Shown one piece after another: positions 1 to 64,000 of a stretch of DNA of 64,000 nucleotides (its first letter is position 1; each line of letters starts with the position of its first letter). The stretch lies in contig NZ_AP022853.1 of NCBI RefSeq assembly GCF_011764585.1, positions 1,905,501-1,969,500 on the forward strand, read 5' to 3'. Below the pieces are notes generated by a model that had not been told where the DNA came from, ran no database searches, and worked only from the letters and a program-made list of their open reading frames with translations. Origin of the DNA: Sulfurimicrobium lacus (lineage in GTDB: Bacteria > Pseudomonadota > Gammaproteobacteria > Burkholderiales > Sulfuricellaceae). Made by a program: the position numbers and the translations under genes.

Positions 1-302
1 GGGGAAGGAGTCGTTTGCGCTTCCTTCATGCTCACCATGAGATAGCGCAGCACGGCATCGTTGAAGCGGAATGCATGCTCAAGCTCGTCCAGGGTTTCCT
101 GGTCGCATTCGATGTTCATCAGCACGTAGTGGGCTTTGTGGATTTTCTGGATCGGGTAGGCTAGCTGGCGGCGTCCCCAGTCTTCGAGGCGATGGATATG
201 GCCGCTTTTGGCGGTAACCATGCCGCGGTAGCGTTCGACCATGCCCGGGACCTGTTCACTCTGATCGGGATGGACGATAAAAACGATTTCATAATGTCGC
301 AT
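1..302 (-). CDS. rpsF: 30S ribosomal protein S6 (3' end cut by window)
   Basis: The minus-strand frame from the ATG at 302 reads [15 protein letters not shown] and continues with the S6 signature [16 protein letters not shown]6 is a primary binding protein of the 30S platform that pairs with S18. About 100 codons are visible; the C-terminal tail runs off the left edge of the window. An AAAGGAGTG Shine-Dalgarno lies just upstream (303-313) and fixes the start. In most proteobacteria rpsF leads an rpsF-(priB)-rpsR-rplI operon, which would lie to the left. It is divergent from tig, leaving a 250-bp shared intergenic region in which I see no further gene. Confidence 0.95.
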
Positions 303-553
303 GCACACTCCTTTTGGATTAGAGCCTTCCGCCATGCGGGACGGTAAGGCAAGGTGGGAAAACCGCAGATTGTACCAAAATTCGCAGAACAATCAAATCA
401 CTGTGATAAAACGCCAGTTCTCGCGGGGCGCGAACATGGCGCAGACGCTGATTATGTTACAATTAAAAACTGTTTGAGTTGCGCCGCGCAATGGCGATGG
501 GGCCTGATAAGGCCCTGCAAGGTACAGAATATTTAGCGATTTTTAAGGGATGA

Positions 554-1855
554 ATGATGCAAACGGAAAATGTGAACCCGCTCGAAAGAACTCTGGATCT
601 GGCCGTATCTCTGGCGCAGTTCGAGGCGGATGTGGAAAGCCGACTGAAAAAAATGGCGCGCACGGTCAAAATGCAGGGCTTCCGTCCCGGCAAGGTGCCC
701 ATGAAAATAGTTGCGCAGCAGTACGGCGGTCAGGTGCGTCAGGAAGTCTTGGGCGAGTCGGTGCAGAAAAGCTTCGCTGATGCAGTGCAGCAGCAGCAAT
801 ATAGAGTCGCCGGGTATCCGCGCATCGAACCCAAGGGCGACCAGGGTGACGCCAGTTCGATGGTATTCGCCGCCACGTTTGAAGTTTATCCCGATGTGGT
901 GCTGGGCGACATCAGCGCTGTTTCGATCGAGCGTCCAGTGGTTGCCGTGGGTGACGATGAAGTCAATAAGACGCTTGATATCCTGCGCAAGCAGCGCGTA
1001 GATTATCAGGCGGTCGAGCGCGCTGTTGCGAACGGCGACCGGGTCAATGTGGATTATCGCGGCACGCTGGATGGTGTCGAATTCGCCGGCGGTCAAGCCA
1101 AGGGCTTCAGCCTGGTGATCGGCGAAGGCCGTACCCTGGTGGATTTCGAGAGCCAGTTTGTAGGCATGAAAGCGGGCGAGAGCAAGAGTTTCGATATGAC
1201 CTTCCCGGCCGATTACCACGCCAAGGAATTGGCTGGAAAAACTGTGACTTTCGCAGTGACAGTTAATTCGGTGCAAGAACCCAAACTGCCTGAACTCGAT
1301 GCGGACTTCGCCAAGACTCTGGGCGTGGCCGACGGCGATCTGGCCAAGATGCGCGAGGAAATTCGTGCCAGCCTCGATCGCGAAGTCAAGAAACGCGTGC
1401 AGGACAAGCTCAAGACCCAGGTTATGGAATCGCTGCTCGAAGCGACCAAGGTGGATTTGCCCGGTGCACTGGTTGAAATGGAAATTGAGCGCCTGATGGA
1501 ACAAATGCGCCAGACCATGAGTCAACAAGGCGTGCAGATGCTGGAAGGCATGGGATCGCCGGATTTGCACCGCGACCAGGCAAAACGTCGCGTTGCTCTG
1601 GGCTTGATTTTGGCGGAAGTGGTCAAATCTAACGAGCTCCAGGCCAAGCCGGAGCAGGTGCGTTCACAGGTTGAAGAATTGGCGCAGAGCTATGAAGATG
1701 CGGATTCGGTAGTGAAATATTTTTACTCCAACCCGCAACAAATGGCTGAAATTGAATCCCTGGTGCTGGAAGGTAACGTGGTCGAGTGGGCTCTGACGCG
1801 AGCTAAGGTTGTGGACAAGCCGACCGTTTTTGATGAATTGATGGGGAAATCGTAA
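554..1855 (+). CDS. tig: Trigger factor, ribosome-associated chaperone/PPIase
   Basis: This 433-residue protein has the full trigger-factor length. The ribosome-docking signature GFRPGKVP sits at residues 42-49, an FKBP-like peptidyl-prolyl isomerase domain lies near 165-250, and a long helical C-terminal chaperone domain follows. It binds L23 at the exit tunnel and shields nascent chains in the cytoplasm. The start is one of two adjacent ATGs (554 or 557) behind AAGGGA at 544-549. The stop TAA is followed immediately by the clpP ATG with no spacer, the classical tig-clpP-clpX-lon arrangement, which suggests co-transcription of folding and proteolysis genes. Confidence 0.97.
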   Translation: MMQTENVNPLERTLDLAVSLAQFEADVESRLKKMARTVKMQGFRPGKVPMKIVAQQYGGQVRQEVLGESVQKSFADAVQQQQYRVAGYPRIEPKGDQGDASSMVFAATFEVYPDVVLGDISAVSIERPVVAVGDDEVNKTLDILRKQRVDYQAVERAVANGDRVNVDYRGTLDGVEFAGGQAKGFSLVIGEGRTLVDFESQFVGMKAGESKSFDMTFPADYHAKELAGKTVTFAVTVNSVQEPKLPELDADFAKTLGVADGDLAKMREEIRASLDREVKKRVQDKLKTQVMESLLEATKVDLPGALVEMEIERLMEQMRQTMSQQGVQMLEGMGSPDLHRDQAKRRVALGLILAEVVKSNELQAKPEQVRSQVEELAQSYEDADSVVKYFYSNPQQMAEIESLVLEGNVVEWALTRAKVVDKPTVFDELMGKS

Positions 1856-2485
1856 ATGATTGAGATGAGCAACTGGGAGCCACAGAACCTCGGCTACATC
1901 CCGATGGTTATCGAGCAGAGCGGGCGAGGCGAGCGCGCTTATGATATTTATTCGCGCCTGCTGAAAGAGCGTGTGGTGTTTCTGGTGGGGCCGGTCAATG
2001 AAATGACCGCCAATGTAGTAGTGGCCCAGTTGCTGTTTCTGGAGTCGGAGAATCCTGACAAGGACATCTCTCTCTATATCAATTCCCCGGGTGGCTCCGT
2101 GACTGCGGGAATGGCCATTTACGATACCATGCAGTTCATCAAGCCCGATGTTTCCACCCTGTGCATCGGTCAGGCGGCCAGTATGGGCGCCTTGTTGCTG
2201 ACTGCCGGCGCAGCGGGCAAGCGCTACAGCCTGCCTAACTCGCGCATGATGATTCACCAGCCGCTGGGCGGATTTCAGGGCCAGGCATCGGACATCGAGA
2301 TTCACGCCAAGGAAATTCTTTTCCTGCGCGAGCGCCTCAATGGAATCCTTGCAAAACATACCGGTCAGACCATCAAGGCCATTGAAAAAGATACCGATCG
2401 TGATAACTTTATGAGTGCGGAACAGTCGGTGAAGTACGGCTTGATCGACAAGGTGCTTGTCAGCCGCGCCGAAGCAGCGGCTTGA
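1856..2485 (+). CDS. clpP: ATP-dependent Clp protease proteolytic subunit
   Basis: The 209-residue serine protease forms the tetradecameric chamber of ClpXP/ClpAP. The catalytic triad is visible: Ser109 in GQAASMGA, His134 in MMIHQPLGG and Asp183 in DRDNFMS, with the same spacing as E. coli ClpP. The N-terminal motif [11 protein letters not shown] is also typical. The start ATG abuts the tig stop codon, so translation is probably coupled; a second in-frame ATG at codon 4 is possible. clpX follows 24 bp later behind AGGATAG. Confidence 0.98.
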
Positions 2486-2509
2486 TTGACTCCATTTTAG
2501 GATAGAACG

Positions 2510-3766
2510 ATGGCAAAAGATTCAGGCAGTGAAAAGTTGCTCTATTGCTCATTCTGCGGCAAGAGCCAGCACGAGGTGCGCAAGCTGATTGCGGGACCCT
2601 CCGTGTTTATTTGCGACGAATGCGTGGATCTGTGCAATGACATTATCCGCGAGGAAGTGCGCAACGATCAGTCCAGCAAGGGTACGATTTCCGATCTCCC
2701 TTCGCCACAGGAAATCTGCCGCATTCTGGACGAATATGTCATCGGCCAGGCCCAGGCGAAACGCACCCTGTCCGTCGCGGTATATAACCACTACAAGCGG
2801 CTGAAAAACTATAACAAGGACGACGAGGTCGAACTCGCCAAGAGCAATATTCTGCTGATCGGCCCGACCGGGTCGGGCAAGACCTTGCTCGCACAGACGC
2901 TGGCCCGTCTGCTGAACGTGCCTTTCGTTATGGCGGATGCCACTACGCTGACCGAAGCCGGCTATGTCGGCGAAGACGTCGAGAACATCATTCAGAAGCT
3001 GCTGCAAAAGTGCGATTACGACATTGAGAAGGCGCAGCGCGGCATAGTCTATATCGATGAAATCGACAAGATTTCGCGCAAATCCGACAATCCGTCCATC
3101 ACCCGCGACGTGTCTGGCGAGGGCGTGCAACAGGCGCTGCTCAAACTGATCGAGGGAACGACGGCCTCGGTTCCGCCGCAAGGTGGACGCAAGCACCCCA
3201 ACCAGGAATTCGTTCAGGTGGATACCACCAACATCCTGTTTGTCTGCGGTGGTGCTTTCAGCGGGCTGGAAAAAGTGATACGCAACCGCTCCGAAAAGGG
3301 CGGCATCGGCTTTGGCGCCGAGGTAAAGAGCAAGGACAACCGCAAGGACATCGGCGAAGTGTTGCGCGAAGTGGAGCCGGAAGACTTGATCAAGTATGGC
3401 CTGATTCCGGAATTCGTCGGGCGTCTGCCGGTGGTGGCGACGCTGGAAGAGTTGGACGAAGCCGCCATGATCCAGATCCTGACCAAACCCAAGAACGCGC
3501 TTACCAAGCAGTACCAGAAGCTGTTCGCCATGGAAGGCGTGGAACTGGAGTTCCGCGACGATGCCCTGGATGCCATCGCCAAGAAAGCGCTGGCGCGCAA
3601 GACCGGGGCGCGCGGGTTGCGTTCCATTCTGGAGCACTCCCTGCTGGATACCATGTTCGACTTGCCGTCCCTCTCCAACGTAAGCAAGGTGGTGGTGGAT
3701 GACGGCGTGATCAGAGGCGAAGGCAAGCCGCTGATGATTTACGCCGACCAGCCCCAGGTGGCTTGA
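2510..3766 (+). CDS. clpX: Clp protease ATP-binding subunit ClpX
   Basis: This 418-residue AAA+ unfoldase begins with the C4 zinc-binding domain (Cys13, Cys16, Cys35, Cys38) that dimerises and recruits substrates and adaptors. The Walker A motif GPTGSGKT is at residues 118-125, Walker B is VYIDEIDKI, and the pore loop GYVGEDVE is present. The IGF-type ClpP-binding loop appears as GIGFGAEV. ClpX unfolds tagged proteins and feeds them to ClpP, encoded immediately upstream. A strong intrinsic terminator follows the stop, ending the tig-clpP-clpX unit before lon. Confidence 0.98.
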
Positions 3767-3775
3767 TGCATGTTG

Positions 3776-3805
3776 CACCGGAAGCGCTGCGCTTCCGGTG
3801 TTTTT
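3776..3805 (+). terminator. Rho-independent terminator after clpX
   Basis: A perfect 11-bp stem (3776-3786 with 3790-3800, loop CTG) is followed by five T residues. It lies 9 bp past the clpX stop and separates tig-clpPX from lon. Confidence 0.9.
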
Positions 3806-3915
3806 CTCTTTGCAAACCCTTCCGCTTGCTGTAGTTTATTTTCCTGTCCGGCTTGAAATTGCCCGGCTCCTCCTTAATTTTGAAATTATGTAGCATTTAT
3901 TAAGGCGAACACCCC

Positions 3916-6336
<2,421 letters not shown>

Positions 6337-6366
6337 ACTATTTGGCAGGAATCGGCGCAGAACCGC

Positions 6367-6396
6367 TTGACACAAGGTTTTGCGGCTTGATATAAA
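6367..6396 (+). promoter_or_regulatory. Sigma-70 promoter for the HU gene
   Basis: TTGACA at 6367-6372 and TATAAA at 6391-6396 are separated by 18 bp, about 50 bp upstream of the HU start. It is a near-consensus promoter and explains independent high expression of HU. Confidence 0.75.
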
Positions 6397-6446
6397 GCTG
6401 ATGCTGGACTGTATGCTACTTCAACCGAACTGAAAGGGGACTACAC

Positions 6447-6719
6447 GTGAACAAATCCGAGCTGATTGATTCCATCGCCAAAGATGCTGATATGTCCAAG
6501 GCCGCTGCTGGCCGAGCACTGGATGCTGCTGTTGCTGCCGTTAAGGGTGCCTTGAAAAAAGGGGGCATGGTAACTTTGGTCGGTTTCGGTACCTTTTACG
6601 TGGGCAAACGCGCCGCACGTAACGGACGTAATCCGCGTACTGGCGCTACCATCAAGATCAAGGCAGCGCAGACTCCTAAATTCAGGGCTGGTAAAGCGCT
6701 CAAGGATGCTGTAAACTAG
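6447..6719 (+). CDS. hupB: HU-beta-type nucleoid DNA-binding protein
   Basis: This 90-residue histone-like protein starts [11 protein letters not shown] from a GTG at 6447, preceded by AAAGGGGA at 6433-6440. The diagnostic GFGTF motif and the beta-arm sequence GRNPRTG, which intercalates DNA, are both present. HU dimers bend and compact DNA. The position directly after lon and before ppiD matches hupB in E. coli. A sigma-70 promoter lies upstream, so it need not depend on lon transcription. Confidence 0.96.
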
Positions 6720-6767
6720 CCGCTCTTTGATTTTGAAGCGGATCGAAAGAGCCGGATTAAAATCATT

Positions 6768-6843
6768 GGGTGCTTAGCTCAGCTGGTAGAGCGTCGCCCT
6801 TACAAGGCGAATGTCGGCGGTTCGAACCCGTCAGCACCCACCA
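6768..6843 (+). tRNA. tRNA-Val (anticodon TAC)
   Basis: The 76-nt cloverleaf begins GGGTGCT and closes AGCACCC-A, with CCA encoded at 6841-6843. The anticodon loop reads CT-TAC-AA and the T loop is GTTCGAAC. Confidence 0.97.
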
Positions 6844-6860
6844 GTAGGGCACAAGTTTTT

Positions 6861-6937
6861 GGAGTGGTAGTTCAGTTGGTTAGAATACCGGCCTGTCACG
6901 CCGGGGGTCGCGGGTTCGAGTCCCGTCCACTCCGCCA
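6861..6937 (+). tRNA. tRNA-Asp (anticodon GTC)
   Basis: The 77-nt cloverleaf begins GGAGTGG and closes CCACTCC-G, with CCA encoded at 6935-6937. The anticodon loop reads CT-GTC-AC. It lies 17 bp from tRNA-Val and is probably on the same transcript. Confidence 0.97.
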
Positions 6938-6941
6938 AATC

Positions 6942-6969
6942 AAGGGTGAACTTCGGTTCACCCTTTTTT
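6942..6969 (+). terminator. Rho-independent terminator after tRNA-Val/tRNA-Asp
   Basis: A perfect 10-bp stem (6942-6951 with 6956-6965) with a stable TTCG tetraloop runs into a T tract. It ends the tRNA transcript before ppiD. Confidence 0.88.
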
Positions 6970-7003
6970 CTTTCTCGCAGCCAAAACTATTCAGGTTTGA
7001 ACC

Positions 7004-8911
7004 ATGCTAGAAGCCATACGTGAACACGCTCAAGGCAAGATTGCCAAAATAATTCTCGCCCTTATTACCGTCCCTTTCGCGTTGTGGGGCGTCGACTCCT
7101 ATCTGAAAAATGCCGGGGATGGTCCCATAGCCGCCAAGGTAGGGGGGCAGGAGATACCGCAGGCGGAATTCGCCCAAGCCCTGAAAGACCAGCAGGAGCG
7201 CATGCGTTCAGCACTGGGCAAGAACTACGACGCGGCCGTCATGGATCGCCCGGAGATGCGCAAATCGGTGCTGGACGGGCTGATCAACCAGCGCCTTATT
7301 CTGGCTGAAGCGGCGCATGAAGGGCTGGCTATTTCCGATGCCCAACTGGTTCGCATTATTGCCGGCATAGAAGCTTTCCAGGAAAACGGCAAGTTTAACC
7401 AGAGCCGCTATGAAACATTGTTGCGCCAGCAAAACATGTCTCCAGCCACGTTCGAGCATCGCTTGCGTCAGGATATGCTGGTGCAGGTAGCTCAGGACGG
7501 TATAGTTCACCCTGCCTCGCTGCCCAGGAGCGTGGCAGAAAGGCTGATGCGAATCAACGAGCAGCAGCGTGACGTTAGCCAGGCGGTGATGCCGATTGAA
7601 CAGTTCATGTCGCAGTCCAAGGTCGACGCTTCTGCGGTCAAGGACTATTACGACAAGCATCAAAGCGAATTCAAGCTTCCCGAACAGGTTCGGCTGGAAT
7701 ATGTGGTCCTGTCTGCTGAGAGCCTGATGTCCAAAACGAGTGTGAGCGAGGATGAAGTCGCCGCTTATTACAAAGAGCATTCAGCGCAGTTTACGCAGCC
7801 GGAGGAACGTCAGGCCAGCCACATATTGATCAGCGTTGCGGCGAATGCCGGTGCGGCGGAAAAGTCCGCAGCGGAAGAAAAGGCGCGCAAGGTTTGGCAG
7901 GAAGCCAAGGATAACCCCACTAATTTTGCGCAACTCGCCAAGCAGTATTCGCAGGATCCGGGTTCTGCAAGCCAGGGCGGTGACCTGGGTTTCTTTGCGC
8001 GCGGGGCGATGGTAAAGCCTTTTGACGACGCGGTATTCAAGATGGCACCAGGCGAATTAAGCCGGCCCGTGCAGTCGGATTTCGGTTATCACATCATCAA
8101 GCTGGTGGCAGTCAAACCCGCAAAGACACGTTCGTTGCAGGAAGTGCACGGCGAAATTGAGCTGACGCTGAAAAAGCAGAAGGCCGGGAAAAAATTCGCC
8201 GAAAGTGCAGAAAATTTCAGCAATGTGGTGTACGAACAAGGCGATAGTCTCAAGCCTGTCGCACAGCAACTGGGTTTGCAGGTCGAGCAAAGCGCTTGGG
8301 TGAGCCGCAAGGGCAGCGATATGCCGCTGCTCAACAACCCTAAACTGCTAGATGCAGTGTTTTCCGACGATGTGCTGAAAAACAAACGCAACAGCGAAGC
8401 AATCGAGGTGGCGCCGAATGTCCTGGTTTCTGCGCGTTTGCTGGAATACAAGCCAGCAAGCATGAAACCGCTGGAAGAGGTTGATGCTGTGCTGTCTCAA
8501 CGTCTGCAACGCCAGCAGGCTGCGGCGCTGGCTGTGAAATGGGGCAAGGATGCCCTGGCGCAACTGCAGCAGGGTAAAACGCCTGCTGGGTTGAACTGGA
8601 GTGCGGCCCAGGCCGTCAGCCGAATTAAACCGGCAGGGCTGGAGCCGGCTGCGCTGAAAGAGGCCTTCAAGCTTAAATCAGACAAGCTGCCGGGCTATGC
8701 CGGTATTGAGAATGCTCAAGGTGGATTCACCCTGATCAAGCTGACACGGGTTATCGAGGCCGGTGCCCTGGATGAAGCCAGGAAGCAGGCTTATGTGCAG
8801 CGCTTCTCGAACATGCTGGAGCAGGAATATGCCGCGGACTACCTGACAAGCCTGAAGCTGAGAACCAAAATCGACATCAAACGCGAAAGCCTGGAAAAGA
8901 CCGAGCGTTAA
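7004..8911 (+). CDS. ppiD: PpiD-like membrane-anchored periplasmic chaperone/PPIase
   Basis: This 635-residue protein has an N-terminal membrane anchor (about residues 14-36, IILALITVPFALWGV), a SurA-N-like chaperone region, and a parvulin domain near 265-365 (QASHILISV, GGDLGFFARGAMVKPF, FGYHIIKL). A second degenerate parvulin-like region follows. PpiD sits in the inner membrane facing the periplasm, near the Sec translocon, and assists newly exported proteins. Length and position after HU match E. coli ppiD (623 aa). The Shine-Dalgarno (CAGG) is weak. Parvulin activity is assumed from the fold; many PpiD proteins are catalytically poor. Confidence 0.92.
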   Translation: MLEAIREHAQGKIAKIILALITVPFALWGVDSYLKNAGDGPIAAKVGGQEIPQAEFAQALKDQQERMRSALGKNYDAAVMDRPEMRKSVLDGLINQRLILAEAAHEGLAISDAQLVRIIAGIEAFQENGKFNQSRYETLLRQQNMSPATFEHRLRQDMLVQVAQDGIVHPASLPRSVAERLMRINEQQRDVSQAVMPIEQFMSQSKVDASAVKDYYDKHQSEFKLPEQVRLEYVVLSAESLMSKTSVSEDEVAAYYKEHSAQFTQPEERQASHILISVAANAGAAEKSAAEEKARKVWQEAKDNPTNFAQLAKQYSQDPGSASQGGDLGFFARGAMVKPFDDAVFKMAPGELSRPVQSDFGYHIIKLVAVKPAKTRSLQEVHGEIELTLKKQKAGKKFAESAENFSNVVYEQGDSLKPVAQQLGLQVEQSAWVSRKGSDMPLLNNPKLLDAVFSDDVLKNKRNSEAIEVAPNVLVSARLLEYKPASMKPLEEVDAVLSQRLQRQQAAALAVKWGKDALAQLQQGKTPAGLNWSAAQAVSRIKPAGLEPAALKEAFKLKSDKLPGYAGIENAQGGFTLIKLTRVIEAGALDEARKQAYVQRFSNMLEQEYAADYLTSLKLRTKIDIKRESLEKTER

Positions 8912-8949
8912 ATTGGTAATGGGTGATGGGGAATGGGTGATTTCATTTT

Positions 8950-9019
8950 CCCCTCACCCCTCACCCCTCACCCCTCACCCCTCACCCCTCACCCCTCACC
9001 CCTCACCCCTCACCCCTCA
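8950..9019. repeat. Heptamer tandem array, 10 copies of CCCCTCA
   Basis: Ten perfect head-to-tail copies of the 7-bp unit fill 8950-9019 between the convergent ppiD and DUF1015 genes. On the minus strand this is (TGAGGGG)10, a run of G4 blocks spaced by three bases, compatible with intramolecular G-quadruplexes. A degenerate G-rich partner (GGGTGATGGGGAATGGGTGA) lies just upstream at 8921-8940 and could pair with it. Copy number is likely to vary by slippage. Confidence 0.95.
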
Positions 9020-9023
9020 CCCA

Positions 9024-10268
9024 CTAATCCAGTACGTGCGACACCAGGCCATCTGCCAGCTTGGGTTCGAACCAGGTGGATTTGGGCGGCATTACTTCTC
9101 CGGCGTCTGCCACTGCCATCAGGTCTTCCATGCTGGTTGCGAACAGGGCGAATGCCACCGCCATCTCCCCGCTATCGACGCGCTTTTCCAGTTCCGCCAG
9201 TCCCCGGATGCCGCCGACGAAATCGATGCGTTTGTCGCGGCGCGGGTCGCTAATGCCCAGTACGGGTGCGATCAGGTTGTTCTGCAACAGGCTCACGTCG
9301 AGGCGTGCCACAGGGTCGGCGACCGGGATCAGGTCCGCATTGACGCTCAGGCGATACCATACGCCGCCGAGATACATGCCGAACTCGCCCGGTTTTGCAG
9401 GTTTGAACTGGCCAGTGGCTGATTCAACGCTGAACTTTTCCCCGACGCGTGCCAGGAATTGCGCCTTGCTCAGTCCATTCAGGTCAGTCATCACCCGGTT
9501 GTAATCCATGATTTTCATTTCATGGTGCGGGAAAATCACCGAGAGGAAATAGTTGTAGCTTTCTTCGCCATTGTGTTGCGGATTGGCAGCCTTGCGGGCC
9601 GCCGCCACGCGCGAAGCCGCCGCCGAGCGGTGGTGGCCGTCGGCGATGTAGATGGCGTGCATGGCGTCGAAAGCCGCCGTCAGTTGGGTGATCGCAGCCG
9701 CATCGCGGATCAGCCAGATGGTGTGGCGGATACCGTCGTCCGCGGTGACGTCCGCCTCCGGCTGGCCTTGGCTGGCCTGAGCGAGAATGGCGTCCACGGT
9801 CGGAGCAGCAGGGTAGGCGAGCAATACCGGGCCGGTCTGGGCGTTGAGCGCATCGATCTGGCGTACCCGGTCGTCTTCCTTGTCGGGGCGAGTGAACTCG
9901 TGCCTGCGGATGCGGTTGGTGTCGTAATCCGCTACCGAGGCAGCCGCCACCAGCCCGGTCTGGCTATGTTCACCCATGACGATCCGGTAGGCGTAATAGC
10001 AGGGCGCTGCGTCCTGGGCAAGCACGCCGGCAGCCAGCATTTTCTGCAGGTTTTCCGCGCCCTTGGCATAAACCGCTGCGGCATACGGGTCGGTCTCCGG
10101 CGGCAGGTCGATTTCCGGCTTGGAAATATGCAGGAAGCTCCATGGCTTTCCCGTGACACGTATGCGTGCCTCGGCCGTGGACAGCACATCGTAGGGCGGG
10201 GCCGCGACGTCGCTGGCAAATCCAGGGGCCGGACGCAGGCCGGAAAAGGGGCGGATCAGATGGGTCAT
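9024..10268 (-). CDS. DUF1015 family protein
   Basis: The 414-residue protein begins MTHLIRPFSGLRPAPG and contains APPYDVLS, the HPE-like signature region and the conserved IADGHHRSAAA block (about residue 205), all hallmarks of DUF1015 (PF06245). Its biochemical role is unknown; I do not assign one. The start at 10268 is chosen because AAGGAC lies seven bases upstream; a longer in-frame start at 10316 would overlap mfd. It follows mfd by 10 bp, so the two are probably co-transcribed. The 3' end borders the CCCCTCA array. Confidence 0.85.
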   Translation of the reverse strand: MTHLIRPFSGLRPAPGFASDVAAPPYDVLSTAEARIRVTGKPWSFLHISKPEIDLPPETDPYAAAVYAKGAENLQKMLAAGVLAQDAAPCYYAYRIVMGEHSQTGLVAAASVADYDTNRIRRHEFTRPDKEDDRVRQIDALNAQTGPVLLAYPAAPTVDAILAQASQGQPEADVTADDGIRHTIWLIRDAAAITQLTAAFDAMHAIYIADGHHRSAAASRVAAARKAANPQHNGEESYNYFLSVIFPHHEMKIMDYNRVMTDLNGLSKAQFLARVGEKFSVESATGQFKPAKPGEFGMYLGGVWYRLSVNADLIPVADPVARLDVSLLQNNLIAPVLGISDPRRDKRIDFVGGIRGLAELEKRVDSGEMAVAFALFATSMEDLMAVADAGEVMPPKSTWFEPKLADGLVSHVLD

Positions 10269-10278
10269 GCGGATGTCC

Positions 10279-13200
10279 TTATTGCAGTCGCTTGAAGAAT
10301 TGTTTGATGGCGCCAACCCGCTGCTCGATATCCGGCAACGGGGCGGTAATCCTGATTTTATCGGGTCCGGCCAGCTTGCAGCCGGGTTGCTTCTGGATGA
10401 ACTGAATGATTTTAACAGGGTCGATCGGCGGGTTGGGCACGAATTGCGCCACGATGGCTTCGCTGCTGGCGTCGATTTTTACAATGCCTAGCGGCTTGGC
10501 GAGAATGCGCAGGTGGTGCGTTTCGAGCAAGGCCGTGGCGGGCGGCGGCAGCAGTCCGAAGCGGTCGATCAACTCCTCGTGCAGAACGTCCAGCTCGTCC
10601 TGGCTGTCGCAGTTGGCGAGCCGCTTGTACAGCGTCAGGCGCTGGTTGATGTCGCCGCAATATTCCTTGGGCAGCAGCGCCGGGGTGTGCAGGTTGATTT
10701 CCGTGGTGACGCACAGCGGCTGGGCGAGATCCGGTTCCTTGCCGTCCCTGAGCGCTTTCACCGCCTGGTTGAGCATGTCGGCGTAAAGGCTGAAACCGAT
10801 CTCCTGCATGTCGCCGCTCTGGCCTTCTCCCAGTATCTCGCCCGCGCCGCGGATTTCCAGGTCGTGCATCGAAAGGTAAAAGCCCGCCCCCAGGTCTTCC
10901 ATCATCTGAATCGCTTCCAGGCGTTTTTTCGCCTGCGGCGTCAGCGCTGCTTCATCGCCGGGGGTGAGCAGGTAGGCGTAAGCCTGGTGGTGCGAGCGCC
11001 CGACACGGCCGCGCAGCTGGTGCAGCTGGGCCAGGCCGAACTTGTCGGCGCGGTTCATGATGATGGTGTTGGCAGTGGGGATGTCGATGCCGGTTTCGAT
11101 GATGGTGGTGCACAGCAGTACATTGAAGCGCTGCTGGTAGAAGTCGCGCATGATGTGTTCCAGTTCGCGCTCGCGCAGTTGGCCGTGGGCCACGCCGATG
11201 CGCGCCTCGGGCAGCAGCTTGGCGAGTTTTTCCTGCACGTTGAGGATGGTTTCCACCTCGTTGTGCAGGAAATACACCTGGCCGCCGCGCTTCAGCTCGC
11301 GCAGCACCGCCTCGCGGATCACGCCGTCGCTGTGGGGTGCGACGAAGGTCTTGATGGCCAGGCGTTTTTGCGGCGCGGTGGCGATGACGGAAAAGTCGCG
11401 CAGGCCTTCCAGCGACATCGACAGGGTGCGCGGAATGGGTGTGGCGGTGAGCGTCAGCACGTCCACCTCGGCGCGCAAGGCCTTGAGCTGCTCCTTCTGG
11501 CGCACCCCGAAGCGGTGTTCCTCGTCCACGATCACCAGGCCGAGGTTGTTGAATTTCACGTCCTTCTGGATCAGCTTGTGGGTGCCGATGACGATGTCGA
11601 TATTGCCCGCAGCCAGTCCCTTGAGTGCCTCGGTCTGTTCCTTGGCGGAGCGGAAGCGCGACAGTTCCGCGATCTTCACCGGCCAGTCGGCGAAACGGTC
11701 GGAAAAGTTGTTGAAATGCTGTTCCGCGAGCAGCGTGGTGGGCACCAGGATCGCCACCTGCTTGCCGTCGGCGACCGCGACGAAAGCCGCGCGCAAGGCG
11801 ACTTCGGTCTTGCCGAAGCCGACGTCGCCGCACACCAGCCGGTCCATGGGGCGACCCGAGGTCATGTCCTCGATCACCGCCTGGATCGCGGCGGCCTGGT
11901 CGGGGGTTTCCTCGAAGTCGAAACTGGCGGCGAAGGCCTCGTAATCGCGCGGGTTGAGCTTGAAGGTATAGCCCTGGCGCGCGGCGCGCTGGGCATAAAG
12001 ATTGAGCAGTTCGGCTGCGGTATCGCGCGCCTGCTGCTGCGCCTTCTTCTTCGCTTTTTCCCATTGTCCGCTGCCGAGCCTGTGCAGCGGTGCCGAATCG
12101 GGCGCCGCGCCGCTGTAGCGGCTGATGACGTGGAGGTTGGACACCGGCACGTAGAGCTTGTCGCTGCCGGCATACTCCAGGTGGAGAAACTCGGTTTCCC
12201 CTTCGCCAAGGTCCAGGTTGACCAGGCCGAGGTAGCGCCCGATGCCGTGCTGCTCGTGCACCACCGGGTCGCCGACCTTGAGCTCGGAAAGGTCGCGCAG
12301 CATGTTCTCGACGTTGCTCTTGCGCGTCGACTCGCGCAGTCGCGACTGGCGTACCTGGGTGGCGTAGAGCTCGGTTTCGGTGATTAATGCGAGTGAGGGG
12401 TGAGGGGTAAGGTGTGAGGCGTCGGCGGTGAGGAGAAAGCCGGTGGACAGGCCCCCCGCGCCCAGCATGAAACGCTCCGTGCTGGATTCGAATTGAGCAA
12501 AGTTTTCGCACATGGCAGGTTTCAGGCCATGCTCGGCCAGGTACTGGGCCATGGTTTCGCTCCGTCCCAGGCTTTCGGCCACGAGCAGGATGCGGCCGTT
12601 GAAGCTTTCCACGAAGCCGCGCAGTTTTTGCACCGGGCTTTCGGCGCGGCGATCCACCTGGACCGGCGGCACGGGCAGCGTCAGGGCAGGCTGATCCGCG
12701 TCACTCCTGATTTCGACGCGCGGGAACGGGCGGATGGCGCCGAAGAAAGTGTCCACCGAGAGAAACAGTTCTTCCGGCGGCAGCAGCGGACGGTTGCGGT
12801 CGCCGCTCAGCAGGCGGAAACGCGAGCGGGTGTCGAGCCAGAACTGTTCTGCCGCGCCTTCGAGGTCGTGGTGCAGGCAAAGCAGGGCATTCTCCGGCAG
12901 GTAGTCGAGCAGCGTCGCGGTGTGGTCGAAAAACAGTGGCAGGTAATACTCGATGCCCAAGGGGGCGAGGCCGTTGCTGACGTCCTTGTAGAGCTGGCTT
13001 TTAGACGGATCGCCCTCGAATTTTTCGCGGAAGTTCTGGCGGAACAGGCTGATGCCGGCTTCATCCAGGGGGAATTCGCGCGCCGGCAGGAGGCGCACTT
13101 CCTTGACCGGGTAGATGCTGCGCTGGGTGTCCACATCGAAGGTACGGATGGACTCGATTTCCTGATCGAACAGGTCGAGCCGGTAAGGCACCGCGCTGCC

Positions 13201-13713
13201 CATGGGGAACAGGTCCACCAGCCCGCCCCGCACCGAGTACTCGCCCGGCGTGAGCACCTGGGTGACATGGGTGTAGCCCGCCAGGGTGAGTTGCTGGCGC
13301 AGGGCGTCGAGGTCGAGCTTCGTGCCCTGGTTGAGGAAAAAAGTGTGAGCGGCCAGGAACTCGCGTGGCGGCAGGCGGTAGAGCGCAGTGGTGACCGGCA
13401 CGATGACCACGTCGCAGGCATTGTGGGTGATCTGGTAGAGCGTCGCGAGGCGTTCGGAAACCAGGTCCTGGTGCGGGGAGAACTGGTCGTAAGGCAGTGT
13501 TTCCCAGTCCGGCAGCAGATGCACCGCGAGCTGCGGGGCAAAAAACGGCAGCTCATCACGCAGCCGCTGGGCTTGCCAGGCGGTCTCGGTCAGGATCACC
13601 AGCGGGCGGGCTTGGGTCGCCAGTTGGGCCAAAGCCAGGGCGTCGCTGGAACCGTGCAGGCCGGTGTAGCGGATGCGTTGCCCGGGAGCGGGAAGAGGCT
13701 GGTGAAGTAACAT
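10279..13713 (-). CDS. mfd: Transcription-repair coupling factor Mfd
   Basis: The 1144-residue protein has the Mfd architecture: UvrB-homology region, RNA polymerase-interaction domain (VGDPVVHEQHGIGRY), and a RecG-like translocase with Walker A CGDVGFGKTEVA, DEEHRFG box and the LHQLRGRVGRS motif VI, then the C-terminal autoinhibitory domain. Mfd removes RNA polymerase stalled at lesions and recruits UvrA. It is divergent from nothing on its 5' side except a 40-bp gap to ygfX, which has the same direction. An oddity is an extra stretch near residues 431-440 (SHLTPHPSL) encoded by the same heptamer that forms the array at 8950. The region next to it aligns with the E. coli linker before the RNA polymerase-interaction domain, so function is probably kept. 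Confidence 0.97.
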   Translation of the reverse strand: MLLHQPLPAPGQRIRYTGLHGSSDALALAQLATQARPLVILTETAWQAQRLRDELPFFAPQLAVHLLPDWETLPYDQFSPHQDLVSERLATLYQITHNACDVVIVPVTTALYRLPPREFLAAHTFFLNQGTKLDLDALRQQLTLAGYTHVTQVLTPGEYSVRGGLVDLFPMGSAVPYRLDLFDQEIESIRTFDVDTQRSIYPVKEVRLLPAREFPLDEAGISLFRQNFREKFEGDPSKSQLYKDVSNGLAPLGIEYYLPLFFDHTATLLDYLPENALLCLHHDLEGAAEQFWLDTRSRFRLLSGDRNRPLLPPEELFLSVDTFFGAIRPFPRVEIRSDADQPALTLPVPPVQVDRRAESPVQKLRGFVESFNGRILLVAESLGRSETMAQYLAEHGLKPAMCENFAQFESSTERFMLGAGGLSTGFLLTADASHLTPHPSLALITETELYATQVRQSRLRESTRKSNVENMLRDLSELKVGDPVVHEQHGIGRYLGLVNLDLGEGETEFLHLEYAGSDKLYVPVSNLHVISRYSGAAPDSAPLHRLGSGQWEKAKKKAQQQARDTAAELLNLYAQRAARQGYTFKLNPRDYEAFAASFDFEETPDQAAAIQAVIEDMTSGRPMDRLVCGDVGFGKTEVALRAAFVAVADGKQVAILVPTTLLAEQHFNNFSDRFADWPVKIAELSRFRSAKEQTEALKGLAAGNIDIVIGTHKLIQKDVKFNNLGLVIVDEEHRFGVRQKEQLKALRAEVDVLTLTATPIPRTLSMSLEGLRDFSVIATAPQKRLAIKTFVAPHSDGVIREAVLRELKRGGQVYFLHNEVETILNVQEKLAKLLPEARIGVAHGQLRERELEHIMRDFYQQRFNVLLCTTIIETGIDIPTANTIIMNRADKFGLAQLHQLRGRVGRSHHQAYAYLLTPGDEAALTPQAKKRLEAIQMMEDLGAGFYLSMHDLEIRGAGEILGEGQSGDMQEIGFSLYADMLNQAVKALRDGKEPDLAQPLCVTTEINLHTPALLPKEYCGDINQRLTLYKRLANCDSQDELDVLHEELIDRFGLLPPPATALLETHHLRILAKPLGIVKIDASSEAIVAQFVPNPPIDPVKIIQFIQKQPGCKLAGPDKIRITAPLPDIEQRVGAIKQFFKRLQ
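12394..12407. repeat. Two TGAGGGG heptamers inside mfd
   Basis: Two perfect TGAGGGG units, flanked by degenerate copies (GAG to the left, TAAGGTGTGAGG to the right), lie in the mfd coding strand complement. They encode LTPHPS in frame and match the unit of the array at 8950-9019. Confidence 0.85.
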
Positions 13714-13756
13714 CGCGATGAGGGGTTAAAAACGGGCAATTATACCAGCAAGCGCA

Positions 13757-14191
13757 TTACCGCTTTGCCGGGTCGGCGTATTTCCAGCGCAGCAAAACCC
13801 GCAGTTTTCTCCGTCCCTCGGCATCGGCCGAATCGGGAAAAATCACGGCATGGCGCGGCATCCTGCGGCCGTCCGGCTTGAAATTGAGGACGCTGAGCCA
13901 CGGCGAGGCCAGGCTGGAGCCGAGCAGTTTTGCCTCGTGCCACGCCCCGTCGCGGGTCTGGTAAGCGCATTGGCAATCCGGGCTGAAACGCAGGCGGGTA
14001 ATGGAGTCCGGCGCGGCGAGCCGGCCATCGCGCCGCAGGTGAAACAGGAAGCTTGCCGCCAACAGCAGGCTGGCCGCAAGCTGCAGGGGCAATATCAACG
14101 GCATGACCCAGATCAGCAGCAGCGAAACGGCGTGTGCCGCTGCCAGCAGCATGCCAAGGGTACGCGAAGGACGGAGTTGCAGATCGAGCAT
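13757..14191 (-). CDS. YgfX/CptA-like inner-membrane protein
   Basis: This 144-residue protein starts MLDLQLRPSR, has two closely spaced membrane segments (about residues 11-33 and 35-50) and a basic soluble C-terminal region ending RKLRVLLRWKY. That architecture, and its location back-to-back with ygfZ, match E. coli YgfX (CptA), a small membrane protein encoded with SdhE. No sdhE-like gene is present in the 84-bp gap or nearby, so any partnership with SdhE would have to involve a distant locus. The family call rests on architecture and synteny, not on invariant residues. Confidence 0.65.
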   Translation of the reverse strand: MLDLQLRPSRTLGMLLAAAHAVSLLLIWVMPLILPLQLAASLLLAASFLFHLRRDGRLAAPDSITRLRFSPDCQCAYQTRDGAWHEAKLLGSSLASPWLSVLNFKPDGRRMPRHAVIFPDSADAEGRRKLRVLLRWKYADPAKR

Positions 14192-14275
14192 GGTTTCCAG
14201 GGCTTGTAAAAAAGGCTAAAGGGCCTTATTTTAGCCGCTAATCAATCACGACTAAATTTCTCGGAAATAAATAAC

Positions 14276-15307
14276 ATGAATTTAACCTGGCAGGATTTCT
14301 TGCGCGTTGCCGGTGCGCATTTCGACAACGGGCAGCTTGTTCATTTCGGTAACCCGCAGCAGGAAATCGCGGCAGCCAGCAGCGGCACTATTCTCACCGA
14401 CCTTTCTCATTTTAGCGTGATCCAGTTCTCCGGCGATGACAGCGAGACATTCCTGCAGGGGCAGTTGAGCTGCGACGTGCGCCAGGCGCTGCAAAACCAT
14501 GCCCAGTTCGGCAGTTATTGCACGCCCAAGGGGCGCATGCTGGCGACGTTCCTGCTGTGGCGCAACGCCGATGGCTTCCAGATGCAGCTCCCCGCTTCAT
14601 TGCGCGAGGCGATTCAAAAGCGCCTGAGCATGTACGTGCTGCGCTCCAAGGTCAAGGTGAGCGATGCCAGTGCGGTAACGGTGCGTCTCGGCATCGCCGG
14701 CCCGGGGGCTGCCGCAGCTGTGGCCGAGTTGGGCGGCGCAGTGCCGGAAGAAGACTACACAGTGGCCCAAGTAGGTCCGGCGAACGTGATTCGTCTGTCG
14801 GGCCAGCGTTTCGAGCTGGTGCTGCCTACAGAGGATGCACCCGGCGCGTGGCAGGCGTTGAGCAAGCATTGCACGCCGGCAGGTAGCGGGCGCTGGGAAT
14901 GGCTCGATATCCAGGCCGGCATTCCCACCGTCACGGCCGGCACTCAGGAACAGTTCGTGCCGCAAATGGCCAACCTGGAGCTGATCGGTGGCGTGAGCTT
15001 CACCAAGGGGTGTTATCCCGGCCAGGAAATCGTGGCGCGTTCGCAGTACCTGGGCAAGGTGAAGCGTCGCATGTACCGCGCGCACCTTCAGTCCGATGTC
15101 TCGCCTCAGCCTGGTGATGTCTTGTTTGGCCAAGGACCATCTGAGCAATCCGGCGGCATGGTTGTGAATACACAGCCTGCGCCTGAGGGCGGGTTTGATA
15201 TGCTGGCCGTGATACTTAACGCCAGCCTGGAATCCGGAGCCGTACACTGGAAAACCCCGGATGGGCCGGTGCTGAAGCTGCTGTCGTTGCCTTACAGCGT
15301 CGAGTAA
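14276..15307 (+). CDS. ygfZ: Folate-binding protein YgfZ
   Basis: The 343-residue protein is related to the T-protein of glycine cleavage and carries the diagnostic KGCYPGQE motif (about residue 247), whose cysteine is essential in YgfZ. YgfZ uses tetrahydrofolate and helps repair or assemble certain iron-sulfur enzymes such as MiaB. N-terminal motifs LSHFSVIQFSGDD and FLQGQLSCDV fit the GcvT-like fold. It is divergent from the YgfX-like gene, as in E. coli, and convergent with nadB, from which it is separated by only 4 bp. Confidence 0.93.
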   Translation: MNLTWQDFLRVAGAHFDNGQLVHFGNPQQEIAAASSGTILTDLSHFSVIQFSGDDSETFLQGQLSCDVRQALQNHAQFGSYCTPKGRMLATFLLWRNADGFQMQLPASLREAIQKRLSMYVLRSKVKVSDASAVTVRLGIAGPGAAAAVAELGGAVPEEDYTVAQVGPANVIRLSGQRFELVLPTEDAPGAWQALSKHCTPAGSGRWEWLDIQAGIPTVTAGTQEQFVPQMANLELIGGVSFTKGCYPGQEIVARSQYLGKVKRRMYRAHLQSDVSPQPGDVLFGQGPSEQSGGMVVNTQPAPEGGFDMLAVILNASLESGAVHWKTPDGPVLKLLSLPYSVE

Positions 15308-15311
15308 CGCC

Positions 15312-16898
15312 CTAGTCCGGCACCAGCACGGTGTTTTCCGCAGCGGGCAGCTGTTCCGGGTAATCGCGGCTGAAGTGCAGGCCGCGGCTTTCGTGCCGCA
15401 GCATGGCGCTATGCACGATCAGTTCGGCGGTCTGCACCAGGTTGCGCAGCTCGATCAGGTCGTTGCTGACGCGGAAATTGCTGTAATACTCGTCGATCTC
15501 TTCCTGCAGCAGCTTGATGCGTTTCAGGGCGCGCTGCAGGCGCTTGCTGGTGCGCACGATGCCGACGTAATCCCACATGAAACGGCGCAATTCGTCCCAG
15601 TTGTGGGAAATGATGATTTCCTCGTCGGCGTCGGTGACGCGGCTTTCGTCCCATTCCGCCAGGGGCTGCAGCGGGCCGTCCGGCTGCTGCAGGATATCCC
15701 GTGCGGCAGCCTGGGCGAACACGATGCATTCCAGCAGCGAATTGCTTGCCAGCCGGTTGGCGCCATGCAGCCCGGTATGGGCGACTTCGCCTATGGCGTA
15801 AAGATTGTGGATGTCGGTGCGGCCGCGCTGATCGGTCATGATGCCGCCGCAGGTGTAATGCGCGGCGGGAACCACGGGGATGGGGTCCTTCGTGATGTCG
15901 ATGCCCAGCTCCAGGCAGCGCGCATAAATATTGGGAAAGTGCTCCTTGAGAAAGGCTTCCGGCTTGTGCGAAATGTCGAGATAGACGCAATCCAGGCCGC
16001 GCTTTTTCATTTCGAAGTCGATGGCCCTGGCGACCACGTCGCGCGGCGCCAGTTCGGCGCGGCTATCGTGAGCGGGCATGAAGCGCGTGCCGTCGGGCAG
16101 CTTGAGCAAGCCGCCTTCGCCGCGCACCGCTTCGGTGATAAGGAAGGACTTGGCGTGGGGGTGGTACAGGCAGGTGGGATGAAACTGGATGAATTCCATG
16201 TTGGCCACCCGGCAACCGGCGCGCCAGCCCATGGCCACGCCGTCCCCGGCCGCGACGTCGGGGTTGGTGGTGTAGAGATAAACCTTGCCCGCGCCGCCCG
16301 TAGCCAGCGCGACATGCTGGGCGGAAAGGGTGACCACTTTCCCGGAGCTGTTGTCGAGGGCGTACAGCCCGAAGCAGCGATTGGCCAGCGCCGGTTCCTT
16401 GAGGCCCAGCTTTTTCCCGGTGATGAGGTCGATGGCGATGTGCTCTTCCAGCAGGGTGATGTTGGGGTGCGTCTTGATCTGTGCCGACAGGGTCAGCTGC
16501 ACCGCAGCGCCGGTGGCGTCGGCGGCGTGCACGATGCGGCGGTGGCTATGGCCGCCTTCGCGCGTGAGGTGGAGTTCCTCGGCATGCAGTTCGTCATGGC
16601 TGAACTGTACGCCTTGCTCGAGCAGCCATTCGATCGCCGGTTTGCCGTGCTCCACGACGAAACGCGTCATGCTTTCGCTGCACAATCCGGCTCCGGCGAC
16701 CAGGGTGTCCTGCACATGCGACTGGATTGAGTCATCATCACCCAGCACGGCGGCGATCCCGCCCTGCGCCCAGTTGCTGGCGCCATCGAGCAGGGCCTTT
16801 TTGGTGATCAGGCCGATTTTCTTGTGCGCGGCCAGTTGCAGGGCGAGCGTCATGCCAGCTAGTCCGCTGCCGATAATAACCACGTCGAATTGTTTCAC
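15312..16898 (-). CDS. nadB: L-aspartate oxidase
   Basis: This flavoprotein oxidises L-aspartate to iminoaspartate, the first step of de novo NAD synthesis. The N-terminal FAD motif is [13 protein letters not shown], followed by [23 protein letters not shown], the active-site region [13 protein letters not shown] and the C-terminal [16 protein letters not shown] choose the GTG at 16898 (AGGA nine bases upstream), giving 528 residues, close to the usual length. The open frame extends to 16967 with an ATG at 16934 as alternative. It is divergent from rpoE, exactly as in E. coli. Confidence 0.96.
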
Positions 16899-17018
16899 AC
16901 CCGGTCCTGTACAAAATGAAAGCGGGAAAATCATACCATGCAGCCTATTGCCTACGCGCAATCCCACCCAAGGTTGCGTGAACTAATTACATATAACTGC
17001 TGTCTTTGGTTGAGGCGT

Positions 17019-17046
17019 TTGATGGATTGTGTCTATCCGGCATAAT
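17019..17046 (+). promoter_or_regulatory. Candidate promoter upstream of rpoE
   Basis: TTGATG at 17019-17024 and CATAAT at 17041-17046 are 16 bp apart, 50 bp before the rpoE start. I found no match to the sigma-E consensus (GGAACTT...TCTGA) here, so autoregulation is not evident from sequence. Confidence 0.35.
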
Positions 17047-17097
17047 GCAGCGAAAGCGCTATACTAAAAATAAATAGCATCAGGGAGCGAAACCCAT

Positions 17098-17697
17098 ATG
17101 GGTGACCGGGAAATTGACCAGCAACTGGTCGAGCGTGCGCAACGCGGTGACAAGCACGCCTTCGAGTTGCTGGTGGCCAAGTATCAGCGCAAGCTGGCGC
17201 GGCTGTTGTCGCGCTTTATTCGCGACGCCGCGGAGGTCGAGGATGTGTCGCAGGAGGCCTTTATCAAGGCTTACCGCGCCTTGCCTTCGTTCCGGGGCGA
17301 GAGTGCGTTCTATACATGGCTGTATCGCATCGGCATCAATACCGCCAAGAATTACCTGGTGGCGCAAGGGCGGCGCGCGCCGACCGTGACTGTGTACGAC
17401 AATGAAGAAGCCGAAGGCTTCGAGGGCGGCGACGAGTTGCGCGATATCAATACGCCCGAGAATGCAATGATGAGTAAACAAATTGCTGAAACTGTGAACT
17501 CCGCGGTGGACGCATTGCCAGAAGAGTTAAGAACCGCGATTACCCTGCGCGAGATCGAGGGTTTGAGTTACGAAGATATTGCACAGGTCATGAATTGCCC
17601 AATTGGTACGGTGCGATCGCGTATTTTTCGTGCACGCGATGCGATTTCGGAAAAGCTGCGACCACTGCTGGACACGCAAGGAGACAAGAGATGGTAA
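17098..17697 (+). CDS. rpoE: RNA polymerase sigma-E factor (RpoE/AlgU)
   Basis: The 199-residue ECF sigma factor has region 2 (DAAEVEDVSQEAFIKAYRAL, FYTWLYRIGINTAKNYL) and region 4 (LREIEGLSYEDIAQVM, GTVRSRIFRARD). It directs transcription of envelope-stress genes when released from the anti-sigma factor RseA. The insertion between regions 2 and 4 (GRRAPTVTVYDNEEAEGFE) is typical of the RpoE/AlgU group. GGGAG precedes the ATG. Its stop codon lies inside the rseA start region (7-nt overlap), which couples synthesis of sigma factor and antagonist. Confidence 0.97.
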   Translation: MGDREIDQQLVERAQRGDKHAFELLVAKYQRKLARLLSRFIRDAAEVEDVSQEAFIKAYRALPSFRGESAFYTWLYRIGINTAKNYLVAQGRRAPTVTVYDNEEAEGFEGGDELRDINTPENAMMSKQIAETVNSAVDALPEELRTAITLREIEGLSYEDIAQVMNCPIGTVRSRIFRARDAISEKLRPLLDTQGDKRW

Positions 17698-18191
17698 GGA
17701 CTAACGAGAAAATTTCACAGCTGATGGATGGCGAGTTGGACGATGCGGAAGCGCAGCGTTTCTTCGCCGCATTGCAGGATTCCGAAGCGCAACGTGAGTG
17801 GCAGGCCTACCATCTGATCGGCGATGTTTTACGCGACACTTCAGTAGTTTCCGACGATTTTATGGGGCGCTTCAGTGAGCGTCTGGCTGGTGAGCCGACC
17901 GTGCTCGCGCCGCATCGCACGTCCAGGCACAACACACGCACCATAGCCTTGTCCGCCGCTGCTTCCGTGACGGCGGTGGGGTTGGTGGTGTGGGCGGTTT
18001 TGCAGACGGGTGCTGTGCATGCTCCACCCGCAGACCTGGCCATGGCGAAAGCGCAGCAGGTCGAACTTGCGAGCGCCGATGTCAATCCTTACCTGCTCGC
18101 GCATCAGGAATACTCGCCCAGCGTAGCCATGGAGGGTGTAGCCCCTTATATCCGCACGGTTTCCGAAACCCGTGAGGTCGCCGCCCGATGA
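17691..18191 (+). CDS. rseA: Anti-sigma-E factor RseA/MucA
   Basis: The 166-residue protein has an N-terminal cytoplasmic anti-sigma domain (KISQLMDGELDD, WQAYHLIGDVLRD), one transmembrane helix at about 85-105 and a periplasmic tail. RseA sequesters RpoE at the inner membrane until cleaved by DegS and RseP. AAGGAGACAAGAG precedes the ATG at 17691; upstream in-frame starts belong to the rpoE coding region. It overlaps rpoE by 7 nt and rseB by 4 nt (ATGA), so stoichiometry is likely set by coupling. Confidence 0.92.
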   Translation: MVRTNEKISQLMDGELDDAEAQRFFAALQDSEAQREWQAYHLIGDVLRDTSVVSDDFMGRFSERLAGEPTVLAPHRTSRHNTRTIALSAAASVTAVGLVVWAVLQTGAVHAPPADLAMAKAQQVELASADVNPYLLAHQEYSPSVAMEGVAPYIRTVSETREVAAR

Positions 18192-19144
18192 GAAAGTTGC
18201 GTCATGTATTGCTGATGCTGATATTTTTGCCAGGGGTAGCCCTGGCGGAGAAGGCCGGCGGAGACGGTACGGCCTGGCTGCAGAAGATGGCGTCTGCTGC
18301 TCACCTTATCAATTACAGCGGCACTTTCGTCTATCGTCACGACGGTTACATGGAAACTTCCCGCATCTTGCATGTTTCGGATGCGAGCGGCGAGCATGAA
18401 AAGCTCGAAGTGCTGGATGGTCCGCCGCGCGAGATCGTGCGCAACAACGATGAAGTAATCTGCTACATGCCGGAAAGTAAGGCTGTGGTCGTGGAAAAGC
18501 GCAAGTCGCACAAGAGTTTTCCGGCCCTTTTGCCCGTACAGCTGGCGGGCATCGCTGAAAACTACACGATCAAACTGGGCAGCGTGGAGCGCGTGGCCGG
18601 ATACGATTGTCAGAACGTCATGCTGGAACCGCGCGATGTTTACCGTTACGGACACCGCCTGTGCGCCGACAGCGCCAGCGGGCTGTTGCTCAAGGCCAGC
18701 ACCCTGAATGAGAAAAACGAAGTCGTGGACCAGTTTTTCTTCACCCAGGCCAGCATCGGCGGCACTATCGATCCTGAACAGCTGAAATCGAAATATGCGG
18801 CAAAGCCACAGGTAAGCATACAAAACACGCAAACAGAGGTCGACCCCGGCTGGCTGATCAAATCGCCGCCTGCGGGGTTCAAGAAAATCATGGCCTTGAA
18901 ACGTTCCTTTCCCGGCAAGAAATTCCCCACCAATCATCTGGTTTTTTCCGATCAACTGGCAGCGGTATCCGTGTTCATCGAGCCGCTCGCCGGCATACTG
19001 AAACCAGTATCCGGACTTTCCAGCCAGGGCGCCATCAACGTTTATACCAAGGCCGTAGGCGAATATCAGGTAACGGTACTGGGCGAAGTGCCGGCCGCCA
19101 CCGTGACGCAAATCGGCAATTCGGTGTCATTTGTCGCAAAATAG
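18188..19144 (+). CDS. rseB: Sigma-E regulatory protein RseB/MucB
   Basis: The 318-residue periplasmic protein has a signal peptide (MRKLRHVLLMLIFLPGVALA) and the conserved INYSGTFVYRHDGYMETSRI opening of the MucB/RseB N-terminal lipid-sensing domain, followed by the smaller C-terminal RseA-binding domain. It caps RseA and blocks its cleavage until lipopolysaccharide signals arrive. The start ATG overlaps the rseA stop. A short 29-bp gap precedes rseC. Confidence 0.95.
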   Translation: MRKLRHVLLMLIFLPGVALAEKAGGDGTAWLQKMASAAHLINYSGTFVYRHDGYMETSRILHVSDASGEHEKLEVLDGPPREIVRNNDEVICYMPESKAVVVEKRKSHKSFPALLPVQLAGIAENYTIKLGSVERVAGYDCQNVMLEPRDVYRYGHRLCADSASGLLLKASTLNEKNEVVDQFFFTQASIGGTIDPEQLKSKYAAKPQVSIQNTQTEVDPGWLIKSPPAGFKKIMALKRSFPGKKFPTNHLVFSDQLAAVSVFIEPLAGILKPVSGLSSQGAINVYTKAVGEYQVTVLGEVPAATVTQIGNSVSFVAK

Positions 19145-19173
19145 ACCAGGGCAATAAAGCGGCGGGGTTTCAC

Positions 19174-19653
19174 ATGTTGGAAGCAGAAGGCGTGATCGTG
19201 AAAATCGGGCAGGAGGGCGTGTTTGTGGAAACTTCACGCGTCCCGGCCTGTGGCAGCTGCAGCAGCAAGGAAGGCTGCGGCACGTCCACCCTGAGCCAGC
19301 TTCTGGGCAGCAAATCTTCCTCTTTCAAGGTACTCAACCCGATTGGCGCTGCGCTGGGAGAGCGCGTGGTGATCGGCATGGAAGAAGCGGCCCTGCTCAA
19401 GAGTTCTGTGCTGGTGTACCTGGTTCCCCTGGCATTCCTGATGGCGGGCGCCATATTGGGAGGGTGGCTGGCGCCGGCGCATTTAAAGGATGCCTACGCC
19501 ATTGGCGGCGTGCTCGTCGGGCTGGTTCTGGGTTTTGTAGCCTTGAAATGGATCAGCGCCAGTGCGGGAGAGAACAGGCAGTTCCAGCCTGTCATCCTGC
19601 GGCGGGTTTTTCCTCAAAACGTGGTCAAATTTGCAGGAGGTCGTGAACGATGA
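19174..19653 (+). CDS. rseC: SoxR-reducing/sigma-E regulatory protein RseC
   Basis: This 159-residue inner-membrane protein starts MLEAEGVIVKI, has the cysteine cluster CGSCSSKEGCG (about residues 25-35) and two membrane helices near 72-95 and 103-124. This is the RseC/MucC layout. In E. coli RseC takes part in reduction of SoxR together with the Rsx complex and modulates sigma-E. The stop overlaps the following protease gene start (ATGA). Confidence 0.93.
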   Translation: MLEAEGVIVKIGQEGVFVETSRVPACGSCSSKEGCGTSTLSQLLGSKSSSFKVLNPIGAALGERVVIGMEEAALLKSSVLVYLVPLAFLMAGAILGGWLAPAHLKDAYAIGGVLVGLVLGFVALKWISASAGENRQFQPVILRRVFPQNVVKFAGGRER

Positions 19654-21047
19654 ATCGCTTATTCGCCTTGTTTGCACTTTTTGTTTCCCTGACTGCGACT
19701 TCCTACGCCAGGGATTTGCCGGACTTTACCGAACTGGCAGCAAAATGCGGCACTGCGGTGGTGAATGTCAGTACCACGCAGACCATGCGCAATGCGAATA
19801 TTTTTCACCAGATGCCGAATCTGTCCGAAGACGACCCGATGTTCGATTTCTTCCGGCGCTTCATGCAGCCAGGCAGAGGGCCGCATGGGCAGCGCGAATT
19901 GCAGACGCGCTCCCTGGGCTCGGGCTTCATCATCAGTCAGGACGGTTACATCCTGACCAATGCCCATGTGGTGGATGCGGCGGATGAAGTGACAGTGCGC
20001 CTTACCGACAAGCGCGAGTTCACCGCCAAGGTCATCGGCAGCGACCTGAGAACCGACGTGGCCTTGATCAAGATCGAGGCGAACAACTTGCCCGTGGTAA
20101 CGATCGGCAAGCCGGAACAGCTCAAGGTGGGCGAATGGGTTGCTGCAATCGGTTCGCCTTTCGGCTTCGACAACAGCATCACGGCCGGAATCGTCAGCGC
20201 CAAGGGCCGCTCGCTGCCGCAGGAAAATTATGTGCCTTTCATCCAGACCGATGTGGCGATCAACCCCGGTAATTCAGGTGGCCCGCTATTCAACATGAAA
20301 GGCGAGGTGGTCGGCATCAACTCCCAAATACTGAGTCGTACCGGTGGATACATGGGCGTGTCCTTTGCCATCCCCATCGACGTGGCGATGGACATCAGCG
20401 ACCAGTTGCGCGCCAGCGGCAAGGTCAACCGCGGATGGCTGGGTGTGGCGATCCAGGAAGTGACCAGGGAACTGGCGGAATCGTTCGGGATGAGCCGGCC
20501 TATGGGTGCGCTGATAGTCAGCGTGGAAAAAGGCGGTCCGGCGGACAAGGCAGGGCTCGCGGCGAGCGACGTGGTGCTCAAGCTGGATGGCAAGGTCGTC
20601 GAGAATTCCGGCGAACTTCCCAGGCTCGTCGCAGCGGTCAAACCGGGAAAACGCGTGCTGCTGCAGGTCTGGCGCAAAGGGGCAAGCAAGGATGTCGCGC
20701 TGATCGTGGGCGAGTTGCCGGGTGAGAAAAGCGTGAGTCGTTCCGGAAAACTCGGGAAAACGCCCGGCAAGCTCGGGCTAAGCCTGAGCGAACTCAACGA
20801 TGCGCAGAAGAAAGAACTGCAAATCGGCAACGGCCTGCTGGTGGAGAGCGCTGAAGGCGCCGCGGCAATGGCGGGCGTGATCAGCGGCGATATCATTTTG
20901 GCGGTGAACAACCAGGACGTGAAGAGTTTGCAGCAATTTGTGGACCTGTTGAAACAGTTTGCTTCAGGGCGTGTCGTTGCCTTGCGTATTTTGCGCGGCG
21001 ACCGTTCGATGTTCGTGACCATCCGCATAAACGGCAAAAAACCCTAA
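19650..21047 (+). CDS. mucD: Periplasmic serine protease DegP/MucD
   Basis: The 465-residue HtrA protease has a signal peptide (residues 1-20), a trypsin-like domain with His106 (TNAHVVD), Asp136 (RTDVALIKI) and Ser209 (NPGNSGGPLF), and two PDZ domains (about 265-355 and 375-460). It degrades misfolded envelope proteins and tempers sigma-E signalling. The gene overlaps rseC by 4 nt, giving the MucABCD-type arrangement known from Pseudomonas algU. The degP/degQ/mucD names are interchangeable at this level. Confidence 0.95.
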   Translation: MNRLFALFALFVSLTATSYARDLPDFTELAAKCGTAVVNVSTTQTMRNANIFHQMPNLSEDDPMFDFFRRFMQPGRGPHGQRELQTRSLGSGFIISQDGYILTNAHVVDAADEVTVRLTDKREFTAKVIGSDLRTDVALIKIEANNLPVVTIGKPEQLKVGEWVAAIGSPFGFDNSITAGIVSAKGRSLPQENYVPFIQTDVAINPGNSGGPLFNMKGEVVGINSQILSRTGGYMGVSFAIPIDVAMDISDQLRASGKVNRGWLGVAIQEVTRELAESFGMSRPMGALIVSVEKGGPADKAGLAASDVVLKLDGKVVENSGELPRLVAAVKPGKRVLLQVWRKGASKDVALIVGELPGEKSVSRSGKLGKTPGKLGLSLSELNDAQKKELQIGNGLLVESAEGAAAMAGVISGDIILAVNNQDVKSLQQFVDLLKQFASGRVVALRILRGDRSMFVTIRINGKKP

Positions 21048-21095
21048 ATTTCCGGGATGCCGGGTTAACGGCATATTCCCGGCGAACCGGCGGCG

Positions 21096-23741
21096 ATGAA
21101 AATCCATCACTTGACCGCGGAAGATGCCTTCGCCAGCCTGCATAGCGGGCCGGACGGACTCGCCGTGGCGGAGGCCGCGCGCCGTTTGATCGAGTTCGGT
21201 CCCAACCAGGTTGAATCCCTGCCGCTTGAGCCACTCTGGCTCAAGTTTCTCAAAGGTTTTATCCACTTCTTTGCCCTGATCCTGTGGTTCGCCGCAGCAC
21301 TGGCTTTTGTCGCCGAATGGCGTGCACCGGGTCAGGGGATGGCCATGATGGGCTATGCCATCCTCGGCGTCATCCTGATCAACGGGCTTTTTTCATTCTG
21401 GCAGGAATACCGCGCCGAACGCGCCTTGTCGGCGCTACTCAAGCTGCTGCCGAGCCAGGTCAAGGTGACGCGGGGCGGAGGAGTGGAGCAGGTCGAAGCG
21501 GCGCGCTTGGTGCCGGGTGATCTGGTCCTGTTGCAGGAAGGCGACAACGTGCCCGCCGATTGTCGCGTGGTCGAGGCCTATGGCCTGCGCGTCAATACCG
21601 CCACAGTCACTGGAGAGTCCCTTCCCAAAGCGTGCGATGCCGGTCCCAGCAACGTGGAAGAGTTGCTGCACAGCAAAAACATGCTGCTGGCAGGTACCTC
21701 TGTGGTGGCCGGAGAAGGCAAGGCGGTGGTGTTCACCACTGGCATGAATACCGAATTCGGCAAAATTGCTCACCTTACCCAAGCACCCAAGGAGCGTTTT
21801 TCGCCCTTACAACGCGAAATCGTCCACCTTTCCCACCTGGTGGCGGGCCTGTCGATCGGGCTGGGGGTGGTTTTTTTCTTTATTGGCCAGGCGATGGGCC
21901 TGTCCTTTTGGGAAAATTTTATTTTTGCCATCGGGATTATCGTCGCCAACGTGCCGGAAGGTCTGTTACCCACCGTGACCCTCTCGCTGGCCATGGCGAC
22001 CCAGCGCATGGCGAGGCGCAACGCACTGGTACGCCATTTGCCGTCGGTTGAGACACTGGGCTCGGCAACGGTCATCTGTACCGACAAAACCGGCACGCTG
22101 ACGCTCAACCAGATGAAAGTAAAAAAGCTTTTCATCGACGGGACTTACAAGACTCCCCAGAGCTTGCTTGAACACCCGGAGCCGCACCGGGAGCTTCTCG
22201 CCGCGGCACGCTATTGTCACATGCTGAATCGCAAGGACGACGGCACCTGGCTGGGCGATCCGATGGAAGTGGCGCTGGTGCAGATGTCCGAGCAAGTCAA
22301 CGGCGTGTGGCCTGATCTGCCGGTTCTGGACGAAGTGCCCTTCGACGCCGACCGCAAGCGTATGTCCACGCTGTACCGGACGGCCAGCGAGCAGGTGCTT
22401 TATACCAAGGGTGCGCTACAGACGGTCATGCCGCTCTGCACCCATATCGAAACCGAGAGCGGCAGCGTGGCGCTTGGCACGGAGGCGCGGGAAGCCCTGT
22501 CGCGCGCCGAACAGGAGCTGGCCGAGCAGGGGTTGCGGGTGCTGGCCTTCGCGTCCCGCAAGGTGACGCAGGGCGAGGCCCACGAGCAACTGGAAAGCGG
22601 CCTTACGCTGAGCGGCCTGGTGGGGCTGGAGGATCCGCCGCGTGCGGAGGTGGCTGAAGCCGTACGCAAGTGCCACGCCGCGGGCATCAAGGTGATTATC
22701 GTCACCGGTGACCATCCCCATACCGCCGTGGCCATCGCGCGCGAAATCGGGCTGTGTACTGCACCGCTGGTGGTGACGGGTGATGACATGCAGCACCTTT
22801 CCTCAGCCCAGCTGCAGCTCAAGCTCGATGCGCCGGAGATTATTTTCGCGCGGCTCAAGGCCGACCAGAAAATGCGCATCGTCCTCGCGCTGCAGAAGAA
22901 GGGCCATATCGTGGCAGTGACCGGGGATGGCGTGAACGATGCGCCGGCGCTGAAAAAGGCGGATATCGGCATCGCCATGGGCATTGCCGGCACCGATGTG
23001 GCGAAAGAGGCGGCGGATATGGTCCTGCTCGACGACAATTTCGCCAGCATCGTGGCGGCGATCGAGGAGGGGCGTGCGGTATTCGACAATATCCGCAAAT
23101 TCCTGACCTATATTCTTACGTCCAATATTCCGGAAGTCGTGCCCTATCTGGCCTTTGTACTGTTCAAGATACCCTTGCCGCTGACCGTTATTCAGATTCT
23201 GGCGGTGGATCTGGGTACCGACATGCTGCCAGCCCTTGGCCTGGGAACGGAGAAACCTCACGCCGGAATCATGCAGAAACCGCCCCGGGCGCGGGGAGAA
23301 CGCTTGCTCAACCGTGCCTTGTTATTGCGTGCCTACCTGTTTCTCGGCATTTTGGAAGCGGCGGCGGCGCTGGCCGCCTTTTTCTGGGTGCTGCATGGTG
23401 GCGGATGGCAGTACGGCATTAAATTGCCGCATCATGAGGCGCTTTATCTCCAGGCGACCACCGCCACTTTGAGCGCTATCATCGTGATGCAGGTCGTCAA
23501 CGTATTCGTCTGCCGCAGCGACCGCGATTCTATATTTTCCGGCAGATTCTTCGACAACCGACTGATTCTCGCCGGCGTGGCAGCGGAAATTACCCTGATC
23601 CTGCTGATCGACTATACCCCGTGGGGCAATGCGCTGTTCGGCACGTTGCCGATTGCGGGGGAAGTGTGGTTGTTGCTGATCCCCATGGCCCTGGCCATGC
23701 TGGCGCTGGAGGAGTTGAGGAAGTGGTGGGTCAGGCGTTAA
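21096..23741 (+). CDS. P2-type cation-transporting ATPase
   Basis: The 881-residue P-type ATPase has an N-terminal cation-ATPase domain, the TGES phosphatase loop (TVTGESLPK), the phosphorylated Asp330 in CTDKTGTLTLNQ, the KGA nucleotide-binding motif (LYTKGALQTV), the hinge TGDGVNDAPALKKADIG and a C-terminal transmembrane block. The M4 motif NVPEGLLPTVTL resembles Na+/K+-ATPase-like (P2C) members more than bacterial Ca2+ pumps, but the transported ion cannot be told from sequence by eye. No Shine-Dalgarno is obvious. It follows mucD by 48 bp and overlaps the convergent rsgA by 11 bp. Confidence 0.9.
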   Translation: MKIHHLTAEDAFASLHSGPDGLAVAEAARRLIEFGPNQVESLPLEPLWLKFLKGFIHFFALILWFAAALAFVAEWRAPGQGMAMMGYAILGVILINGLFSFWQEYRAERALSALLKLLPSQVKVTRGGGVEQVEAARLVPGDLVLLQEGDNVPADCRVVEAYGLRVNTATVTGESLPKACDAGPSNVEELLHSKNMLLAGTSVVAGEGKAVVFTTGMNTEFGKIAHLTQAPKERFSPLQREIVHLSHLVAGLSIGLGVVFFFIGQAMGLSFWENFIFAIGIIVANVPEGLLPTVTLSLAMATQRMARRNALVRHLPSVETLGSATVICTDKTGTLTLNQMKVKKLFIDGTYKTPQSLLEHPEPHRELLAAARYCHMLNRKDDGTWLGDPMEVALVQMSEQVNGVWPDLPVLDEVPFDADRKRMSTLYRTASEQVLYTKGALQTVMPLCTHIETESGSVALGTEAREALSRAEQELAEQGLRVLAFASRKVTQGEAHEQLESGLTLSGLVGLEDPPRAEVAEAVRKCHAAGIKVIIVTGDHPHTAVAIAREIGLCTAPLVVTGDDMQHLSSAQLQLKLDAPEIIFARLKADQKMRIVLALQKKGHIVAVTGDGVNDAPALKKADIGIAMGIAGTDVAKEAADMVLLDDNFASIVAAIEEGRAVFDNIRKFLTYILTSNIPEVVPYLAFVLFKIPLPLTVIQILAVDLGTDMLPALGLGTEKPHAGIMQKPPRARGERLLNRALLLRAYLFLGILEAAAALAAFFWVLHGGGWQYGIKLPHHEALYLQATTATLSAIIVMQVVNVFVCRSDRDSIFSGRFFDNRLILAGVAAEITLILLIDYTPWGNALFGTLPIAGEVWLLLIPMALAMLALEELRKWWVRR

Positions 23742-24597
23742 CCAGCTTGTGGAACGCCGCCAGGCGCCGTCGGTGGATGCTGCCTGCTTCCACGGCCGCG
23801 AGTACGGCGCAGCCCGGTTCAGAGCGGTGATGGCAGTTGTTGAATTTGCATTGACCGAGGTAGGGGCGGAACTCGATGAAGGCGTGGTCGATCTCTTCAG
23901 GCTTGAGATGATGCAGGCCAAATTCCTGCAGGCCGGGGGAATCGATGATGTGGCTGTCGGGGTCTAGGTGGTAGATCTTGGCAAAAGTGGTGGTGTGTTT
24001 GCCGGAATCCAGCGTTTTGGATATTTCCCGTGTTTCAAGATTAATGCCGGGGAACAGTGCATTGATGATGCTCGATTTTCCCATGCCGGATTGTCCCACC
24101 AGCACGCTGGTTTCGCCTTCCAGGAAAGGCCGCAATGGCGCGATGTCGCTGTGGGCGCAGAGTGTCAGCAGGGGGTAGCCAAGATTCCGGTAGGGTTGCA
24201 GCGTTTCCATGGCGCGCGCCGTCTCGGCGACCAGATCGGCTTTGTTGAGCACGATCAGCGCCTTGATCTTGGCTGCTTCCGCGGCCACCAGGCAGCGATT
24301 CACCAGGTCTTCGTAGAAGCTCGGCACGGCTGCCAGCACGATGATGATCTGCGTGACATTGGCGGCAATGATTTTTTCCCGGAAGGCATCGGAGCGGTAG
24401 AGCAGGGACTGGCGCGGCTGTATGGCTTCGATAACGCCCTGGTCGGGTGACGTGAGGGCGATGCGTACCCGGTCACCGCAGGCCGCCCCGCTTTTCTTGC
24501 CTCGCGTGACGCAGGTGACGTGTTTTCCGTCCGGCAGTTCCACCGTGAACTGTCGGCCGTAAGCGGCAATGATTTGACCTTCGAGGCTGGTGTTCAT
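23731..24597 (-). CDS. rsgA: Ribosome small-subunit-dependent GTPase RsgA
   Basis: The 288-residue circularly permuted GTPase has an N-terminal OB fold, G4 (LNKADLV) ahead of G1 (GQSGMGKS), and G3 DSPGLQEFGL. The C-terminal zinc knuckle is CKFNNCHHRSEPGCAV. It acts late in 30S maturation. The 3' end overlaps the P-type ATPase gene by 11 bp on the opposite strand. Convergent overlap without a terminator may produce antisense tails on both mRNAs. Confidence 0.95.
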   Translation of the reverse strand: MNTSLEGQIIAAYGRQFTVELPDGKHVTCVTRGKKSGAACGDRVRIALTSPDQGVIEAIQPRQSLLYRSDAFREKIIAANVTQIIIVLAAVPSFYEDLVNRCLVAAEAAKIKALIVLNKADLVAETARAMETLQPYRNLGYPLLTLCAHSDIAPLRPFLEGETSVLVGQSGMGKSSIINALFPGINLETREISKTLDSGKHTTTFAKIYHLDPDSHIIDSPGLQEFGLHHLKPEEIDHAFIEFRPYLGQCKFNNCHHRSEPGCAVLAAVEAGSIHRRRLAAFHKLVNA

Positions 24598-24631
24598 GCT
24601 ATTGCCGGATCCCTGGGTGCCGGTAAAAACA

Positions 24632-24658
24632 AAAAACGCCCGGTGTGCGGGCGTTTTT
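24632..24658 (-). terminator. Intrinsic terminator, works in both directions
   Basis: An 11-bp stem (24632-24642 with 24648-24658, loop GTGTG) has A-rich and T-rich flanks. On the minus strand it ends the cytochrome c transcript about 40 bp after its stop codon, before rsgA. Confidence 0.85.
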
Positions 24659-24699
24659 CAAGCGGCAAATGTCGGTTTTCCCGGAAATGTCCGCCACCA

Positions 24700-25008
24700 T
24701 TACTTCAAATGGTAGTAAGTGGCATTGAGGTAAGCCTCGACATGGGCTTCTTCTTCCGGAAACCAGCCGGTGCCGACGTTGTGGTTGCAGGCTTTCACGC
24801 GAGCGACCAGTTGTTGTCTGTTGGTGACCTTATGGTCTGCGCGGGTGTACATCTTGCTGCCGTCTTCGCCGTATTTCGAGGCATGGCAGGCGATGCACGA
24901 TTTGTCGTGCAGCGACTTGCCGATTTTGACATCGCCCTTGTCCATATCGGCAAAAGCCGGCGCAGCGCCAAACAGGGCCAGGCCCAGGATGACAAGAAAA
25001 ATTTTCAT
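24700..25008 (-). CDS. Small periplasmic c-type cytochrome
   Basis: The 102-residue protein has a signal peptide (MKIFLVILGLALFGAAPAFA) and one heme-binding CIACH motif (Cys38, Cys41, His42). The C-terminal part contains a further cysteine (Cys74) and a conserved-looking GTGWFPEEEAHVEAYLN block. The only downstream methionine is Met53, so the second axial ligand is uncertain. It is probably a soluble periplasmic electron carrier. The start at 25008 is supported by GGAGAACCTC; a second ATG at 25020 lies upstream. It is monocistronic, flanked by a terminator. Confidence 0.85.
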   Translation of the reverse strand: MKIFLVILGLALFGAAPAFADMDKGDVKIGKSLHDKSCIACHASKYGEDGSKMYTRADHKVTNRQQLVARVKACNHNVGTGWFPEEEAHVEAYLNATYYHLK

Positions 25009-25081
25009 GAGGTTCTCCATGCGAGAAAAAACAATGGTACTTACTTTATCAAATAACTCGGAATACGTGGCAGCAGATTTG

Positions 25082-26332
25082 TTAAATGTGTGTCATCAAC
25101 GCCCGCAAATGCGCCACCCTTTGGCCCGCAGCCGGGTGCGAATCGTAAAATAATGAGTGCAGCGGGTCGGGCGTGAGCGTTGCGGCATTATCGTTGTACA
25201 GTTTTACAAGCGCGTGAATCAGTTGCTTTGCGCTGGCGTTTTCTGCCGCATAGCGGTCGGCCTCGAATTCATGCTTGCGCGACAATAGGCTCGACAGCGG
25301 GTGGAACAGGAAGGTGAACACCGGGCTGATCAGCAGGAACAGCAGCAGGGCGGTATCGGTGCTCCGCGTGGCGACGCCGAGCCCCTGGTAGAACCACGGC
25401 TGCGGCATCAGCCAGCCCAGCAGCCACAGGCCCGCCAGACTGAGGACGAACATCGCCGCAATGCGCTTGACCACGTGGCGGCGCTTGAAATGGCCGAGCT
25501 CATGCGCCAGCACCGCCTCGATTTCGTCGTGGTTGAGCCGCGACAGCAGGGTGTCGAAGAACACGATGCGCTTGGACGCGCCCAGCCCGCTGAAATAGGC
25601 GTTGCCGTGGCTGGTGCGCCGCGAGCCGTCCATGACGAACAGGCCCTGGGATTTGAAGCCGCATTTTTGCAGCAGGGTTTCGATGCGCGTGGCCAGGGCC
25701 TGGTCCTGCAGCGGCGTGAACTTGTTGAAAATGGGCGCGATTACCGTGGGGTAAAGCAACAGGATCAGCAGATTGAAGCTCATCCAGGCGAACCAGACAT
25801 AGAGCCACCAGTGCGTGCCCATTTGTTCCATCAGCCATAGCATGCCGAGCAGCAGGGGGATGCCGAGTGCGGCGCCGATCAGCGTCTGCTTGAGCAGATC
25901 GGCGAGAAACAGGCCGATCGTCATCTTGTTGAAATTGAAGCGTGCGTCAATGACGAACGTGCGGTACAGGCTGAGCGGGAGTTCCAGCAAGCTGGAAATC
26001 ACCAGGACGCTGGCGATCAGCGCCACGCCGCGCCACAGGCCGGCGCCCAGCAATCCCTGCCAGAAATCGGCGAGTGCCTGGATGCCGCCGCCGAGGGTGA
26101 AAACAAGCAGCAGTGCTGCGTCCACGATGATGTGCGCAACGCCGAGGCGGGTCTTGGCGCAGGAGTAGTCCGCCGCTTTCTGGTGCGACTCAAGCCCGAT
26201 ATGTTCGGCAAAATCCGGCGGCACGGTGTCGCGATGCGAGCGAACATGGCGCAAATGGCGTTGTGCCAACCATAAACGGGTTGCGGTGGTAAGGAGCAGT
26301 GCGGCAATGAAAATCAGGGTAAAAACGGGCAT
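25082..26332 (-). CDS. M48 family (Ste24-like) membrane metalloprotease
   Basis: The 416-residue protein has multiple membrane helices, the zinc motif HELGH (VLAHELGHFKRRH) and the downstream glutamate in KHEFEADRYAAE. Together with SRRTSHGNAYFSGLG this defines the Ste24/CAAX-protease group of M48. Bacterial members cleave membrane or periplasmic substrates that are mostly unknown. It is divergent from orn; the start at 26332 lies 76 bp from the orn ATG. Confidence 0.92.
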   Translation of the reverse strand: MPVFTLIFIAALLLTTATRLWLAQRHLRHVRSHRDTVPPDFAEHIGLESHQKAADYSCAKTRLGVAHIIVDAALLLVFTLGGGIQALADFWQGLLGAGLWRGVALIASVLVISSLLELPLSLYRTFVIDARFNFNKMTIGLFLADLLKQTLIGAALGIPLLLGMLWLMEQMGTHWWLYVWFAWMSFNLLILLLYPTVIAPIFNKFTPLQDQALATRIETLLQKCGFKSQGLFVMDGSRRTSHGNAYFSGLGASKRIVFFDTLLSRLNHDEIEAVLAHELGHFKRRHVVKRIAAMFVLSLAGLWLLGWLMPQPWFYQGLGVATRSTDTALLLFLLISPVFTFLFHPLSSLLSRKHEFEADRYAAENASAKQLIHALVKLYNDNAATLTPDPLHSLFYDSHPAAGQRVAHLRALMTHI

Positions 26333-26408
26333 GAAGGCTCAATGGACAAGGTGACGCATAAACGGGGTCATGCAACAATATGCGGATTAATTCGCGCGGG
26401 ACAAGAGT

Positions 26409-26957
26409 ATGGCACAAGAAAACAGCAACCACCTTATCTGGCTGGACATGGAGATGAGCGGCCTCAGCCCGGAAAACGACCGCATTCTCGAGGTCGCCCT
26501 AGTGGTGACCGATGCTCAGTTGAATACTGTGGCGGAAGCGCCGGTGCTGGTGGTGCACCAGTCCGACGCAGTGCTGAACGGCATGGACAACTGGAACAAG
26601 GGCACGCACGGCAAATCCGGCCTGATCGACAAGGTCAAGGCATCCCGGCTGGGCGATGCCGAGGTGGAAGCGCTGATGATCGATTTTCTCCAGCAGCACG
26701 TCGGTGCGGGGAAATCGCCCATGTGCGGCAACTCCATCTGCCAGGACCGGCGTTTCATGGCCAAGTACATGCCCAAGCTGGAAGCCTACTTCCACTACCG
26801 CAACCTGGATGTGAGTACCATCAAGGAACTGGCGCGGCGCTGGCAGCCGTCGCTGTATGACGGCTTCAAGAAGGAAAACAAGCACGAAGCGCTGGCGGAT
26901 ATTTATGAATCCATCAACGAACTCAAGTATTACCGCGAGCACTTCATCAAGGTTTGA
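26409..26957 (+). CDS. orn: Oligoribonuclease
   Basis: The 182-residue DEDDh 3'-5' exonuclease has [11 protein letters not shown] (first acidic pair), the second Asp in [10 protein letters not shown] and the His/Asp of KHEALADI. It degrades di- to pentaribonucleotides left by other RNases. The length equals that of E. coli Orn. It stands alone between the divergent M48 protease and the glgP gene. Confidence 0.96.
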
Positions 26958-27012
26958 TTGCGGGCATGGGATTTGCATGCCCGGTACCGGTTGTCACGAC
27001 TGAAGGATAAAC

Positions 27013-29571
27013 ATGAAACAAGGCACGACGTTCACTCTCGAAGTCAATCCCAAGATCCCGCGCAAGCTGATTCGCCTGGAAGAGCTTGCCAACAACCTCT
27101 GGTACAGTTGGGACAAGCCGACCCGCACCCTGTTCGCGCGCCTGCATCCCGGGCTGTGGGATGCGGTGGCGCACAACCCGAAGGTTTTCCTGCGCCGCGT
27201 CGACGAAAAGCGCCTGCTGGACGCGGTCGAAGACCAGGTGTTCCTGGCTACCTACAACCGCGTTCTGTCGGCATTCGACACCTACCACCACGAGATGGTG
27301 CACCATAACGGTGAGGCACATCTCAAGGAAGTCGACCTGGTGGCTTATTTCTGCGCCGAATTCGGTTTTCACGAGAGCTTCCCCATCTATTCCGGCGGGC
27401 TGGGTATTCTTGCCGGCGACCACTGCAAGGCGGCCAGCGACATGTACGTGCCCTTCGTGGCGGTCGGCCTGCTGTACCGTCAGGGTTACTTCACCCAGAC
27501 CATAGACAACGACGGGAACCAGATCGCGACTCATACCGACTCGGACTTCGCCGATTTGCCGGTTGCGCCGGCGCTGCGCGACGACGGCAGCGAGGTGCAC
27601 ATCACCGTGGAACTGCCGGGAAGGCAGGTGACGGTAAAAGTCTGGCAGGCCATCGCGGGGCACGTGCGCCTGTACCTGCTCGATACCGACCTGGAAGTAA
27701 ATGCCCCCGAAGACCGCGATATTGCGCACCAGCTTTATGGCGGCGACCGGACCATGCGCTTGATGCAGGAAATCATTCTGGGTGTAGGCGGCGTAAGAGC
27801 GTTGCAGGAACTGGGCCTGAAGCCGTCGGTGTGGCACATCAACGAAGGCCATGCGGCTTTCCTCATTCTGGAACGGGTGCGCCAACTGGTAACCAGGCAG
27901 GGCCTGGATTTTGCCAGCGCGCTTGAAGCCGTGGCCGCCAATACCGTGTTTACCACCCATACCCCGGTGCCGGCGGGGCACGATCACTTTACCGAGAAGA
28001 TGATCACGGACTATTTCCAGAGTTTCTGCCTCGATTTGAAAATCAGCACGGCCGATCTCATGAATCTGGGCCTGACGCCGGAAAGCCCGGAATTCAACAT
28101 GACGGCGCTGGCGATTCGCGGTTCGCGCCACCAGAACGGGGTGAGCCGGATTCACGGCAAGGTTTCCTCGCATATCTGTTCGACGCTGTGGCCGGATGTG
28201 CTGCCGGAAGAGAACCCCATGTCGCATGTCACCAATGGTGTGCATGTGGCGACCTTCCTGGCACAGGAATGGGCCGACCTGTTCGATAACGTATTCGGTT
28301 ATGAGTGGCGCCACCGCCTGTCGGACCCGGGATTCTGGAGCCGCATCGACGAGATTCCGGATCAGCTGTTCTGGAGCGTGCGCCAGTCGCTCAAGGCGCA
28401 GATGCTGCAATTGGTCCGCTTCCGCAAGAGCGCCCAGCACTTCCGCCAGCACGGCAGCGAATCCCACCTGGACCGGGTACTGAAGCACGTCGACAGTTTC
28501 GACCCCAATGTGCTTACCATCGGTTTCGCGCGCCGTTTTGCCACTTACAAGCGCGCCGCGCTGTTGTTCGAGAACCTCACCTGGCTCAAGGAAATCATCT
28601 CCGATACCAATCGTCCGGTGGTCTTCCTCTTTGCCGGCAAGGCCCACCCGGCCGACCAGCCCGGACAGGACCTGATCCGCCAGATCACCAGCATTTCCCA
28701 CATGCCCGAGTTCGAGGGCAAGGTGTTGATGGTGGAAGGCTATGATCTCGGCCTGGCGCGGCGCTTGGTGTCGGGCGTGGATGTATGGCTCAATAACCCG
28801 GTTTACCCGCTGGAGGCGAGCGGCACATCCGGCATGAAGGCAGGCATGAACGGCGCCATCAATCTGTCCGTCCTGGATGGCTGGTGGGGCGAAGGTTACG
28901 ATGGTACCAACGGCTGGGCGATCAAACCTGCGCCGACCTACATGGAGGATTATCGCCGCAACAAGGAGGAGTCTCAGACCTTGTACGAAATACTCCAGGA
29001 CCGTGTGCTGCCCGCCTACTACGAGCGTGGCAAAATGGGCTATTCGCCCGACTGGGTGAAGATGTCCAAGCGTTCCATGGCCACTATCCTGCCGCGTTTC
29101 AATTCAGCCCGCATGGTGGGCGAATATGTCAGCAAATTCTATGTGCCCGCCAGCCATCAGGGGCGACGCTATGAGCAAGAAAATTTCGCCGGCGCGAAGC
29201 TTTTGTCTGCATGGAAAAATAGAATTCGCAGCGCTTGGCCGGACGTCTCCCTGCGCCTCTTGTACAACGCGTCCAAACGCATCCACTTCGGCGATGCGGT
29301 GAGATTCGACGTGGCACTCAAGATGAAGGGGCTGGAAGCGGACGATGTGCTGGTGGAATTGCTGCTGCGCCGGCCCAACAAGCAGGACATGTCGGATTAC
29401 CTGCACTTCACCTTCAGTTTCCAGAACATGAACGCGGAAACGGGCGAGCATTTCTTCTCGCTCGAATTGTCGCCCGATCTGTGCGGCAGACTGGATTACA
29501 AAATCCGCGCTTACCCGTCCCACGAACTGCTGACGCACCCGCTGGAAATGGGACTGATGCAATGGCTGTAA
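27013..29571 (+). CDS. glgP: Alpha-glucan (glycogen) phosphorylase, DUF3417 type
   Basis: The 852-residue GT35 enzyme has the N-terminal DUF3417 region (RLEELANNLWYSWDKPTR), the GGLGILAGDH motif, VWHINEGHAA, and the PLP-lysine region EASGTSGMKAGMNGA. It removes glucose-1-phosphate from glycogen or maltodextrin. This is the shorter, Thermotoga/Mycobacterium-like class rather than the E. coli GlgP/MalP class. AAGGA precedes the ATG. glgA lies downstream on the opposite strand, so synthesis and breakdown genes are convergent around the 261-bp inverted-repeat element. Confidence 0.93.
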   Translation: MKQGTTFTLEVNPKIPRKLIRLEELANNLWYSWDKPTRTLFARLHPGLWDAVAHNPKVFLRRVDEKRLLDAVEDQVFLATYNRVLSAFDTYHHEMVHHNGEAHLKEVDLVAYFCAEFGFHESFPIYSGGLGILAGDHCKAASDMYVPFVAVGLLYRQGYFTQTIDNDGNQIATHTDSDFADLPVAPALRDDGSEVHITVELPGRQVTVKVWQAIAGHVRLYLLDTDLEVNAPEDRDIAHQLYGGDRTMRLMQEIILGVGGVRALQELGLKPSVWHINEGHAAFLILERVRQLVTRQGLDFASALEAVAANTVFTTHTPVPAGHDHFTEKMITDYFQSFCLDLKISTADLMNLGLTPESPEFNMTALAIRGSRHQNGVSRIHGKVSSHICSTLWPDVLPEENPMSHVTNGVHVATFLAQEWADLFDNVFGYEWRHRLSDPGFWSRIDEIPDQLFWSVRQSLKAQMLQLVRFRKSAQHFRQHGSESHLDRVLKHVDSFDPNVLTIGFARRFATYKRAALLFENLTWLKEIISDTNRPVVFLFAGKAHPADQPGQDLIRQITSISHMPEFEGKVLMVEGYDLGLARRLVSGVDVWLNNPVYPLEASGTSGMKAGMNGAINLSVLDGWWGEGYDGTNGWAIKPAPTYMEDYRRNKEESQTLYEILQDRVLPAYYERGKMGYSPDWVKMSKRSMATILPRFNSARMVGEYVSKFYVPASHQGRRYEQENFAGAKLLSAWKNRIRSAWPDVSLRLLYNASKRIHFGDAVRFDVALKMKGLEADDVLVELLLRRPNKQDMSDYLHFTFSFQNMNAETGEHFFSLELSPDLCGRLDYKIRAYPSHELLTHPLEMGLMQWL

Positions 29572-29580
29572 TGCTGGGAG

Positions 29581-29841
29581 CCCCTGATCAAGTCAAACGC
29601 GGTCGCGACGTGGTTTTGCGGGTGCCATGCAAGAAGTGAGGTGCGCCGTGCAGTCACTCTGCACCAGCGCCTCGCGACGCCGCATGGCGCCCGCAAAACC
29701 ACGTCCCTCCGGGTTACATCGAAAACGGACTTGCGCCGCGTTGCGCTCCTCGGCGTCGTAGGCTCGGCTACGACCTTCGTCGCGCGCCTTGCTCAAGCCC
29801 GTTTTCGATGTAACGCGATCCGCGTTTGACTTGATCAGGGG
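29581..29841. repeat. Three-way-junction inverted-repeat element
   Basis: An outer perfect 22-bp inverted repeat (29581-29602 with 29820-29841) encloses two long hairpins. Arm 1 spans 29607-29705 with a 24-bp base stem at 23/24 identity, the one difference being a G-U pair in RNA; its tip is GTGCAG-TCACT-CTGCAC. Arm 2 spans 29713-29814 with a 21-bp base stem (20/21) and tip GTCGTAG-GCTCGG-CTACGAC. Junction spacers are 4, 7 and 5 nt. The element fills the gap between convergent glgP and hemerythrin genes. It has no credible ORF. It could be a non-autonomous mobile repeat, a bidirectional terminator or a structured RNA. Confidence 0.85.
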
Positions 29842-29845
29842 TTCC

Positions 29846-30262
29846 TTAGCTGAGCCCTTTGGAAGCCAGGTATTCTCCCAGGACTTTTTCCCCCTTGAGG
29901 AGGTGCAATTCCGCCCAATCGGTGACGAAGGCGAGAATCAGCTTCAATCTGTGGGGATCGGAGAAGAACAGCGTTTCATTGAACATGTCGAGTTTCTGAA
30001 GCAGTCCGAGATGCTCCCGGGCATGGCCTTCCAGGCCGGGAAAGCCATATTCGCTCATGAGACGCTCCTCGAAACCGAAGTGCTGACGGGCGAGGAGAAC
30101 GAGACCGTCCATCAATTCATGCATGACTTCGCTGCTGGCACCATCCTCAATGGCTGAAATTACTCGATTGACCTGTTCGACGATCTGCCGGTGTTGCTCG
30201 TCGAGAGAGGTAATGCCAATGCCATGCTGAGATTCGTTCCAGATCAGGCCAGCGTGCTTCAT
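29846..30262 (-). CDS. Bacteriohemerythrin
   Basis: The 138-residue four-helix-bundle protein has the diiron ligand pattern: DEQHRQIV (His24), ARQHFGFEERLM (His and Glu), HAREHLGLL (His) and a C-terminal ELHLLKGEKVL. At the last position the canonical Asp ligand (H-x4-D) is Glu, which may alter the diiron site. Hemerythrins bind oxygen for storage, sensing or delivery to oxidases. AGGAG precedes the ATG at 30262. The gene ends 4 bp from the inverted-repeat element and lies 17 bp after glgA, possibly on one transcript. Confidence 0.88.
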   Translation of the reverse strand: MKHAGLIWNESQHGIGITSLDEQHRQIVEQVNRVISAIEDGASSEVMHELMDGLVLLARQHFGFEERLMSEYGFPGLEGHAREHLGLLQKLDMFNETLFFSDPHRLKLILAFVTDWAELHLLKGEKVLGEYLASKGLS

Positions 30263-30279
30263 GATGTCTGCTCCTAGCA

Positions 30280-31752
30280 CTAAACGCGTTGTAGGACCGC
30301 CCCATACAGCGCCAGGTATTCCTCGGCGCTCCTGTTCCAGCTGAAGTCGCGGCTCATGCCATTGTATTGTATTTTGTGCCAGCGGTCCTTGTCGCCATAC
30401 GCGTCCAGCGCTCGTTCGATGCAGTCCTGCAGGCCATTCACGGTGGTGTGCCTGAAAACGAAACCGGTGGCCGTGCCGTTGGCGATGTTTTCCGGGGTGG
30501 CATCCACCACTGTGTCCACCAGTCCTCCTGTCGCGTGTACGATTGGTGGCGTGCCGTAACACTGGCTGTACATCTGGTTCAGGCCGCAAGGCTCGAAGCG
30601 CGAAGGCATGAGAAAAATGTCAGCGCCGGCTTCGATCAGATGCGATAACCCTTCATTGAAACCGATGACTGCAGCGATCTGATCCGGATATGCCTGAGCG
30701 AGCGCGATGAATTCTTCCTCCAGCGCCGCTTCGCCGCTGCCCAGAATGACAATCTGCACCGGGTGCTCAAGCAGGGCGGGCGCGATGGCGGGCAGGAGGT
30801 CCAGGCCCTTCTGGTAAGTCAGGCGACTGATGACCCCCAGCAAGGGAATGTCCGGATTTTCCTCCAGGCCCAGTTTGTGTTGCAGCGCGCGCTTGTTGGC
30901 GGCCTTGCCGGACAGATCGTCGACGCTGTAGTTGTGCGGGAGGAGTTTGTCCGTGGCCGGGTTCCACTCGTGTCCGTCGATCCCGTTGACGATGCCGGTG
31001 AGGTCCAGGTAACGCTGAGCCAGCAAGCCCTGCATGCCGAAGCCCAGCGGCTCCTCCTGGATTTCCTCGGCATAGGTCGGGCTTACCGTGGTGATGTGGT
31101 TGGCGTAATACAGCCCCGCCTTGAGAAACGAAATCTGGCCGTAGTATTCCACCCCGTTAATGCCGTAGCTGGATGGCGGCAGGCCCAAAGCGGTGGTGAG
31201 CAGCGGCGGGAAACATCCCTGGAACGCCATGTTGTGAATGGTCATGACGGTGGCGGCGCTGGGAGGCGGGCTGAAATGCAGATAGGCCGGCGTCAGGCCG
31301 CTTTGCCAGTCGTTGCATTGCACGATATCCGGGCGCCAGTCGAGGGGGCTGGCCGAACTGCCCAGAATGGCCCCGACCTTGGAAAGCAGGGCAAATCGCT
31401 GGGCGTTGTCCACCCAGTCGTGGCCGTTATGGTCAATGTACGGGCCGCCGTCGCGCTCGTAGAACTGCGGATAGTCGATGATCAGCAGCGGCACGCCGCT
31501 ACCCGGCAACTCCGCTTCGAGCAATCGAACCTCGCCGTGGAAGCCGGTATGCGTCATGCTCACGGCGAGGCGCTTGTCGGGCAGGGCATCCATCACCTTG
31601 GGGTAACCCGGCAGCAGGATGCGCACATCCACGCCCAGCTCGCGCAAGGCGGCGGGAAGCGCGGCGCTGACATCGGCCAGACCGCCGGTCTTGAGCAGGG
31701 GCGTGACTTCCGGCGTGACGAAAAGTACCTTGAGGGAGTTTGGGGGCTGCAT
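30280..31752 (-). CDS. glgA: Glycogen synthase
   Basis: The 490-residue GT5 enzyme uses ADP-glucose to extend alpha-1,4-glucan. The ADP-glucose-binding KTGGLADV motif is at about residues 21-28, and the C-terminal catalytic region contains SRFEPCGLNQMYSQCYGTPP. AGGAATCATTC precedes the ATG. Together with glgP on the facing strand it forms a glycogen locus; glgB and glgC are not in the window. Confidence 0.96.
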   Translation of the reverse strand: MQPPNSLKVLFVTPEVTPLLKTGGLADVSAALPAALRELGVDVRILLPGYPKVMDALPDKRLAVSMTHTGFHGEVRLLEAELPGSGVPLLIIDYPQFYERDGGPYIDHNGHDWVDNAQRFALLSKVGAILGSSASPLDWRPDIVQCNDWQSGLTPAYLHFSPPPSAATVMTIHNMAFQGCFPPLLTTALGLPPSSYGINGVEYYGQISFLKAGLYYANHITTVSPTYAEEIQEEPLGFGMQGLLAQRYLDLTGIVNGIDGHEWNPATDKLLPHNYSVDDLSGKAANKRALQHKLGLEENPDIPLLGVISRLTYQKGLDLLPAIAPALLEHPVQIVILGSGEAALEEEFIALAQAYPDQIAAVIGFNEGLSHLIEAGADIFLMPSRFEPCGLNQMYSQCYGTPPIVHATGGLVDTVVDATPENIANGTATGFVFRHTTVNGLQDCIERALDAYGDKDRWHKIQYNGMSRDFSWNRSAEEYLALYGAVLQRV

Positions 31753-31801
31753 GAATGATTCCTGCGGTTTCTACCGATTGTAATTATTGCTGAGGAGGAG
31801 G

Positions 31802-32263
31802 TCAGGGGCGGATGTAGGAGTAGCCCTGTTCCTGTTTCTCCATCAGGTATACCACGCCGGTGCGGGTGTAATGAATATGGGGCAGCATGTCTGCCGGGGT
31901 GAGTTGCAGGCCGTGCATGGTGTTCTCGCAGGCGACGACCTTGATCCCGCTCTTGATCGCCTCGTCGACCCGGGGCTCGACTTGCGACTCGATCCTGAGC
32001 ATGTCGATGGCGGGTCCGTACGCCACGATTTCGATTGCCACGTTGTTTTTGCCCAGCTCCGCCTGTACGTTTTTGGCGTTGATCAGTGTCAGGTTCCATT
32101 TGCGCGGGTCGTCGTCGCTGACCTGGAACACGACCTTGTGAAATTTGCGGGCAGCGTGAGCGGTTTTGTCAGCAGCCATGGAGGCATTGATGCCGATGGC
32201 GCACAGGATGACCAGGGCCATAGCGAAGCCATGGCGCATGCGAGATGTAAGTTCGATCTTCAT
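31802..32263 (-). CDS. Exported DsrE/DsrF-like protein
   Basis: The 153-residue protein has an N-terminal signal peptide (hydrophobic core FAMALVILCAIGI, cleavage near SMAADK) followed by a DsrE-like domain: KVVFQVSDDDPRKWNLTLIN, VEIVAYGP and GIKVVACENTMHG with a cysteine in the position expected for this superfamily. DsrE-fold proteins move sulfur or serve as small subunits in sulfur trafficking; periplasmic members are poorly characterised. No Shine-Dalgarno is evident, so a start at 32239 is also possible. It lies 49 bp upstream of glgA. Confidence 0.8.
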   Translation of the reverse strand: MKIELTSRMRHGFAMALVILCAIGINASMAADKTAHAARKFHKVVFQVSDDDPRKWNLTLINAKNVQAELGKNNVAIEIVAYGPAIDMLRIESQVEPRVDEAIKSGIKVVACENTMHGLQLTPADMLPHIHYTRTGVVYLMEKQEQGYSYIRP

Positions 32264-32468
32264 AAATGCAATGATGCTGGAAGTGGCGAATAAGCTCAAG
32301 GTCAAAAGGGGTGGCCTTGTCGGGTGAGTGCATAATTCAACTCGAATCGCCCCATCCAGAAACATTACGGCGAGATCGAGGTCGAAAAAAAATGGCAAGA
32401 GAGTAAGATTTCCGGTGTGACGCCCGGTGAAACTGGCGTAATGCCCTCAAAATATGAAGGTGACGATT

Positions 32469-33437
32469 ATGTACAGAATATTGCTGGTCGACGACGAACA
32501 GAATGTGCTCAATGCCTTGCAACGCGAGTTGCATGGGAAATACGAGATCGAAGCTTTCATTTCTCCTGTCGCAGCACTTCAGCGCGGCCGCGAGGTTAAA
32601 TTCGATCTGGTGATTTCCGATTACCAGATGCCGGAACTCAAGGGCACCCAGTTTCTCAAGCAGTTCGGCGAGATCCAGCCGGATGCGGCGCGCATGATAT
32701 TGAGCGGCCAGGTGGATATCGACGGCCTGCTCGGCGCGATCAATGAAACGCATATATACCGCTTCATCGCCAAGCCCTGGGACGAATCGGAACTGAAAAT
32801 CGCCATCGTCCAGGCCCTGGACTACCGTCGCATCACCCTGGAAAACACCCGCCTGGCGGATGCCTACCGCAACACCCACGCCCAGCAGCAATGTCGCACG
32901 GTGGATAGGGTTCACCGCATCATTCTGGTGGACGGCGACGAGGCCGCGCTGAAGCTGGTTTTCAACGGGCTGACTCAGCCAGCCGCTTATGGCGGCATGT
33001 ATAACGCGATGCGGCGGGATTTTGGCCAGAGCGAGGCGGGTGGGCACCACGACTTCAAGTATGTGGTGGATTGCTTCGGATCAGGGCTGGAAGCGCTGGA
33101 ACACATCGCGAAAACCCCCTATGAACTGGCCATCGTGGCCTACAAGCTGCCGGAAATGGACGGCATCACTTTTCTCGGCGAATTGCGCAAAATCCATCCG
33201 GATGCAGCATGCATCCTGATCAGCGCCAGTCCGGACATGAATACGCTGTCGCAAGCCGTCAATGAAGCGCACGTGGACAGCTTTCTCCATATTTCGTGGG
33301 TGAACTACGAACTCAAAGCGGACGCCATGCGCAGGTCCTGGAACATTTACCAGCTCAACGCGGCCGTCATGCAAGCCCTGGTGTCCCGCGATCTCGTGCT
33401 GGAGAATCGGCGCCTGGCTGAAATGATGCGTGAATGA
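32469..33437 (+). CDS. Response regulator with two receiver domains, second degenerate
   Basis: The 322-residue protein has two receiver domains and no recognisable output domain. The first (about 1-118) has RILLVDDEQ, phosphoacceptor Asp51 in VISDYQMPE and the C-terminal KPW. The second (about 150-270) starts RIILVDGDE, but the phosphoacceptor position is Ala224 (IVAYKLPEMDG), so it cannot be phosphorylated there. Similar proteins usually signal through partners. I choose ATG 32469 because GAAGGTGA lies upstream; ATG 32454 is in frame. It precedes gnd-zwf by 44 bp. Confidence 0.88.
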   Translation: MYRILLVDDEQNVLNALQRELHGKYEIEAFISPVAALQRGREVKFDLVISDYQMPELKGTQFLKQFGEIQPDAARMILSGQVDIDGLLGAINETHIYRFIAKPWDESELKIAIVQALDYRRITLENTRLADAYRNTHAQQQCRTVDRVHRIILVDGDEAALKLVFNGLTQPAAYGGMYNAMRRDFGQSEAGGHHDFKYVVDCFGSGLEALEHIAKTPYELAIVAYKLPEMDGITFLGELRKIHPDAACILISASPDMNTLSQAVNEAHVDSFLHISWVNYELKADAMRRSWNIYQLNAAVMQALVSRDLVLENRRLAEMMRE

Positions 33438-33481
33438 CGCCTGTAATCGCAGCATGTTGAAGTCCATTTTGAGGGAAACGC

Positions 33482-34402
33482 ATGAAAAAAATCGGCATGA
33501 TCGGCCTGGGCCGCATGGGTGGCAACATGGCGCGGCGCTTGCGGCAGGGCGGGGCGGAGGTGGTCGCGCACAACCGCAATTGCGCGGTGACGCGCGACCT
33601 GGCGGCGGAAACCGGTCTGCGGGCTGCGGAGACATTGCCGCAACTGATGGAGGAGCTGGGCGCCGCACCGCGCATTGTCTGGCTGATGCTCCCGGCGGGC
33701 GAGGCTACCCAGCAGACCATCGACATGCTCCTTCCCATGCTGCAGGCGGGAGATGTCCTGGTGGACGGCGCCAATGCGTTTTACAAGGATAGCCAGCGCC
33801 GCGCCGGTGAACTGGCGGCTCAGGGCATCCGCTTCGTGGATGTGGGGGTTTCCGGCGGCGTTTGGGGGCTGAAGAACGGCTACGCCATGATGGTGGGCGG
33901 CGAGCAGAATGCCGTTGAGCAACTCGAACCCTTCCTGAAAATTCTCGCTCCCGCGCCCGACAAGGGCTGGCTGCATTGCGGTCCGGCCGGTTCCGGACAC
34001 TTCGTGAAAATGATTCACAACGGCATTGAGTACGGCATGATGCAGGCCTTCGCGGAAGGCTTCGGGCTGATGAAGGGCAAGGCGGAATTCGACCTGGACC
34101 TGGCCGCGATCGCCGAAATGTGGCGCCACGGCAGCGTGGTGCGTTCCTGGCTGCTCGACCTGAGCGCGGAATTCCTGCAACAGGACCAATCGCTCGATGC
34201 CATCGCGCCCTTTGTGGCGGATTCGGGCGAAGGGCGCTGGACAGCTTTCGAGGCAATCGAGCAGGGGGTTCCCGCCCCGGTGATGTCGCTGGCGCTGATG
34301 ATGCGTTTCGCCACCCAGGGCGCCAACGATTACCCGGCCCGTCTGCTGGCCATGATGCGCAAGGGTTTCGGCGGCCACGCCGTGAAGGACGGCGAAAAAT
34401 GA
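33482..34402 (+). CDS. gnd: 6-phosphogluconate dehydrogenase (decarboxylating), short form
   Basis: The 306-residue protein has the Rossmann motif [13 protein letters not shown], the conserved [10 protein letters not shown] and the active-site [18 protein letters not shown]. It oxidises 6-phosphogluconate to ribulose-5-phosphate, giving NAD(P)H. At about 300 residues it belongs to the short GntZ/YqeC class rather than the 470-residue E. coli Gnd. The stop overlaps the zwf ATG, so both oxidative pentose-phosphate enzymes are co-translated. Confidence 0.95.
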
Positions 34403-35883
34403 AGCCGGCCCAAGCGCTTCAGCCGTGCAGTTTCGTGATTTTCGGCGCCACCGGCAATCTATCTTCCAACAAGCTGCTGCCGGCTCTCTATCACCTCGAA
34501 GTCAAGAAGCGTATCCAGGAAAACATGAGCTTCATCGCCTTTTCCCGGCGCGAGTGGGGGCAGGAAGAATGGCTCGCGCACATGAAGCTGAGCCTGCAGA
34601 GCAAGCTCGGCGAGCGCTTCGATGACGCTGTTTTCGAGCGTTTTGCCGCCCGGTTCTGCTATGTCCAGGGCGAACTGCATGACCCCGAAGCCTACCGGCG
34701 CTTGCTGGAGGTGTTAAGCCGGCCGAAGTGCGGCGTATGCTCCAACGTGGTGTTTTACCTGGCCATCAAGCCCACCGAATTCGGCGCCGTCATCAACAAC
34801 CTGGATGCGGTCGGGCTCAACAAGCCGCGCGGCCTGCACCGCGTGGTGGTGGAAAAGCCCTTCGGCGAGGATATCGAGAGCGCGCGCATGCTCAACGAGC
34901 TGCTGCACCGCCATTTCGACGAGGAGCAGGTGTTCCGCATCGACCACTACCTGGGCAAGGAAACGGTGCAGAACCTGCTGGTGTTCCGCTTTGCCAACAC
35001 CCTGATCGAACCGCTGTGGAACCGCAATTTCATCGACCACGTGCAGATCACCGTGGCCGAGGAGGTGGGGATCGAGAAACGCGCCGACTATTACGACAAG
35101 GCCGGCGCGCTGCGCGACATGCTGCAGAACCACCTCATGCAGCTGCTGACGGTGGTGGCGATGGAGCCTCCTCCGGCGATGGAAGCGGATGCGTTGCGCG
35201 ACGAGAAGGTCAAGGTGCTGCGCTCGATCCGTCCGATCGCCAAGCGCGCGATCAATGCACACGCCTTCCGTGCCCAGTACGCGGCCGGCACCATCAACGG
35301 CGAACCGGTGGTGGGCTACCAGCAGGAGGAGGGGGTGGAGAAAAATTCTGCCACCGAGACTTTCGTCGCCGCCAAGTTCTACATCGACAACTGGCGCTGG
35401 CGCGGCGTGCCGTTTTACCTGCGCACCGGCAAACGCATGCCGAAGCAGATGTCGATGATCGCCATCCGCTTCCGCCACCCGCCGCAGCAACTGTTCCGCG
35501 AAACTTCAGTGGAGACCATCGAGCCCAACTGGGTGATTCTTTCCATCCAGCCCTCGGAGAGCATGCACATGGAAATCCACGCCAAGCAGCCCGGCCTGGG
35601 GATGGAAACGCGCGTGATCCAGATGAACGCCTCCTATCGCAAGGCGCACGAAGCGCCGCTCGACGCCTACGAGGCGCTGCTGCTGGACGTGATCGAGGGC
35701 GACCGGACCCTGTTCATCCGCTTCGACGAAGTGGAATGGTCATGGCGCGTGGTCGACCCGATTCTCAAATACTGGGAGCAGGAGCGCGAATTCATCCACA
35801 CTTACCCGGCGGGAACCTGGGGGCTGCACGACGCGGACCGCTTGTTCGACTCGGAAGACCAGGAGTGGCGCAACGAGCTGTAG
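34399..35883 (+). CDS. zwf: Glucose-6-phosphate 1-dehydrogenase
   Basis: The 494-residue enzyme has the nucleotide-binding [19 protein letters not shown] and the active-site [13 protein letters not shown]. It catalyses the first step of the oxidative pentose-phosphate pathway. The start at 34399 gives an ATGA overlap with gnd; longer open frame to 34120 overlaps gnd and is not coding. After its stop there is a small hairpin (35947-35964) without a T tract, then the cassette array. Confidence 0.97.
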
Positions 35884-36012
35884 TCATGCCGGGTGGCGGT
35901 AATAAGCGGCTGAATACCCGAAAAAAACGCATTGCGTTGATTTATAATCAAGTTTTGACTTGATTCCGTGTTTATAAACCAGCCCAATAAAAATGTTAAG
36001 TTATTTATTGGA

Positions 36013-36031
36013 GTCTAACTTTATGTTAGAA
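36013..36031 (+). other. attI-like simple site at array head
   Basis: GTCTAAC-TTTAT-GTTAGAA forms the RYYYAAC-N5-GTTRRRY arrangement of an integron simple site. It is placed directly before the first cassette, whose ATG follows 14 bp after the GTT core. Confidence 0.55.
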
Positions 36032-36038
36032 GGTATCC

Positions 36039-36671
36039 ATGGCCGGTGACGAGATGACCGATGAAGAATATCTGGCTGCGGTTCGAAAGGCGCGCGAGGA
36101 GTCCGTTCGTTTCTTTTCTTCAGGGAATCGAGGGGAGCGAGAGCTTTGGGTTGCGAAGGAGTTTTTAACCAACCTTGGCCTGGAGTTCCAGTATTCGGAG
36201 CTTATCCACGTTAAGGACGACCCGCCCGACGTACGTTTTCGGGAGGCAGAATTCGAGATAAAGGAAATTCTCGACCCGGGCCGTAGACGTCACGCTGAAT
36301 ACAAGGCTTCACTCGAAACGGCCAATGCTGCCACTACGCCAAGTGAACTTCTAGAGCCTGCTACGCCAAAGGACATTACTTATGGCGAGATCTATGTCCT
36401 GATCGAGGAACAGGTCAAGAAGCTGTGTTTCAAGTATGGCCCTAGCGAACGAGCGAAGATGGACCTTCTCTTCTACGTGAACCTCGAAGACGTATACGGT
36501 TACGTGGCGACCCCGCTACCATCGCCCGCGTGCTTGAGGCCGCTCGGATTCCGCTCCGTATCGTTGGTGATGGGGCGCTTCAGTGGTGTCCTGATAGCCT
36601 CCGAGACCGCGCCAGAATTTTTGAGGAACGGTGGCGCTCGCATCGTTCGGCGACCAGATACAAATGAATAG
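36039..36671 (+). CDS. DUF1780 family protein, PD-(D/E)XK nuclease-like (cassette 1)
   Basis: The 210-residue protein resembles DUF1780 (PF08682), a family described as putative endonucleases. The pattern ERELWVAKEFLTNLGLEF, then PPDVRFREAEFEIKEILD, shows an Asp and E-x-K spaced as in PD-(D/E)XK nucleases (catalytic residues in PPDV and FEIK). The C-terminal part contains GFRSVSLVMGRFSGVLIA. It is the first cassette after the attI-like site, with 14 bp of leader, and ends 10 bp before attC1. Function is unknown; a defence or toxin role is only a guess from cassette context. Confidence 0.7.
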   Translation: MAGDEMTDEEYLAAVRKAREESVRFFSSGNRGERELWVAKEFLTNLGLEFQYSELIHVKDDPPDVRFREAEFEIKEILDPGRRRHAEYKASLETANAATTPSELLEPATPKDITYGEIYVLIEEQVKKLCFKYGPSERAKMDLLFYVNLEDVYGYVATPLPSPACLRPLGFRSVSLVMGRFSGVLIASETAPEFLRNGGARIVRRPDTNE

Positions 36672-36680
36672 GGCTCCATC

Positions 36681-36732
36681 CACCAACGCATTCGAGCGGA
36701 CGAAATTGCGAGGCTCAACTCGGACGTTGGAG
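36681..36732 (+). other. attC site 1
   Basis: R'' CACCAAC (36681-36687) and R' GTTGGAG (36726-36732) flank L'' CATTCGAGC and L' GCTCAACTCGG. The order and spacing resemble the aadA-type attC. Confidence 0.65.
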
Positions 36733-36740
36733 GTTTTTGC

Positions 36741-37094
36741 ATGATGTGCCGCTGGTTCTACGCTGATGAGAAGCTTAGTCGAGCGGTCCGTTTGCTTGCC
36801 GTCCTGCCGGGCGATGTTCGTTCACGACTGCTCAACGCATTCATGGAGTTCCATCCACTCACTGAGGCGGATTTCCCTCCCAAACTCCGGAAGCATTACC
36901 GGTGGGTTATGAAGCAGCTCACTAAGCGAGGTCCGATGTTGGACTACAAGGGAGAGGTCTATCGTGGGTCGGTGGAGCACACGCTTAGTCATATTCGCAA
37001 CTCAACGGGTGCCAAGATCGCGGAAAGACTCGTCATGCTCCATGATGAGGTTGCGGAGGCTATCCGTATTGAAACCACATCGTGTCCCCGGTAG
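36741..37094 (+). CDS. Hypothetical protein, cassette 2
   Basis: This 117-residue protein starts MMCRWFYADEKLSRAVRLLAVL and is rich in charged residues without membrane segments. Motifs such as RLLNAFMEFHPL and YRGSVEHTLSHIRNSTGAKIAERL are not ones I recognise. It begins 9 bp after the attC1 core and ends before attC2, so it is a cassette gene in its own right rather than part of an operon with DUF1780. The adjacent ATG at 36744 is an alternative start. Confidence 0.6.
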   Translation: MMCRWFYADEKLSRAVRLLAVLPGDVRSRLLNAFMEFHPLTEADFPPKLRKHYRWVMKQLTKRGPMLDYKGEVYRGSVEHTLSHIRNSTGAKIAERLVMLHDEVAEAIRIETTSCPR

Positions 37095-37115
37095 GAGAGG
37101 AACGTCCGAAATGTC

Positions 37116-37181
37116 CGCTAACCTTGGAATCAACGGGCTCTGCGTGAAAAGCCGCGTAGTACAGTTATTCCCACGTTAGCT
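37116..37181 (+). other. attC site 2
   Basis: R'' CGCTAAC (37116-37122) and R' GTTAGCT (37175-37181) are complementary at GCTAAC/GTTAGC. L boxes carry GGAAT and ATTCC. The central part folds into an imperfect hairpin (GGGCTCTGCG/CGCGTAG). Confidence 0.7.
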
Positions 37182-37197
37182 ATCAAAGGAGCGACCC

Positions 37198-37263
37198 ATG
37201 AGCGCAATCGTACTATTGGAATGGAAGTTCACGCCAACTGACTACTTCGATGAAGTATATATA
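37198..37263 (+). pseudogene. Truncated cassette 3a gene start
   Basis: ATG 37198, behind AAAGGAG, opens MSAIVLLEWKFTPTDYFDE and then runs into unrelated sequence beginning near 37257 (GGGGTCAGACACGATT). The frame stops 58 codons on within foreign DNA. It looks like the 5' end of a cassette gene cut off by the IS remnant that follows. I do not recognise the family. Confidence 0.5.
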
Positions 37264-37279
37264 TGGGGTCAGACACGAT

Positions 37280-37351
37280 TTAATTCCAGTTGCCGTTGCA
37301 GGTCAATGGCGAGAATCGCGGGCTGGTGTCGATGTGTTTGTAGCGCGCCAT
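37280..37351 (-). pseudogene. IS1182-type transposase N-terminal remnant
   Basis: On the minus strand ATG 37351 reads MARYKHIDTSPR, the typical opening of IS1182-family transposases, and the expected continuation (LAIDLQRQL) appears in the neighbouring frame after a one-base shift. The reading frame then ends in AATTAAATCGTGTCTGACCCC-type sequence. Only about 35 codons survive. It marks an insertion and deletion scar inside the cassette array, probably 37257-37450. Confidence 0.5.
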
Positions 37352-37548
37352 CCTGTCCATCCGGCAAATCATGATGGATGGATATTGATGCACCCGGCCA
37401 GTTGAGGCAAGATGCGGGGATGATACTTCTTCTACAGCGTCGTTGGGGCACTTAATGGAACAGCCTTCCGGAATCGACACTTTTGCTCTGTGTGCTAGTC
37501 TGTTCGCGGCTCCAGCTGTTCTGGCGCTGTTCGGTCTCGTAGGCTCCA

Positions 37549-37863
37549 TTGGCCAGTCGAAGGGAACCGCTCTCCCTGCTATTTTGGCAAGTGCTCTTGG
37601 CTATAGAGTGGGCGCCCGTCTATCTGGCCGTGTCATTGCCTCTTGGTTGGCTTCTGTGGCGCCTACTGCCTGCCGTCTGCTCCTCCAAACAATCTTTTCT
37701 GCCTCCGCTGCTGGTGGCAGTCTGTGTGTTTTCGCTCGTTGCTAATGCGCGCTTTCTCGGCATCATGGCTGTTGGGCCGCTTGAGCCTGAGGTTTTCACT
37801 TTCTTAGTAGGGGTGCCCTTGAATGCAACGGCTTTTATCTGGCTACACCGCCGAGTTCCCTAA
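37549..37863 (+). CDS. Small membrane protein, cassette 3b, probably frameshifted at its 5' end
   Basis: The 104-residue frame has three hydrophobic segments (LLAIEWAPVYLAVSLPLGWLL, PPLLVAVCVFSLV, VFTFLVGVPLNATAF). It opens at TTG 37549, just after a stop in that frame. A hydrophobic N-terminal piece beginning at ATG 37455 (MEQPSGIDTFALCASLF) lies in another frame, suggesting one indel near 37540 in an originally 135-residue protein. Its 5' cassette boundary is missing, replaced by the IS remnant. It ends at the TAA just before attC3. Function unknown. Confidence 0.5.
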   Translation: MASRREPLSLLFWQVLLAIEWAPVYLAVSLPLGWLLWRLLPAVCSSKQSFLPPLLVAVCVFSLVANARFLGIMAVGPLEPEVFTFLVGVPLNATAFIWLHRRVP

Positions 37864-37869
37864 CATGGC

Positions 37870-37944
37870 GCCCAACCTCGCTCCCTTCGGTCGCTGGGCG
37901 CTGCGCAATAAAGCGGCGCAGCGCCGGTTAGCTCTACGTTTGGG
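37870..37944 (+). other. attC site 3
   Basis: R'' GCCCAAC (37870-37876) and R' GTTTGGG (37938-37944) bracket a GC-rich hairpin (GGCGCTGCGC with GCGCAGCGCC). It shares the blocks CTCCCTTCGGTCGCTGGG and TTAGCTCTACGTT with attC4. Confidence 0.8.
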
Positions 37945-37953
37945 CTGTGCCTT

Positions 37954-38268
37954 ATGCGTAACGAGACTTCCAACTTGAAACGTTTCTTGGCCTTGCTTGT
38001 GTTTGCGCTATTCGTAGCTGTCTCAAGTTTTGCGCTGAACCAATTGTTTGGCGTTCCTTTTGAAGTTATGCAACTGGTGACTGCAATAGGTCTTGTGATT
38101 ATGCTTATATCATTTTTGATTTATGCAAAAGGTATTGGCGTCTTAAAGCCAAAGCGAATGACCTCCCAAGAACAACAGGATCGCATTAAACTATTGAGCG
38201 AACTCGATCAATTACAGGCCAATGATAGTCCAGCAAGTGGTAATAAACGTGAACGTTCGCGGCCCTAA
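37954..38268 (+). CDS. Two-helix membrane protein, cassette 4
   Basis: The 104-residue protein has two membrane helices (about residues 9-27 and 34-56: LALLVFALFVAVSSFAL and LVTAIGLVIMLISFLIYA) and a short charged cytoplasmic tail with MTSQEQQDRIKLLSELDQL. It begins 16 bp after the attC3 core, and its stop codon lies inside the R'' core of attC4, a hallmark of cassette genes. No family recognised. Confidence 0.6.
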   Translation: MRNETSNLKRFLALLVFALFVAVSSFALNQLFGVPFEVMQLVTAIGLVIMLISFLIYAKGIGVLKPKRMTSQEQQDRIKLLSELDQLQANDSPASGNKRERSRP

Positions 38269-38338
38269 CCCTGGCCAAGTTCACTCCCTCCGGTCGCTGG
38301 GACGCGCCTTCGGCGCGCCCCTTAGCTCCACGTTGAGC
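38263..38338 (+). other. attC site 4
   Basis: R'' CCCTAAC (38263-38269) and R' GTTGAGC (38332-38338) flank a strong hairpin GACGCGCC-TTCG-GCGCGCC. It shares CTCCCTCCGGTCGCTGGG and TTAGCTCCACGTT with attC3. Confidence 0.8.
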
Positions 38339-38371
38339 CTCATGAAAATTTCATCGTACGCCGGAGCGGTT

Positions 38372-39073
38372 ATGAAAAAATCGTATATTGCCAGTGTCGC
38401 GTTTTTGCTCATCTTCTGTGGCACTACGGTAGCCAGCGCTGAATCAACATTCACGTTTGAGTCAGTCGTAACGCTCGACGAAATGTCATCGCTGATTCGG
38501 GCGAAATTTCCACTTGGAACTTCACGCGCAAATGTAAGGCGCGTGTTTGTTGAAGAGGGGCGCGCAACACTAAAGGTTAAGGCTGATTATTCTAGTGTCG
38601 AGAAGTACATCTACGATATTGATTTATGCCATTACTACATTTGGCGCTGGAACATATCCGCTGACTACGACGCCAATAATAAATTGCGCCAAGCATATGT
38701 AAACGGAAACATTGTTTTTCCGAACGGCAAACCAATGAAGATTGTTTCAAAGATTGCGGAAACAGGGAAAAAGGCATCGATATATCGGGTGCAACGTCCT
38801 AGGCCAGAAGCATACAAGGGCGAGAGTTCACTGGGCTTTGTGCTCTTTGATCGCGACAGCGATCCGAAGACCACCGATGATCAAGCCCTCATTGGCGCCG
38901 GTCCTAGCCGAGCCGATCCAATGAATATGGGCAAACTAATCACCTATACAGACGTCGATCCATGGCGCTCTATTTTTGATTTCGATGCCGCTGACCGTAT
39001 CGTGCCTTATCAAAGTGGTTGCAATGAAGTCGATAGGCTAATGAAGACGCAGATGGGGGCACAGAGGCGATGA
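38372..39073 (+). CDS. Exported hypothetical protein, cassette 5
   Basis: The 233-residue protein has a signal peptide (MKKSYIASVAFLLIFCGTTV, cleavage near ASA-ES) and a secreted domain containing YIYDIDLCHYYIWRWN, GNIVFPNGKPM and LGFVLFDRDSDPKTTDDQALIGAG, with two cysteines. I choose ATG 38372 because GGAG lies six bases upstream; ATG 38342 is in frame. The gene starts shortly after the attC4 core and stops directly before the attC5 R'' core. No known family recognised; probably periplasmic. Confidence 0.65.
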   Translation: MKKSYIASVAFLLIFCGTTVASAESTFTFESVVTLDEMSSLIRAKFPLGTSRANVRRVFVEEGRATLKVKADYSSVEKYIYDIDLCHYYIWRWNISADYDANNKLRQAYVNGNIVFPNGKPMKIVSKIAETGKKASIYRVQRPRPEAYKGESSLGFVLFDRDSDPKTTDDQALIGAGPSRADPMNMGKLITYTDVDPWRSIFDFDAADRIVPYQSGCNEVDRLMKTQMGAQRR

Positions 39074-39074
39074 G

Positions 39075-39132
39075 GCCCAACCCATCCATCAACACGGACG
39101 CTGCGCGATGAAGCCGCCGGCGTCCGTTATGT
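39075..39132 (+). other. attC site 5
   Basis: R'' GCCCAAC (39075-39081) and R' GTTATGT (39126-39132) flank a hairpin GGACGCTGCGC...GCCGGCGTCC. R'' with its left flank is complementary to the start of cassette 5 (GTTGAGCCTCA) rather than to the adjacent R', as expected in an array. Confidence 0.72.
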
Positions 39133-39145
39133 CTTAGTATAGTCG

Positions 39146-39415
39146 ATGGAATTTTTCGATCATCCAAAAGTCTTGATCTTGGTTGGGATACTCAGCATCC
39201 CAATCTATGCGTCCTTGGCAAAGATGTTTTGGGGTGAAAAGTTTGAGTCGCTGGGGGACACAATCAAGTTTTTGTTCACGCCAGACCTTTACTCACTTTT
39301 TAGAGGGCGGTTCTGGGATGACTGGTATGCAACAACAAAATTTAACTTTTTCTTGTTTCTCTGTTTTGGATGGGCCGCAGCGATAACTGAGCTGCTGGCA
39401 AGACATGTGCTCTGA
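39146..39415 (+). CDS. Small membrane protein, cassette 6
   Basis: The 89-residue protein starts MEFFDHPKVLILVGILSIPI, with membrane helices near 9-25 and 68-85 and an aromatic-rich loop (LYSLFRGRFWDDWYATTKFNFF). It starts 14 bp after the attC5 core and stops three bases before the attC6 R'' core. No family recognised. Confidence 0.6.
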   Translation: MEFFDHPKVLILVGILSIPIYASLAKMFWGEKFESLGDTIKFLFTPDLYSLFRGRFWDDWYATTKFNFFLFLCFGWAAAITELLARHVL

Positions 39416-39417
39416 GA

Positions 39418-39477
39418 ACATAACCCTGCAATCAATCCGACCGGCCAAGCGGCCATCGGGTTATTTCCACGTTATGT
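39418..39477 (+). other. attC site 6 (array end)
   Basis: R'' ACATAAC (39418-39424) and R' GTTATGT (39471-39477) are perfect complements. The centre folds as CCGGCC-AAGC-GGCC. It is the last site before the opposing mscS-like gene. Confidence 0.8.
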
Positions 39478-39552
39478 GCGCTTCGCCGGAGTTTTGATTG
39501 CCAGAGCAGTCCGACTTGTTGACTTTTCTTGCGTGCCCTCTGCGATCTGTTA

Positions 39553-41073
39553 TCACAGACCGAAAAAACGCTTAACCATGCTCAGGATTTCCGAGTGTTG
39601 CTGCGCTTGGGAACGCTGGGCTTCGGCGAGATCGTCCTGCACGGAATGCAGCTCGGCCTGGCGCGCTACCAGCACCTGGGTGATTTCCTCCGCCATGGAG
39701 GGGCGTGAATGGATAATGCTTTCGAAGGACTTCTTGTCCAGCCGGTAGCATTCCACGTCGGTTTTGGCTGTCACCGTGGCGCTGCGCGGCGCGCCGGTCA
39801 TCATGCCCATTTCGCCGAAAAAGCTCGGCGCCTTGATGGAATTCAGGGTGCGTTTGCCGTTGGGTGTTTCCAGCACCACGTCGGTTTCGCCTTCGGTCAG
39901 GATGTAGAGCCAGTGCGCCACCGCACCTTGCGTGGTGATCGCGTCGCCCTTGGCGAAGGGTGCGAATTTCAGGCTTTCCGCCACGGCATGCAGTTCGCTC
40001 TCGCTGAATAGCCGGAACAGGTCGATTTTGCGCAGGGCGGCAATCCGCCGGTTGGTCTCGCGCGTATGCCGCGCCTGGTCCTGTTTTTCGCCTTCCTTGA
40101 TGACGTGCACGTTCTGCTCCGGTACCGGCAGCCTGATGCCGGCGCGCGCCAATGCGGTGTAGATATGGGTGCGCACGGCAGAATCCGTGGGGTCGTCGTT
40201 GGCGAGGTCGGTCAGCCAGTAGCGCACCGCGTAGCGCGCCGAGCTCTTGTCGAAATCCATCATGATGCAATTGGGCGCGGGCTGTTTGGCGACCAGCGGG
40301 ATGTCGGCGGCCTGGATGGCATTTTCAACGATATTGGTCACCCGCACCGGCGGGACGCTGTAGTCCACGTTGAACCACACCCAGCGTCGCCATTGTTCGG
40401 GCTGGCCCACGCGCTTGCCGAGCACGCTGAACTTGGTCTTCATCAGCACGCTGTTGGGGATGACCACCGTTTCCCAGTTGCGGGTCTCGATCGAGGTGGA
40501 GCGCCAGCGGATGTCCACCACCTTGCCGATGACGTCGTCCGCCTTGATCCAGTCGCCGATTTCGAAGGAGTTGTCGAGCTCCAGCGCCAGCCCGCCGAGG
40601 ATGTTGCCGAGCGTGTCCTGCATGGAGAAGGCGATGACCGCGGTGATGACGGCCGATGTCGTGACGATGCCGGATAGGTCCACGCCGGCGTAGCGCAGTC
40701 GCACCATGCCCCAGATGATGTAGGCGAGGATGACCAGCATGTCTTCGAGGATGCTGGGCGGCGTCAGGCGCACGAGGGGAAGCAGGATGCGGAAGACGAA
40801 CAGCCCGGAGAGCCGGATGACGGCCATGCCTTCGGCGACGATGAAGAGTTCGTGCAGGGCGGAGGCCGCGCCGGCGAATCCGAGATGATCGACAATGCCG
40901 CTGATGAACAGTCCGCCCAGGCAGGCGAAGAAGAAGCCGAGCGTGTTCGCAAGTGTGCGGCGCACGGCCGGTTTGAAGCGGTAGAGCAGCAGCGCCGCCA
41001 GCAACACGATGCCGATCAGGTAGGCGATATCCTGATGCCAGGCGAAAGCGGAAATCCGTTGCAGTTCGTTCAT
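39553..41073 (-). CDS. MscS-family mechanosensitive channel with cyclic-nucleotide-binding domain
   Basis: The 506-residue protein has four to five N-terminal membrane helices, an MscS pore and beta domain (SAVITAVIAFSMQDTLGNILGGLALEL, DWIKADDVIGKVVDIRWRST), and a C-terminal cNMP-binding domain (about 370-490: GDAITTQGAVAHWLYILTEGE, FFGEMGMMTGAPRSATVTA). Such channels gate on tension and may be tuned by a cyclic nucleotide. The PRSAT motif in the binding pocket has the conserved arginine. It faces the cassette array and is divergent from fluC (78 bp). Confidence 0.92.
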   Translation of the reverse strand: MNELQRISAFAWHQDIAYLIGIVLLAALLLYRFKPAVRRTLANTLGFFFACLGGLFISGIVDHLGFAGAASALHELFIVAEGMAVIRLSGLFVFRILLPLVRLTPPSILEDMLVILAYIIWGMVRLRYAGVDLSGIVTTSAVITAVIAFSMQDTLGNILGGLALELDNSFEIGDWIKADDVIGKVVDIRWRSTSIETRNWETVVIPNSVLMKTKFSVLGKRVGQPEQWRRWVWFNVDYSVPPVRVTNIVENAIQAADIPLVAKQPAPNCIMMDFDKSSARYAVRYWLTDLANDDPTDSAVRTHIYTALARAGIRLPVPEQNVHVIKEGEKQDQARHTRETNRRIAALRKIDLFRLFSESELHAVAESLKFAPFAKGDAITTQGAVAHWLYILTEGETDVVLETPNGKRTLNSIKAPSFFGEMGMMTGAPRSATVTAKTDVECYRLDKKSFESIIHSRPSMAEEITQVLVARQAELHSVQDDLAEAQRSQAQQHSEILSMVKRFFGL

Positions 41074-41151
41074 GCTGCAACTTTAGCAATAATCCTGACG
41101 CAATGGGAACTCCTGCTAAAATTGCGCAATCAATTTAAATCGGGATTGGCG

Positions 41152-41535
41152 ATGGGCTGGTACGGCTTGCTGGCAGTAGGTGTAGGCGCCGCGGTGGGGG
41201 CGTGGCTGCGCTGGTGGTTCGGGATGTTGCTCAACCCGCTTTTTCCGACCTTGCCGCTGGGCACGCTGGCAGCCAATTTGCTCGGCGGTTACCTGATGGG
41301 GGTGGCGATGGTGGTGTTCGCCGAACATCCAGGTCTCACGCCGGAATTGCGCCTGCTCATTGCGACTGGCTTCCTCGGCGGTTTGACCACCTTTTCGACT
41401 TTTTCCGGCGAGACGGTCACGCTCATGTTGCGCGCCCAGTATGCCTGGGCGGCCGGGATCATCGGCCTGCACGTGGCGGGTTCGCTGGCGATGACGCTAT
41501 TCGGCGTCTGGACCGTCAAGGCATTGAAAGGATAA
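41152..41535 (+). CDS. crcB: Fluoride-specific ion channel FluC/CrcB
   Basis: The 127-residue four-helix protein contains the family motifs GAAVGAWLRWWFG, GTLAANLLGGYLMG and GFLGGLTTFSTFSGET. It exports fluoride as a dual-topology dimer. The longer open frame upstream overlaps mscS on the opposite strand, so ATG 41152 is preferred. I see no convincing fluoride riboswitch in the 78-bp leader. It is followed by DUF190 after 3 bp, a frequent pairing. Confidence 0.93.
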   Translation: MGWYGLLAVGVGAAVGAWLRWWFGMLLNPLFPTLPLGTLAANLLGGYLMGVAMVVFAEHPGLTPELRLLIATGFLGGLTTFSTFSGETVTLMLRAQYAWAAGIIGLHVAGSLAMTLFGVWTVKALKG

Positions 41536-41538
41536 GAG

Positions 41539-41853
41539 ATGCTAGGTATTTGCCTGAAAATATACGTGAGCGAGGCGCGGCGCCAGGACGGCAAGCTGCT
41601 TTACGAGTGGCTGCTGGAACAGGCGAAGGCCCTGGGTATCAAGGGAGGCACGGTAATCCGTGCCATCGACGGGTATGGGCGCCACGGCAGGCTGCACGAA
41701 GAGACATTTTTCGAACTGGCGGGGGAGCTGCCGGTGGCAGTCGAGTTCCTGCTTGATGAAGCTCAGTGCGAAAGCTTGCTGGCGCTCCTCAGGGCGCGGA
41801 AACTGAAGCTGTTCTACGTCAAGATGGCAGCGGAGTTCGGGATCTCGCAATAG
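41539..41853 (+). CDS. DUF190 (PII-like) protein
   Basis: The 104-residue protein matches DUF190: LKIYVSEARRQDGKLLYEWLLEQAK, GGTVIRAIDGYGRHGRLHEE and LPVAVEFLLDEAQ. The family adopts a PII-like ferredoxin fold and is often encoded next to crcB, but its role is not established. It lies between crcB and a TauE/SafE gene with gaps of 3 and 2 bp, so the three are likely one operon. Confidence 0.88.
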   Translation: MLGICLKIYVSEARRQDGKLLYEWLLEQAKALGIKGGTVIRAIDGYGRHGRLHEETFFELAGELPVAVEFLLDEAQCESLLALLRARKLKLFYVKMAAEFGISQ

Positions 41854-41855
41854 AG

Positions 41856-42611
41856 ATGGGCTTTGTCGATCAGCTCGTACTTTTTATCGCGTCGTTCACC
41901 GCCAACTGGTTTTCCGCGCTGTCCGGGGGCGGCGCCGGCCTGATCCAGTTCCCCATGCTGATTTTTCTCGGCCTGCCGTTCGGCGTGGCGCTGGCGACCC
42001 ACAAGGTGGCGAGCGTCGCACTGGGATTGGGGGCGACCGTGCGCCACTTCAGGGAAAGCCACCTGGAACGGCGCTTTTCCCTGATCATCCTGGGTGCCGG
42101 CCTGCCCGGCGTGGTGCTGGGCGCGGGCACCATCCTCAAGATTCCGCCCAGTTACGCCCAGTTCGCCCTGGGTGTCTTGACCCTCGCTCTGGGCCTGTAT
42201 TCGGTGTTCAAACCCAGGCTGGGCATGGAGCATAGCCCGAGGAACCGCGAGGGCAGGGCGTTGCTCGGCGGCATGGTCGGGCTGTTCGTGGTCGGCTTCC
42301 TCAACGGTTCGATCACCTCCGGCACCGGCCTGTTCCTGACCATGTGGCTGATCCACCATTTCGGCCTCGATTACAAGCGTGCCGTGGCTTACACCCTGGT
42401 GCTGTGCGGTCTGGTATGGAACGGCACCGGTGCCCTGGTGCTGGGCCTGCTCGGCACCATCGCCTGGAGCTGGATGCCGGCCTTGCTGGCGGGTTCGCTG
42501 ATCGGCGGTTATCTCGGCAGCCATTATGCGCTTAAGAAAGGCAATCTGTGGATCAAGCGCGCTTTCGAAATCGTGACGATCCTCATCGGGCTCAAGCTGA
42601 TTATCGGCTAG
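41856..42611 (+). CDS. TauE/SafE family membrane transporter
   Basis: The 251-residue protein has about seven to eight membrane helices and the family signatures ALSGGGAGLIQFPML and FLNGSITSGTGLFLTMWLI. The family exports sulfite, sulfoacetate or related anions; the substrate here is unknown. ATG 41856 begins 2 bp after the DUF190 stop; the longer frame would overlap DUF190. Confidence 0.9.
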   Translation: MGFVDQLVLFIASFTANWFSALSGGGAGLIQFPMLIFLGLPFGVALATHKVASVALGLGATVRHFRESHLERRFSLIILGAGLPGVVLGAGTILKIPPSYAQFALGVLTLALGLYSVFKPRLGMEHSPRNREGRALLGGMVGLFVVGFLNGSITSGTGLFLTMWLIHHFGLDYKRAVAYTLVLCGLVWNGTGALVLGLLGTIAWSWMPALLAGSLIGGYLGSHYALKKGNLWIKRAFEIVTILIGLKLIIG

Positions 42612-42699
42612 GCCTGTGCTGGATTAACCGGGAATTTTCCGCCACAATGGCGACCTTTGGGCCTGCGGGTCCGGTTGTGAATTTTCAACGAGAAAAACC

Positions 42700-43860
42700 A
42701 TGAATCTGCACGAATATCAGGCGAAACAGTTGCTGCGCGACCAAGGCATTCCCACGCCGCGCGGCGTGGTGCTGGACAACGCAGGACAGGCCGAAATGGC
42801 GGCGACTCATCTGGGCGGCGACGCCTGGGTGGTCAAGGCGCAAATTCACGCCGGCGGCAGGGGCAAGGCAGGCGGGGTGCGCGTGGTGCGCAGCGTGGAC
42901 GACCTGATCCATGCGGTGAGCACTTTGCTCGGCAGTTGTCTGGTGACGTATCAGAATGCCCCCGACGGGCAGATGGTGACGCGCCTGCTGGTGGAGGAAA
43001 CCCTCGATATCGCGCGCGAGATTTACCTCAGCCTGACCGTGGACCGCGAATCGGAGCGCATCGTGCTGGTGGCTTCCGGCAGCGGCGGCATGGAAATCGA
43101 GGAAATCGCCCGCACCGATCCGGACAAGATTTTGCGCGAAGTGTGCGATCCGGTCTGGGGGCTGCAGGATTACCAGTGCCGCAACGTCGCTTTCGGCCTG
43201 GGGCTGGAAGGCGCGCAGATCGGCGCTTTTACCCGATTGGCCAAGGGCATCTACCAGATATTCATGCGCAACGACCTGTCCCTGGTGGAAATCAACCCGC
43301 TGGTGGTGACCTCAGCCGGCGAACTGGTGGCGCTGGACTGCAAGATCAGCGTGGATGACAACGCCCTCTACCGCCAGAAGGAACTGGCCGTGCTGCGCGA
43401 CCCGACCCAGGAAGACGCCAAGGAAGTGGCGGCGCGCGAGGCCGATCTCAATTACATCGCCCTCAACGGCAACATCGGCTGCATGGTGAACGGCGCCGGC
43501 CTGGCCATGGCGACCATGGACCTGATCAAGCTGCACGGCGGCCAACCGGCCAATTTCCTCGACGTGGGCGGCGGTGCGACGGCGGAGACGGTAGCGAAAG
43601 CGTTCAAGATCATCCTTTCCGACGCCAACGTCAAAGCCATCCTGGTCAATATCTTCGGCGGCATCATGCGCTGCGACATCATCGCCGAGGGCATCATCAC
43701 GGCGGTCAAGGAAGTGGGCGTCAAAGTGCCGGTGATCGTGCGCCTGGAAGGCACCAACGTCGAACTGGGACAGAAAATGCTGGCCGAAAGCGGGGTGGGG
43801 GTGATCTCCGCCGATGATCTGACCGATGCGGCCAAGCGCGCCGTGGCAGCGGTGGCGTAG
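42700..43860 (+). CDS. sucC: Succinyl-CoA synthetase, beta subunit
   Basis: The 386-residue subunit starts [12 protein letters not shown] and has the ATP-grasp domain ([17 protein letters not shown]) and the C-terminal [12 protein letters not shown] and [16 protein letters not shown]. With SucD it interconverts succinyl-CoA and succinate with substrate-level phosphorylation in the TCA cycle. sucD follows after 8 bp (GGAGAAAAC). Confidence 0.98.
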
Positions 43861-43868
43861 GAGAAAAC

Positions 43869-44741
43869 ATGAGCATTCTGGTCAATAAAAACACCAAGGT
43901 CATCTGCCAGGGCTTCACCGGCAAGCAGGGCACTTTCCACTCCGAGCAGGCGATCGCCTACGGCACCAAAATGGTCGGCGGCGTGACGCCGGGCAAGGGC
44001 GGGCAAACCCATCTCAAGCTTCCGGTATTCAACACAGTGCGCGACGCAGTGAAGGAAACCGGCGCCGATGCCACCATGATCTACGTGCCGCCTGCCTTCG
44101 CGGCTGATTCCATCATGGAAGCGGCGGCGGCGGGGATAGCGGTGATCGTGTGCATCACCGAAGGCATTCCGGTGCTGGACATGATGAAGGTCAAGGCGGC
44201 GCTGCAGGATAGCCGGTCCGTGCTGATCGGGCCCAACTGCCCCGGCATCATCACCCCGGACGAGTGCAAGATCGGCATCATGCCCGGCTTCATCCACAAG
44301 AAGGGCAAGGTGGGCATCGTCTCCCGTTCCGGCACGCTCACCTACGAGGCCGTGTACCAGACCACCAAGGCCGGCCTGGGCCAGACCACCTGCGTCGGCA
44401 TCGGCGGCGACCCGATCAAGGGGCTGGATTTTATCGACTGCCTGAAAATGTTCCAGGACGACCCCGAGACCGAGGCCATCATCATGGTGGGCGAAATCGG
44501 CGGCACGCGCGAAGAGGCGGCGGCGGAATACATCAAGGCCCACGTCACCAAGCCGGTAGCCGGTTACATCGCCGGTCAGACCGCGCCCAAAGGCAAGCGC
44601 ATGGGCCATGCCGGGGCCATCATCGCGGGCGGCAGCGGTCTGGCTTCCGACAAGATCAAGGCGCTGGAGGCGGCCGGGGTAGTGGTGGCCGAATCGCCGG
44701 CGGGACTGGGCGAAGCCGTGCTGGAGGCAATGCGGAAATAA
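43869..44741 (+). CDS. sucD: Succinyl-CoA synthetase, alpha subunit
   Basis: The 290-residue subunit carries the CoA-binding [24 protein letters not shown] and the phosphohistidine His247 in [11 protein letters not shown]. It forms the heterotetramer with SucC. The pair is a two-gene operon followed by a GC-rich hairpin. Confidence 0.98.
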
Positions 44742-44754
44742 TCGCTTAACAACT

Positions 44755-44788
44755 CCGGACCTGCGGGAAGTCATTCCGGCAGGTCCGG
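44755..44788 (+). terminator. GC-rich hairpin after sucD
   Basis: CCGGACCTGC (44755-44764) pairs perfectly with GCAGGTCCGG (44779-44788), with an inner GGAA/TTCC. No T tract follows, so termination is uncertain. The rest of 44742-45060 holds nothing I can identify. Confidence 0.5.
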
Positions 44789-45060
44789 GGATACATCCTC
44801 ACGCCGGCGCATCGCGCTTGCGCTTGCCTGTTGCGCATCACCGCTGCATTTCCTGCCAGTGGTCATTTTCCCGTCATGCTTCATGTACGCCCTGTAATGG
44901 AAGCGCAGTGGGAAGTGTGTTTCAATAATTCCCATCGCTGCTACAAATTTCTTGCTTCTGCGGGCCACTTCCCGCTTTCCCCTTCGCGTAAAAGCTGCAA
45001 CCACATCGCGAACCAGTTGTCTCAAACAATTCCCGGATATTGCCAGAAGGAGATTCCATT

Positions 45061-45981
45061 ATGGATCGAGATACGCATTTCCTCAGTTTCTTTCATACCG
45101 TAAAGCATATTTTCAGCCATGCCGCCGTCACCCTGCTGGCCGTCGGCGTGGCTTTCTCCCTGCCGATGGCGGCCCAGTACATCCTGTATACCTGGTGGCC
45201 CCGGGTGGAAAGCAACTCGAAGTTACTGATGATTACCGAGATCAGCTTCGCCGCCGTGCTCGTCGCGCTGTTCAACCTGATTCTGGTTGCCAGGGCCGGG
45301 CGGCGCAGCCTCCGGATGAACCGCATCGCCTCGCTGGTGCACGTGCGCGAAGGAGATAGCTGGTTTTCGCGCTGGAGCGACCGCGATATGCGCAACAAGA
45401 TCCGCGGGGCTCGTGACGTGTCGGTGATGTCCGTTACCGGCTACGATACATTCGTGTCTGAAAAGCGCGACCTGCACCGCTTCATCGACGACAGCTACGA
45501 GCTCAGGGTGATGCTGATGAATCCATATGGCGCGGGAGCCAAGCGGCGGGTGCAATCGCTGGGCGAACTGGCGTCCATCGAAGACTACATGCGGGAAACC
45601 GAGGCCACGATCGAACGCCTGGCCAGTCTCGCGGCAGCTGGCAAGAAGGTCACGCTCAAATTCTATGAGGACCCCCCGTTTTGGAATCTGATCATAACGG
45701 GGGAATACGTATGGGTGCAGTATTGCCACGACGGCCACGAACTGAAGACCCAGCCGGAATACGTCTTCGCCCTGCGCAAGGACAGACCGGCGCAAGGGCT
45801 GTTCTCGCCTTTCTACGTGCATTTTCTCAACCAGTGGGATGACCCGCGCCACCCGGAATACAATTTCGCCAACAAGGAACTGGTCTACCGCAACGAAAAA
45901 GGCAATGAGGTGGGATGCATCCCCTACCCGCCGAAGAAGGAGCGGCGCGAGGAAACACGCCTCGTGATGGTGGCGAGCTAA
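45061..45981 (+). CDS. Inner-membrane protein of unknown function
   Basis: The 306-residue protein has two N-terminal membrane helices (about residues 17-39 and 50-72) and a large cytoplasmic domain with SVMSVTGYDTFVSEKRDLHRFIDD, LRVMLMNPYG and KVTLKFYEDPPFWNLIITGEYVWVQYCHDG. The pattern of a short strand-like LRVMLMNP followed by a binding loop recalls phospholipase-D-like or nucleotide-sensing domains, but I see no HKD motif. ATG 45061 is fixed by AGAAGGAG; the open frame extends to a TTG at 45040. Confidence 0.75.
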   Translation: MDRDTHFLSFFHTVKHIFSHAAVTLLAVGVAFSLPMAAQYILYTWWPRVESNSKLLMITEISFAAVLVALFNLILVARAGRRSLRMNRIASLVHVREGDSWFSRWSDRDMRNKIRGARDVSVMSVTGYDTFVSEKRDLHRFIDDSYELRVMLMNPYGAGAKRRVQSLGELASIEDYMRETEATIERLASLAAAGKKVTLKFYEDPPFWNLIITGEYVWVQYCHDGHELKTQPEYVFALRKDRPAQGLFSPFYVHFLNQWDDPRHPEYNFANKELVYRNEKGNEVGCIPYPPKKERREETRLVMVAS

Positions 45982-46006
45982 CGAGGTAGTTCCACAGCAG
46001 CCCCGT

Positions 46007-46234
46007 TCACATGCCGACCTTGTCCGCAGTGATGCCACGCTGGCAGACGTGCTCCAGCACTGCGTCGGAGCTTACGGCTTTCGGATTGTAGGTGATGGTC
46101 AGCATGTGCGGATGGCCTGGGCTGAAGCATGCCGATACCACGCCATCGAGTTTGTTGATCGACGATTCCAGACGCAAGCGCTCGTCCATGGGAAGTGCTG
46201 GATGCACATTGATGAGAAAGTCCACGAGGTCCAT
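46007..46234 (-). CDS. HMA-like small protein without metal cysteines
   Basis: The 75-residue protein reads MDLVDFLINVHPALPMDERLRLE and continues INKLDGVVSACFSPGHPHMLTITYNP, AVSSDAVLEHV. The beta-alpha-beta spacing and LDGVVSA...LTITYNP resemble heavy-metal-associated domains, but the usual CxxC is missing. It might sense or scaffold rather than bind copper. AGGAGAA precedes the ATG. Monocistronic. Confidence 0.7.
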   Translation of the reverse strand: MDLVDFLINVHPALPMDERLRLESSINKLDGVVSACFSPGHPHMLTITYNPKAVSSDAVLEHVCQRGITADKVGM

Positions 46235-46486
46235 GATCGTTCTCCTTGTACTTGGGTTTGCAGCCCTTTTTTGTTCCCTTGACGATTGAGCCTACGCTTG
46301 AGGGTGGCGCTCTTCAATTACGTAAAGCATGTAATTCCATATGGGTTGAGTACTTCACCCTGCCGTATCATTTAACTTCGGGCTGCTGCTGGATAGCTAC
46401 ATGCGCTTCCGCGCTTTTGCGAAACCGGATCATGGTTTTGTTGTCTTTGTTATTGGGAACTCAATGCTTATCAGGAGGAAAATGTC

Positions 46487-46618
46487 ATGGCTAATAGACT
46501 CAAGGCAAGATCCGGAAGGGATAGGCGCACTTTGAAGCTGGGTCCGCTTTCCGGTTGGATGGAGCGTCGCTGCTCCGTCGAACGGCGCAAGCCGCGTGCC
46601 CGTAACTACCTTTTCTGA
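46487..46618 (+). CDS. 43-residue arginine-rich protein
   Basis: ATG 46487, behind a perfect AGGAGG eight bases upstream, encodes MANRLKARSGRDRRTLKLG, then GWMERRCSVERRKPRARNYLF. It is strongly basic. The pattern RS-x-R-DRR...GW-x2-RR-x2-VERR-x-P recurs in the protein encoded at 46957-47199. Function unknown; a nucleic-acid-binding or inhibitory role is only speculation. Confidence 0.6.
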   Translation: MANRLKARSGRDRRTLKLGPLSGWMERRCSVERRKPRARNYLF

Positions 46619-46630
46619 AGCGGGTGTTCA

Positions 46631-46960
46631 GTGCGCTACGTGCCCAGTATTCCCCCTCCAGTTTCTGCGGTAGATGCGGAAGGGGTGAAGCTGGTCGAAC
46701 GGGCTCGACCAGTCCGGCCCATCTCCACGCCGGTTCTCGCGCCGATAATAATTACCCATTATCGGCGTCCCGTGGGAGTCGGTGCGGAGCGAGAAGAAAA
46801 GGGCGTGGAACATCGCACCGAGACGGACAGGCGCGGCATATGCAGGCGAATCGGCAAAGAGCGCGATAAGTTGCTGTTGAATTCCCGTGCTGAACAGGAG
46901 CGCAGGCGCAATAACCGCCGTCAGGCGGATGTGCGGACTAATATAGACGAAGAAATTTAA
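46631..46960 (+). CDS. Hypothetical basic protein
   Basis: A GTG start at 46631 (GAAGCGGG upstream) gives 109 residues: MRYVPSIPPPVSAVDAEGVK with KLVERARPVRPIS and a charged C-terminal half (TDRRGICRRIGKERDKLLL, RRRNNRRQADVRTNIDEEI). The proline-rich N-terminus and Arg-rich C-terminus fit a small conserved protein, probably co-transcribed with the 43-residue gene 12 bp upstream. Its stop codon overlaps the convergent gene by 4 nt. Confidence 0.6.
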   Translation: MRYVPSIPPPVSAVDAEGVKLVERARPVRPISTPVLAPIIITHYRRPVGVGAEREEKGVEHRTETDRRGICRRIGKERDKLLLNSRAEQERRRNNRRQADVRTNIDEEI

Positions 46961-47199
46961 GGGGCGTTTTTTGTTGTCGATGCGAAAGGGTCTAGCTGAT
47001 AATCGGCCAGGAAATTGTTTTCCTTGAAGCGGCGGAAAGGCATTTGGCACATCAATGCGACGCATTCCTCGAAGGAGAGTTCAACTACCACCGGCATACG
47101 CCGTTCCACCGTTCTCCGGCGGTCTTTCCAGCCTTTGGGCGGATCGCATTCGATTTTTCGCCTGTCGGTCCTGGATCTTTGCTGAAAGACCTTGGCCAT
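46957..47199 (-). CDS. Arginine-rich small protein, paralogous motif
   Basis: The 80-residue protein starts MAKVFQQRSRTDRRKIECD, followed by GWKDRRRTVERRMPVVVEL and a C-terminal acidic/hydrophobic half (SFEECVALMCQMPFRRF). Its first 45 residues align by eye with the 43-residue protein at 46487. AGGAG precedes ATG 47199; the longer frame to 47247 lacks support. It is convergent and overlapping with the 46631 gene. Confidence 0.6.
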   Translation of the reverse strand: MAKVFQQRSRTDRRKIECDPPKGWKDRRRTVERRMPVVVELSFEECVALMCQMPFRRFKENNFLADYQLDPFASTTKNAP

Positions 47200-47573
47200 G
47201 CTTTTCTCCTCGCGAAGCAATGGGTCCAAGATTACTCGAATGACCATGCATTTGATGTACTGTCCAGTCTGTATTCGCTATTCAGGGAATTCCCTCTATT
47301 TCCGCCGGAAATCCAAAGGCCCGCGTTTTCAGAAACAGAAGTGACGCACCTGGGCAGAAAGACGGCAAATCTTGCCGCGTTTTGTTTCATCGGGCTTCAT
47401 TAAATGCCCTGTGGTTTCTCTCCAAATCAATTCCAGAGCCATTTTCAACAACATGCCCCAGGGCTGGTATGCGCTATGCTTCCTGTTCAAGCAGGGAGGC
47501 TGAAACTAAAGTTAAGCGGCCAGGAGCCGATAAATAACTTAAGCAAAGCGTCCGGGAAGCAAAGGAGAACATC
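47200..47573. other. Intergenic region without recognised gene
   Basis: I find no conserved ORF, tRNA or terminator here. It contains the divergent upstream regions of the 46957 gene (minus) and the 47574 gene (plus, AAAGGAG at 47561-47567). Confidence 0.5.
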
Positions 47574-47735
47574 ATGAAAAAAGAGGATATGATCAGACAG
47601 ATTCTGAGAGGTCTTGAATCCGATTTCTTCAAGATCAGTCGCCCGGAACTGGACAAGGAATTGAAGGACGAGTGGCGACGGCTTGACGAAAAGACCTACA
47701 GCGAAATCGCGGAGCTTTACTACACGACTGCATGA
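47574..47735 (+). CDS. 53-residue hypothetical protein
   Basis: ATG 47574 behind AAAGGAG gives MKKEDMIRQILRGLESDFF, then KISRPELDKELKDEWRRLDEKTYSEIAELYY. It is amphipathic and mostly helical, without cysteines or membrane segments. Codon use and the strong ribosome-binding site support translation. Family not recognised. Confidence 0.55.
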   Translation: MKKEDMIRQILRGLESDFFKISRPELDKELKDEWRRLDEKTYSEIAELYYTTA

Positions 47736-47839
47736 GCGAACAGCAATATTCAGGGATTCTTTGATTTATACTCACTCACTCGACTACGGCGGCAAGGGCT
47801 CGCAAGGCCCGCTTGGCCGCCCACAACCCGAATTGAGTG

Positions 47840-48565
47840 ATGGTGAACGTAAATAAATCCCGGCAGGAAGACCAGCCTGCCTATGTCCTGCATACCTACC
47901 CCTACCGCGAGACCAGCCTGATCGTCGAAGTGTTCAGCCAGAACTTCGGCCGCCTGCCGCTCATGGCGCGCGGGGCGCGGCGCCCCAAGTCGGCGGTACG
48001 CGGCTTGCTGATGGCTTTTCAGCCCTTGCATCTGAGCTGGTTCGGCAAGGCCGAGCTGCGCACCCTGCATAGCGCGGAGTGGCAGGGCGGCCAGCCGCAA
48101 CTGCAGGGCATGGCGCTGATGTGCGGCTTCTATCTCAATGAACTACTGCTCAAGCTGTTGCCGCGCGACGATCCTCACGAGACTTTGTTCCGCCATTACC
48201 AAGAGACACTGCAGTTGCTGAGTTCCTGCAGCGACTTTGCGGCAATTCTGCGGCGTTTCGAAAAGCGCCTGCTGCAGGAGCTGGGCTATGCGCTGACGCT
48301 CGACCGCGAAGCTGGCACAAATGCGCCGGTAGTAGCCGGAGAATCCTATCGCTACGTGATCGAGCGCGGCCCGGTGCGGCAATCCGCGGGCGAAATCGGT
48401 GTAGAATTGCGCGGCAAAACCCTGCTCGATCTGGCGGCCGACGACTATAGCGATCCTGTCACGCTGCAGCAGGGAAAAACACTCATGCGTACGTTGCTCA
48501 ACCACTATCTGGGCGACCAGCAGCTCCATACGCGGCAATTTTTGAAGGATTTACAGCAAATATGA
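47840..48565 (+). CDS. recO: DNA repair protein RecO
   Basis: The 241-residue protein has the N-terminal OB fold (AYVLHTYPYRETSLIVEVFSQ, LMARGARRPKS) and helical C-terminal part (GFYLNELLLKLLPRDDPHETLF). RecO loads RecA on SSB-coated DNA with RecR. The start is uncertain (ATG 47840, GTG 47837 or 47843) because no Shine-Dalgarno is clear. In many proteobacteria recO precedes pdxJ and acpS, as here. Confidence 0.94.
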   Translation: MVNVNKSRQEDQPAYVLHTYPYRETSLIVEVFSQNFGRLPLMARGARRPKSAVRGLLMAFQPLHLSWFGKAELRTLHSAEWQGGQPQLQGMALMCGFYLNELLLKLLPRDDPHETLFRHYQETLQLLSSCSDFAAILRRFEKRLLQELGYALTLDREAGTNAPVVAGESYRYVIERGPVRQSAGEIGVELRGKTLLDLAADDYSDPVTLQQGKTLMRTLLNHYLGDQQLHTRQFLKDLQQI

Positions 48566-48584
48566 TCCTGGAAACCTTGGTTGA

Positions 48585-48704
48585 ACAGGCTGGGGTGTGC
48601 GATTTTTCGGGCACGGGGCAAGGCATAACGACGCGGAATGGTTGTTCCATTCCAAGGAGTTATAACGCCGCCCGGTGTTCGAAAAATCGTGCAATCCAGC
48701 CTGT
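48585..48704 (+). ncRNA. Candidate structured RNA or inverted-repeat element upstream of pdxJ
   Basis: A 30-nt left arm (48585-48614) pairs with 48675-48704; most differences from perfect complementarity are G-U pairs, and one is a G-A mismatch. Inside are nested helices: GGGC/GCCC (48616-48619 with 48670-48673), GGC/GCC and ATAAC/GTTAT (48622-48629 with 48659-48669), and a perfect hairpin GGAATGG-TTGTT-CCATTCC (48635-48653). It lies in the 207-bp recO-pdxJ gap, 69 nt before the pdxJ start. I cannot tell whether it acts as RNA or is a DNA repeat. Confidence 0.5.
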
Positions 48705-48772
48705 AGCGGGAAAAAGAAATGCATAATCATGATGTTAATTATAAAAATGAGCGGTCAACCGAGGTTTTCAGG

Positions 48773-49498
48773 ATGATCCAGTTGGGCGTCAACATCGACC
48801 ACGTCGCCACCCTGCGCCAGGCACGCGGCACGATCTATCCCAGCCCGGTGCAAGCGGCGCTGATGGCGGAATCCGCCGGGGCGGACGTGATTACCCTGCA
48901 TCTGCGCGAGGATCGCCGCCACATCCAGGACGCCGACGTGGAAATCCTGCGCCAGTCGCTGCAGACGCGCATGAACCTGGAAATGGCGGTGACCGACGAG
49001 ATGGTGCAGATCGCGTTGCGCATTCGTCCCCAGGACGTGTGCCTGGTGCCGGAAAAGCGCGAGGAGCTGACGACCGAAGGCGGGCTGGATGTGGCGGCGC
49101 ATTTCGCCAAGGTGAGGGAAGCCTGTGCTGCGCTGGGTGCGGCGGGGATTCGCGTGTCGCTGTTCATCGATGCCGACCGCAAGCAGCTGGACGCATCAAA
49201 GGCCGCCGGTGCTCCGGTGGTGGAAATTCATACCGGCCATTACGCCGATGCGACCAGCCGGGTCGAGCAGCAAAAGGAATTCGAACGCATTGCCGATGCC
49301 GTGGCCTACGGCCAGTCCATCGGCCTGCAGGTCAATGCCGGACACGGTTTGCACTACCACAACGTTCAGCCCATTGCCGCGCTGCCGGGCATGGCCGAAC
49401 TCAACATCGGTCACGCCATCGTCGCTCACGCGCTCTTCGTCGGCTGGGAGAACGCAGTGCGGGAAATGAAATCCCTGATGTTGGCGGCCCGTTCTTAA
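48773..49498 (+). CDS. pdxJ: Pyridoxine 5'-phosphate synthase
   Basis: The 241-residue TIM-barrel enzyme condenses 1-deoxyxylulose-5-phosphate and aminoacetone phosphate in vitamin B6 synthesis. Motifs: [44 protein letters not shown] and [17 protein letters not shown] 48773 begins MIQLGVNID; the open frame extends upstream to 48719 without support. The stop TAA is directly followed by the acpS GTG. Confidence 0.97.
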
Positions 49499-49876
49499 GT
49501 GATTTTCGGCATCGGTACCGACATCGTTTCTATCCATCGCATCGCGGCGGCGTTGGCGCGGCATGGCGAGGCTTTCGCGCAACGCATTCTGGCGCCGCAG
49601 GAGTGGGACGGTTTTATCGCCAATGCCCAGCCCGCGCGCTTTCTCGCCAAGCGATTCGCTGCCAAGGAGGCTTTCTCCAAAGCCCTTGGCACGGGGATGC
49701 GCGCCCCGGTGACCTGGCGCAATATCAGCGTGGTCCACGATGAGCTGGGCAAACCATTATTGAATTTTGATCCCGAACTGGCCGCAGTGCTCGGCCGTCA
49801 TGCCATTCGCAGCCATCACCTTTCCATCAGCGATGAGAAAGAAATGGCTGCGGCTTTCGTGGTTCTTGAAAAATAA
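49499..49876 (+). CDS. acpS: Holo-[acyl-carrier-protein] synthase
   Basis: The 125-residue phosphopantetheinyl transferase starts from a GTG touching the pdxJ stop: MIFGIGTDIVSIHRI. FLAKRFAAKEAFSKALGTG holds the conserved Lys-Glu of the active site; HHLSISDEKEMAAAFVV closes the protein. It attaches 4'-phosphopantetheine to ACP. Confidence 0.96.
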   Translation: MIFGIGTDIVSIHRIAAALARHGEAFAQRILAPQEWDGFIANAQPARFLAKRFAAKEAFSKALGTGMRAPVTWRNISVVHDELGKPLLNFDPELAAVLGRHAIRSHHLSISDEKEMAAAFVVLEK

Positions 49877-49885
49877 GGAGAGAGC

Positions 49886-50962
49886 ATGTCGCTGGGCCCG
49901 GTGATGCTGGATGTGGTGGGAAAGACGCTGAGCGACGACGATCGCCGGCGATTGAAGCATCCGCTGGTCGGCGGGGTAATTTTGTTCAGCCGCAACTACG
50001 AATCGCCGGAACAGCTGCGCCAGCTCACCGCCGAAATACACGCCCTGCGCACGCCTCCGCTGCTGATCGCGGTGGACCATGAGGGGGGCAGGGTGCAACG
50101 CTTCAAGGAAGGTTTCACCCGCCTGCCGCCGATGCGCGAGCTCGGGATGATCTGGGACGAACACCACGGCCGCGCCAAGTCTCTCGCGCAGCAGACCGGC
50201 CATGTGCTTGCCGCCGAACTGCGCGCGCATGGGGTGGATTTCAGCTTCACCCCGGTGCTGGACGTCGATTACGGCGCCAGCGGCGTGATCGGCAGCCGCG
50301 CTTTTCACCGCAAGCCGCAGGCCATTGCCGATCTGGCGCACAGCCTGATGCTGGGATTGAAGCTGGGCGGCATGGCGGCGGTGGGGAAGCATTTTCCCGG
50401 CCACGGCTTCGTGCGCGCCGATTCGCATCTTGAAGTGCCGGTGGACGAGCGTTCCTTTGCAGATATCGAGGACGAAGACCTGGTGCCGTTCCGGCAGATG
50501 ATCGATTTCGGCATGGCTGCCATCATGCCCGCCCACGTGATCTATCCCCGTGTGGACCCGAATCCGGCGGGATTCTCCAGCGTCTGGCTGAAGGATATAT
50601 TGCGCAAGCGGCTGGGTTTCGACGGCGTGATCTTCAGCGACGATCTCTCCATGGCCGGGGCGCACGTGGCCGGCGGGCCGGTGCAGCGGGCAATGGCGGC
50701 GCTCAAGGCCGGCTGCGACATGGTGCTGCTATGCAACAAGCCGGATGACGCGGATGAACTGCTGGCCGGCCTGCATTACGAAATGCCGGCGGTGGGCGTG
50801 TTGCGCCTGCTGCGCATGCACGGCAAGCCGCATCCGCTGTCGATGGCGAAATTGCACGAAGACGCCAATTTCCTCAAGGCGATCCATGCGGTGGGCAGTA
50901 TCGGCATCCACGAGGGCAATTTGCCGCTGAACGATCCCACTAACAGTTGCGGACATAGTTGA
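49886..50962 (+). CDS. nagZ: Beta-N-acetylglucosaminidase NagZ
   Basis: The 358-residue GH3 enzyme removes N-acetylglucosamine from muropeptides in cytoplasmic peptidoglycan recycling. The signature KHFPGHG (about residue 165), [11 protein letters not shown] and the catalytic Asp in [10 protein letters not shown] are present. GGAGAGAGC precedes the ATG. The stop overlaps the next gene by one base (TGATG). Confidence 0.95.
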
Positions 50963-51630
50963 TGAACCTTTCTTCCTGTCGCCAGTGCCCGCGTCTGGCC
51001 GATTTTCTCGACCAGGTACGGGTGGATAGCCCGGATTATTTCGCGCGCCCGGTGCCGCCCTTCGGCGTTGCCGATCCGCGTCTGCTGATAGTCGGCTTGG
51101 CGCCCGGCATGCACGGTGCAAACCGCACCGGCCGGCCGTTTACCGGCGATTTTGCGGGTATCCTGTTGTATCGGACCCTGCACCGTTTCGGTTTTGCCAG
51201 CCAGCCGGAATCCGTCAGCGCCGATGATGCGCTGCAATTGCTGGACTGCCGCATCACCAACGCAGTGAAGTGCCTGCCGCCGCAGAACAAGCCGGAAACC
51301 GCCGAGATCCGCCAGTGCAACGCTTACCTGCGCAGCGAGCTGGCGGGCTTGCCGGAAGGCACGGCGGTGCTGGCGCTGGGCAATGTCGCGCATCAGGCGG
51401 TGCTGCTGGCGCAGGGGTTGAAGATCAAGGCTTACCCGTTCGGGCATGGCACCCACTACCAGCTGCCCAGCGGCCTGAGCCTTTATTCCAGCTACCATTG
51501 CAGCCGCTATAATACTCAGACCAGGCGCCTTACCGCCGAGATGTTCGAGGCGGTGTTCGCCGATATTCGTCATTACCTTGATGGACCTTCACTATGCCCT
51601 ACGTCAACATCCGCATCGCCGGAACGCTGA
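50962..51630 (+). CDS. Family 5 uracil-DNA glycosylase (UdgB-type)
   Basis: The 222-residue protein has GLAPGMHGANRTGRPFTGD, the family-5 active-site region, and four cysteines suited to a 4Fe-4S cluster (CRQC near the N-terminus, NAVKCLPP, YHCSRYNTQ). UdgB enzymes remove uracil, and often hypoxanthine or xanthine, from DNA. Start ATG 50962 overlaps the nagZ stop. Its 3' end overlaps the tautomerase gene by 37 bp, so the last residues ([12 protein letters not shown]) may be non-essential. Confidence 0.88.
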   Translation: MNLSSCRQCPRLADFLDQVRVDSPDYFARPVPPFGVADPRLLIVGLAPGMHGANRTGRPFTGDFAGILLYRTLHRFGFASQPESVSADDALQLLDCRITNAVKCLPPQNKPETAEIRQCNAYLRSELAGLPEGTAVLALGNVAHQAVLLAQGLKIKAYPFGHGTHYQLPSGLSLYSSYHCSRYNTQTRRLTAEMFEAVFADIRHYLDGPSLCPTSTSASPER

Positions 51631-51779
51631 GCCGCGAACAGAAGCAGAAAATCGCCGAGGAAATCACCGATACGCTGGAGCGTATCGCCCTCAAGCCGAA
51701 ATCCTATACCTACATTGCTTTTGACGAATTGCCCGAAGAAAACTGGGCGATCGCGGGAAAGCTGCTAGACGACGAGTAA
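51594..51779 (+). CDS. 4-oxalocrotonate tautomerase-family protein
   Basis: The 61-residue protein starts [21 protein letters not shown]; Pro2 is the catalytic base after Met removal. Length and the alpha-beta repeat fit small tautomerases that assemble as hexamers. The substrate cannot be told. It overlaps the glycosylase gene by 37 bp and its stop overlaps the uvrC ATG by one base. Confidence 0.85.
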
Positions 51780-53578
51780 TGTTCGACAGCAAGACCTTTC
51801 TCGCCAATTTGCCCCACCTCCCCGGCGTCTACCGCATGTTCAACGCGGCGGGGGAGGTGATCTACGTCGGCAAGGCGCGTGACCTCAAGAAGCGCGTGAC
51901 GTCCTATTTCCAGAAGACCGACCACATTCCGCGCACGCGCCTGATGGTCTCGCAGATCGCCAATATCGAGACCACGGTCACGCGCAGCGAGGCCGAAGCG
52001 CTGCTGCTGGAAAACAACCTGATCAAGTCGCTCGCGCCGCGTTTCAATATCCTGTTTCGCGACGACAAGTCCTATCCCTTCATCGTCCTCACCGGGCACC
52101 GTTTTCCCCGGCTCGGCTACTACCGCGGCGTGCAGCACAAGGGCAACCAGTATTTCGGCCCTTTCCCCAATGCCGGCGCGGTCAAGGAGAGCATCCAGCT
52201 GCTGCAGAAGGTGTTCCGCCTGCGCACCTGCGAGGACAGCGTGTTCAGCAACCGCTCGCGCCCCTGCCTGCTGCACCAGATCCAGCGCTGTACTGCGCCC
52301 TGCGTGGGTTTGATCGACCCGGAGAGCTACCGCGCCGACGTGCACCATGCCGCCTTGTTCATGCAGGGCAAAGATCAACAGGTGATATCAGCCATTTCCG
52401 AAAAAATGCAGCTGGCGGCAGAGCAGTTGCATTACGAGGAAGCCGCGCTGTACCGCGACCAGATCGGCGCCTTGCGCCGGGTGCAGGAGAAGCAGTACGT
52501 CAGCAGCAGCAGCGGGGCGGATGCGGACATCGTCGCGTGCTACGAGCAGCAAGGCATGGTGTGCGTCAACCTGGTGATGGTGCGGGGCGGGCGGCACTTG
52601 GGCGACAAGAGCTTCTTCCCCAGCAATGCCGGCCAGTACGACACCGCAGCGGCGCTGGAAGCGTTCCTTGAGCAGCACTACCTCAGCCAGCCGGTGCCGC
52701 GCCAGATTCTCGTCAGCGAGGCGCTTGACGGCGAAGCGCTGGAGACCTTGCTGAGCGAGCAGGCGCGCCACAAGGTGCAGATCAGCTGGCGCGTCACCGG
52801 CGAGCGCCGCGTGTGGGTGGAAATGGCGCTCACCAACGCGCGCCTGGCCGTGGCGCAGCGCCTCAGCCAGCAGGCGAACCAGGAGGCCCGGCTGGCGGCG
52901 TTGCAGCAGGCGCTGGACCTGACCGACGCCCTGCAGCGCATCGAGTGCTTCGACATCAGCCATACCATGGGCGAGGCGACCGTGGCTTCGTGCGTGGTAT
53001 TCGACCAGGGCGACATGCGCAACGGCGAATACCGCCGCTACAACATCAGCGGCATTACGCCGGGCGACGATTTCGCCGCCATGCGCGACGCGCTGCAACG
53101 GCGCTACAGCAAGATCGCGGCGGGCGAGGGCAAGATGCCGGACCTGATCCTGATCGATGGCGGAAAGGGGCAACTCGGCATCGCGGTAGAGGTGCTCGCC
53201 GACCTCGGCTTGAACGATGTGGCGCTGGTGGGCGTGGCCAAGGGCGAGGCGCGCAAACCCGGCCTGGAGCAGCTTATTTTCCCTGATCGCGACAAACCGT
53301 TACAATTACCCAAGGATAGCCCGGCCCTGCACCTGATCCAGCAAATCCGCGACGAGGCCCACCGGTTCGCCATCAGCGGCCACCGGGCCAAGCGCGGCAA
53401 GGCGCGGACCCATTCCTCCCTGGAGGACATCGGCGGCATCGGCGCCAAGCGGAGGCAGCGCTTGCTGGCCCGTTTCGGCGGTTTGAAAGGGGTGGTAGCG
53501 GCCAACGTGGACGAGCTTACCCAGGTGGAAGGGATCAGCCGTGCGCTGGCGGAAAAGATTTACGAGGAATTACACTAG
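51779..53578 (+). CDS. uvrC: UvrABC system protein C
   Basis: The 599-residue nuclease has an N-terminal GIY-YIG domain ([26 protein letters not shown]) for the 3' incision, a UVR motif (about 200-235), and an RNase H-like domain for the 5' incision ([31 protein letters not shown]) followed by helix-hairpin-helix motifs ([28 protein letters not shown]). It acts in nucleotide excision repair, as does Mfd in this window. Confidence 0.97.
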
Positions 53579-53585
53579 CTGTTAG

Positions 53586-53660
53586 AAGTCAGCTATCAGC
53601 TGTCAGCCAGAACCCCGTGAGGGGGCTTGCTGATGGCTGACCACTGATAGCTGATAGCTT
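53586..53660. repeat. Heptamer-based inverted repeat between uvrC and pgsA
   Basis: The left arm (53586-53609) contains three 7-bp units of the form TNTCAGC; the right arm (53634-53660) is their imperfect complement (TGATAGC units). The loop carries CCCC-GTGA-GGGG. It could fold into a hairpin of about 24 bp, but lacks a T tract. Confidence 0.75.
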
Positions 53661-53675
53661 ACTTGTTAGGCCAAC

Positions 53676-54248
53676 ATGCCATTAAATATACCGAATCTAC
53701 TTACCTGGCTCAGGATCCTCCTGATACCGGTATTCGTCGTCATGTTCTATTTGCCGCAGGACTGGTTTTCCGCGCATGAAGTCAACCTCATCGCCACGGC
53801 GATATTTGCCGCCGCCGCTGTTACCGACTGGCTCGACGGCTACCTGGCGCGGGCTTTGAACCAGACGTCCGCGTTCGGTGCCTTTCTCGATCCAGTCGCC
53901 GATAAGCTCATGGTGGCTGCCGCCCTCGTATTGTTGGTCAAGCTGCAGCGCGTGGACGCCGGCATCGCCCTCATCATCATCGGCCGCGAAATCGCGATTT
54001 CCGCCCTGCGCGAGTGGATGGCCGGGCTCGGCAAGAGCAAGAACGTGGCGGTCTCCTTCGTCGGCAAGCTGAAAACCACCGCACAGATGGCCGCGATTCC
54101 TCTTTTGCTCTATCACGGCAAGATTGGCGGCCAGATTGATTCTCAGGCCGTCGGGACAATTTTTATCTACGTTGCGGCGGTTTTGACTTTGTGGTCAATG
54201 GGTTATTACCTGAAGAAGGCCTGGCCGCAGATCGCAGAGCAAAATTGA
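53676..54248 (+). CDS. pgsA: CDP-diacylglycerol-glycerol-3-phosphate 3-phosphatidyltransferase
   Basis: The 190-residue membrane enzyme starts MPLNIPNLLTWLRILLIPVF and has the CDP-alcohol phosphotransferase motif DWLDGYLARALNQTSAFGAFLDPVADK written as D-G-x2-A-R-x8-G-x3-D-x3-D. It makes phosphatidylglycerophosphate at the inner membrane. uvrC-pgsA adjacency is widespread, and tRNA-Gly and tRNA-Cys often follow. Confidence 0.96.
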   Translation: MPLNIPNLLTWLRILLIPVFVVMFYLPQDWFSAHEVNLIATAIFAAAAVTDWLDGYLARALNQTSAFGAFLDPVADKLMVAAALVLLVKLQRVDAGIALIIIGREIAISALREWMAGLGKSKNVAVSFVGKLKTTAQMAAIPLLLYHGKIGGQIDSQAVGTIFIYVAAVLTLWSMGYYLKKAWPQIAEQN

Positions 54249-54304
54249 ATGGCCAGGATGCTTGACATCAGGCGCTAGATCATTAAAATGGCGGCTTCTC
54301 AAAT

Positions 54305-54380
<76 letters not shown>

Positions 54381-54386
54381 GAATAC

Positions 54387-54414
54387 AAGGGAAAGCGTAA
54401 AGCTTTCCCTTTTT
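54387..54414 (+). terminator. Terminator-like hairpin after tRNA-Gly
   Basis: A perfect 10-bp stem (54387-54396 with 54402-54411, loop GTAAA) runs into TTTT. tRNA-Cys follows 28 bp later. Confidence 0.75.
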
Positions 54415-54441
54415 AGTTCCAGTAGTTTGCCAGGTTACACT

Positions 54442-54515
54442 GGCGGGGTAGCAAAGAGGTTATGCAGCGGCCTGCAAAGCCGTTTAGACCGGTTCGATTC
54501 CGGTCCCCGCCTCCA
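54442..54515 (+). tRNA. tRNA-Cys (anticodon GCA)
   Basis: The 74-nt cloverleaf begins GGCGGGG and closes CCCCGCC-T, with CCA at 54513-54515. The anticodon loop reads CT-GCA-AA. It is the likely prophage attachment locus, because an integrase gene lies 147 bp downstream. Confidence 0.96.
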
Positions 54516-54539
54516 ATAAATTCAAAGACTTACAACGAT

Positions 54540-54573
54540 AAAACGAACTTGCAGAAGTGGGCGAGTTCGTTTT
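54540..54573 (+). terminator. Hairpin after tRNA-Cys
   Basis: AAAACGAACT (54540-54549) pairs perfectly with AGTTCGTTTT (54564-54573). The T-rich right arm could end the tRNA transcript. Confidence 0.6.
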
Positions 54574-54593
54574 AACCCGTTGTTATTCGCATC

Positions 54594-54629
54594 TTGCCAC
54601 TCGTAAAAAGCTCTTTGCCACTCTATAAT
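54594..54629 (+). promoter_or_regulatory. Direct repeats and -10 box upstream of the integrase
   Basis: TTGCCACTC occurs at 54594-54602 and 54615-54623, 21 bp (two helical turns) apart, right before TATAAT at 54624-54629. The repeats are candidate binding sites for the integrase arm domain or an excisionase, and the TATAAT is the likely int -10. Confidence 0.45.
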
Positions 54630-54661
54630 CGTTATGGTTGGTAACTTAGGCGAGTCTTTAC

Positions 54662-55774
54662 ATGGCGACGAAACGCAAGCGCGGCCCCTCCTGGGAGTAC
54701 ATCATCCGGCGCAAGGGGGTATTGCCCCGCCCAATCTCCCTGACATTCAGCGATGAGAAGGAAGGTGATGCCTACGCCGCCCGTGTCGAGGCTATGCTGG
54801 ATCGGGGTATCGTCCCGCCGGAATTTGAAGAAAAGGGCAAGGCGCCCAAGACCCTCGCCGATGTCATCCGCGCTTACCACAAAGCGGTGCATGTTCCCGA
54901 TACTGATGGCCGATTGCTGGGCGTGGTGCTAGCGCGCTACGGGGCCACGAAGCTGACGGCCGTCAGCTACGCTTGGACCGAAGCGTGGATCGCCGAAATG
55001 AAGCGCGAACGTAACCTGTCGCCATCCACCATTCGGCATTACGTCGGATCCACCGCGCGCTGCCTGGATTGGCTGGTGCGGAAGGAACCTGGCATCTTGC
55101 CCCACAACCCTTTGCGCCTCTTGCCGAAGCGCTACGCCAGTTACTCGGGCGCGGACAAGGCGGGGATGGACGTGGGTGCCGAGGTGCGGGTAGACGAGTC
55201 CCGTGATCGGCGACTCAAGCCGGGGGAGGAGGATGCCATTAGGAGGATACTGGGCGGCGCGAAGCCGAAAGGGAAGCAACGCCCGGTGATCTCGAAGCAT
55301 GCCGAGGCGCTTACGCTACTGTTCGAACTTGCCGTTGAGACGGCGATGCGCATGCGGGAGATGTTTACGCTGAAGGTGGACCAGATCGACCTGGCCAAGA
55401 AAACCATCTTCCTGGACAAGACCAAGAATGGCGGCAAGCGGCAGGTGCCGCTGTCAAGCGTGGCGCTGGAGAAGCTGGGCGGCTATTTACTGGTGGTGGA
55501 GGGGGATCGGCTTTTCCCGTGGTGGGATGGCAGACCGGAGAAGCTCAAGGACGTTACGGCGGGATTGTCGCAGCAGTTCGCCAGGGTGTTTGATGCGGCG
55601 GGCTGTCCTGATCTGCGCTTCCATGATCTCCGGCACGAGGCCACCAGCCGGTTGTTCGAGCGCACCGGCATGAGCGACTCCCGGATCGCTAAGGTCACAG
55701 GGCACAAAGACCCTCGGATGCTCGCGCGATATGCTAACTTGCGTGGGTCGGACCTGGCTGAGTTGATGTGGTAA
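54662..55774 (+). CDS. int: Phage integrase, tyrosine recombinase
   Basis: The 370-residue recombinase has an SAM-like core-binding domain (about 95-190) and a catalytic domain with Arg near 230 (ETAMRMREMF), His321-x2-Arg324 (HDLRHEA), His348 (GHKD) and the nucleophile Tyr357 (ARYANL). It integrates and excises the prophage at the adjacent tRNA-Cys. It is the only plus-strand gene of the prophage here. Its 3' end faces the terminal gene of the opposing early operon. Confidence 0.94.
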   Translation: MATKRKRGPSWEYIIRRKGVLPRPISLTFSDEKEGDAYAARVEAMLDRGIVPPEFEEKGKAPKTLADVIRAYHKAVHVPDTDGRLLGVVLARYGATKLTAVSYAWTEAWIAEMKRERNLSPSTIRHYVGSTARCLDWLVRKEPGILPHNPLRLLPKRYASYSGADKAGMDVGAEVRVDESRDRRLKPGEEDAIRRILGGAKPKGKQRPVISKHAEALTLLFELAVETAMRMREMFTLKVDQIDLAKKTIFLDKTKNGGKRQVPLSSVALEKLGGYLLVVEGDRLFPWWDGRPEKLKDVTAGLSQQFARVFDAAGCPDLRFHDLRHEATSRLFERTGMSDSRIAKVTGHKDPRMLARYANLRGSDLAELMW

Positions 55775-55945
55775 ATGCCGTCTATCGCGGCAGGGGGCGC
55801 ATGCGCCGTTGATGAGCCTCCCCGACCACTCGCCGCACAGGTCACAGTCTCCCGGCTCGCCCTTCGGCAATTAGTAGGGCGCGGGCCTGAGCAGCGCTTC
55901 TTCCTTTTCCATGCGCTCGGCTGTCTGATCCGCTTCGTCAGCCAT
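55772..55945 (-). pseudogene. TraR/DksA-like zinc-finger gene split by an in-frame stop
   Basis: ATG 55945, behind AGGAGAAGG, encodes MADEADQTAERMEKEEALLR and then PAPY before a TAA at 55871-55873. The same frame continues as LPKGEPGDCDLCGEWSGRL and INGACAPC, a C-x2-C-x14-C-x2-C zinc finger typical of small phage TraR/DksA proteins. Either the gene is a pseudogene or the second half restarts at the TTG directly after the stop. It overlaps the DUF3310 gene by 8 bp, and its tail runs into the int 3' end. Confidence 0.5.
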
Positions 55946-56153
55946 GCGCCTTCTCCTCCAGTTCGATCAGCAAGTCGATGAAGTGGCGCGCCTTCTTCAA
56001 GTCAGCGACGCCGTTCTTGTTGCGCCAGCGGGTGACGTACTTGATGACGCTGCCCTCCGCGAACGGGATGCCGTTGGCGTGGATGAACTCGATGGGCTGG
56101 ATCTTCAAGTCCTTGTAGTGGCTGCCGCCCTCCTGTGTTTCTAATGCGCTCAC
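55938..56153 (-). CDS. DUF3310 phage protein
   Basis: The 71-residue protein contains HYKDLKIQPIEFIHANG, FAEGSVIKYVTRWRNKNG and LKKARHFIDLLIEL, the DUF3310 signature (nucleotide-kinase-like domain fragment found in many phages). It starts at GTG 56153, which overlaps the helicase stop (GTGA). Role unknown. Confidence 0.85.
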   Translation of the reverse strand: MSALETQEGGSHYKDLKIQPIEFIHANGIPFAEGSVIKYVTRWRNKNGVADLKKARHFIDLLIELEEKAHG

Positions 56154-57523
56154 ACCTTTCTCCTTTTCATAGCTTCCAATAAAATATCCTGCACTTCGCG
56201 CTTCGTCTCGACGCGCTCGATGACCATCTCGTCCACCGTATCGCGCGCGATGATGTTGTGGATAAACACCGGCCTGTCATGCCCCGCCTGCTTCTGGCGC
56301 ACCGGGCCGATGCGTTCGATGATCTGCAAGCGCTCCTCCAGGTTCCACCAATGGCCGAAGAACACGAGGATGTTGCCGCCGTCCTGCAGGTTCAAACCGT
56401 GGCCCGCGCTTGCGGGGTGCGCGAACAAGACCGGAATCTTCCCAGCGTTCCAATCCCTTATTGTTTGGGCGTCTGTATCCAGTCGGCGGCCTTGCCCAAA
56501 AGCGCGCTCAAGACGTTCAAGATCACTTCTAAAGTGATAAGCAACCAATACAGGGGCGCCAGCAGCTTCCTCGATGATGTCTTCGAGCGCTTGTAATTTC
56601 TCATCATGCACTTCCTTCCAGTTCTGTTGCTCGTCCACGTATGCCGCGCCGTTGGCGATCTGCAAGCACTTGATCGTCCGCGCCGCGGCGTTCACGGCTT
56701 CGACGCCGTGGCCTTCCAGTTCCATGAACATCTGGCGTTCCATGTCGCGGTACAGCTGGCGCGCGCGGATCGGCAGGTCCACGTAGATGTTGTTGACGAT
56801 CGGCTCGTCCAGGTCGAACCAGTCCTTGGCGTCGATGGTGAGGCACACGTCGCGCAGCGCTTCGTGTATCTGCTCCTGGGCGTGCGGCATGGCGGTCATG
56901 CCGAAGCCGTCGAAGGACTTCTGAAACCAGCGCTGGCGGAAGGAGTCGAACGTGCGGCCGAGGCGCTTGCCGCCGTCCACGAACCACATCTGCCCCCACA
57001 AGTCGGCCAGCCCGTTTGGGGATGGCGTGCCGGTGAGTTCGACGAAGCGCTTGATCTTGGTATGCGCCACGCGGCCCAGCGCCTGGGCGCGCTTGCCGCC
57101 CTGCCGCAGGCGGAATGACTTGAGCTTGGTGCTCTCGTCCGAGATCACGGTGCGGAAGGGCCAGCGCTCGCCGTAGTGCTCGGTGAGCCAGACGAGGTTT
57201 TCATAGTTGGTGGTGTAGACTGAGGCGTCGTACTTCAAAGCGGCGCGGCGCTCCTGCTCGCTGCCGACGATGGGCATCACGTCGATGTGCCGAAGGTGCT
57301 GCCACTTGCGCGCCTCCTCCGGCCATGTCGTCTTGGCGACGCGCAACGGGGCGAGCACCAGCACGGGCGCGTCCTCGCCCGCCATGAACAGCGCATCAAG
57401 AGCGGTGAAGGTGGAAATGGTCTTGCCCAGACCCATGCCAGCCCACACGGCGCAGCGCTCGGTTTCCAGAATGTGGCCGGAGATGATGCCCTGGTACGGG
57501 CGGGGGGTGTATATGCGGGTCAT
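56150..57523 (-). CDS. Phage SNF2-family helicase
   Basis: The 457-residue protein is a superfamily-2 translocase: Walker A GMGLGKT (about residue 32), the DExx-type box SDESTKLKS, LTGTPSPNGLADLWGQ (motif III) and the C-terminal motifs ASAGHGLNLQ and RIGPVRQKQ. Phage members probably help replication or recombination. ATG 57523, overlapping the methyltransferase stop (ATGA) with GGAG upstream, is preferred over GTG 57532. Confidence 0.9.
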   Translation of the reverse strand: MTRIYTPRPYQGIISGHILETERCAVWAGMGLGKTISTFTALDALFMAGEDAPVLVLAPLRVAKTTWPEEARKWQHLRHIDVMPIVGSEQERRAALKYDASVYTTNYENLVWLTEHYGERWPFRTVISDESTKLKSFRLRQGGKRAQALGRVAHTKIKRFVELTGTPSPNGLADLWGQMWFVDGGKRLGRTFDSFRQRWFQKSFDGFGMTAMPHAQEQIHEALRDVCLTIDAKDWFDLDEPIVNNIYVDLPIRARQLYRDMERQMFMELEGHGVEAVNAAARTIKCLQIANGAAYVDEQQNWKEVHDEKLQALEDIIEEAAGAPVLVAYHFRSDLERLERAFGQGRRLDTDAQTIRDWNAGKIPVLFAHPASAGHGLNLQDGGNILVFFGHWWNLEERLQIIERIGPVRQKQAGHDRPVFIHNIIARDTVDEMVIERVETKREVQDILLEAMKRRKV

Positions 57524-58497
57524 GGCCGGCACTCCAGGTACGCGCTCACGATTTCGGCCGCGACTTGCGCGACGATGGCGTTACCGTAGGCGCGCAGGCG
57601 TCCCACTCTGGCGGGAGCCCCATGAGCCAGCGGGAATGTGCCGGGTTCAACTGGCCGCCACTTGCCGTCGCGGCAGGGGAGCCAGTCGGCGTTTGCCCAA
57701 AATCCATTAACTGCGCCTGCCGTGGTAATTGATCCAGTCGGCTGCGGCCGTCCCTGCTCTCCGTCGCCATGCCCGGCGAGTCCTTCCAGTCCCTCGTGGT
57801 CGTCGTCACCCAGCCGGCCAGTGCCGCCGTGTGGTTGAGCGTCATGTTCGGTGTCGGTGCGAAATCCCTGGCCGGCGACCTGTTGCTGTCGTTCGCCGTC
57901 GTGGTGGGCCAGCTTGCCAGCATGCACTTCGCCAAGGCTTTTCGAAACGACCCGCTCAACTGCCCGTGGCTCGCTTCGCTGTCCGGCACCGTCAATGGCG
58001 TCGGCCACGAACCACAACCGCTGGCGGATGTGCGGGGCGCCGACGCCCGCAGCAGGAACACCGGCCGCCGCGAAGGCGTAGCCGATTCCTTCCATGTCAG
58101 CTTGAACAAGGTCGAGCCAACCGTGTCTAATCGCTGCTTCAACCTGCTCACCAAAGACGACCGGAGGGCGGCACTGCTCGATGAGGAAGTGCCAGTATGG
58201 CCATAGGTGCCGCTCGTCGTTAAACCCACCACCAGCGCCTGCCACGCTGAAAGGCTGGCAAGGGCATGATCCAGTCCACACGGGCTTGTCGTCGGGCCAT
58301 CCTGCAAGGCGCAGGGCGTGATTCCACACGCCGACTCCGGCGAAGAAATGGCATTGCGTGAACTCTCTAAGGTCGTCGGGCCGTACATCCAATATGCTCC
58401 TCTCGTCTACTTCGCCGGGTGCGATATGCCCCGCCGCAATCAGGTTGCGCAGCCATTGGGCCGCGTAGGGGTCGATCTCGTTGTAGTAGGCGTTCAT
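57520..58497 (-). CDS. Phage DNA cytosine-5 methyltransferase
   Basis: The 325-residue protein contains motif I HFFAGVGVWNHAL (about 50-62), the catalytic Cys80 in GSCPCQPFS (motif IV), GEQV (motif VI) and IRQRLWFVAD (motif VIII); the C-terminal part RDGKWRPVEPGTFPLAHG and LRAYGNAIVAQVAAE resembles motifs IX-X. It probably protects phage DNA from host restriction. ATG 58497 has AAGGTGG upstream. A second protein-like frame occupies most of the same DNA (57546-58388). Confidence 0.9.
   Translation of the reverse strand: MNAYYNEIDPYAAQWLRNLIAAGHIAPGEVDERSILDVRPDDLREFTQCHFFAGVGVWNHALRLAGWPDDKPVWTGSCPCQPFSVAGAGGGFNDERHLWPYWHFLIEQCRPPVVFGEQVEAAIRHGWLDLVQADMEGIGYAFAAAGVPAAGVGAPHIRQRLWFVADAIDGAGQRSEPRAVERVVSKSLGEVHAGKLAHHDGERQQQVAGQGFRTDTEHDAQPHGGTGRLGDDDHEGLEGLAGHGDGEQGRPQPTGSITTAGAVNGFWANADWLPCRDGKWRPVEPGTFPLAHGAPARVGRLRAYGNAIVAQVAAEIVSAYLECRP
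57546..58388 (-). CDS. Overlapping frame inside the methyltransferase gene, likely dual coding
   Basis: A 280-codon frame shifted relative to the methyltransferase starts at ATG 58388 with AGGAG (58397-58401) eight bases upstream. Its product has features that look selected: LTWKESATPSRRPVFLLRAS, repeated WPTP/WPTT-type motifs (GSWPTPLTV, ASWPTTTAND, WVTTTTRDWKD) and the ending GGQLNPAHSRWLMGLPPEWD. From memory these strings recur in annotated phage proteins that sit in methyltransferase loci, but I cannot run the search. The alternative is a chance long frame in GC-rich DNA. Confidence 0.5.
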   Translation of the reverse strand: MYGPTTLESSRNAISSPESACGITPCALQDGPTTSPCGLDHALASLSAWQALVVGLTTSGTYGHTGTSSSSSAALRSSLVSRLKQRLDTVGSTLFKLTWKESATPSRRPVFLLRASAPRTSASGCGSWPTPLTVPDSEASHGQLSGSFRKALAKCMLASWPTTTANDSNRSPARDFAPTPNMTLNHTAALAGWVTTTTRDWKDSPGMATESRDGRSRLDQLPRQAQLMDFGQTPTGSPAATASGGQLNPAHSRWLMGLPPEWDACAPTVTPSSRKSRPKS

Positions 58498-58592
58498 CCA
58501 TCCACCTTGCGCATCAGCATTCCCACAACAACTCCTAGAACGTAGGCGAAGCACATCAACGCCGATAGTTCGTTTTCAGTCAGCACTACCAT
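58494..58592 (-). CDS. 32-residue single-helix membrane protein
   Basis: ATG 58592 overlaps the VRR-NUC stop (TGATG), and the stop overlaps the methyltransferase ATG (ATGA). The product reads MVVLTENELSALMCFAYVL, then GVVVGMLMRKVDG, with one hydrophobic helix. Tight coupling at both ends supports it as a real micro-gene. Confidence 0.6.
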   Translation of the reverse strand: MVVLTENELSALMCFAYVLGVVVGMLMRKVDG

Positions 58593-58861
58593 CACACCAC
58601 CCCCAGCAATTCGTCCACCCCTTCGAGTGAGTCGATCACGGCGACACTTAAGCCGGCCTTGCGGATGCGCTCGTGCTCGCGGATCTGGTGCGGCTTGGCC
58701 TTCTCACCTGGCGCTTTCAACTCCACCCAGCAGCTCCACTCCGGCAGCATTACCAGGCGATCCGGTGCGCCGTTGCGCCCGATCCAGCGAACTTTGCGGA
58801 TCTCGCCACCCATCTCCTTCACGCGCTTGACGAGGTAATCCTCAATCGTGCTTTCTCTCAT
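58592..58861 (-). CDS. VRR-NUC domain nuclease
   Basis: The 89-residue protein starts MRESTIEDYLVKRVKEMGG and has the PD-(D/E)XK core GAPDRLVMLPEWSCWVELKAPG (Asp in APDR, E-x-K in VELK). Stand-alone phage VRR-NUC proteins are structure-specific nucleases, often near DNA polymerase. GGAGGAAGGC precedes ATG 58861; the longer frame to 58969 overlaps the upstream micro-gene. Confidence 0.88.
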   Translation of the reverse strand: MRESTIEDYLVKRVKEMGGEIRKVRWIGRNGAPDRLVMLPEWSCWVELKAPGEKAKPHQIREHERIRKAGLSVAVIDSLEGVDELLGVV

Positions 58862-58947
58862 GCCTTCCTCCAGGCATTGCGCGCTGCGGTGATGACGTCG
58901 TAGCCCCAGCCACGGTACATTCTGAAACGGTAGAAAAAACGGCTCAT
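58858..58947 (-). CDS. 29-residue basic phage protein
   Basis: ATG 58947, behind AAGGAG, reads MSRFFYRFRMYRGWGYDVI, then TAARNAWRKA. It overlaps its neighbours by ATGA at both ends. Similar tiny arginine-rich proteins are common in phage replication operons; function unknown. Confidence 0.6.
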   Translation of the reverse strand: MSRFFYRFRMYRGWGYDVITAARNAWRKA

Positions 58948-59138
58948 TTGCAATCTCCTTGTTTTTCACACTTCCTGCATTTCTCTTTGAGCGCGATGAT
59001 CTGGTTGAGCAGGATGATCTCCTTGGTGCGCGCGGTACTGAGGCGCTGCTTCAGTTCCTCGATCTTCTTCTCCTGCCTGGTCAGCCGGTTCTCCTTGTGG
59101 GGTGACGGCTTGCCCGTCAGCACCGGCTGGGTGTCCAA
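58944..59138 (-). CDS. Coiled-coil phage protein with C-terminal cysteines
   Basis: The start is probably TTG 59138, with AGGAGG ten bases upstream, giving 64 residues. The body (RQEKKIEELKQRLSTARTKE) is a heptad-like coiled coil and the end CRKCEKQGDC carries three cysteines. The open frame extends to TTG 59201 inside the deaminase gene. Function unknown. Confidence 0.6.
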   Translation of the reverse strand: MDTQPVLTGKPSPHKENRLTRQEKKIEELKQRLSTARTKEIILLNQIIALKEKCRKCEKQGDCK

Positions 59139-59187
59139 TCCCTGATCGCCTCCTGTGAGTTGGTGGTTTATCAACGCCGGAAATCCT

Positions 59188-59616
59188 CTAATAAAATTCA
59201 ACCGCGATGCCCGCCTCGCGGAACATCTCGGATGCGATGGCGAACGAGGCCGCCCAGCGCCCGTCGTCTTCCGGCAGGGGTGCGTACACTTTCCTGATGC
59301 CGGCCTGAATGACGGTCTTGGCGCACTCGTTGCACGGGTGCAGGGCCGTCACCACCAAGGCGCAGCCGTGGGTGGGCGTGCCGCTCCTCGCCGCATTGGC
59401 GATGGCGTTCGCCTCGGCGTGCACGACGAACAGGTACTTGAGGTCGCGGTCATTCAAACGGTCCAGCGTATCGGCCACGCCGCGCGGGAAACCGTTCCAC
59501 CCGCTGGCGCGGATCTCGTTGTGCGGGCCGACGATCAGCGCGCCGACTTTGGTGCTCGGGTCTTTCGACATCTGCGCGGTGGCATGCGCGATGGGGAGAA
59601 GGGACAGCGGGGTCAT
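59188..59616 (-). CDS. dCMP deaminase-family protein
   Basis: The 142-residue zinc enzyme has HAEANAIANAA and ALHPCNECAKTVIQAG (zinc His, Cys, Cys; catalytic Glu). It converts dCMP to dUMP and feeds thymidylate synthesis during phage replication. ATG 59616 overlaps the upstream stop (ATGA) with AGGAG upstream; ATG 59634 is also in frame. Confidence 0.9.
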   Translation of the reverse strand: MTPLSLLPIAHATAQMSKDPSTKVGALIVGPHNEIRASGWNGFPRGVADTLDRLNDRDLKYLFVVHAEANAIANAARSGTPTHGCALVVTALHPCNECAKTVIQAGIRKVYAPLPEDDGRWAASFAIASEMFREAGIAVEFY

Positions 59617-59795
59617 TGCTTCTTGCTCCTGCATTTAACGGAAATGGAAAACCCCGAAGGGATGGGCGCATCGTCGGCCAGGTCGGGGAACAGCAGATCG
59701 ATGGCGAGCAGCGCCGCCTTGGCGCTGTGCGGTGCCAGCACATGGAACTGTTCGCGCTTGCCTTTGGCGACTGCAGCGATTTCGTAGATACGCAT
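59613..59795 (-). CDS. 60-residue hypothetical phage protein
   Basis: ATG 59795, with AAAGGAT upstream, begins MRIYEIAAVAKGKREQFHV. SAKAALLAIDLLFPDLADDAP follows in the middle, and the protein ends in a basic tail (KCRSKKQ). It lies between the polymerase and deaminase genes. Family not recognised. Confidence 0.65.
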   Translation of the reverse strand: MRIYEIAAVAKGKREQFHVLAPHSAKAALLAIDLLFPDLADDAPIPSGFSISVKCRSKKQ

Positions 59796-59796
59796 G

Positions 59797-61875
59797 TCAA
59801 TCCTTTCTATAGCGGTAAGATTCAAACCCGGCGGCGGCGAGCGGCAACCCCTCGGCCCAGTCCGGTACGGTGGCGAGCAATGCGCTCAGTTCGCGCTCGT
59901 TGTATTCGGGCAAGTCGGGCGTCTCGGTGAGCAGTTCGTCGTGCATCGACAGCACGGTGCGGTATCCCGCCGCGTCGATGGCCGGCATGTTGTGCGCCAT
60001 CACGTCGCGCGCTGCGCCCTGGGTGCAGTTCTCCACCAGCTTGCCGCCGTAGGTTTTGATGCGCTCCCACTTGCGGGTGTACTGGTTGACGCCCATGTAG
60101 CTCAACTTGCCGTCGTCGACGCGCGGCTGCGGATAGCAAAGGGCGCGCCCCGATGGCAGGCCGATGCGCAGCCAGGCGCCGTCGCGGCGCACCTTGAACT
60201 TGCGGCAGGGGATGGTGCGGCCTGGACTCTCCACGGCGCTGACGCAAGCTGCCTCCAGATCCTTCCATAGCGTGGCCACGTTGGGGTGGGCCTGACGCCA
60301 TAGGCGCTTGATGGTGTCGCAGGTAACGAATGCCCGGCGGGACAGGCCGAAGGTGCTGCGCTTCTGGCTGACCGTCCAATCATGGAACTCTTCGGCCTCT
60401 TCTCGGGTTCCCTCAGGGAGCGTCGGCCATGCCGCTATACCTAACTCCTCCACATCGAAGCGATAGGTAGCTGCCCCTGTGATGAAAGCACCGACGCCGC
60501 CCTCATAGCCCAGCATCAGCTCCTCAACCTTGCCGATCTGCCGCTGGCTCTTACTCACGTCTTCATGCGGTATGTTGAAGCTCTTGGCGTAGGCCAGCTT
60601 GTAAAGGTCAGGGCCGGTGCCGTTGTCGAAGTCGCGGAAGGCCTGCAGCTTCCATTTTTCGCCAGCCAGCCAGGCCAGCTTGCGGCCCTCGATGTTGGAC
60701 AGGTCGGACACGCACAGCTTTTTGCCCTGCGGGGCGACGATGCACCCGCGGATCGCGCTGCTGGTGAGTTGCATCACGTTACCGTAGAGCAGATCGGCGG
60801 CGCCGGCCTTGATCACGTCGATGCCGAACTCGATCTCGTCATGGTCAAGCGCGGGGCGCGGCAGGTTCTGAGGCTGGAAGGTGCGCCCCGACCACCGCCC
60901 GGTGCGGCCGGCGCCGTCGAATTGCAGCGTGCCTTTGAGCCTGCCGTCCGTGGTCGCGCCACGGATCAGCGCCTTGTACTTGCTGGTGCTGGTGGTGCTG
61001 GCCTGCAGGCGGATGGCCAGCAGATCCTTCAAGCCTTGGGGCAGATCGGGATCGGCGATGCGCCGTTCGAGCGTTGCGCCCTGCAGGTCGGGCAGGGAGA
61101 TCAGGTATTCGGCCAGGATGTGATCGAGCATGGCGTCGCGCTGGGTGGCCTTCTGCACTTCGCCGTTGGTCATGTCCTGGGTGCGGGTGGCCAGTCTTGC
61201 CTGCTCGCGGTCGGTCGCCTCGATGGCAGCATTGGCGAGGTCGAGATCCACGGCGAAGCCCCGATCGTTGATGCGCTGGTCGAGGTGCCATAGGTCAAGC
61301 TCGCGCCCGGTGTAGTTCCAGGTCGGGAGGCGCTTGTCCACCTCGCGCATCGCGGCGATGTCGGCCTTGGCGTAGTCGAGGAAAGAGGCCCACTCTGTCG
61401 GGTGCGTCTCGCGGGTGGCGCGGCGTAGCTTCACGTTCTTGGGGCGCGGCATGCAGAACATGCGCACCAGATCCTTGCCGATCTTGAGCTTGCGCTGGTC
61501 CTGCGGCACTTGCAGGATGTCGCACAGCTTGTCCAGGCTGCCGGGGAGCGAGTGCGCCATCGCCTTGACCATTGTGCAGCGCCACTTCTCGAGCGGCGGG
61601 GCGGCATTGGGGAAGTGCTTGGCGATGACGCCGCGATCGAACATGGCGTTGTGGGCGATGATCTCGGTGCATTCTTGCATCAGGTTCGCCAGCATCGTCA
61701 GCCCGTCCTCGTGGCCGTAACAGGTGCAGTCGAGGCAATTCACTGGGCCATCGTCCACCGCCCACGTCACCACCATCAGTTCGCAATCCTGAATGTAGCG
61801 ATAGGTGCCGTACTTGATGGGCGTCTCGCTGAACGTCTCGGTGTCGAGGTAGAGTTTCACCGCTTGAACGTCCAT
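59797..61875 (-). CDS. Phage family-A DNA polymerase
   Basis: The roughly 690-residue protein has an N-terminal 3'-5' exonuclease (LYLDTETFSETPIKYGTY; second site FLDYAKADIAAM) and a Pol I palm: motif A VSDLSNIEGRKLAWL, motif B KVEELMLGYEGGVGAF, and motif C LSMHDELLTE. No 5'-3' exonuclease domain is present. It replicates phage DNA. The start is uncertain: ATG 61875, or GTG 61860, which would give the GTGA overlap with the upstream 35-residue gene seen throughout this operon. Confidence 0.93.
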   Translation of the reverse strand: MDVQAVKLYLDTETFSETPIKYGTYRYIQDCELMVVTWAVDDGPVNCLDCTCYGHEDGLTMLANLMQECTEIIAHNAMFDRGVIAKHFPNAAPPLEKWRCTMVKAMAHSLPGSLDKLCDILQVPQDQRKLKIGKDLVRMFCMPRPKNVKLRRATRETHPTEWASFLDYAKADIAAMREVDKRLPTWNYTGRELDLWHLDQRINDRGFAVDLDLANAAIEATDREQARLATRTQDMTNGEVQKATQRDAMLDHILAEYLISLPDLQGATLERRIADPDLPQGLKDLLAIRLQASTTSTSKYKALIRGATTDGRLKGTLQFDGAGRTGRWSGRTFQPQNLPRPALDHDEIEFGIDVIKAGAADLLYGNVMQLTSSAIRGCIVAPQGKKLCVSDLSNIEGRKLAWLAGEKWKLQAFRDFDNGTGPDLYKLAYAKSFNIPHEDVSKSQRQIGKVEELMLGYEGGVGAFITGAATYRFDVEELGIAAWPTLPEGTREEAEEFHDWTVSQKRSTFGLSRRAFVTCDTIKRLWRQAHPNVATLWKDLEAACVSAVESPGRTIPCRKFKVRRDGAWLRIGLPSGRALCYPQPRVDDGKLSYMGVNQYTRKWERIKTYGGKLVENCTQGAARDVMAHNMPAIDAAGYRTVLSMHDELLTETPDLPEYNERELSALLATVPDWAEGLPLAAAGFESYRYRKD

Positions 61876-61964
61876 ATGTGTTTCTCGCCGCACCGAGCGC
61901 ACTCGGCATGCACAGTGTAGTACCCGTGCGTTACCCATTTATGCTTGCATCTCTTAAAGGCCAT
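61857..61964 (-). CDS. 35-residue zinc-ribbon-like phage protein
   Basis: ATG 61964, with GAGGAAA upstream, encodes MAFKRCKHKWVTHGYYTVH, then AECARCGEKHIWTFKR. The C-x-H...C-x2-C arrangement suggests a small zinc-binding knuckle. Its end overlaps the DNA polymerase start region. Confidence 0.6.
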   Translation of the reverse strand: MAFKRCKHKWVTHGYYTVHAECARCGEKHIWTFKR

Positions 61965-61983
61965 GTTCTTATTTCCTCGTTGT

Positions 61984-62075
61984 CTTTGGTGGTGCGAACC
62001 AGTCGCTCGTCAGGGTGTGGGATGACGCATTTTTAATCCGGCTCATACCACCAAAGCGCCCTCTTGCGAAGGCGC
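61984..62075. promoter_or_regulatory. Inverted repeats in the gap before the polymerase transcript
   Basis: CTTTGGTGGT (61984-61993) is perfectly complementary to ACCACCAAAG (62047-62056), and GCGCC/GGCGC form a further hairpin next to the DUF2815 stop. This is the only sizeable gap in the prophage operon and may hold a terminator or operator. Confidence 0.45.
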
Positions 62076-62082
62076 GATGGTG

Positions 62083-62640
62083 TTAAGCCAGCGCCTCGGC
62101 ATCGGCGCCTTCCGCGATGCTCTCGAACTCGTCATGGCTCACAGGTGCGCCACCGCCGAAGGCGTCGCCGTCGCTGCGGAACTGGACCCAGCGCAGGGTG
62201 GCGTTGATGCGCTTGCCCCAGCTGTTGTCCTGCGCCCACAGATCCACGCTGGCGTCTACGTAGCAACCGGCATAGGGCTTGCCGTCCTGCGCGGTGAGCG
62301 CCGAGGTGTCGCGGTCAATCACCTGGGGGCGCGCCTTGTTGCCGGCATTGAGGGTGTGCATGTTCTCGAAGCCGTCGTACGCGTCGCCGTCTTTCGAGAG
62401 AGCACTTTTCTTGTAGGCGACGCGGCCCTTGCCTTCGAGTTCGGCGAGGATGGCGGTGGACTTGGCACCCCATTTATCTTTGGCCACCGCTTCCATCGCG
62501 GCGCTCAGTGCCTTGGCGTTCTCGCTACCCGGCTGGATCGGGAAAGCCGCTGAGAAGCGCGGCTCGCCTTCGCCATTTACTGCCTTGGCCTCGAACAGCT
62601 GGGGGAAGGCCAGGCGCACATTGGTAATTTTGACTTTCAT
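62083..62640 (-). CDS. DUF2815, phage single-stranded-DNA-binding-like protein
   Basis: The 185-residue protein starts MKVKITNVRLAFPQLFEAK and contains FSAAFPIQPGSENAK, AYDGFENMHTLNAG and the acidic C-terminal EFESIAEGADAEALA. DUF2815 proteins have an OB fold related to T7 gp2.5-like ssDNA-binding proteins. The acidic tail fits that role. The ATG overlaps the upstream stop (ATGA). Confidence 0.85.
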   Translation of the reverse strand: MKVKITNVRLAFPQLFEAKAVNGEGEPRFSAAFPIQPGSENAKALSAAMEAVAKDKWGAKSTAILAELEGKGRVAYKKSALSKDGDAYDGFENMHTLNAGNKARPQVIDRDTSALTAQDGKPYAGCYVDASVDLWAQDNSWGKRINATLRWVQFRSDGDAFGGGAPVSHDEFESIAEGADAEALA

Positions 62641-62816
62641 GATGTTTCTCCTTCGGTTTTGAAAAATTTCGGGTACTTCGTTTTAACTGCTCTGGTTGCG
62701 GCTTCCAGCGCTTTGCTGCGTTCGAAGCTGTCGCCGCGGGGGGAACCGGGGTCTACGGCCGCCGCGGCTTGCAGCTTGCGCACCGCGTCGGGCGGGAGGA
62801 TGGCGGCCGGGTTCAT
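62637..62816 (-). CDS. 59-residue hypothetical phage protein
   Basis: ATG 62816 overlaps the DUF2800 stop and its own TGA overlaps the DUF2815 ATG. The sequence MNPAAILPPDAVRKLQAAA...SFERSKALEAATRAVKTKYPKFF is helical and basic. The longer frame to 63080 is a shadow of DUF2800. Family not recognised. Confidence 0.65.
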   Translation of the reverse strand: MNPAAILPPDAVRKLQAAAAVDPGSPRGDSFERSKALEAATRAVKTKYPKFFKTEGETS

Positions 62817-64000
62817 ACCAGATCGTCCGCTGTCTCTATCACCTCGAACTCGTCCTCCACTGGCTTGATCTCCAGTGGGGGGCGCTTGTCGGCGATGGGG
62901 GCCACGCTGGGCTTGCCTTCGCTTTGCCCGATGAGGGGCATCACGCGGTTCCAGCGCTTGGGACTGTCGGCCAGCAGCTTCTCGGCGGTGGTTGGCGAGA
63001 TCAGGGACAAGTCGTACATCTGCTCCTGCTTCAGGCGCATGGACTTGAACATGTCCTCGACGGCGGTGGCGTCCAGCCACTTGCGCGCGCCCTTGCGGCC
63101 CTGTACCAGCTTGTACCCCGCAACGGGGTTGCCCTTGAGCAGTTCACCCTCGGCCTTGGCGCGGATCGCCTTGCACCAGTCCTCGATCAGATCCACGGCG
63201 TCCAGCTTCGCGCCGAGTGCGTCGGGGTTGCTGGGTACGTGCGCTTCGATGATGGCTTCCTGCTCTACCTTGTCCGCCGTGGTGAGGTCGGTGAACTCGG
63301 CCTCGATGGTGTCCTGCACGTAGGCGGTCAGCTTCGGGCAGGTTGCCTTTGCCTTACACCACTTGCAGGTTGATTCGCCGGGGGTGAGATACGAATGCTC
63401 GTGGCCGATCCAGTTACTGCGGAACTCCAATGCGGTGAGCGCATCGGTGGCGCGCTTGCTTGCGATCTCACCCCAGGCCAGCAACTCGCTCACCGGCATG
63501 GACCACTCGCTGGGGATGCTGCTGACGCGCGGCTGGACGATGACGAGGCGCACGGTGTCAAAGTCGCCCATCAAGCCGTAGCGCTCCAGTGCACCCAGGG
63601 CGTAGAGCTTGAGTTGCGGGTTGTCTTCCGCGCTCACCTCGACGCCGCGGCCATACTTGAGATCGATCAGCGTGATCTCGTCGTCGCGCAGCACCACCGC
63701 GTCGGCGGTTCCTTCGGCGTCTTCCTCGCCGGTGATGTGGCTGATGGCTAGCGACTGCTCCACCAGCAACTCGCCGCCCTGCGCAAAGTCGCGGACGTGC
63801 TGCACGTAGTTGTTGACGTAGCCGGCCATGTCGGCGTCGATGGTGAATGCGGTGGATGCAGGCATGTTGTCGAAGCCCCACACGGCGCCGCCTTTGGGGA
63901 CGATGGCGATCTTCTTGCCGATGAAGCTGGCCGGATGTTCGCCACTGGTCAGGCAGTGCTCGCCCAGGAAGTGCGCTGCGGTTCCCTCGTCGGCGTAGGC
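62813..64000 (-). CDS. DUF2800 family nuclease-like protein (5' end cut by window)
   Basis: The frame is open through 64000, giving at least 395 residues. The core ITLIDLKYGRGVEV is the E/D-x-K part of a PD-(D/E)XK fold, and CKWCKAKATCP resembles the C-terminal cysteine cluster of Cas4/AddB-like exonucleases. DUF2800 proteins occur in phage recombination/replication modules next to DUF2815. The N-terminus, including the start, is missing. Confidence 0.85.
   Translation of the reverse strand, partial: AYADEGTAAHFLGEHCLTSGEHPASFIGKKIAIVPKGGAVWGFDNMPASTAFTIDADMAGYVNNYVQHVRDFAQGGELLVEQSLAISHITGEEDAEGTADAVVLRDDEITLIDLKYGRGVEVSAEDNPQLKLYALGALERYGLMGDFDTVRLVIVQPRVSSIPSEWSMPVSELLAWGEIASKRATDALTALEFRSNWIGHEHSYLTPGESTCKWCKAKATCPKLTAYVQDTIEAEFTDLTTADKVEQEAIIEAHVPSNPDALGAKLDAVDLIEDWCKAIRAKAEGELLKGNPVAGYKLVQGRKGARKWLDATAVEDMFKSMRLKQEQMYDLSLISPTTAEKLLADSPKRWNRVMPLIGQSEGKPSVAPIADKRPPLEIKPVEDEFEVIETADDLV

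Follow-up and report, generated by a model that had tools for sequence, protein, structure and literature searches.

A non-autonomous IS5-type element with a two-hairpin core at the glgP–hemerythrin junction of Sulfurimicrobium lacus, and probable relatives with other ends across Proteobacteria

The glgP–hemerythrin junction

The window analysed here is a 64,000-nucleotide stretch of the Sulfurimicrobium lacus genome (contig NZ_AP022853.1, positions 1,905,501 to 1,969,500), and coordinates refer to this window unless stated otherwise. A glgP-like alpha-glucan phosphorylase gene ends 5 bp before a 269-bp element, which is adjoined directly on its other side by the stop codon of a hemerythrin-domain protein gene (Table 1); the TTA of the TTAG at 29846 is this stop codon (TAA) on the minus strand. 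The element is assigned to the minus strand, the reading direction that puts its conserved hairpin 2 ahead of hairpin 1. Elsewhere in the window, at 53586-53664, short inverted repeats form a cluster of their own (TCAGCTATCAGCTGTCAGCC).

Table 1 Features of the glgP–hemerythrin junction in window coordinates
Feature	Coordinates	Strand	Remarks
Alpha-glucan phosphorylase gene (glgP-like), 852 aa	27013..29571	+	TIGR02094, 829 bits
Whole element, 269 bp	29577..29845	-	Ends set by alignment of 14 copies
Left outer arm (TIR)	29577..29606	.	Terminal bases GGAGCCCCTGATCAAGTC
Hairpin 1, 99 nt	29607..29705	-	Inverted paralogue of hairpin 2
Linker, 7 nt	29706..29712	.	CC-TCC-GG (CCTCCGG); predicted mini-hairpin
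Hairpin 2, 102 nt	29713..29814	-	Apical part with conserved GCAAGGCGCG...GCAACGC internal-loop motif
Right outer arm (TIR)	29815..29845	.	
TTAG, remaining YTAR target sequence	29846..29849	.	
Hemerythrin-domain protein gene	29846..30235	-	TIGR02481, 75 bits, above cut-off

A first-pass annotation of this stretch had described a 261-bp element made of nested inverted repeats that fold as a three-way junction. All three repeats are present where it placed them, including a perfect 22-bp outer repeat (29581-29602 and 29820-29841), but the extent required correction: in full, the outer repeat spans 26 bp (96% identity), which puts the true ends at 29577 and 29845, four bases further out on each side. 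An outer stem of ~30 bp closes the two hairpins, whose base stems are 24 bp at 96% (hairpin 1) and 27 bp at 89% (hairpin 2), and the three-way junction is confirmed, becoming four-way if the 2-bp linker stem (29706-29712) is counted. The RNA fold of 29561-29861 reaches -200.9 kcal/mol compared with -114.2 (s.d. 5.2) in dinucleotide shuffles (z = -16.6; matched by 0/100 shuffles). The element is, as had been proposed, no normal terminator: a T-run is absent after either end, the hairpins of 99-102 nt sit in a closed junction, and an intrinsic terminator, with its short GC-rich hairpin and U-run, was rejected as a description. Rfam scans covering 20 loci (4,227 families, gathering score) gave no match inside any element; the sole match at E ≤ 1, mir-431 at E = 0.033, lies far under the cut-off and is attributed to chance.

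Copies, target sites and IS5-family partners

Far from being a single copy without homologues, the element has 14 near-full, dispersed copies of 85-100% identity in this single-contig genome of 3.83 Mb and, with 269 bp, no coding capacity and outer arms of 26-30 bp, it has the make-up of a MITE. Arm sequences change pairwise among these copies, with GACGTGGTTTTGC/GCAAAACCACGTC in some and GACGGGGTATTGC/GCAATACCCCGTC in others. In a genome of the same genus (G006), glgP and the hemerythrin gene are adjacent, separated by a spacer of ~37 bp that lacks the element, and the site is therefore unoccupied there. In three near-full copies (L008, L013 and, less clearly, L014), the tip of hairpin 2 holds an extra hairpin of ~57 bp, or there is a comparable insertion; in L013, hairpin 1 also runs in the opposite orientation to that of the other copies, which it matches at 97% on the other strand. 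The genome further contains ~52-bp copies with nothing but the two outer arms, at contig positions 161034, 1797674 and 2152587 (L020, L019 and L100). Two of these have intact CTAA/CTAA flanks, and they represent either minimal mobile forms or products of hairpin deletion.

The copies occupy varied genomic contexts. In S. lacus, eight have tandem genes on either side, five divergent and three convergent ones, as judged with a crude codon-usage gene caller in which two or three assignments come from overlapping or partial calls, and 20 copies in a relative from the same order (G056) are similarly spread (tandem 8, convergent 4, divergent 3, overlapping a called ORF 5). A role specific to convergent genes is not supported, nor, as a function particular to this site, is the role once suggested for this copy, protection of the 3' ends of glgP and hemerythrin mRNAs. 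Copies are often found 0-10 bp from a stop codon, which would also be explained by a YTAR target, as this naturally includes TAA and TAG stops.

The terminal bases of the S. lacus copies have the consensus GGAACC[T/C]CTGAT[T/C]AAGTC. Of 40 copies in G056, 24 have YTAR directly beyond their left end and 22 beyond their right end, compared with 0.6 expected. Identical flanking 4-mers occur in 7/40 of these copies against 3.1 by shuffle (P = 0.02), and exact 4-bp flank identity is found in 1/11 copies in S. lacus; as exact 4-mers are just modestly above shuffles, the duplication length may be either TA or YTAR. YTAR flanks are strongly enriched among copies; the window copy keeps no intact target-site duplication, the left counterpart of its TTAG (29573-29576) reading GCTG. 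Together, the ends and the YTAR flanks identify an IS5-type non-autonomous element. We note that the 2.2-Mb genome of G056 (loci L059-L098) has ~64 IS5-type ends on each strand, and that no DDE_Tnp_1 transposase was found in its assembly; the complete 4.1-Mb genome of another member of the order (G112) has ~43 matches to IS5-type DDE transposases.

Resident partner ISs are found in four genera, where the ends of the element match those of an IS5-family IS and differ among genera. Two transposase subgroups (NCBIfam) are represented, IS5_4 and IS5_3. In a second genome of the S. lacus genus (G005), a 1,170-bp IS encodes a 318-aa transposase of the IS5_4 subgroup (323.7 bits; cut-off 140), and its ends are identical over 17 bp at both ends to those of the element in the same genome (GGAACCCCTGAACAAGT). 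The IS5_3 partners are an 822-bp IS with a 253-aa transposase in G587 (shared ends GGYTCTGTTGACGTTT), an 861-bp IS in Sulfuricella sp. T08 (G008; AGAAGCTGTYTTAA) and an 856-bp IS in G482 whose ends match those of the element in G589, a genome of the same genus (GGGCSTGTTGCCGTTTC); their transposases score 271.9, 148 and 111.5 bits (cut-off 110). Matching ends, target type and transposases above the NCBIfam IS5 cut-offs thus place the element with the IS5 group. An autonomous partner was not found in the S. lacus genome itself, where 437- and 577-aa DDE_Tnp_1 transposases were considered and rejected, their ends being unrelated or unrecognisable. Because no such transposase is present there, the family may be stranded in this genome. 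The first-pass proposal of a non-autonomous mobile repeat accordingly gains from the near-full copies, their IS5-like ends and YTAR flanks, the unoccupied orthologous junction and the same-genus transposase gene bounded by the same end repeats.

A probable common core under unrelated ends

A bacterial MITE is commonly taken to be the shrunken copy of a single IS. An internal deletion of a single IS5-type IS, unrelated to any look-alikes, would give the IS5-type ends, the YTAR flanks and a same-genus IS with the same ends. However, similarity between elements and partner ISs in BLAST comparisons is confined to the terminal 13-18 nt (for Sulfuricella sp. T08, a 13/14 match from direct comparison rather than BLAST), and homologous cores lie under the ends of other IS5 subgroups. 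The elements of G587 and G589, whose ends are unrelated, are collinear over 31-228 and 33-230, respectively, an alignment that leaves out just ~30 nt of outer sequence on one side and ~43 nt on the other; those of Sulfuricella sp. T08 and G589 align over 30-142 and 33-143, so that the interior is homologous and the outer stem excluded. Since sharing with the ISs stops at 13-18 terminal nucleotides and the cores align under unrelated ends, the elements are not deletion products of their partner ISs, and we regard the single-IS origin as largely refuted and very improbable.

The core is spread widely. The tip of hairpin 2, used as a query, matched 72 exact stretches in named genomes, many in Nitrosospira and Nitrosovibrio and others in Sulfuricella, Gallionella and unclassified beta- and gammaproteobacterial MAGs. 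These matches, with the earlier loci, yielded 67 two-hairpin elements of common geometry with ends of several types. A covariance model (R1) built from hairpin 2 alone has matches in 27/369 genomes of the class (E ≤ 1e-6) and 18/399 genomes of the phylum (E ≤ 1e-7), of which eight belong to other classes. The architecture was then verified on the part of each element that lies outside the model, and hence independently of it: in 17 of 26 genomes other than S. lacus, the best locus lies in an element of 253-303 bp (mostly 265-282 bp) with a long outer inverted repeat and the model hairpin ~30 nt from one end. Elements L290, L291 and L293, from a second class, have the same architecture. Weak matches at L226, L227, L228 and L292, some at E ~ 1e-7, were judged spurious. 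Besides the second class, the architecture occurs in scattered Gammaproteobacteria (in the GTDB sense), among them the genera Nitrosospira, Sulfuricella, Pseudomonas, Azotobacter and Halomonas. The outer repeats that surround it have at least 17 different sequences. Copies of 267-269 bp are carried by named plasmids of Pseudomonas aeruginosa, Azotobacter chroococcum and Halomonas. Searches of plasmids with the window element and of phages with the P. aeruginosa copy gave no match, and no second record across the junction turned up when an empty site was sought for the P. aeruginosa plasmid copy. Three shorter elements of 162-201 bp (L224, L231 and L234) have IS5-type ends and apparently one hairpin of the same family, and are possibly a monomeric ancestor or a deletion form.

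The fold persists as stem sequences turn over. Across relatives, the outer stem encloses two hairpins, no more and no fewer, in the folds of 82/86 elements, with medians of 276.5 bp in total, 103 and 101 nt for the hairpins and 7 nt for the linker; a CC-NNN-GG mini-hairpin is present in 76/82. Among 17 end classes, outer arms score on average 23.9 (of 28) within elements compared with 5.8 between, hairpin 2 stem arms 17.2 compared with 6.6, and hairpin 1 stem arms 17.0 compared with 5.9, these within-element counts partly using each element's own predicted fold. Stem sequences are therefore replaced among classes with pairing retained, and the apical motif (GCAAGGCGCG...GCAACGC) is kept. Pairing was scored per element, RNAalifold on a plain MAFFT alignment having misaligned the variable stems (21 pairs), and with a gapped within/between arm test, the ungapped version being weak from register shifts. 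Hairpin 1, read in reverse, matches hairpin 2 with a score of 12.0 (same-strand control 7.9), so the hairpins are inverted paralogues and the element is nearly symmetric. In G056, elements range from 253 to 787 bp, with extra hairpins nested at recurrent positions (105/107, 147-150 and 220-228 of the 275-bp form); those of 330-787 bp indicate that the frame can grow as well as shrink.

Readings of the conserved fold and known systems

Conservation of the fold is compatible with either selection or correction of one arm by the other. If intrastrand template switching corrected arm to arm, pairing would be kept by mutation and the fold would be a by-product, a reading that accommodates the near-perfect joint change of both arms in all stems, end repeats included, and that would also help the end repeats to drift pairwise. 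It leaves unexplained the near-constant total and hairpin lengths, the linker and the conserved, imperfectly paired tips, and we consider it unlikely.

The fold may alternatively serve the host as a structured RNA, with read-through from either neighbouring gene giving a stable 3' structure that acts as terminator or mRNA protector and mobility being incidental. Extreme stability, abutting stop codons and an inverted hairpin pair that would give either transcript one 'forward' hairpin are in keeping with such a role. So is a mirror-image wobble in stem mismatches, with G.T exceeding A.C in hairpin 2 (28:13) and the reverse bias in hairpin 1 (13:37), although the sequences are related rather than independent and the P values are inflated by this kinship. 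Over the whole element the biases cancel (108:103), and 67 elements have no overall strand preference in fold energy (30/67, P = 0.10), which hints against one fixed-strand RNA and fits a motif available on either strand. With convergent bias absent among copies, occurrence patchy among genomes of the class and stop-codon abutment also explained by the YTAR target, a host-beneficial RNA seems to us improbable.

Copy number, ends, flanks, the unoccupied junction and partner ISs, all established at the level of sequence, lead us to conclude that the window element is very probably a non-autonomous IS5-family MITE moved in trans, with a conserved two-hairpin core under IS5 ends that differ among lineages. 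An IS5-family transposase would recognize the terminal ~15-18 bp and mobilize the element in trans, inserting it at YTAR-like sites, often at stop codons; in S. lacus this transposase would no longer be recognizable. The body would be a conserved core of ~210 nt, made of two inverted-paralogous hairpins rather than an internal deletion of the partner IS, that was joined to one or another set of IS5-family end repeats depending on the proteobacterial lineage and changed partners repeatedly. The sequences directly show homologous cores beneath unrelated ends, and stems that pair although they differ in sequence; that all elements stem from one core with exchanged ends, and that conservation concerns the fold as such, are our inferences, with common descent across end classes suggested by short motifs and conserved geometry, not by long identity.

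We hold a broader proposal more tentatively, with somewhat less than even confidence: the two-hairpin core may be an ancient, SINE-like parasite across Proteobacteria that swaps ends to suit the resident IS5-family transposase, its conserved fold, near-constant length and GCAAGGCGC...GCAACGC loop forming a motif, available on either strand, that probably binds a host or transposition factor. As the likeliest, though tentative, reason for the conserved fold of the window element and its relatives, each hairpin would present one and the same folded motif, and their inverted arrangement would offer it from either strand or side of transcription, which might perhaps suit transposition or host tolerance in any insertion orientation. 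A shape-keeping, phylum-wide core that exchanges both ends would be a bacterial counterpart of the partner-changing non-autonomous elements of eukaryotes, would raise the testable question of how a two-hairpin fold benefits transposition or the host, and would provide a model by which many intergenic repeats now without a label, in Nitrosospira, Pseudomonas, Azotobacter, Halomonas and others, could be annotated. Partial coverage of the literature on MITEs of Nitrosospira, on three-way-junction and cloverleaf MITEs and on Sulfuricella repeats found no description of the element, and we provisionally regard a phylum-wide core with exchangeable ends as novel.

Several known repeats share parts of this organization. 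MITEPsy1 of Pseudomonas syringae (100 bp, tentatively IS5; PMC3189936) and Correia/NEMIS of Neisseria (~105-155 bp; PMC2229807) are likewise short and gene-less, with long TIRs, a TA- or YTAR-type target, presumed mobilization in trans and stable secondary structure. Unlike the present element with its many ends, each is tied to one TIR type, and their descriptions include neither a cross-genus core under unrelated TIRs nor near-constant geometry. The CIR repeats known from Caulobacter and Brucella (PMC2229807) also have two hairpin arms and a linker conserved across genera; however, they lack TIRs and pairing between 5' and 3' ends, whereas the arms of the present element are closed by a 30-bp outer stem with IS5 ends. 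REP dimers or REPINs and GTAG/CGTC repeats (PMC3733652, PMC2817692) similarly pair hairpin units in opposite orientation, and some REP dimers are reported within longer palindromes (PMC3733652). The inverted hairpin pairs and the GTAG in some tips recall REP/BIME-type elements, which a RAYT tyrosine transposase moves, but REP units are 20-40 bp and RAYT-associated, compared with units of ~100 nt bounded here by long IS5 TIRs with YTAR flanks and IS5 DDE partners, and the GTAG lies inside the tip and is missing from most classes, making this origin highly implausible. R0 and R2 of Pseudomonas fluorescens (PMC2718517) are intergenic repeats bounded by inverted repeats that also flank resident ISs, and are proposed to be MITEs; they are 89-110 bp long, have one structure each and show a tail-to-tail bias, which is not seen for the element described here.
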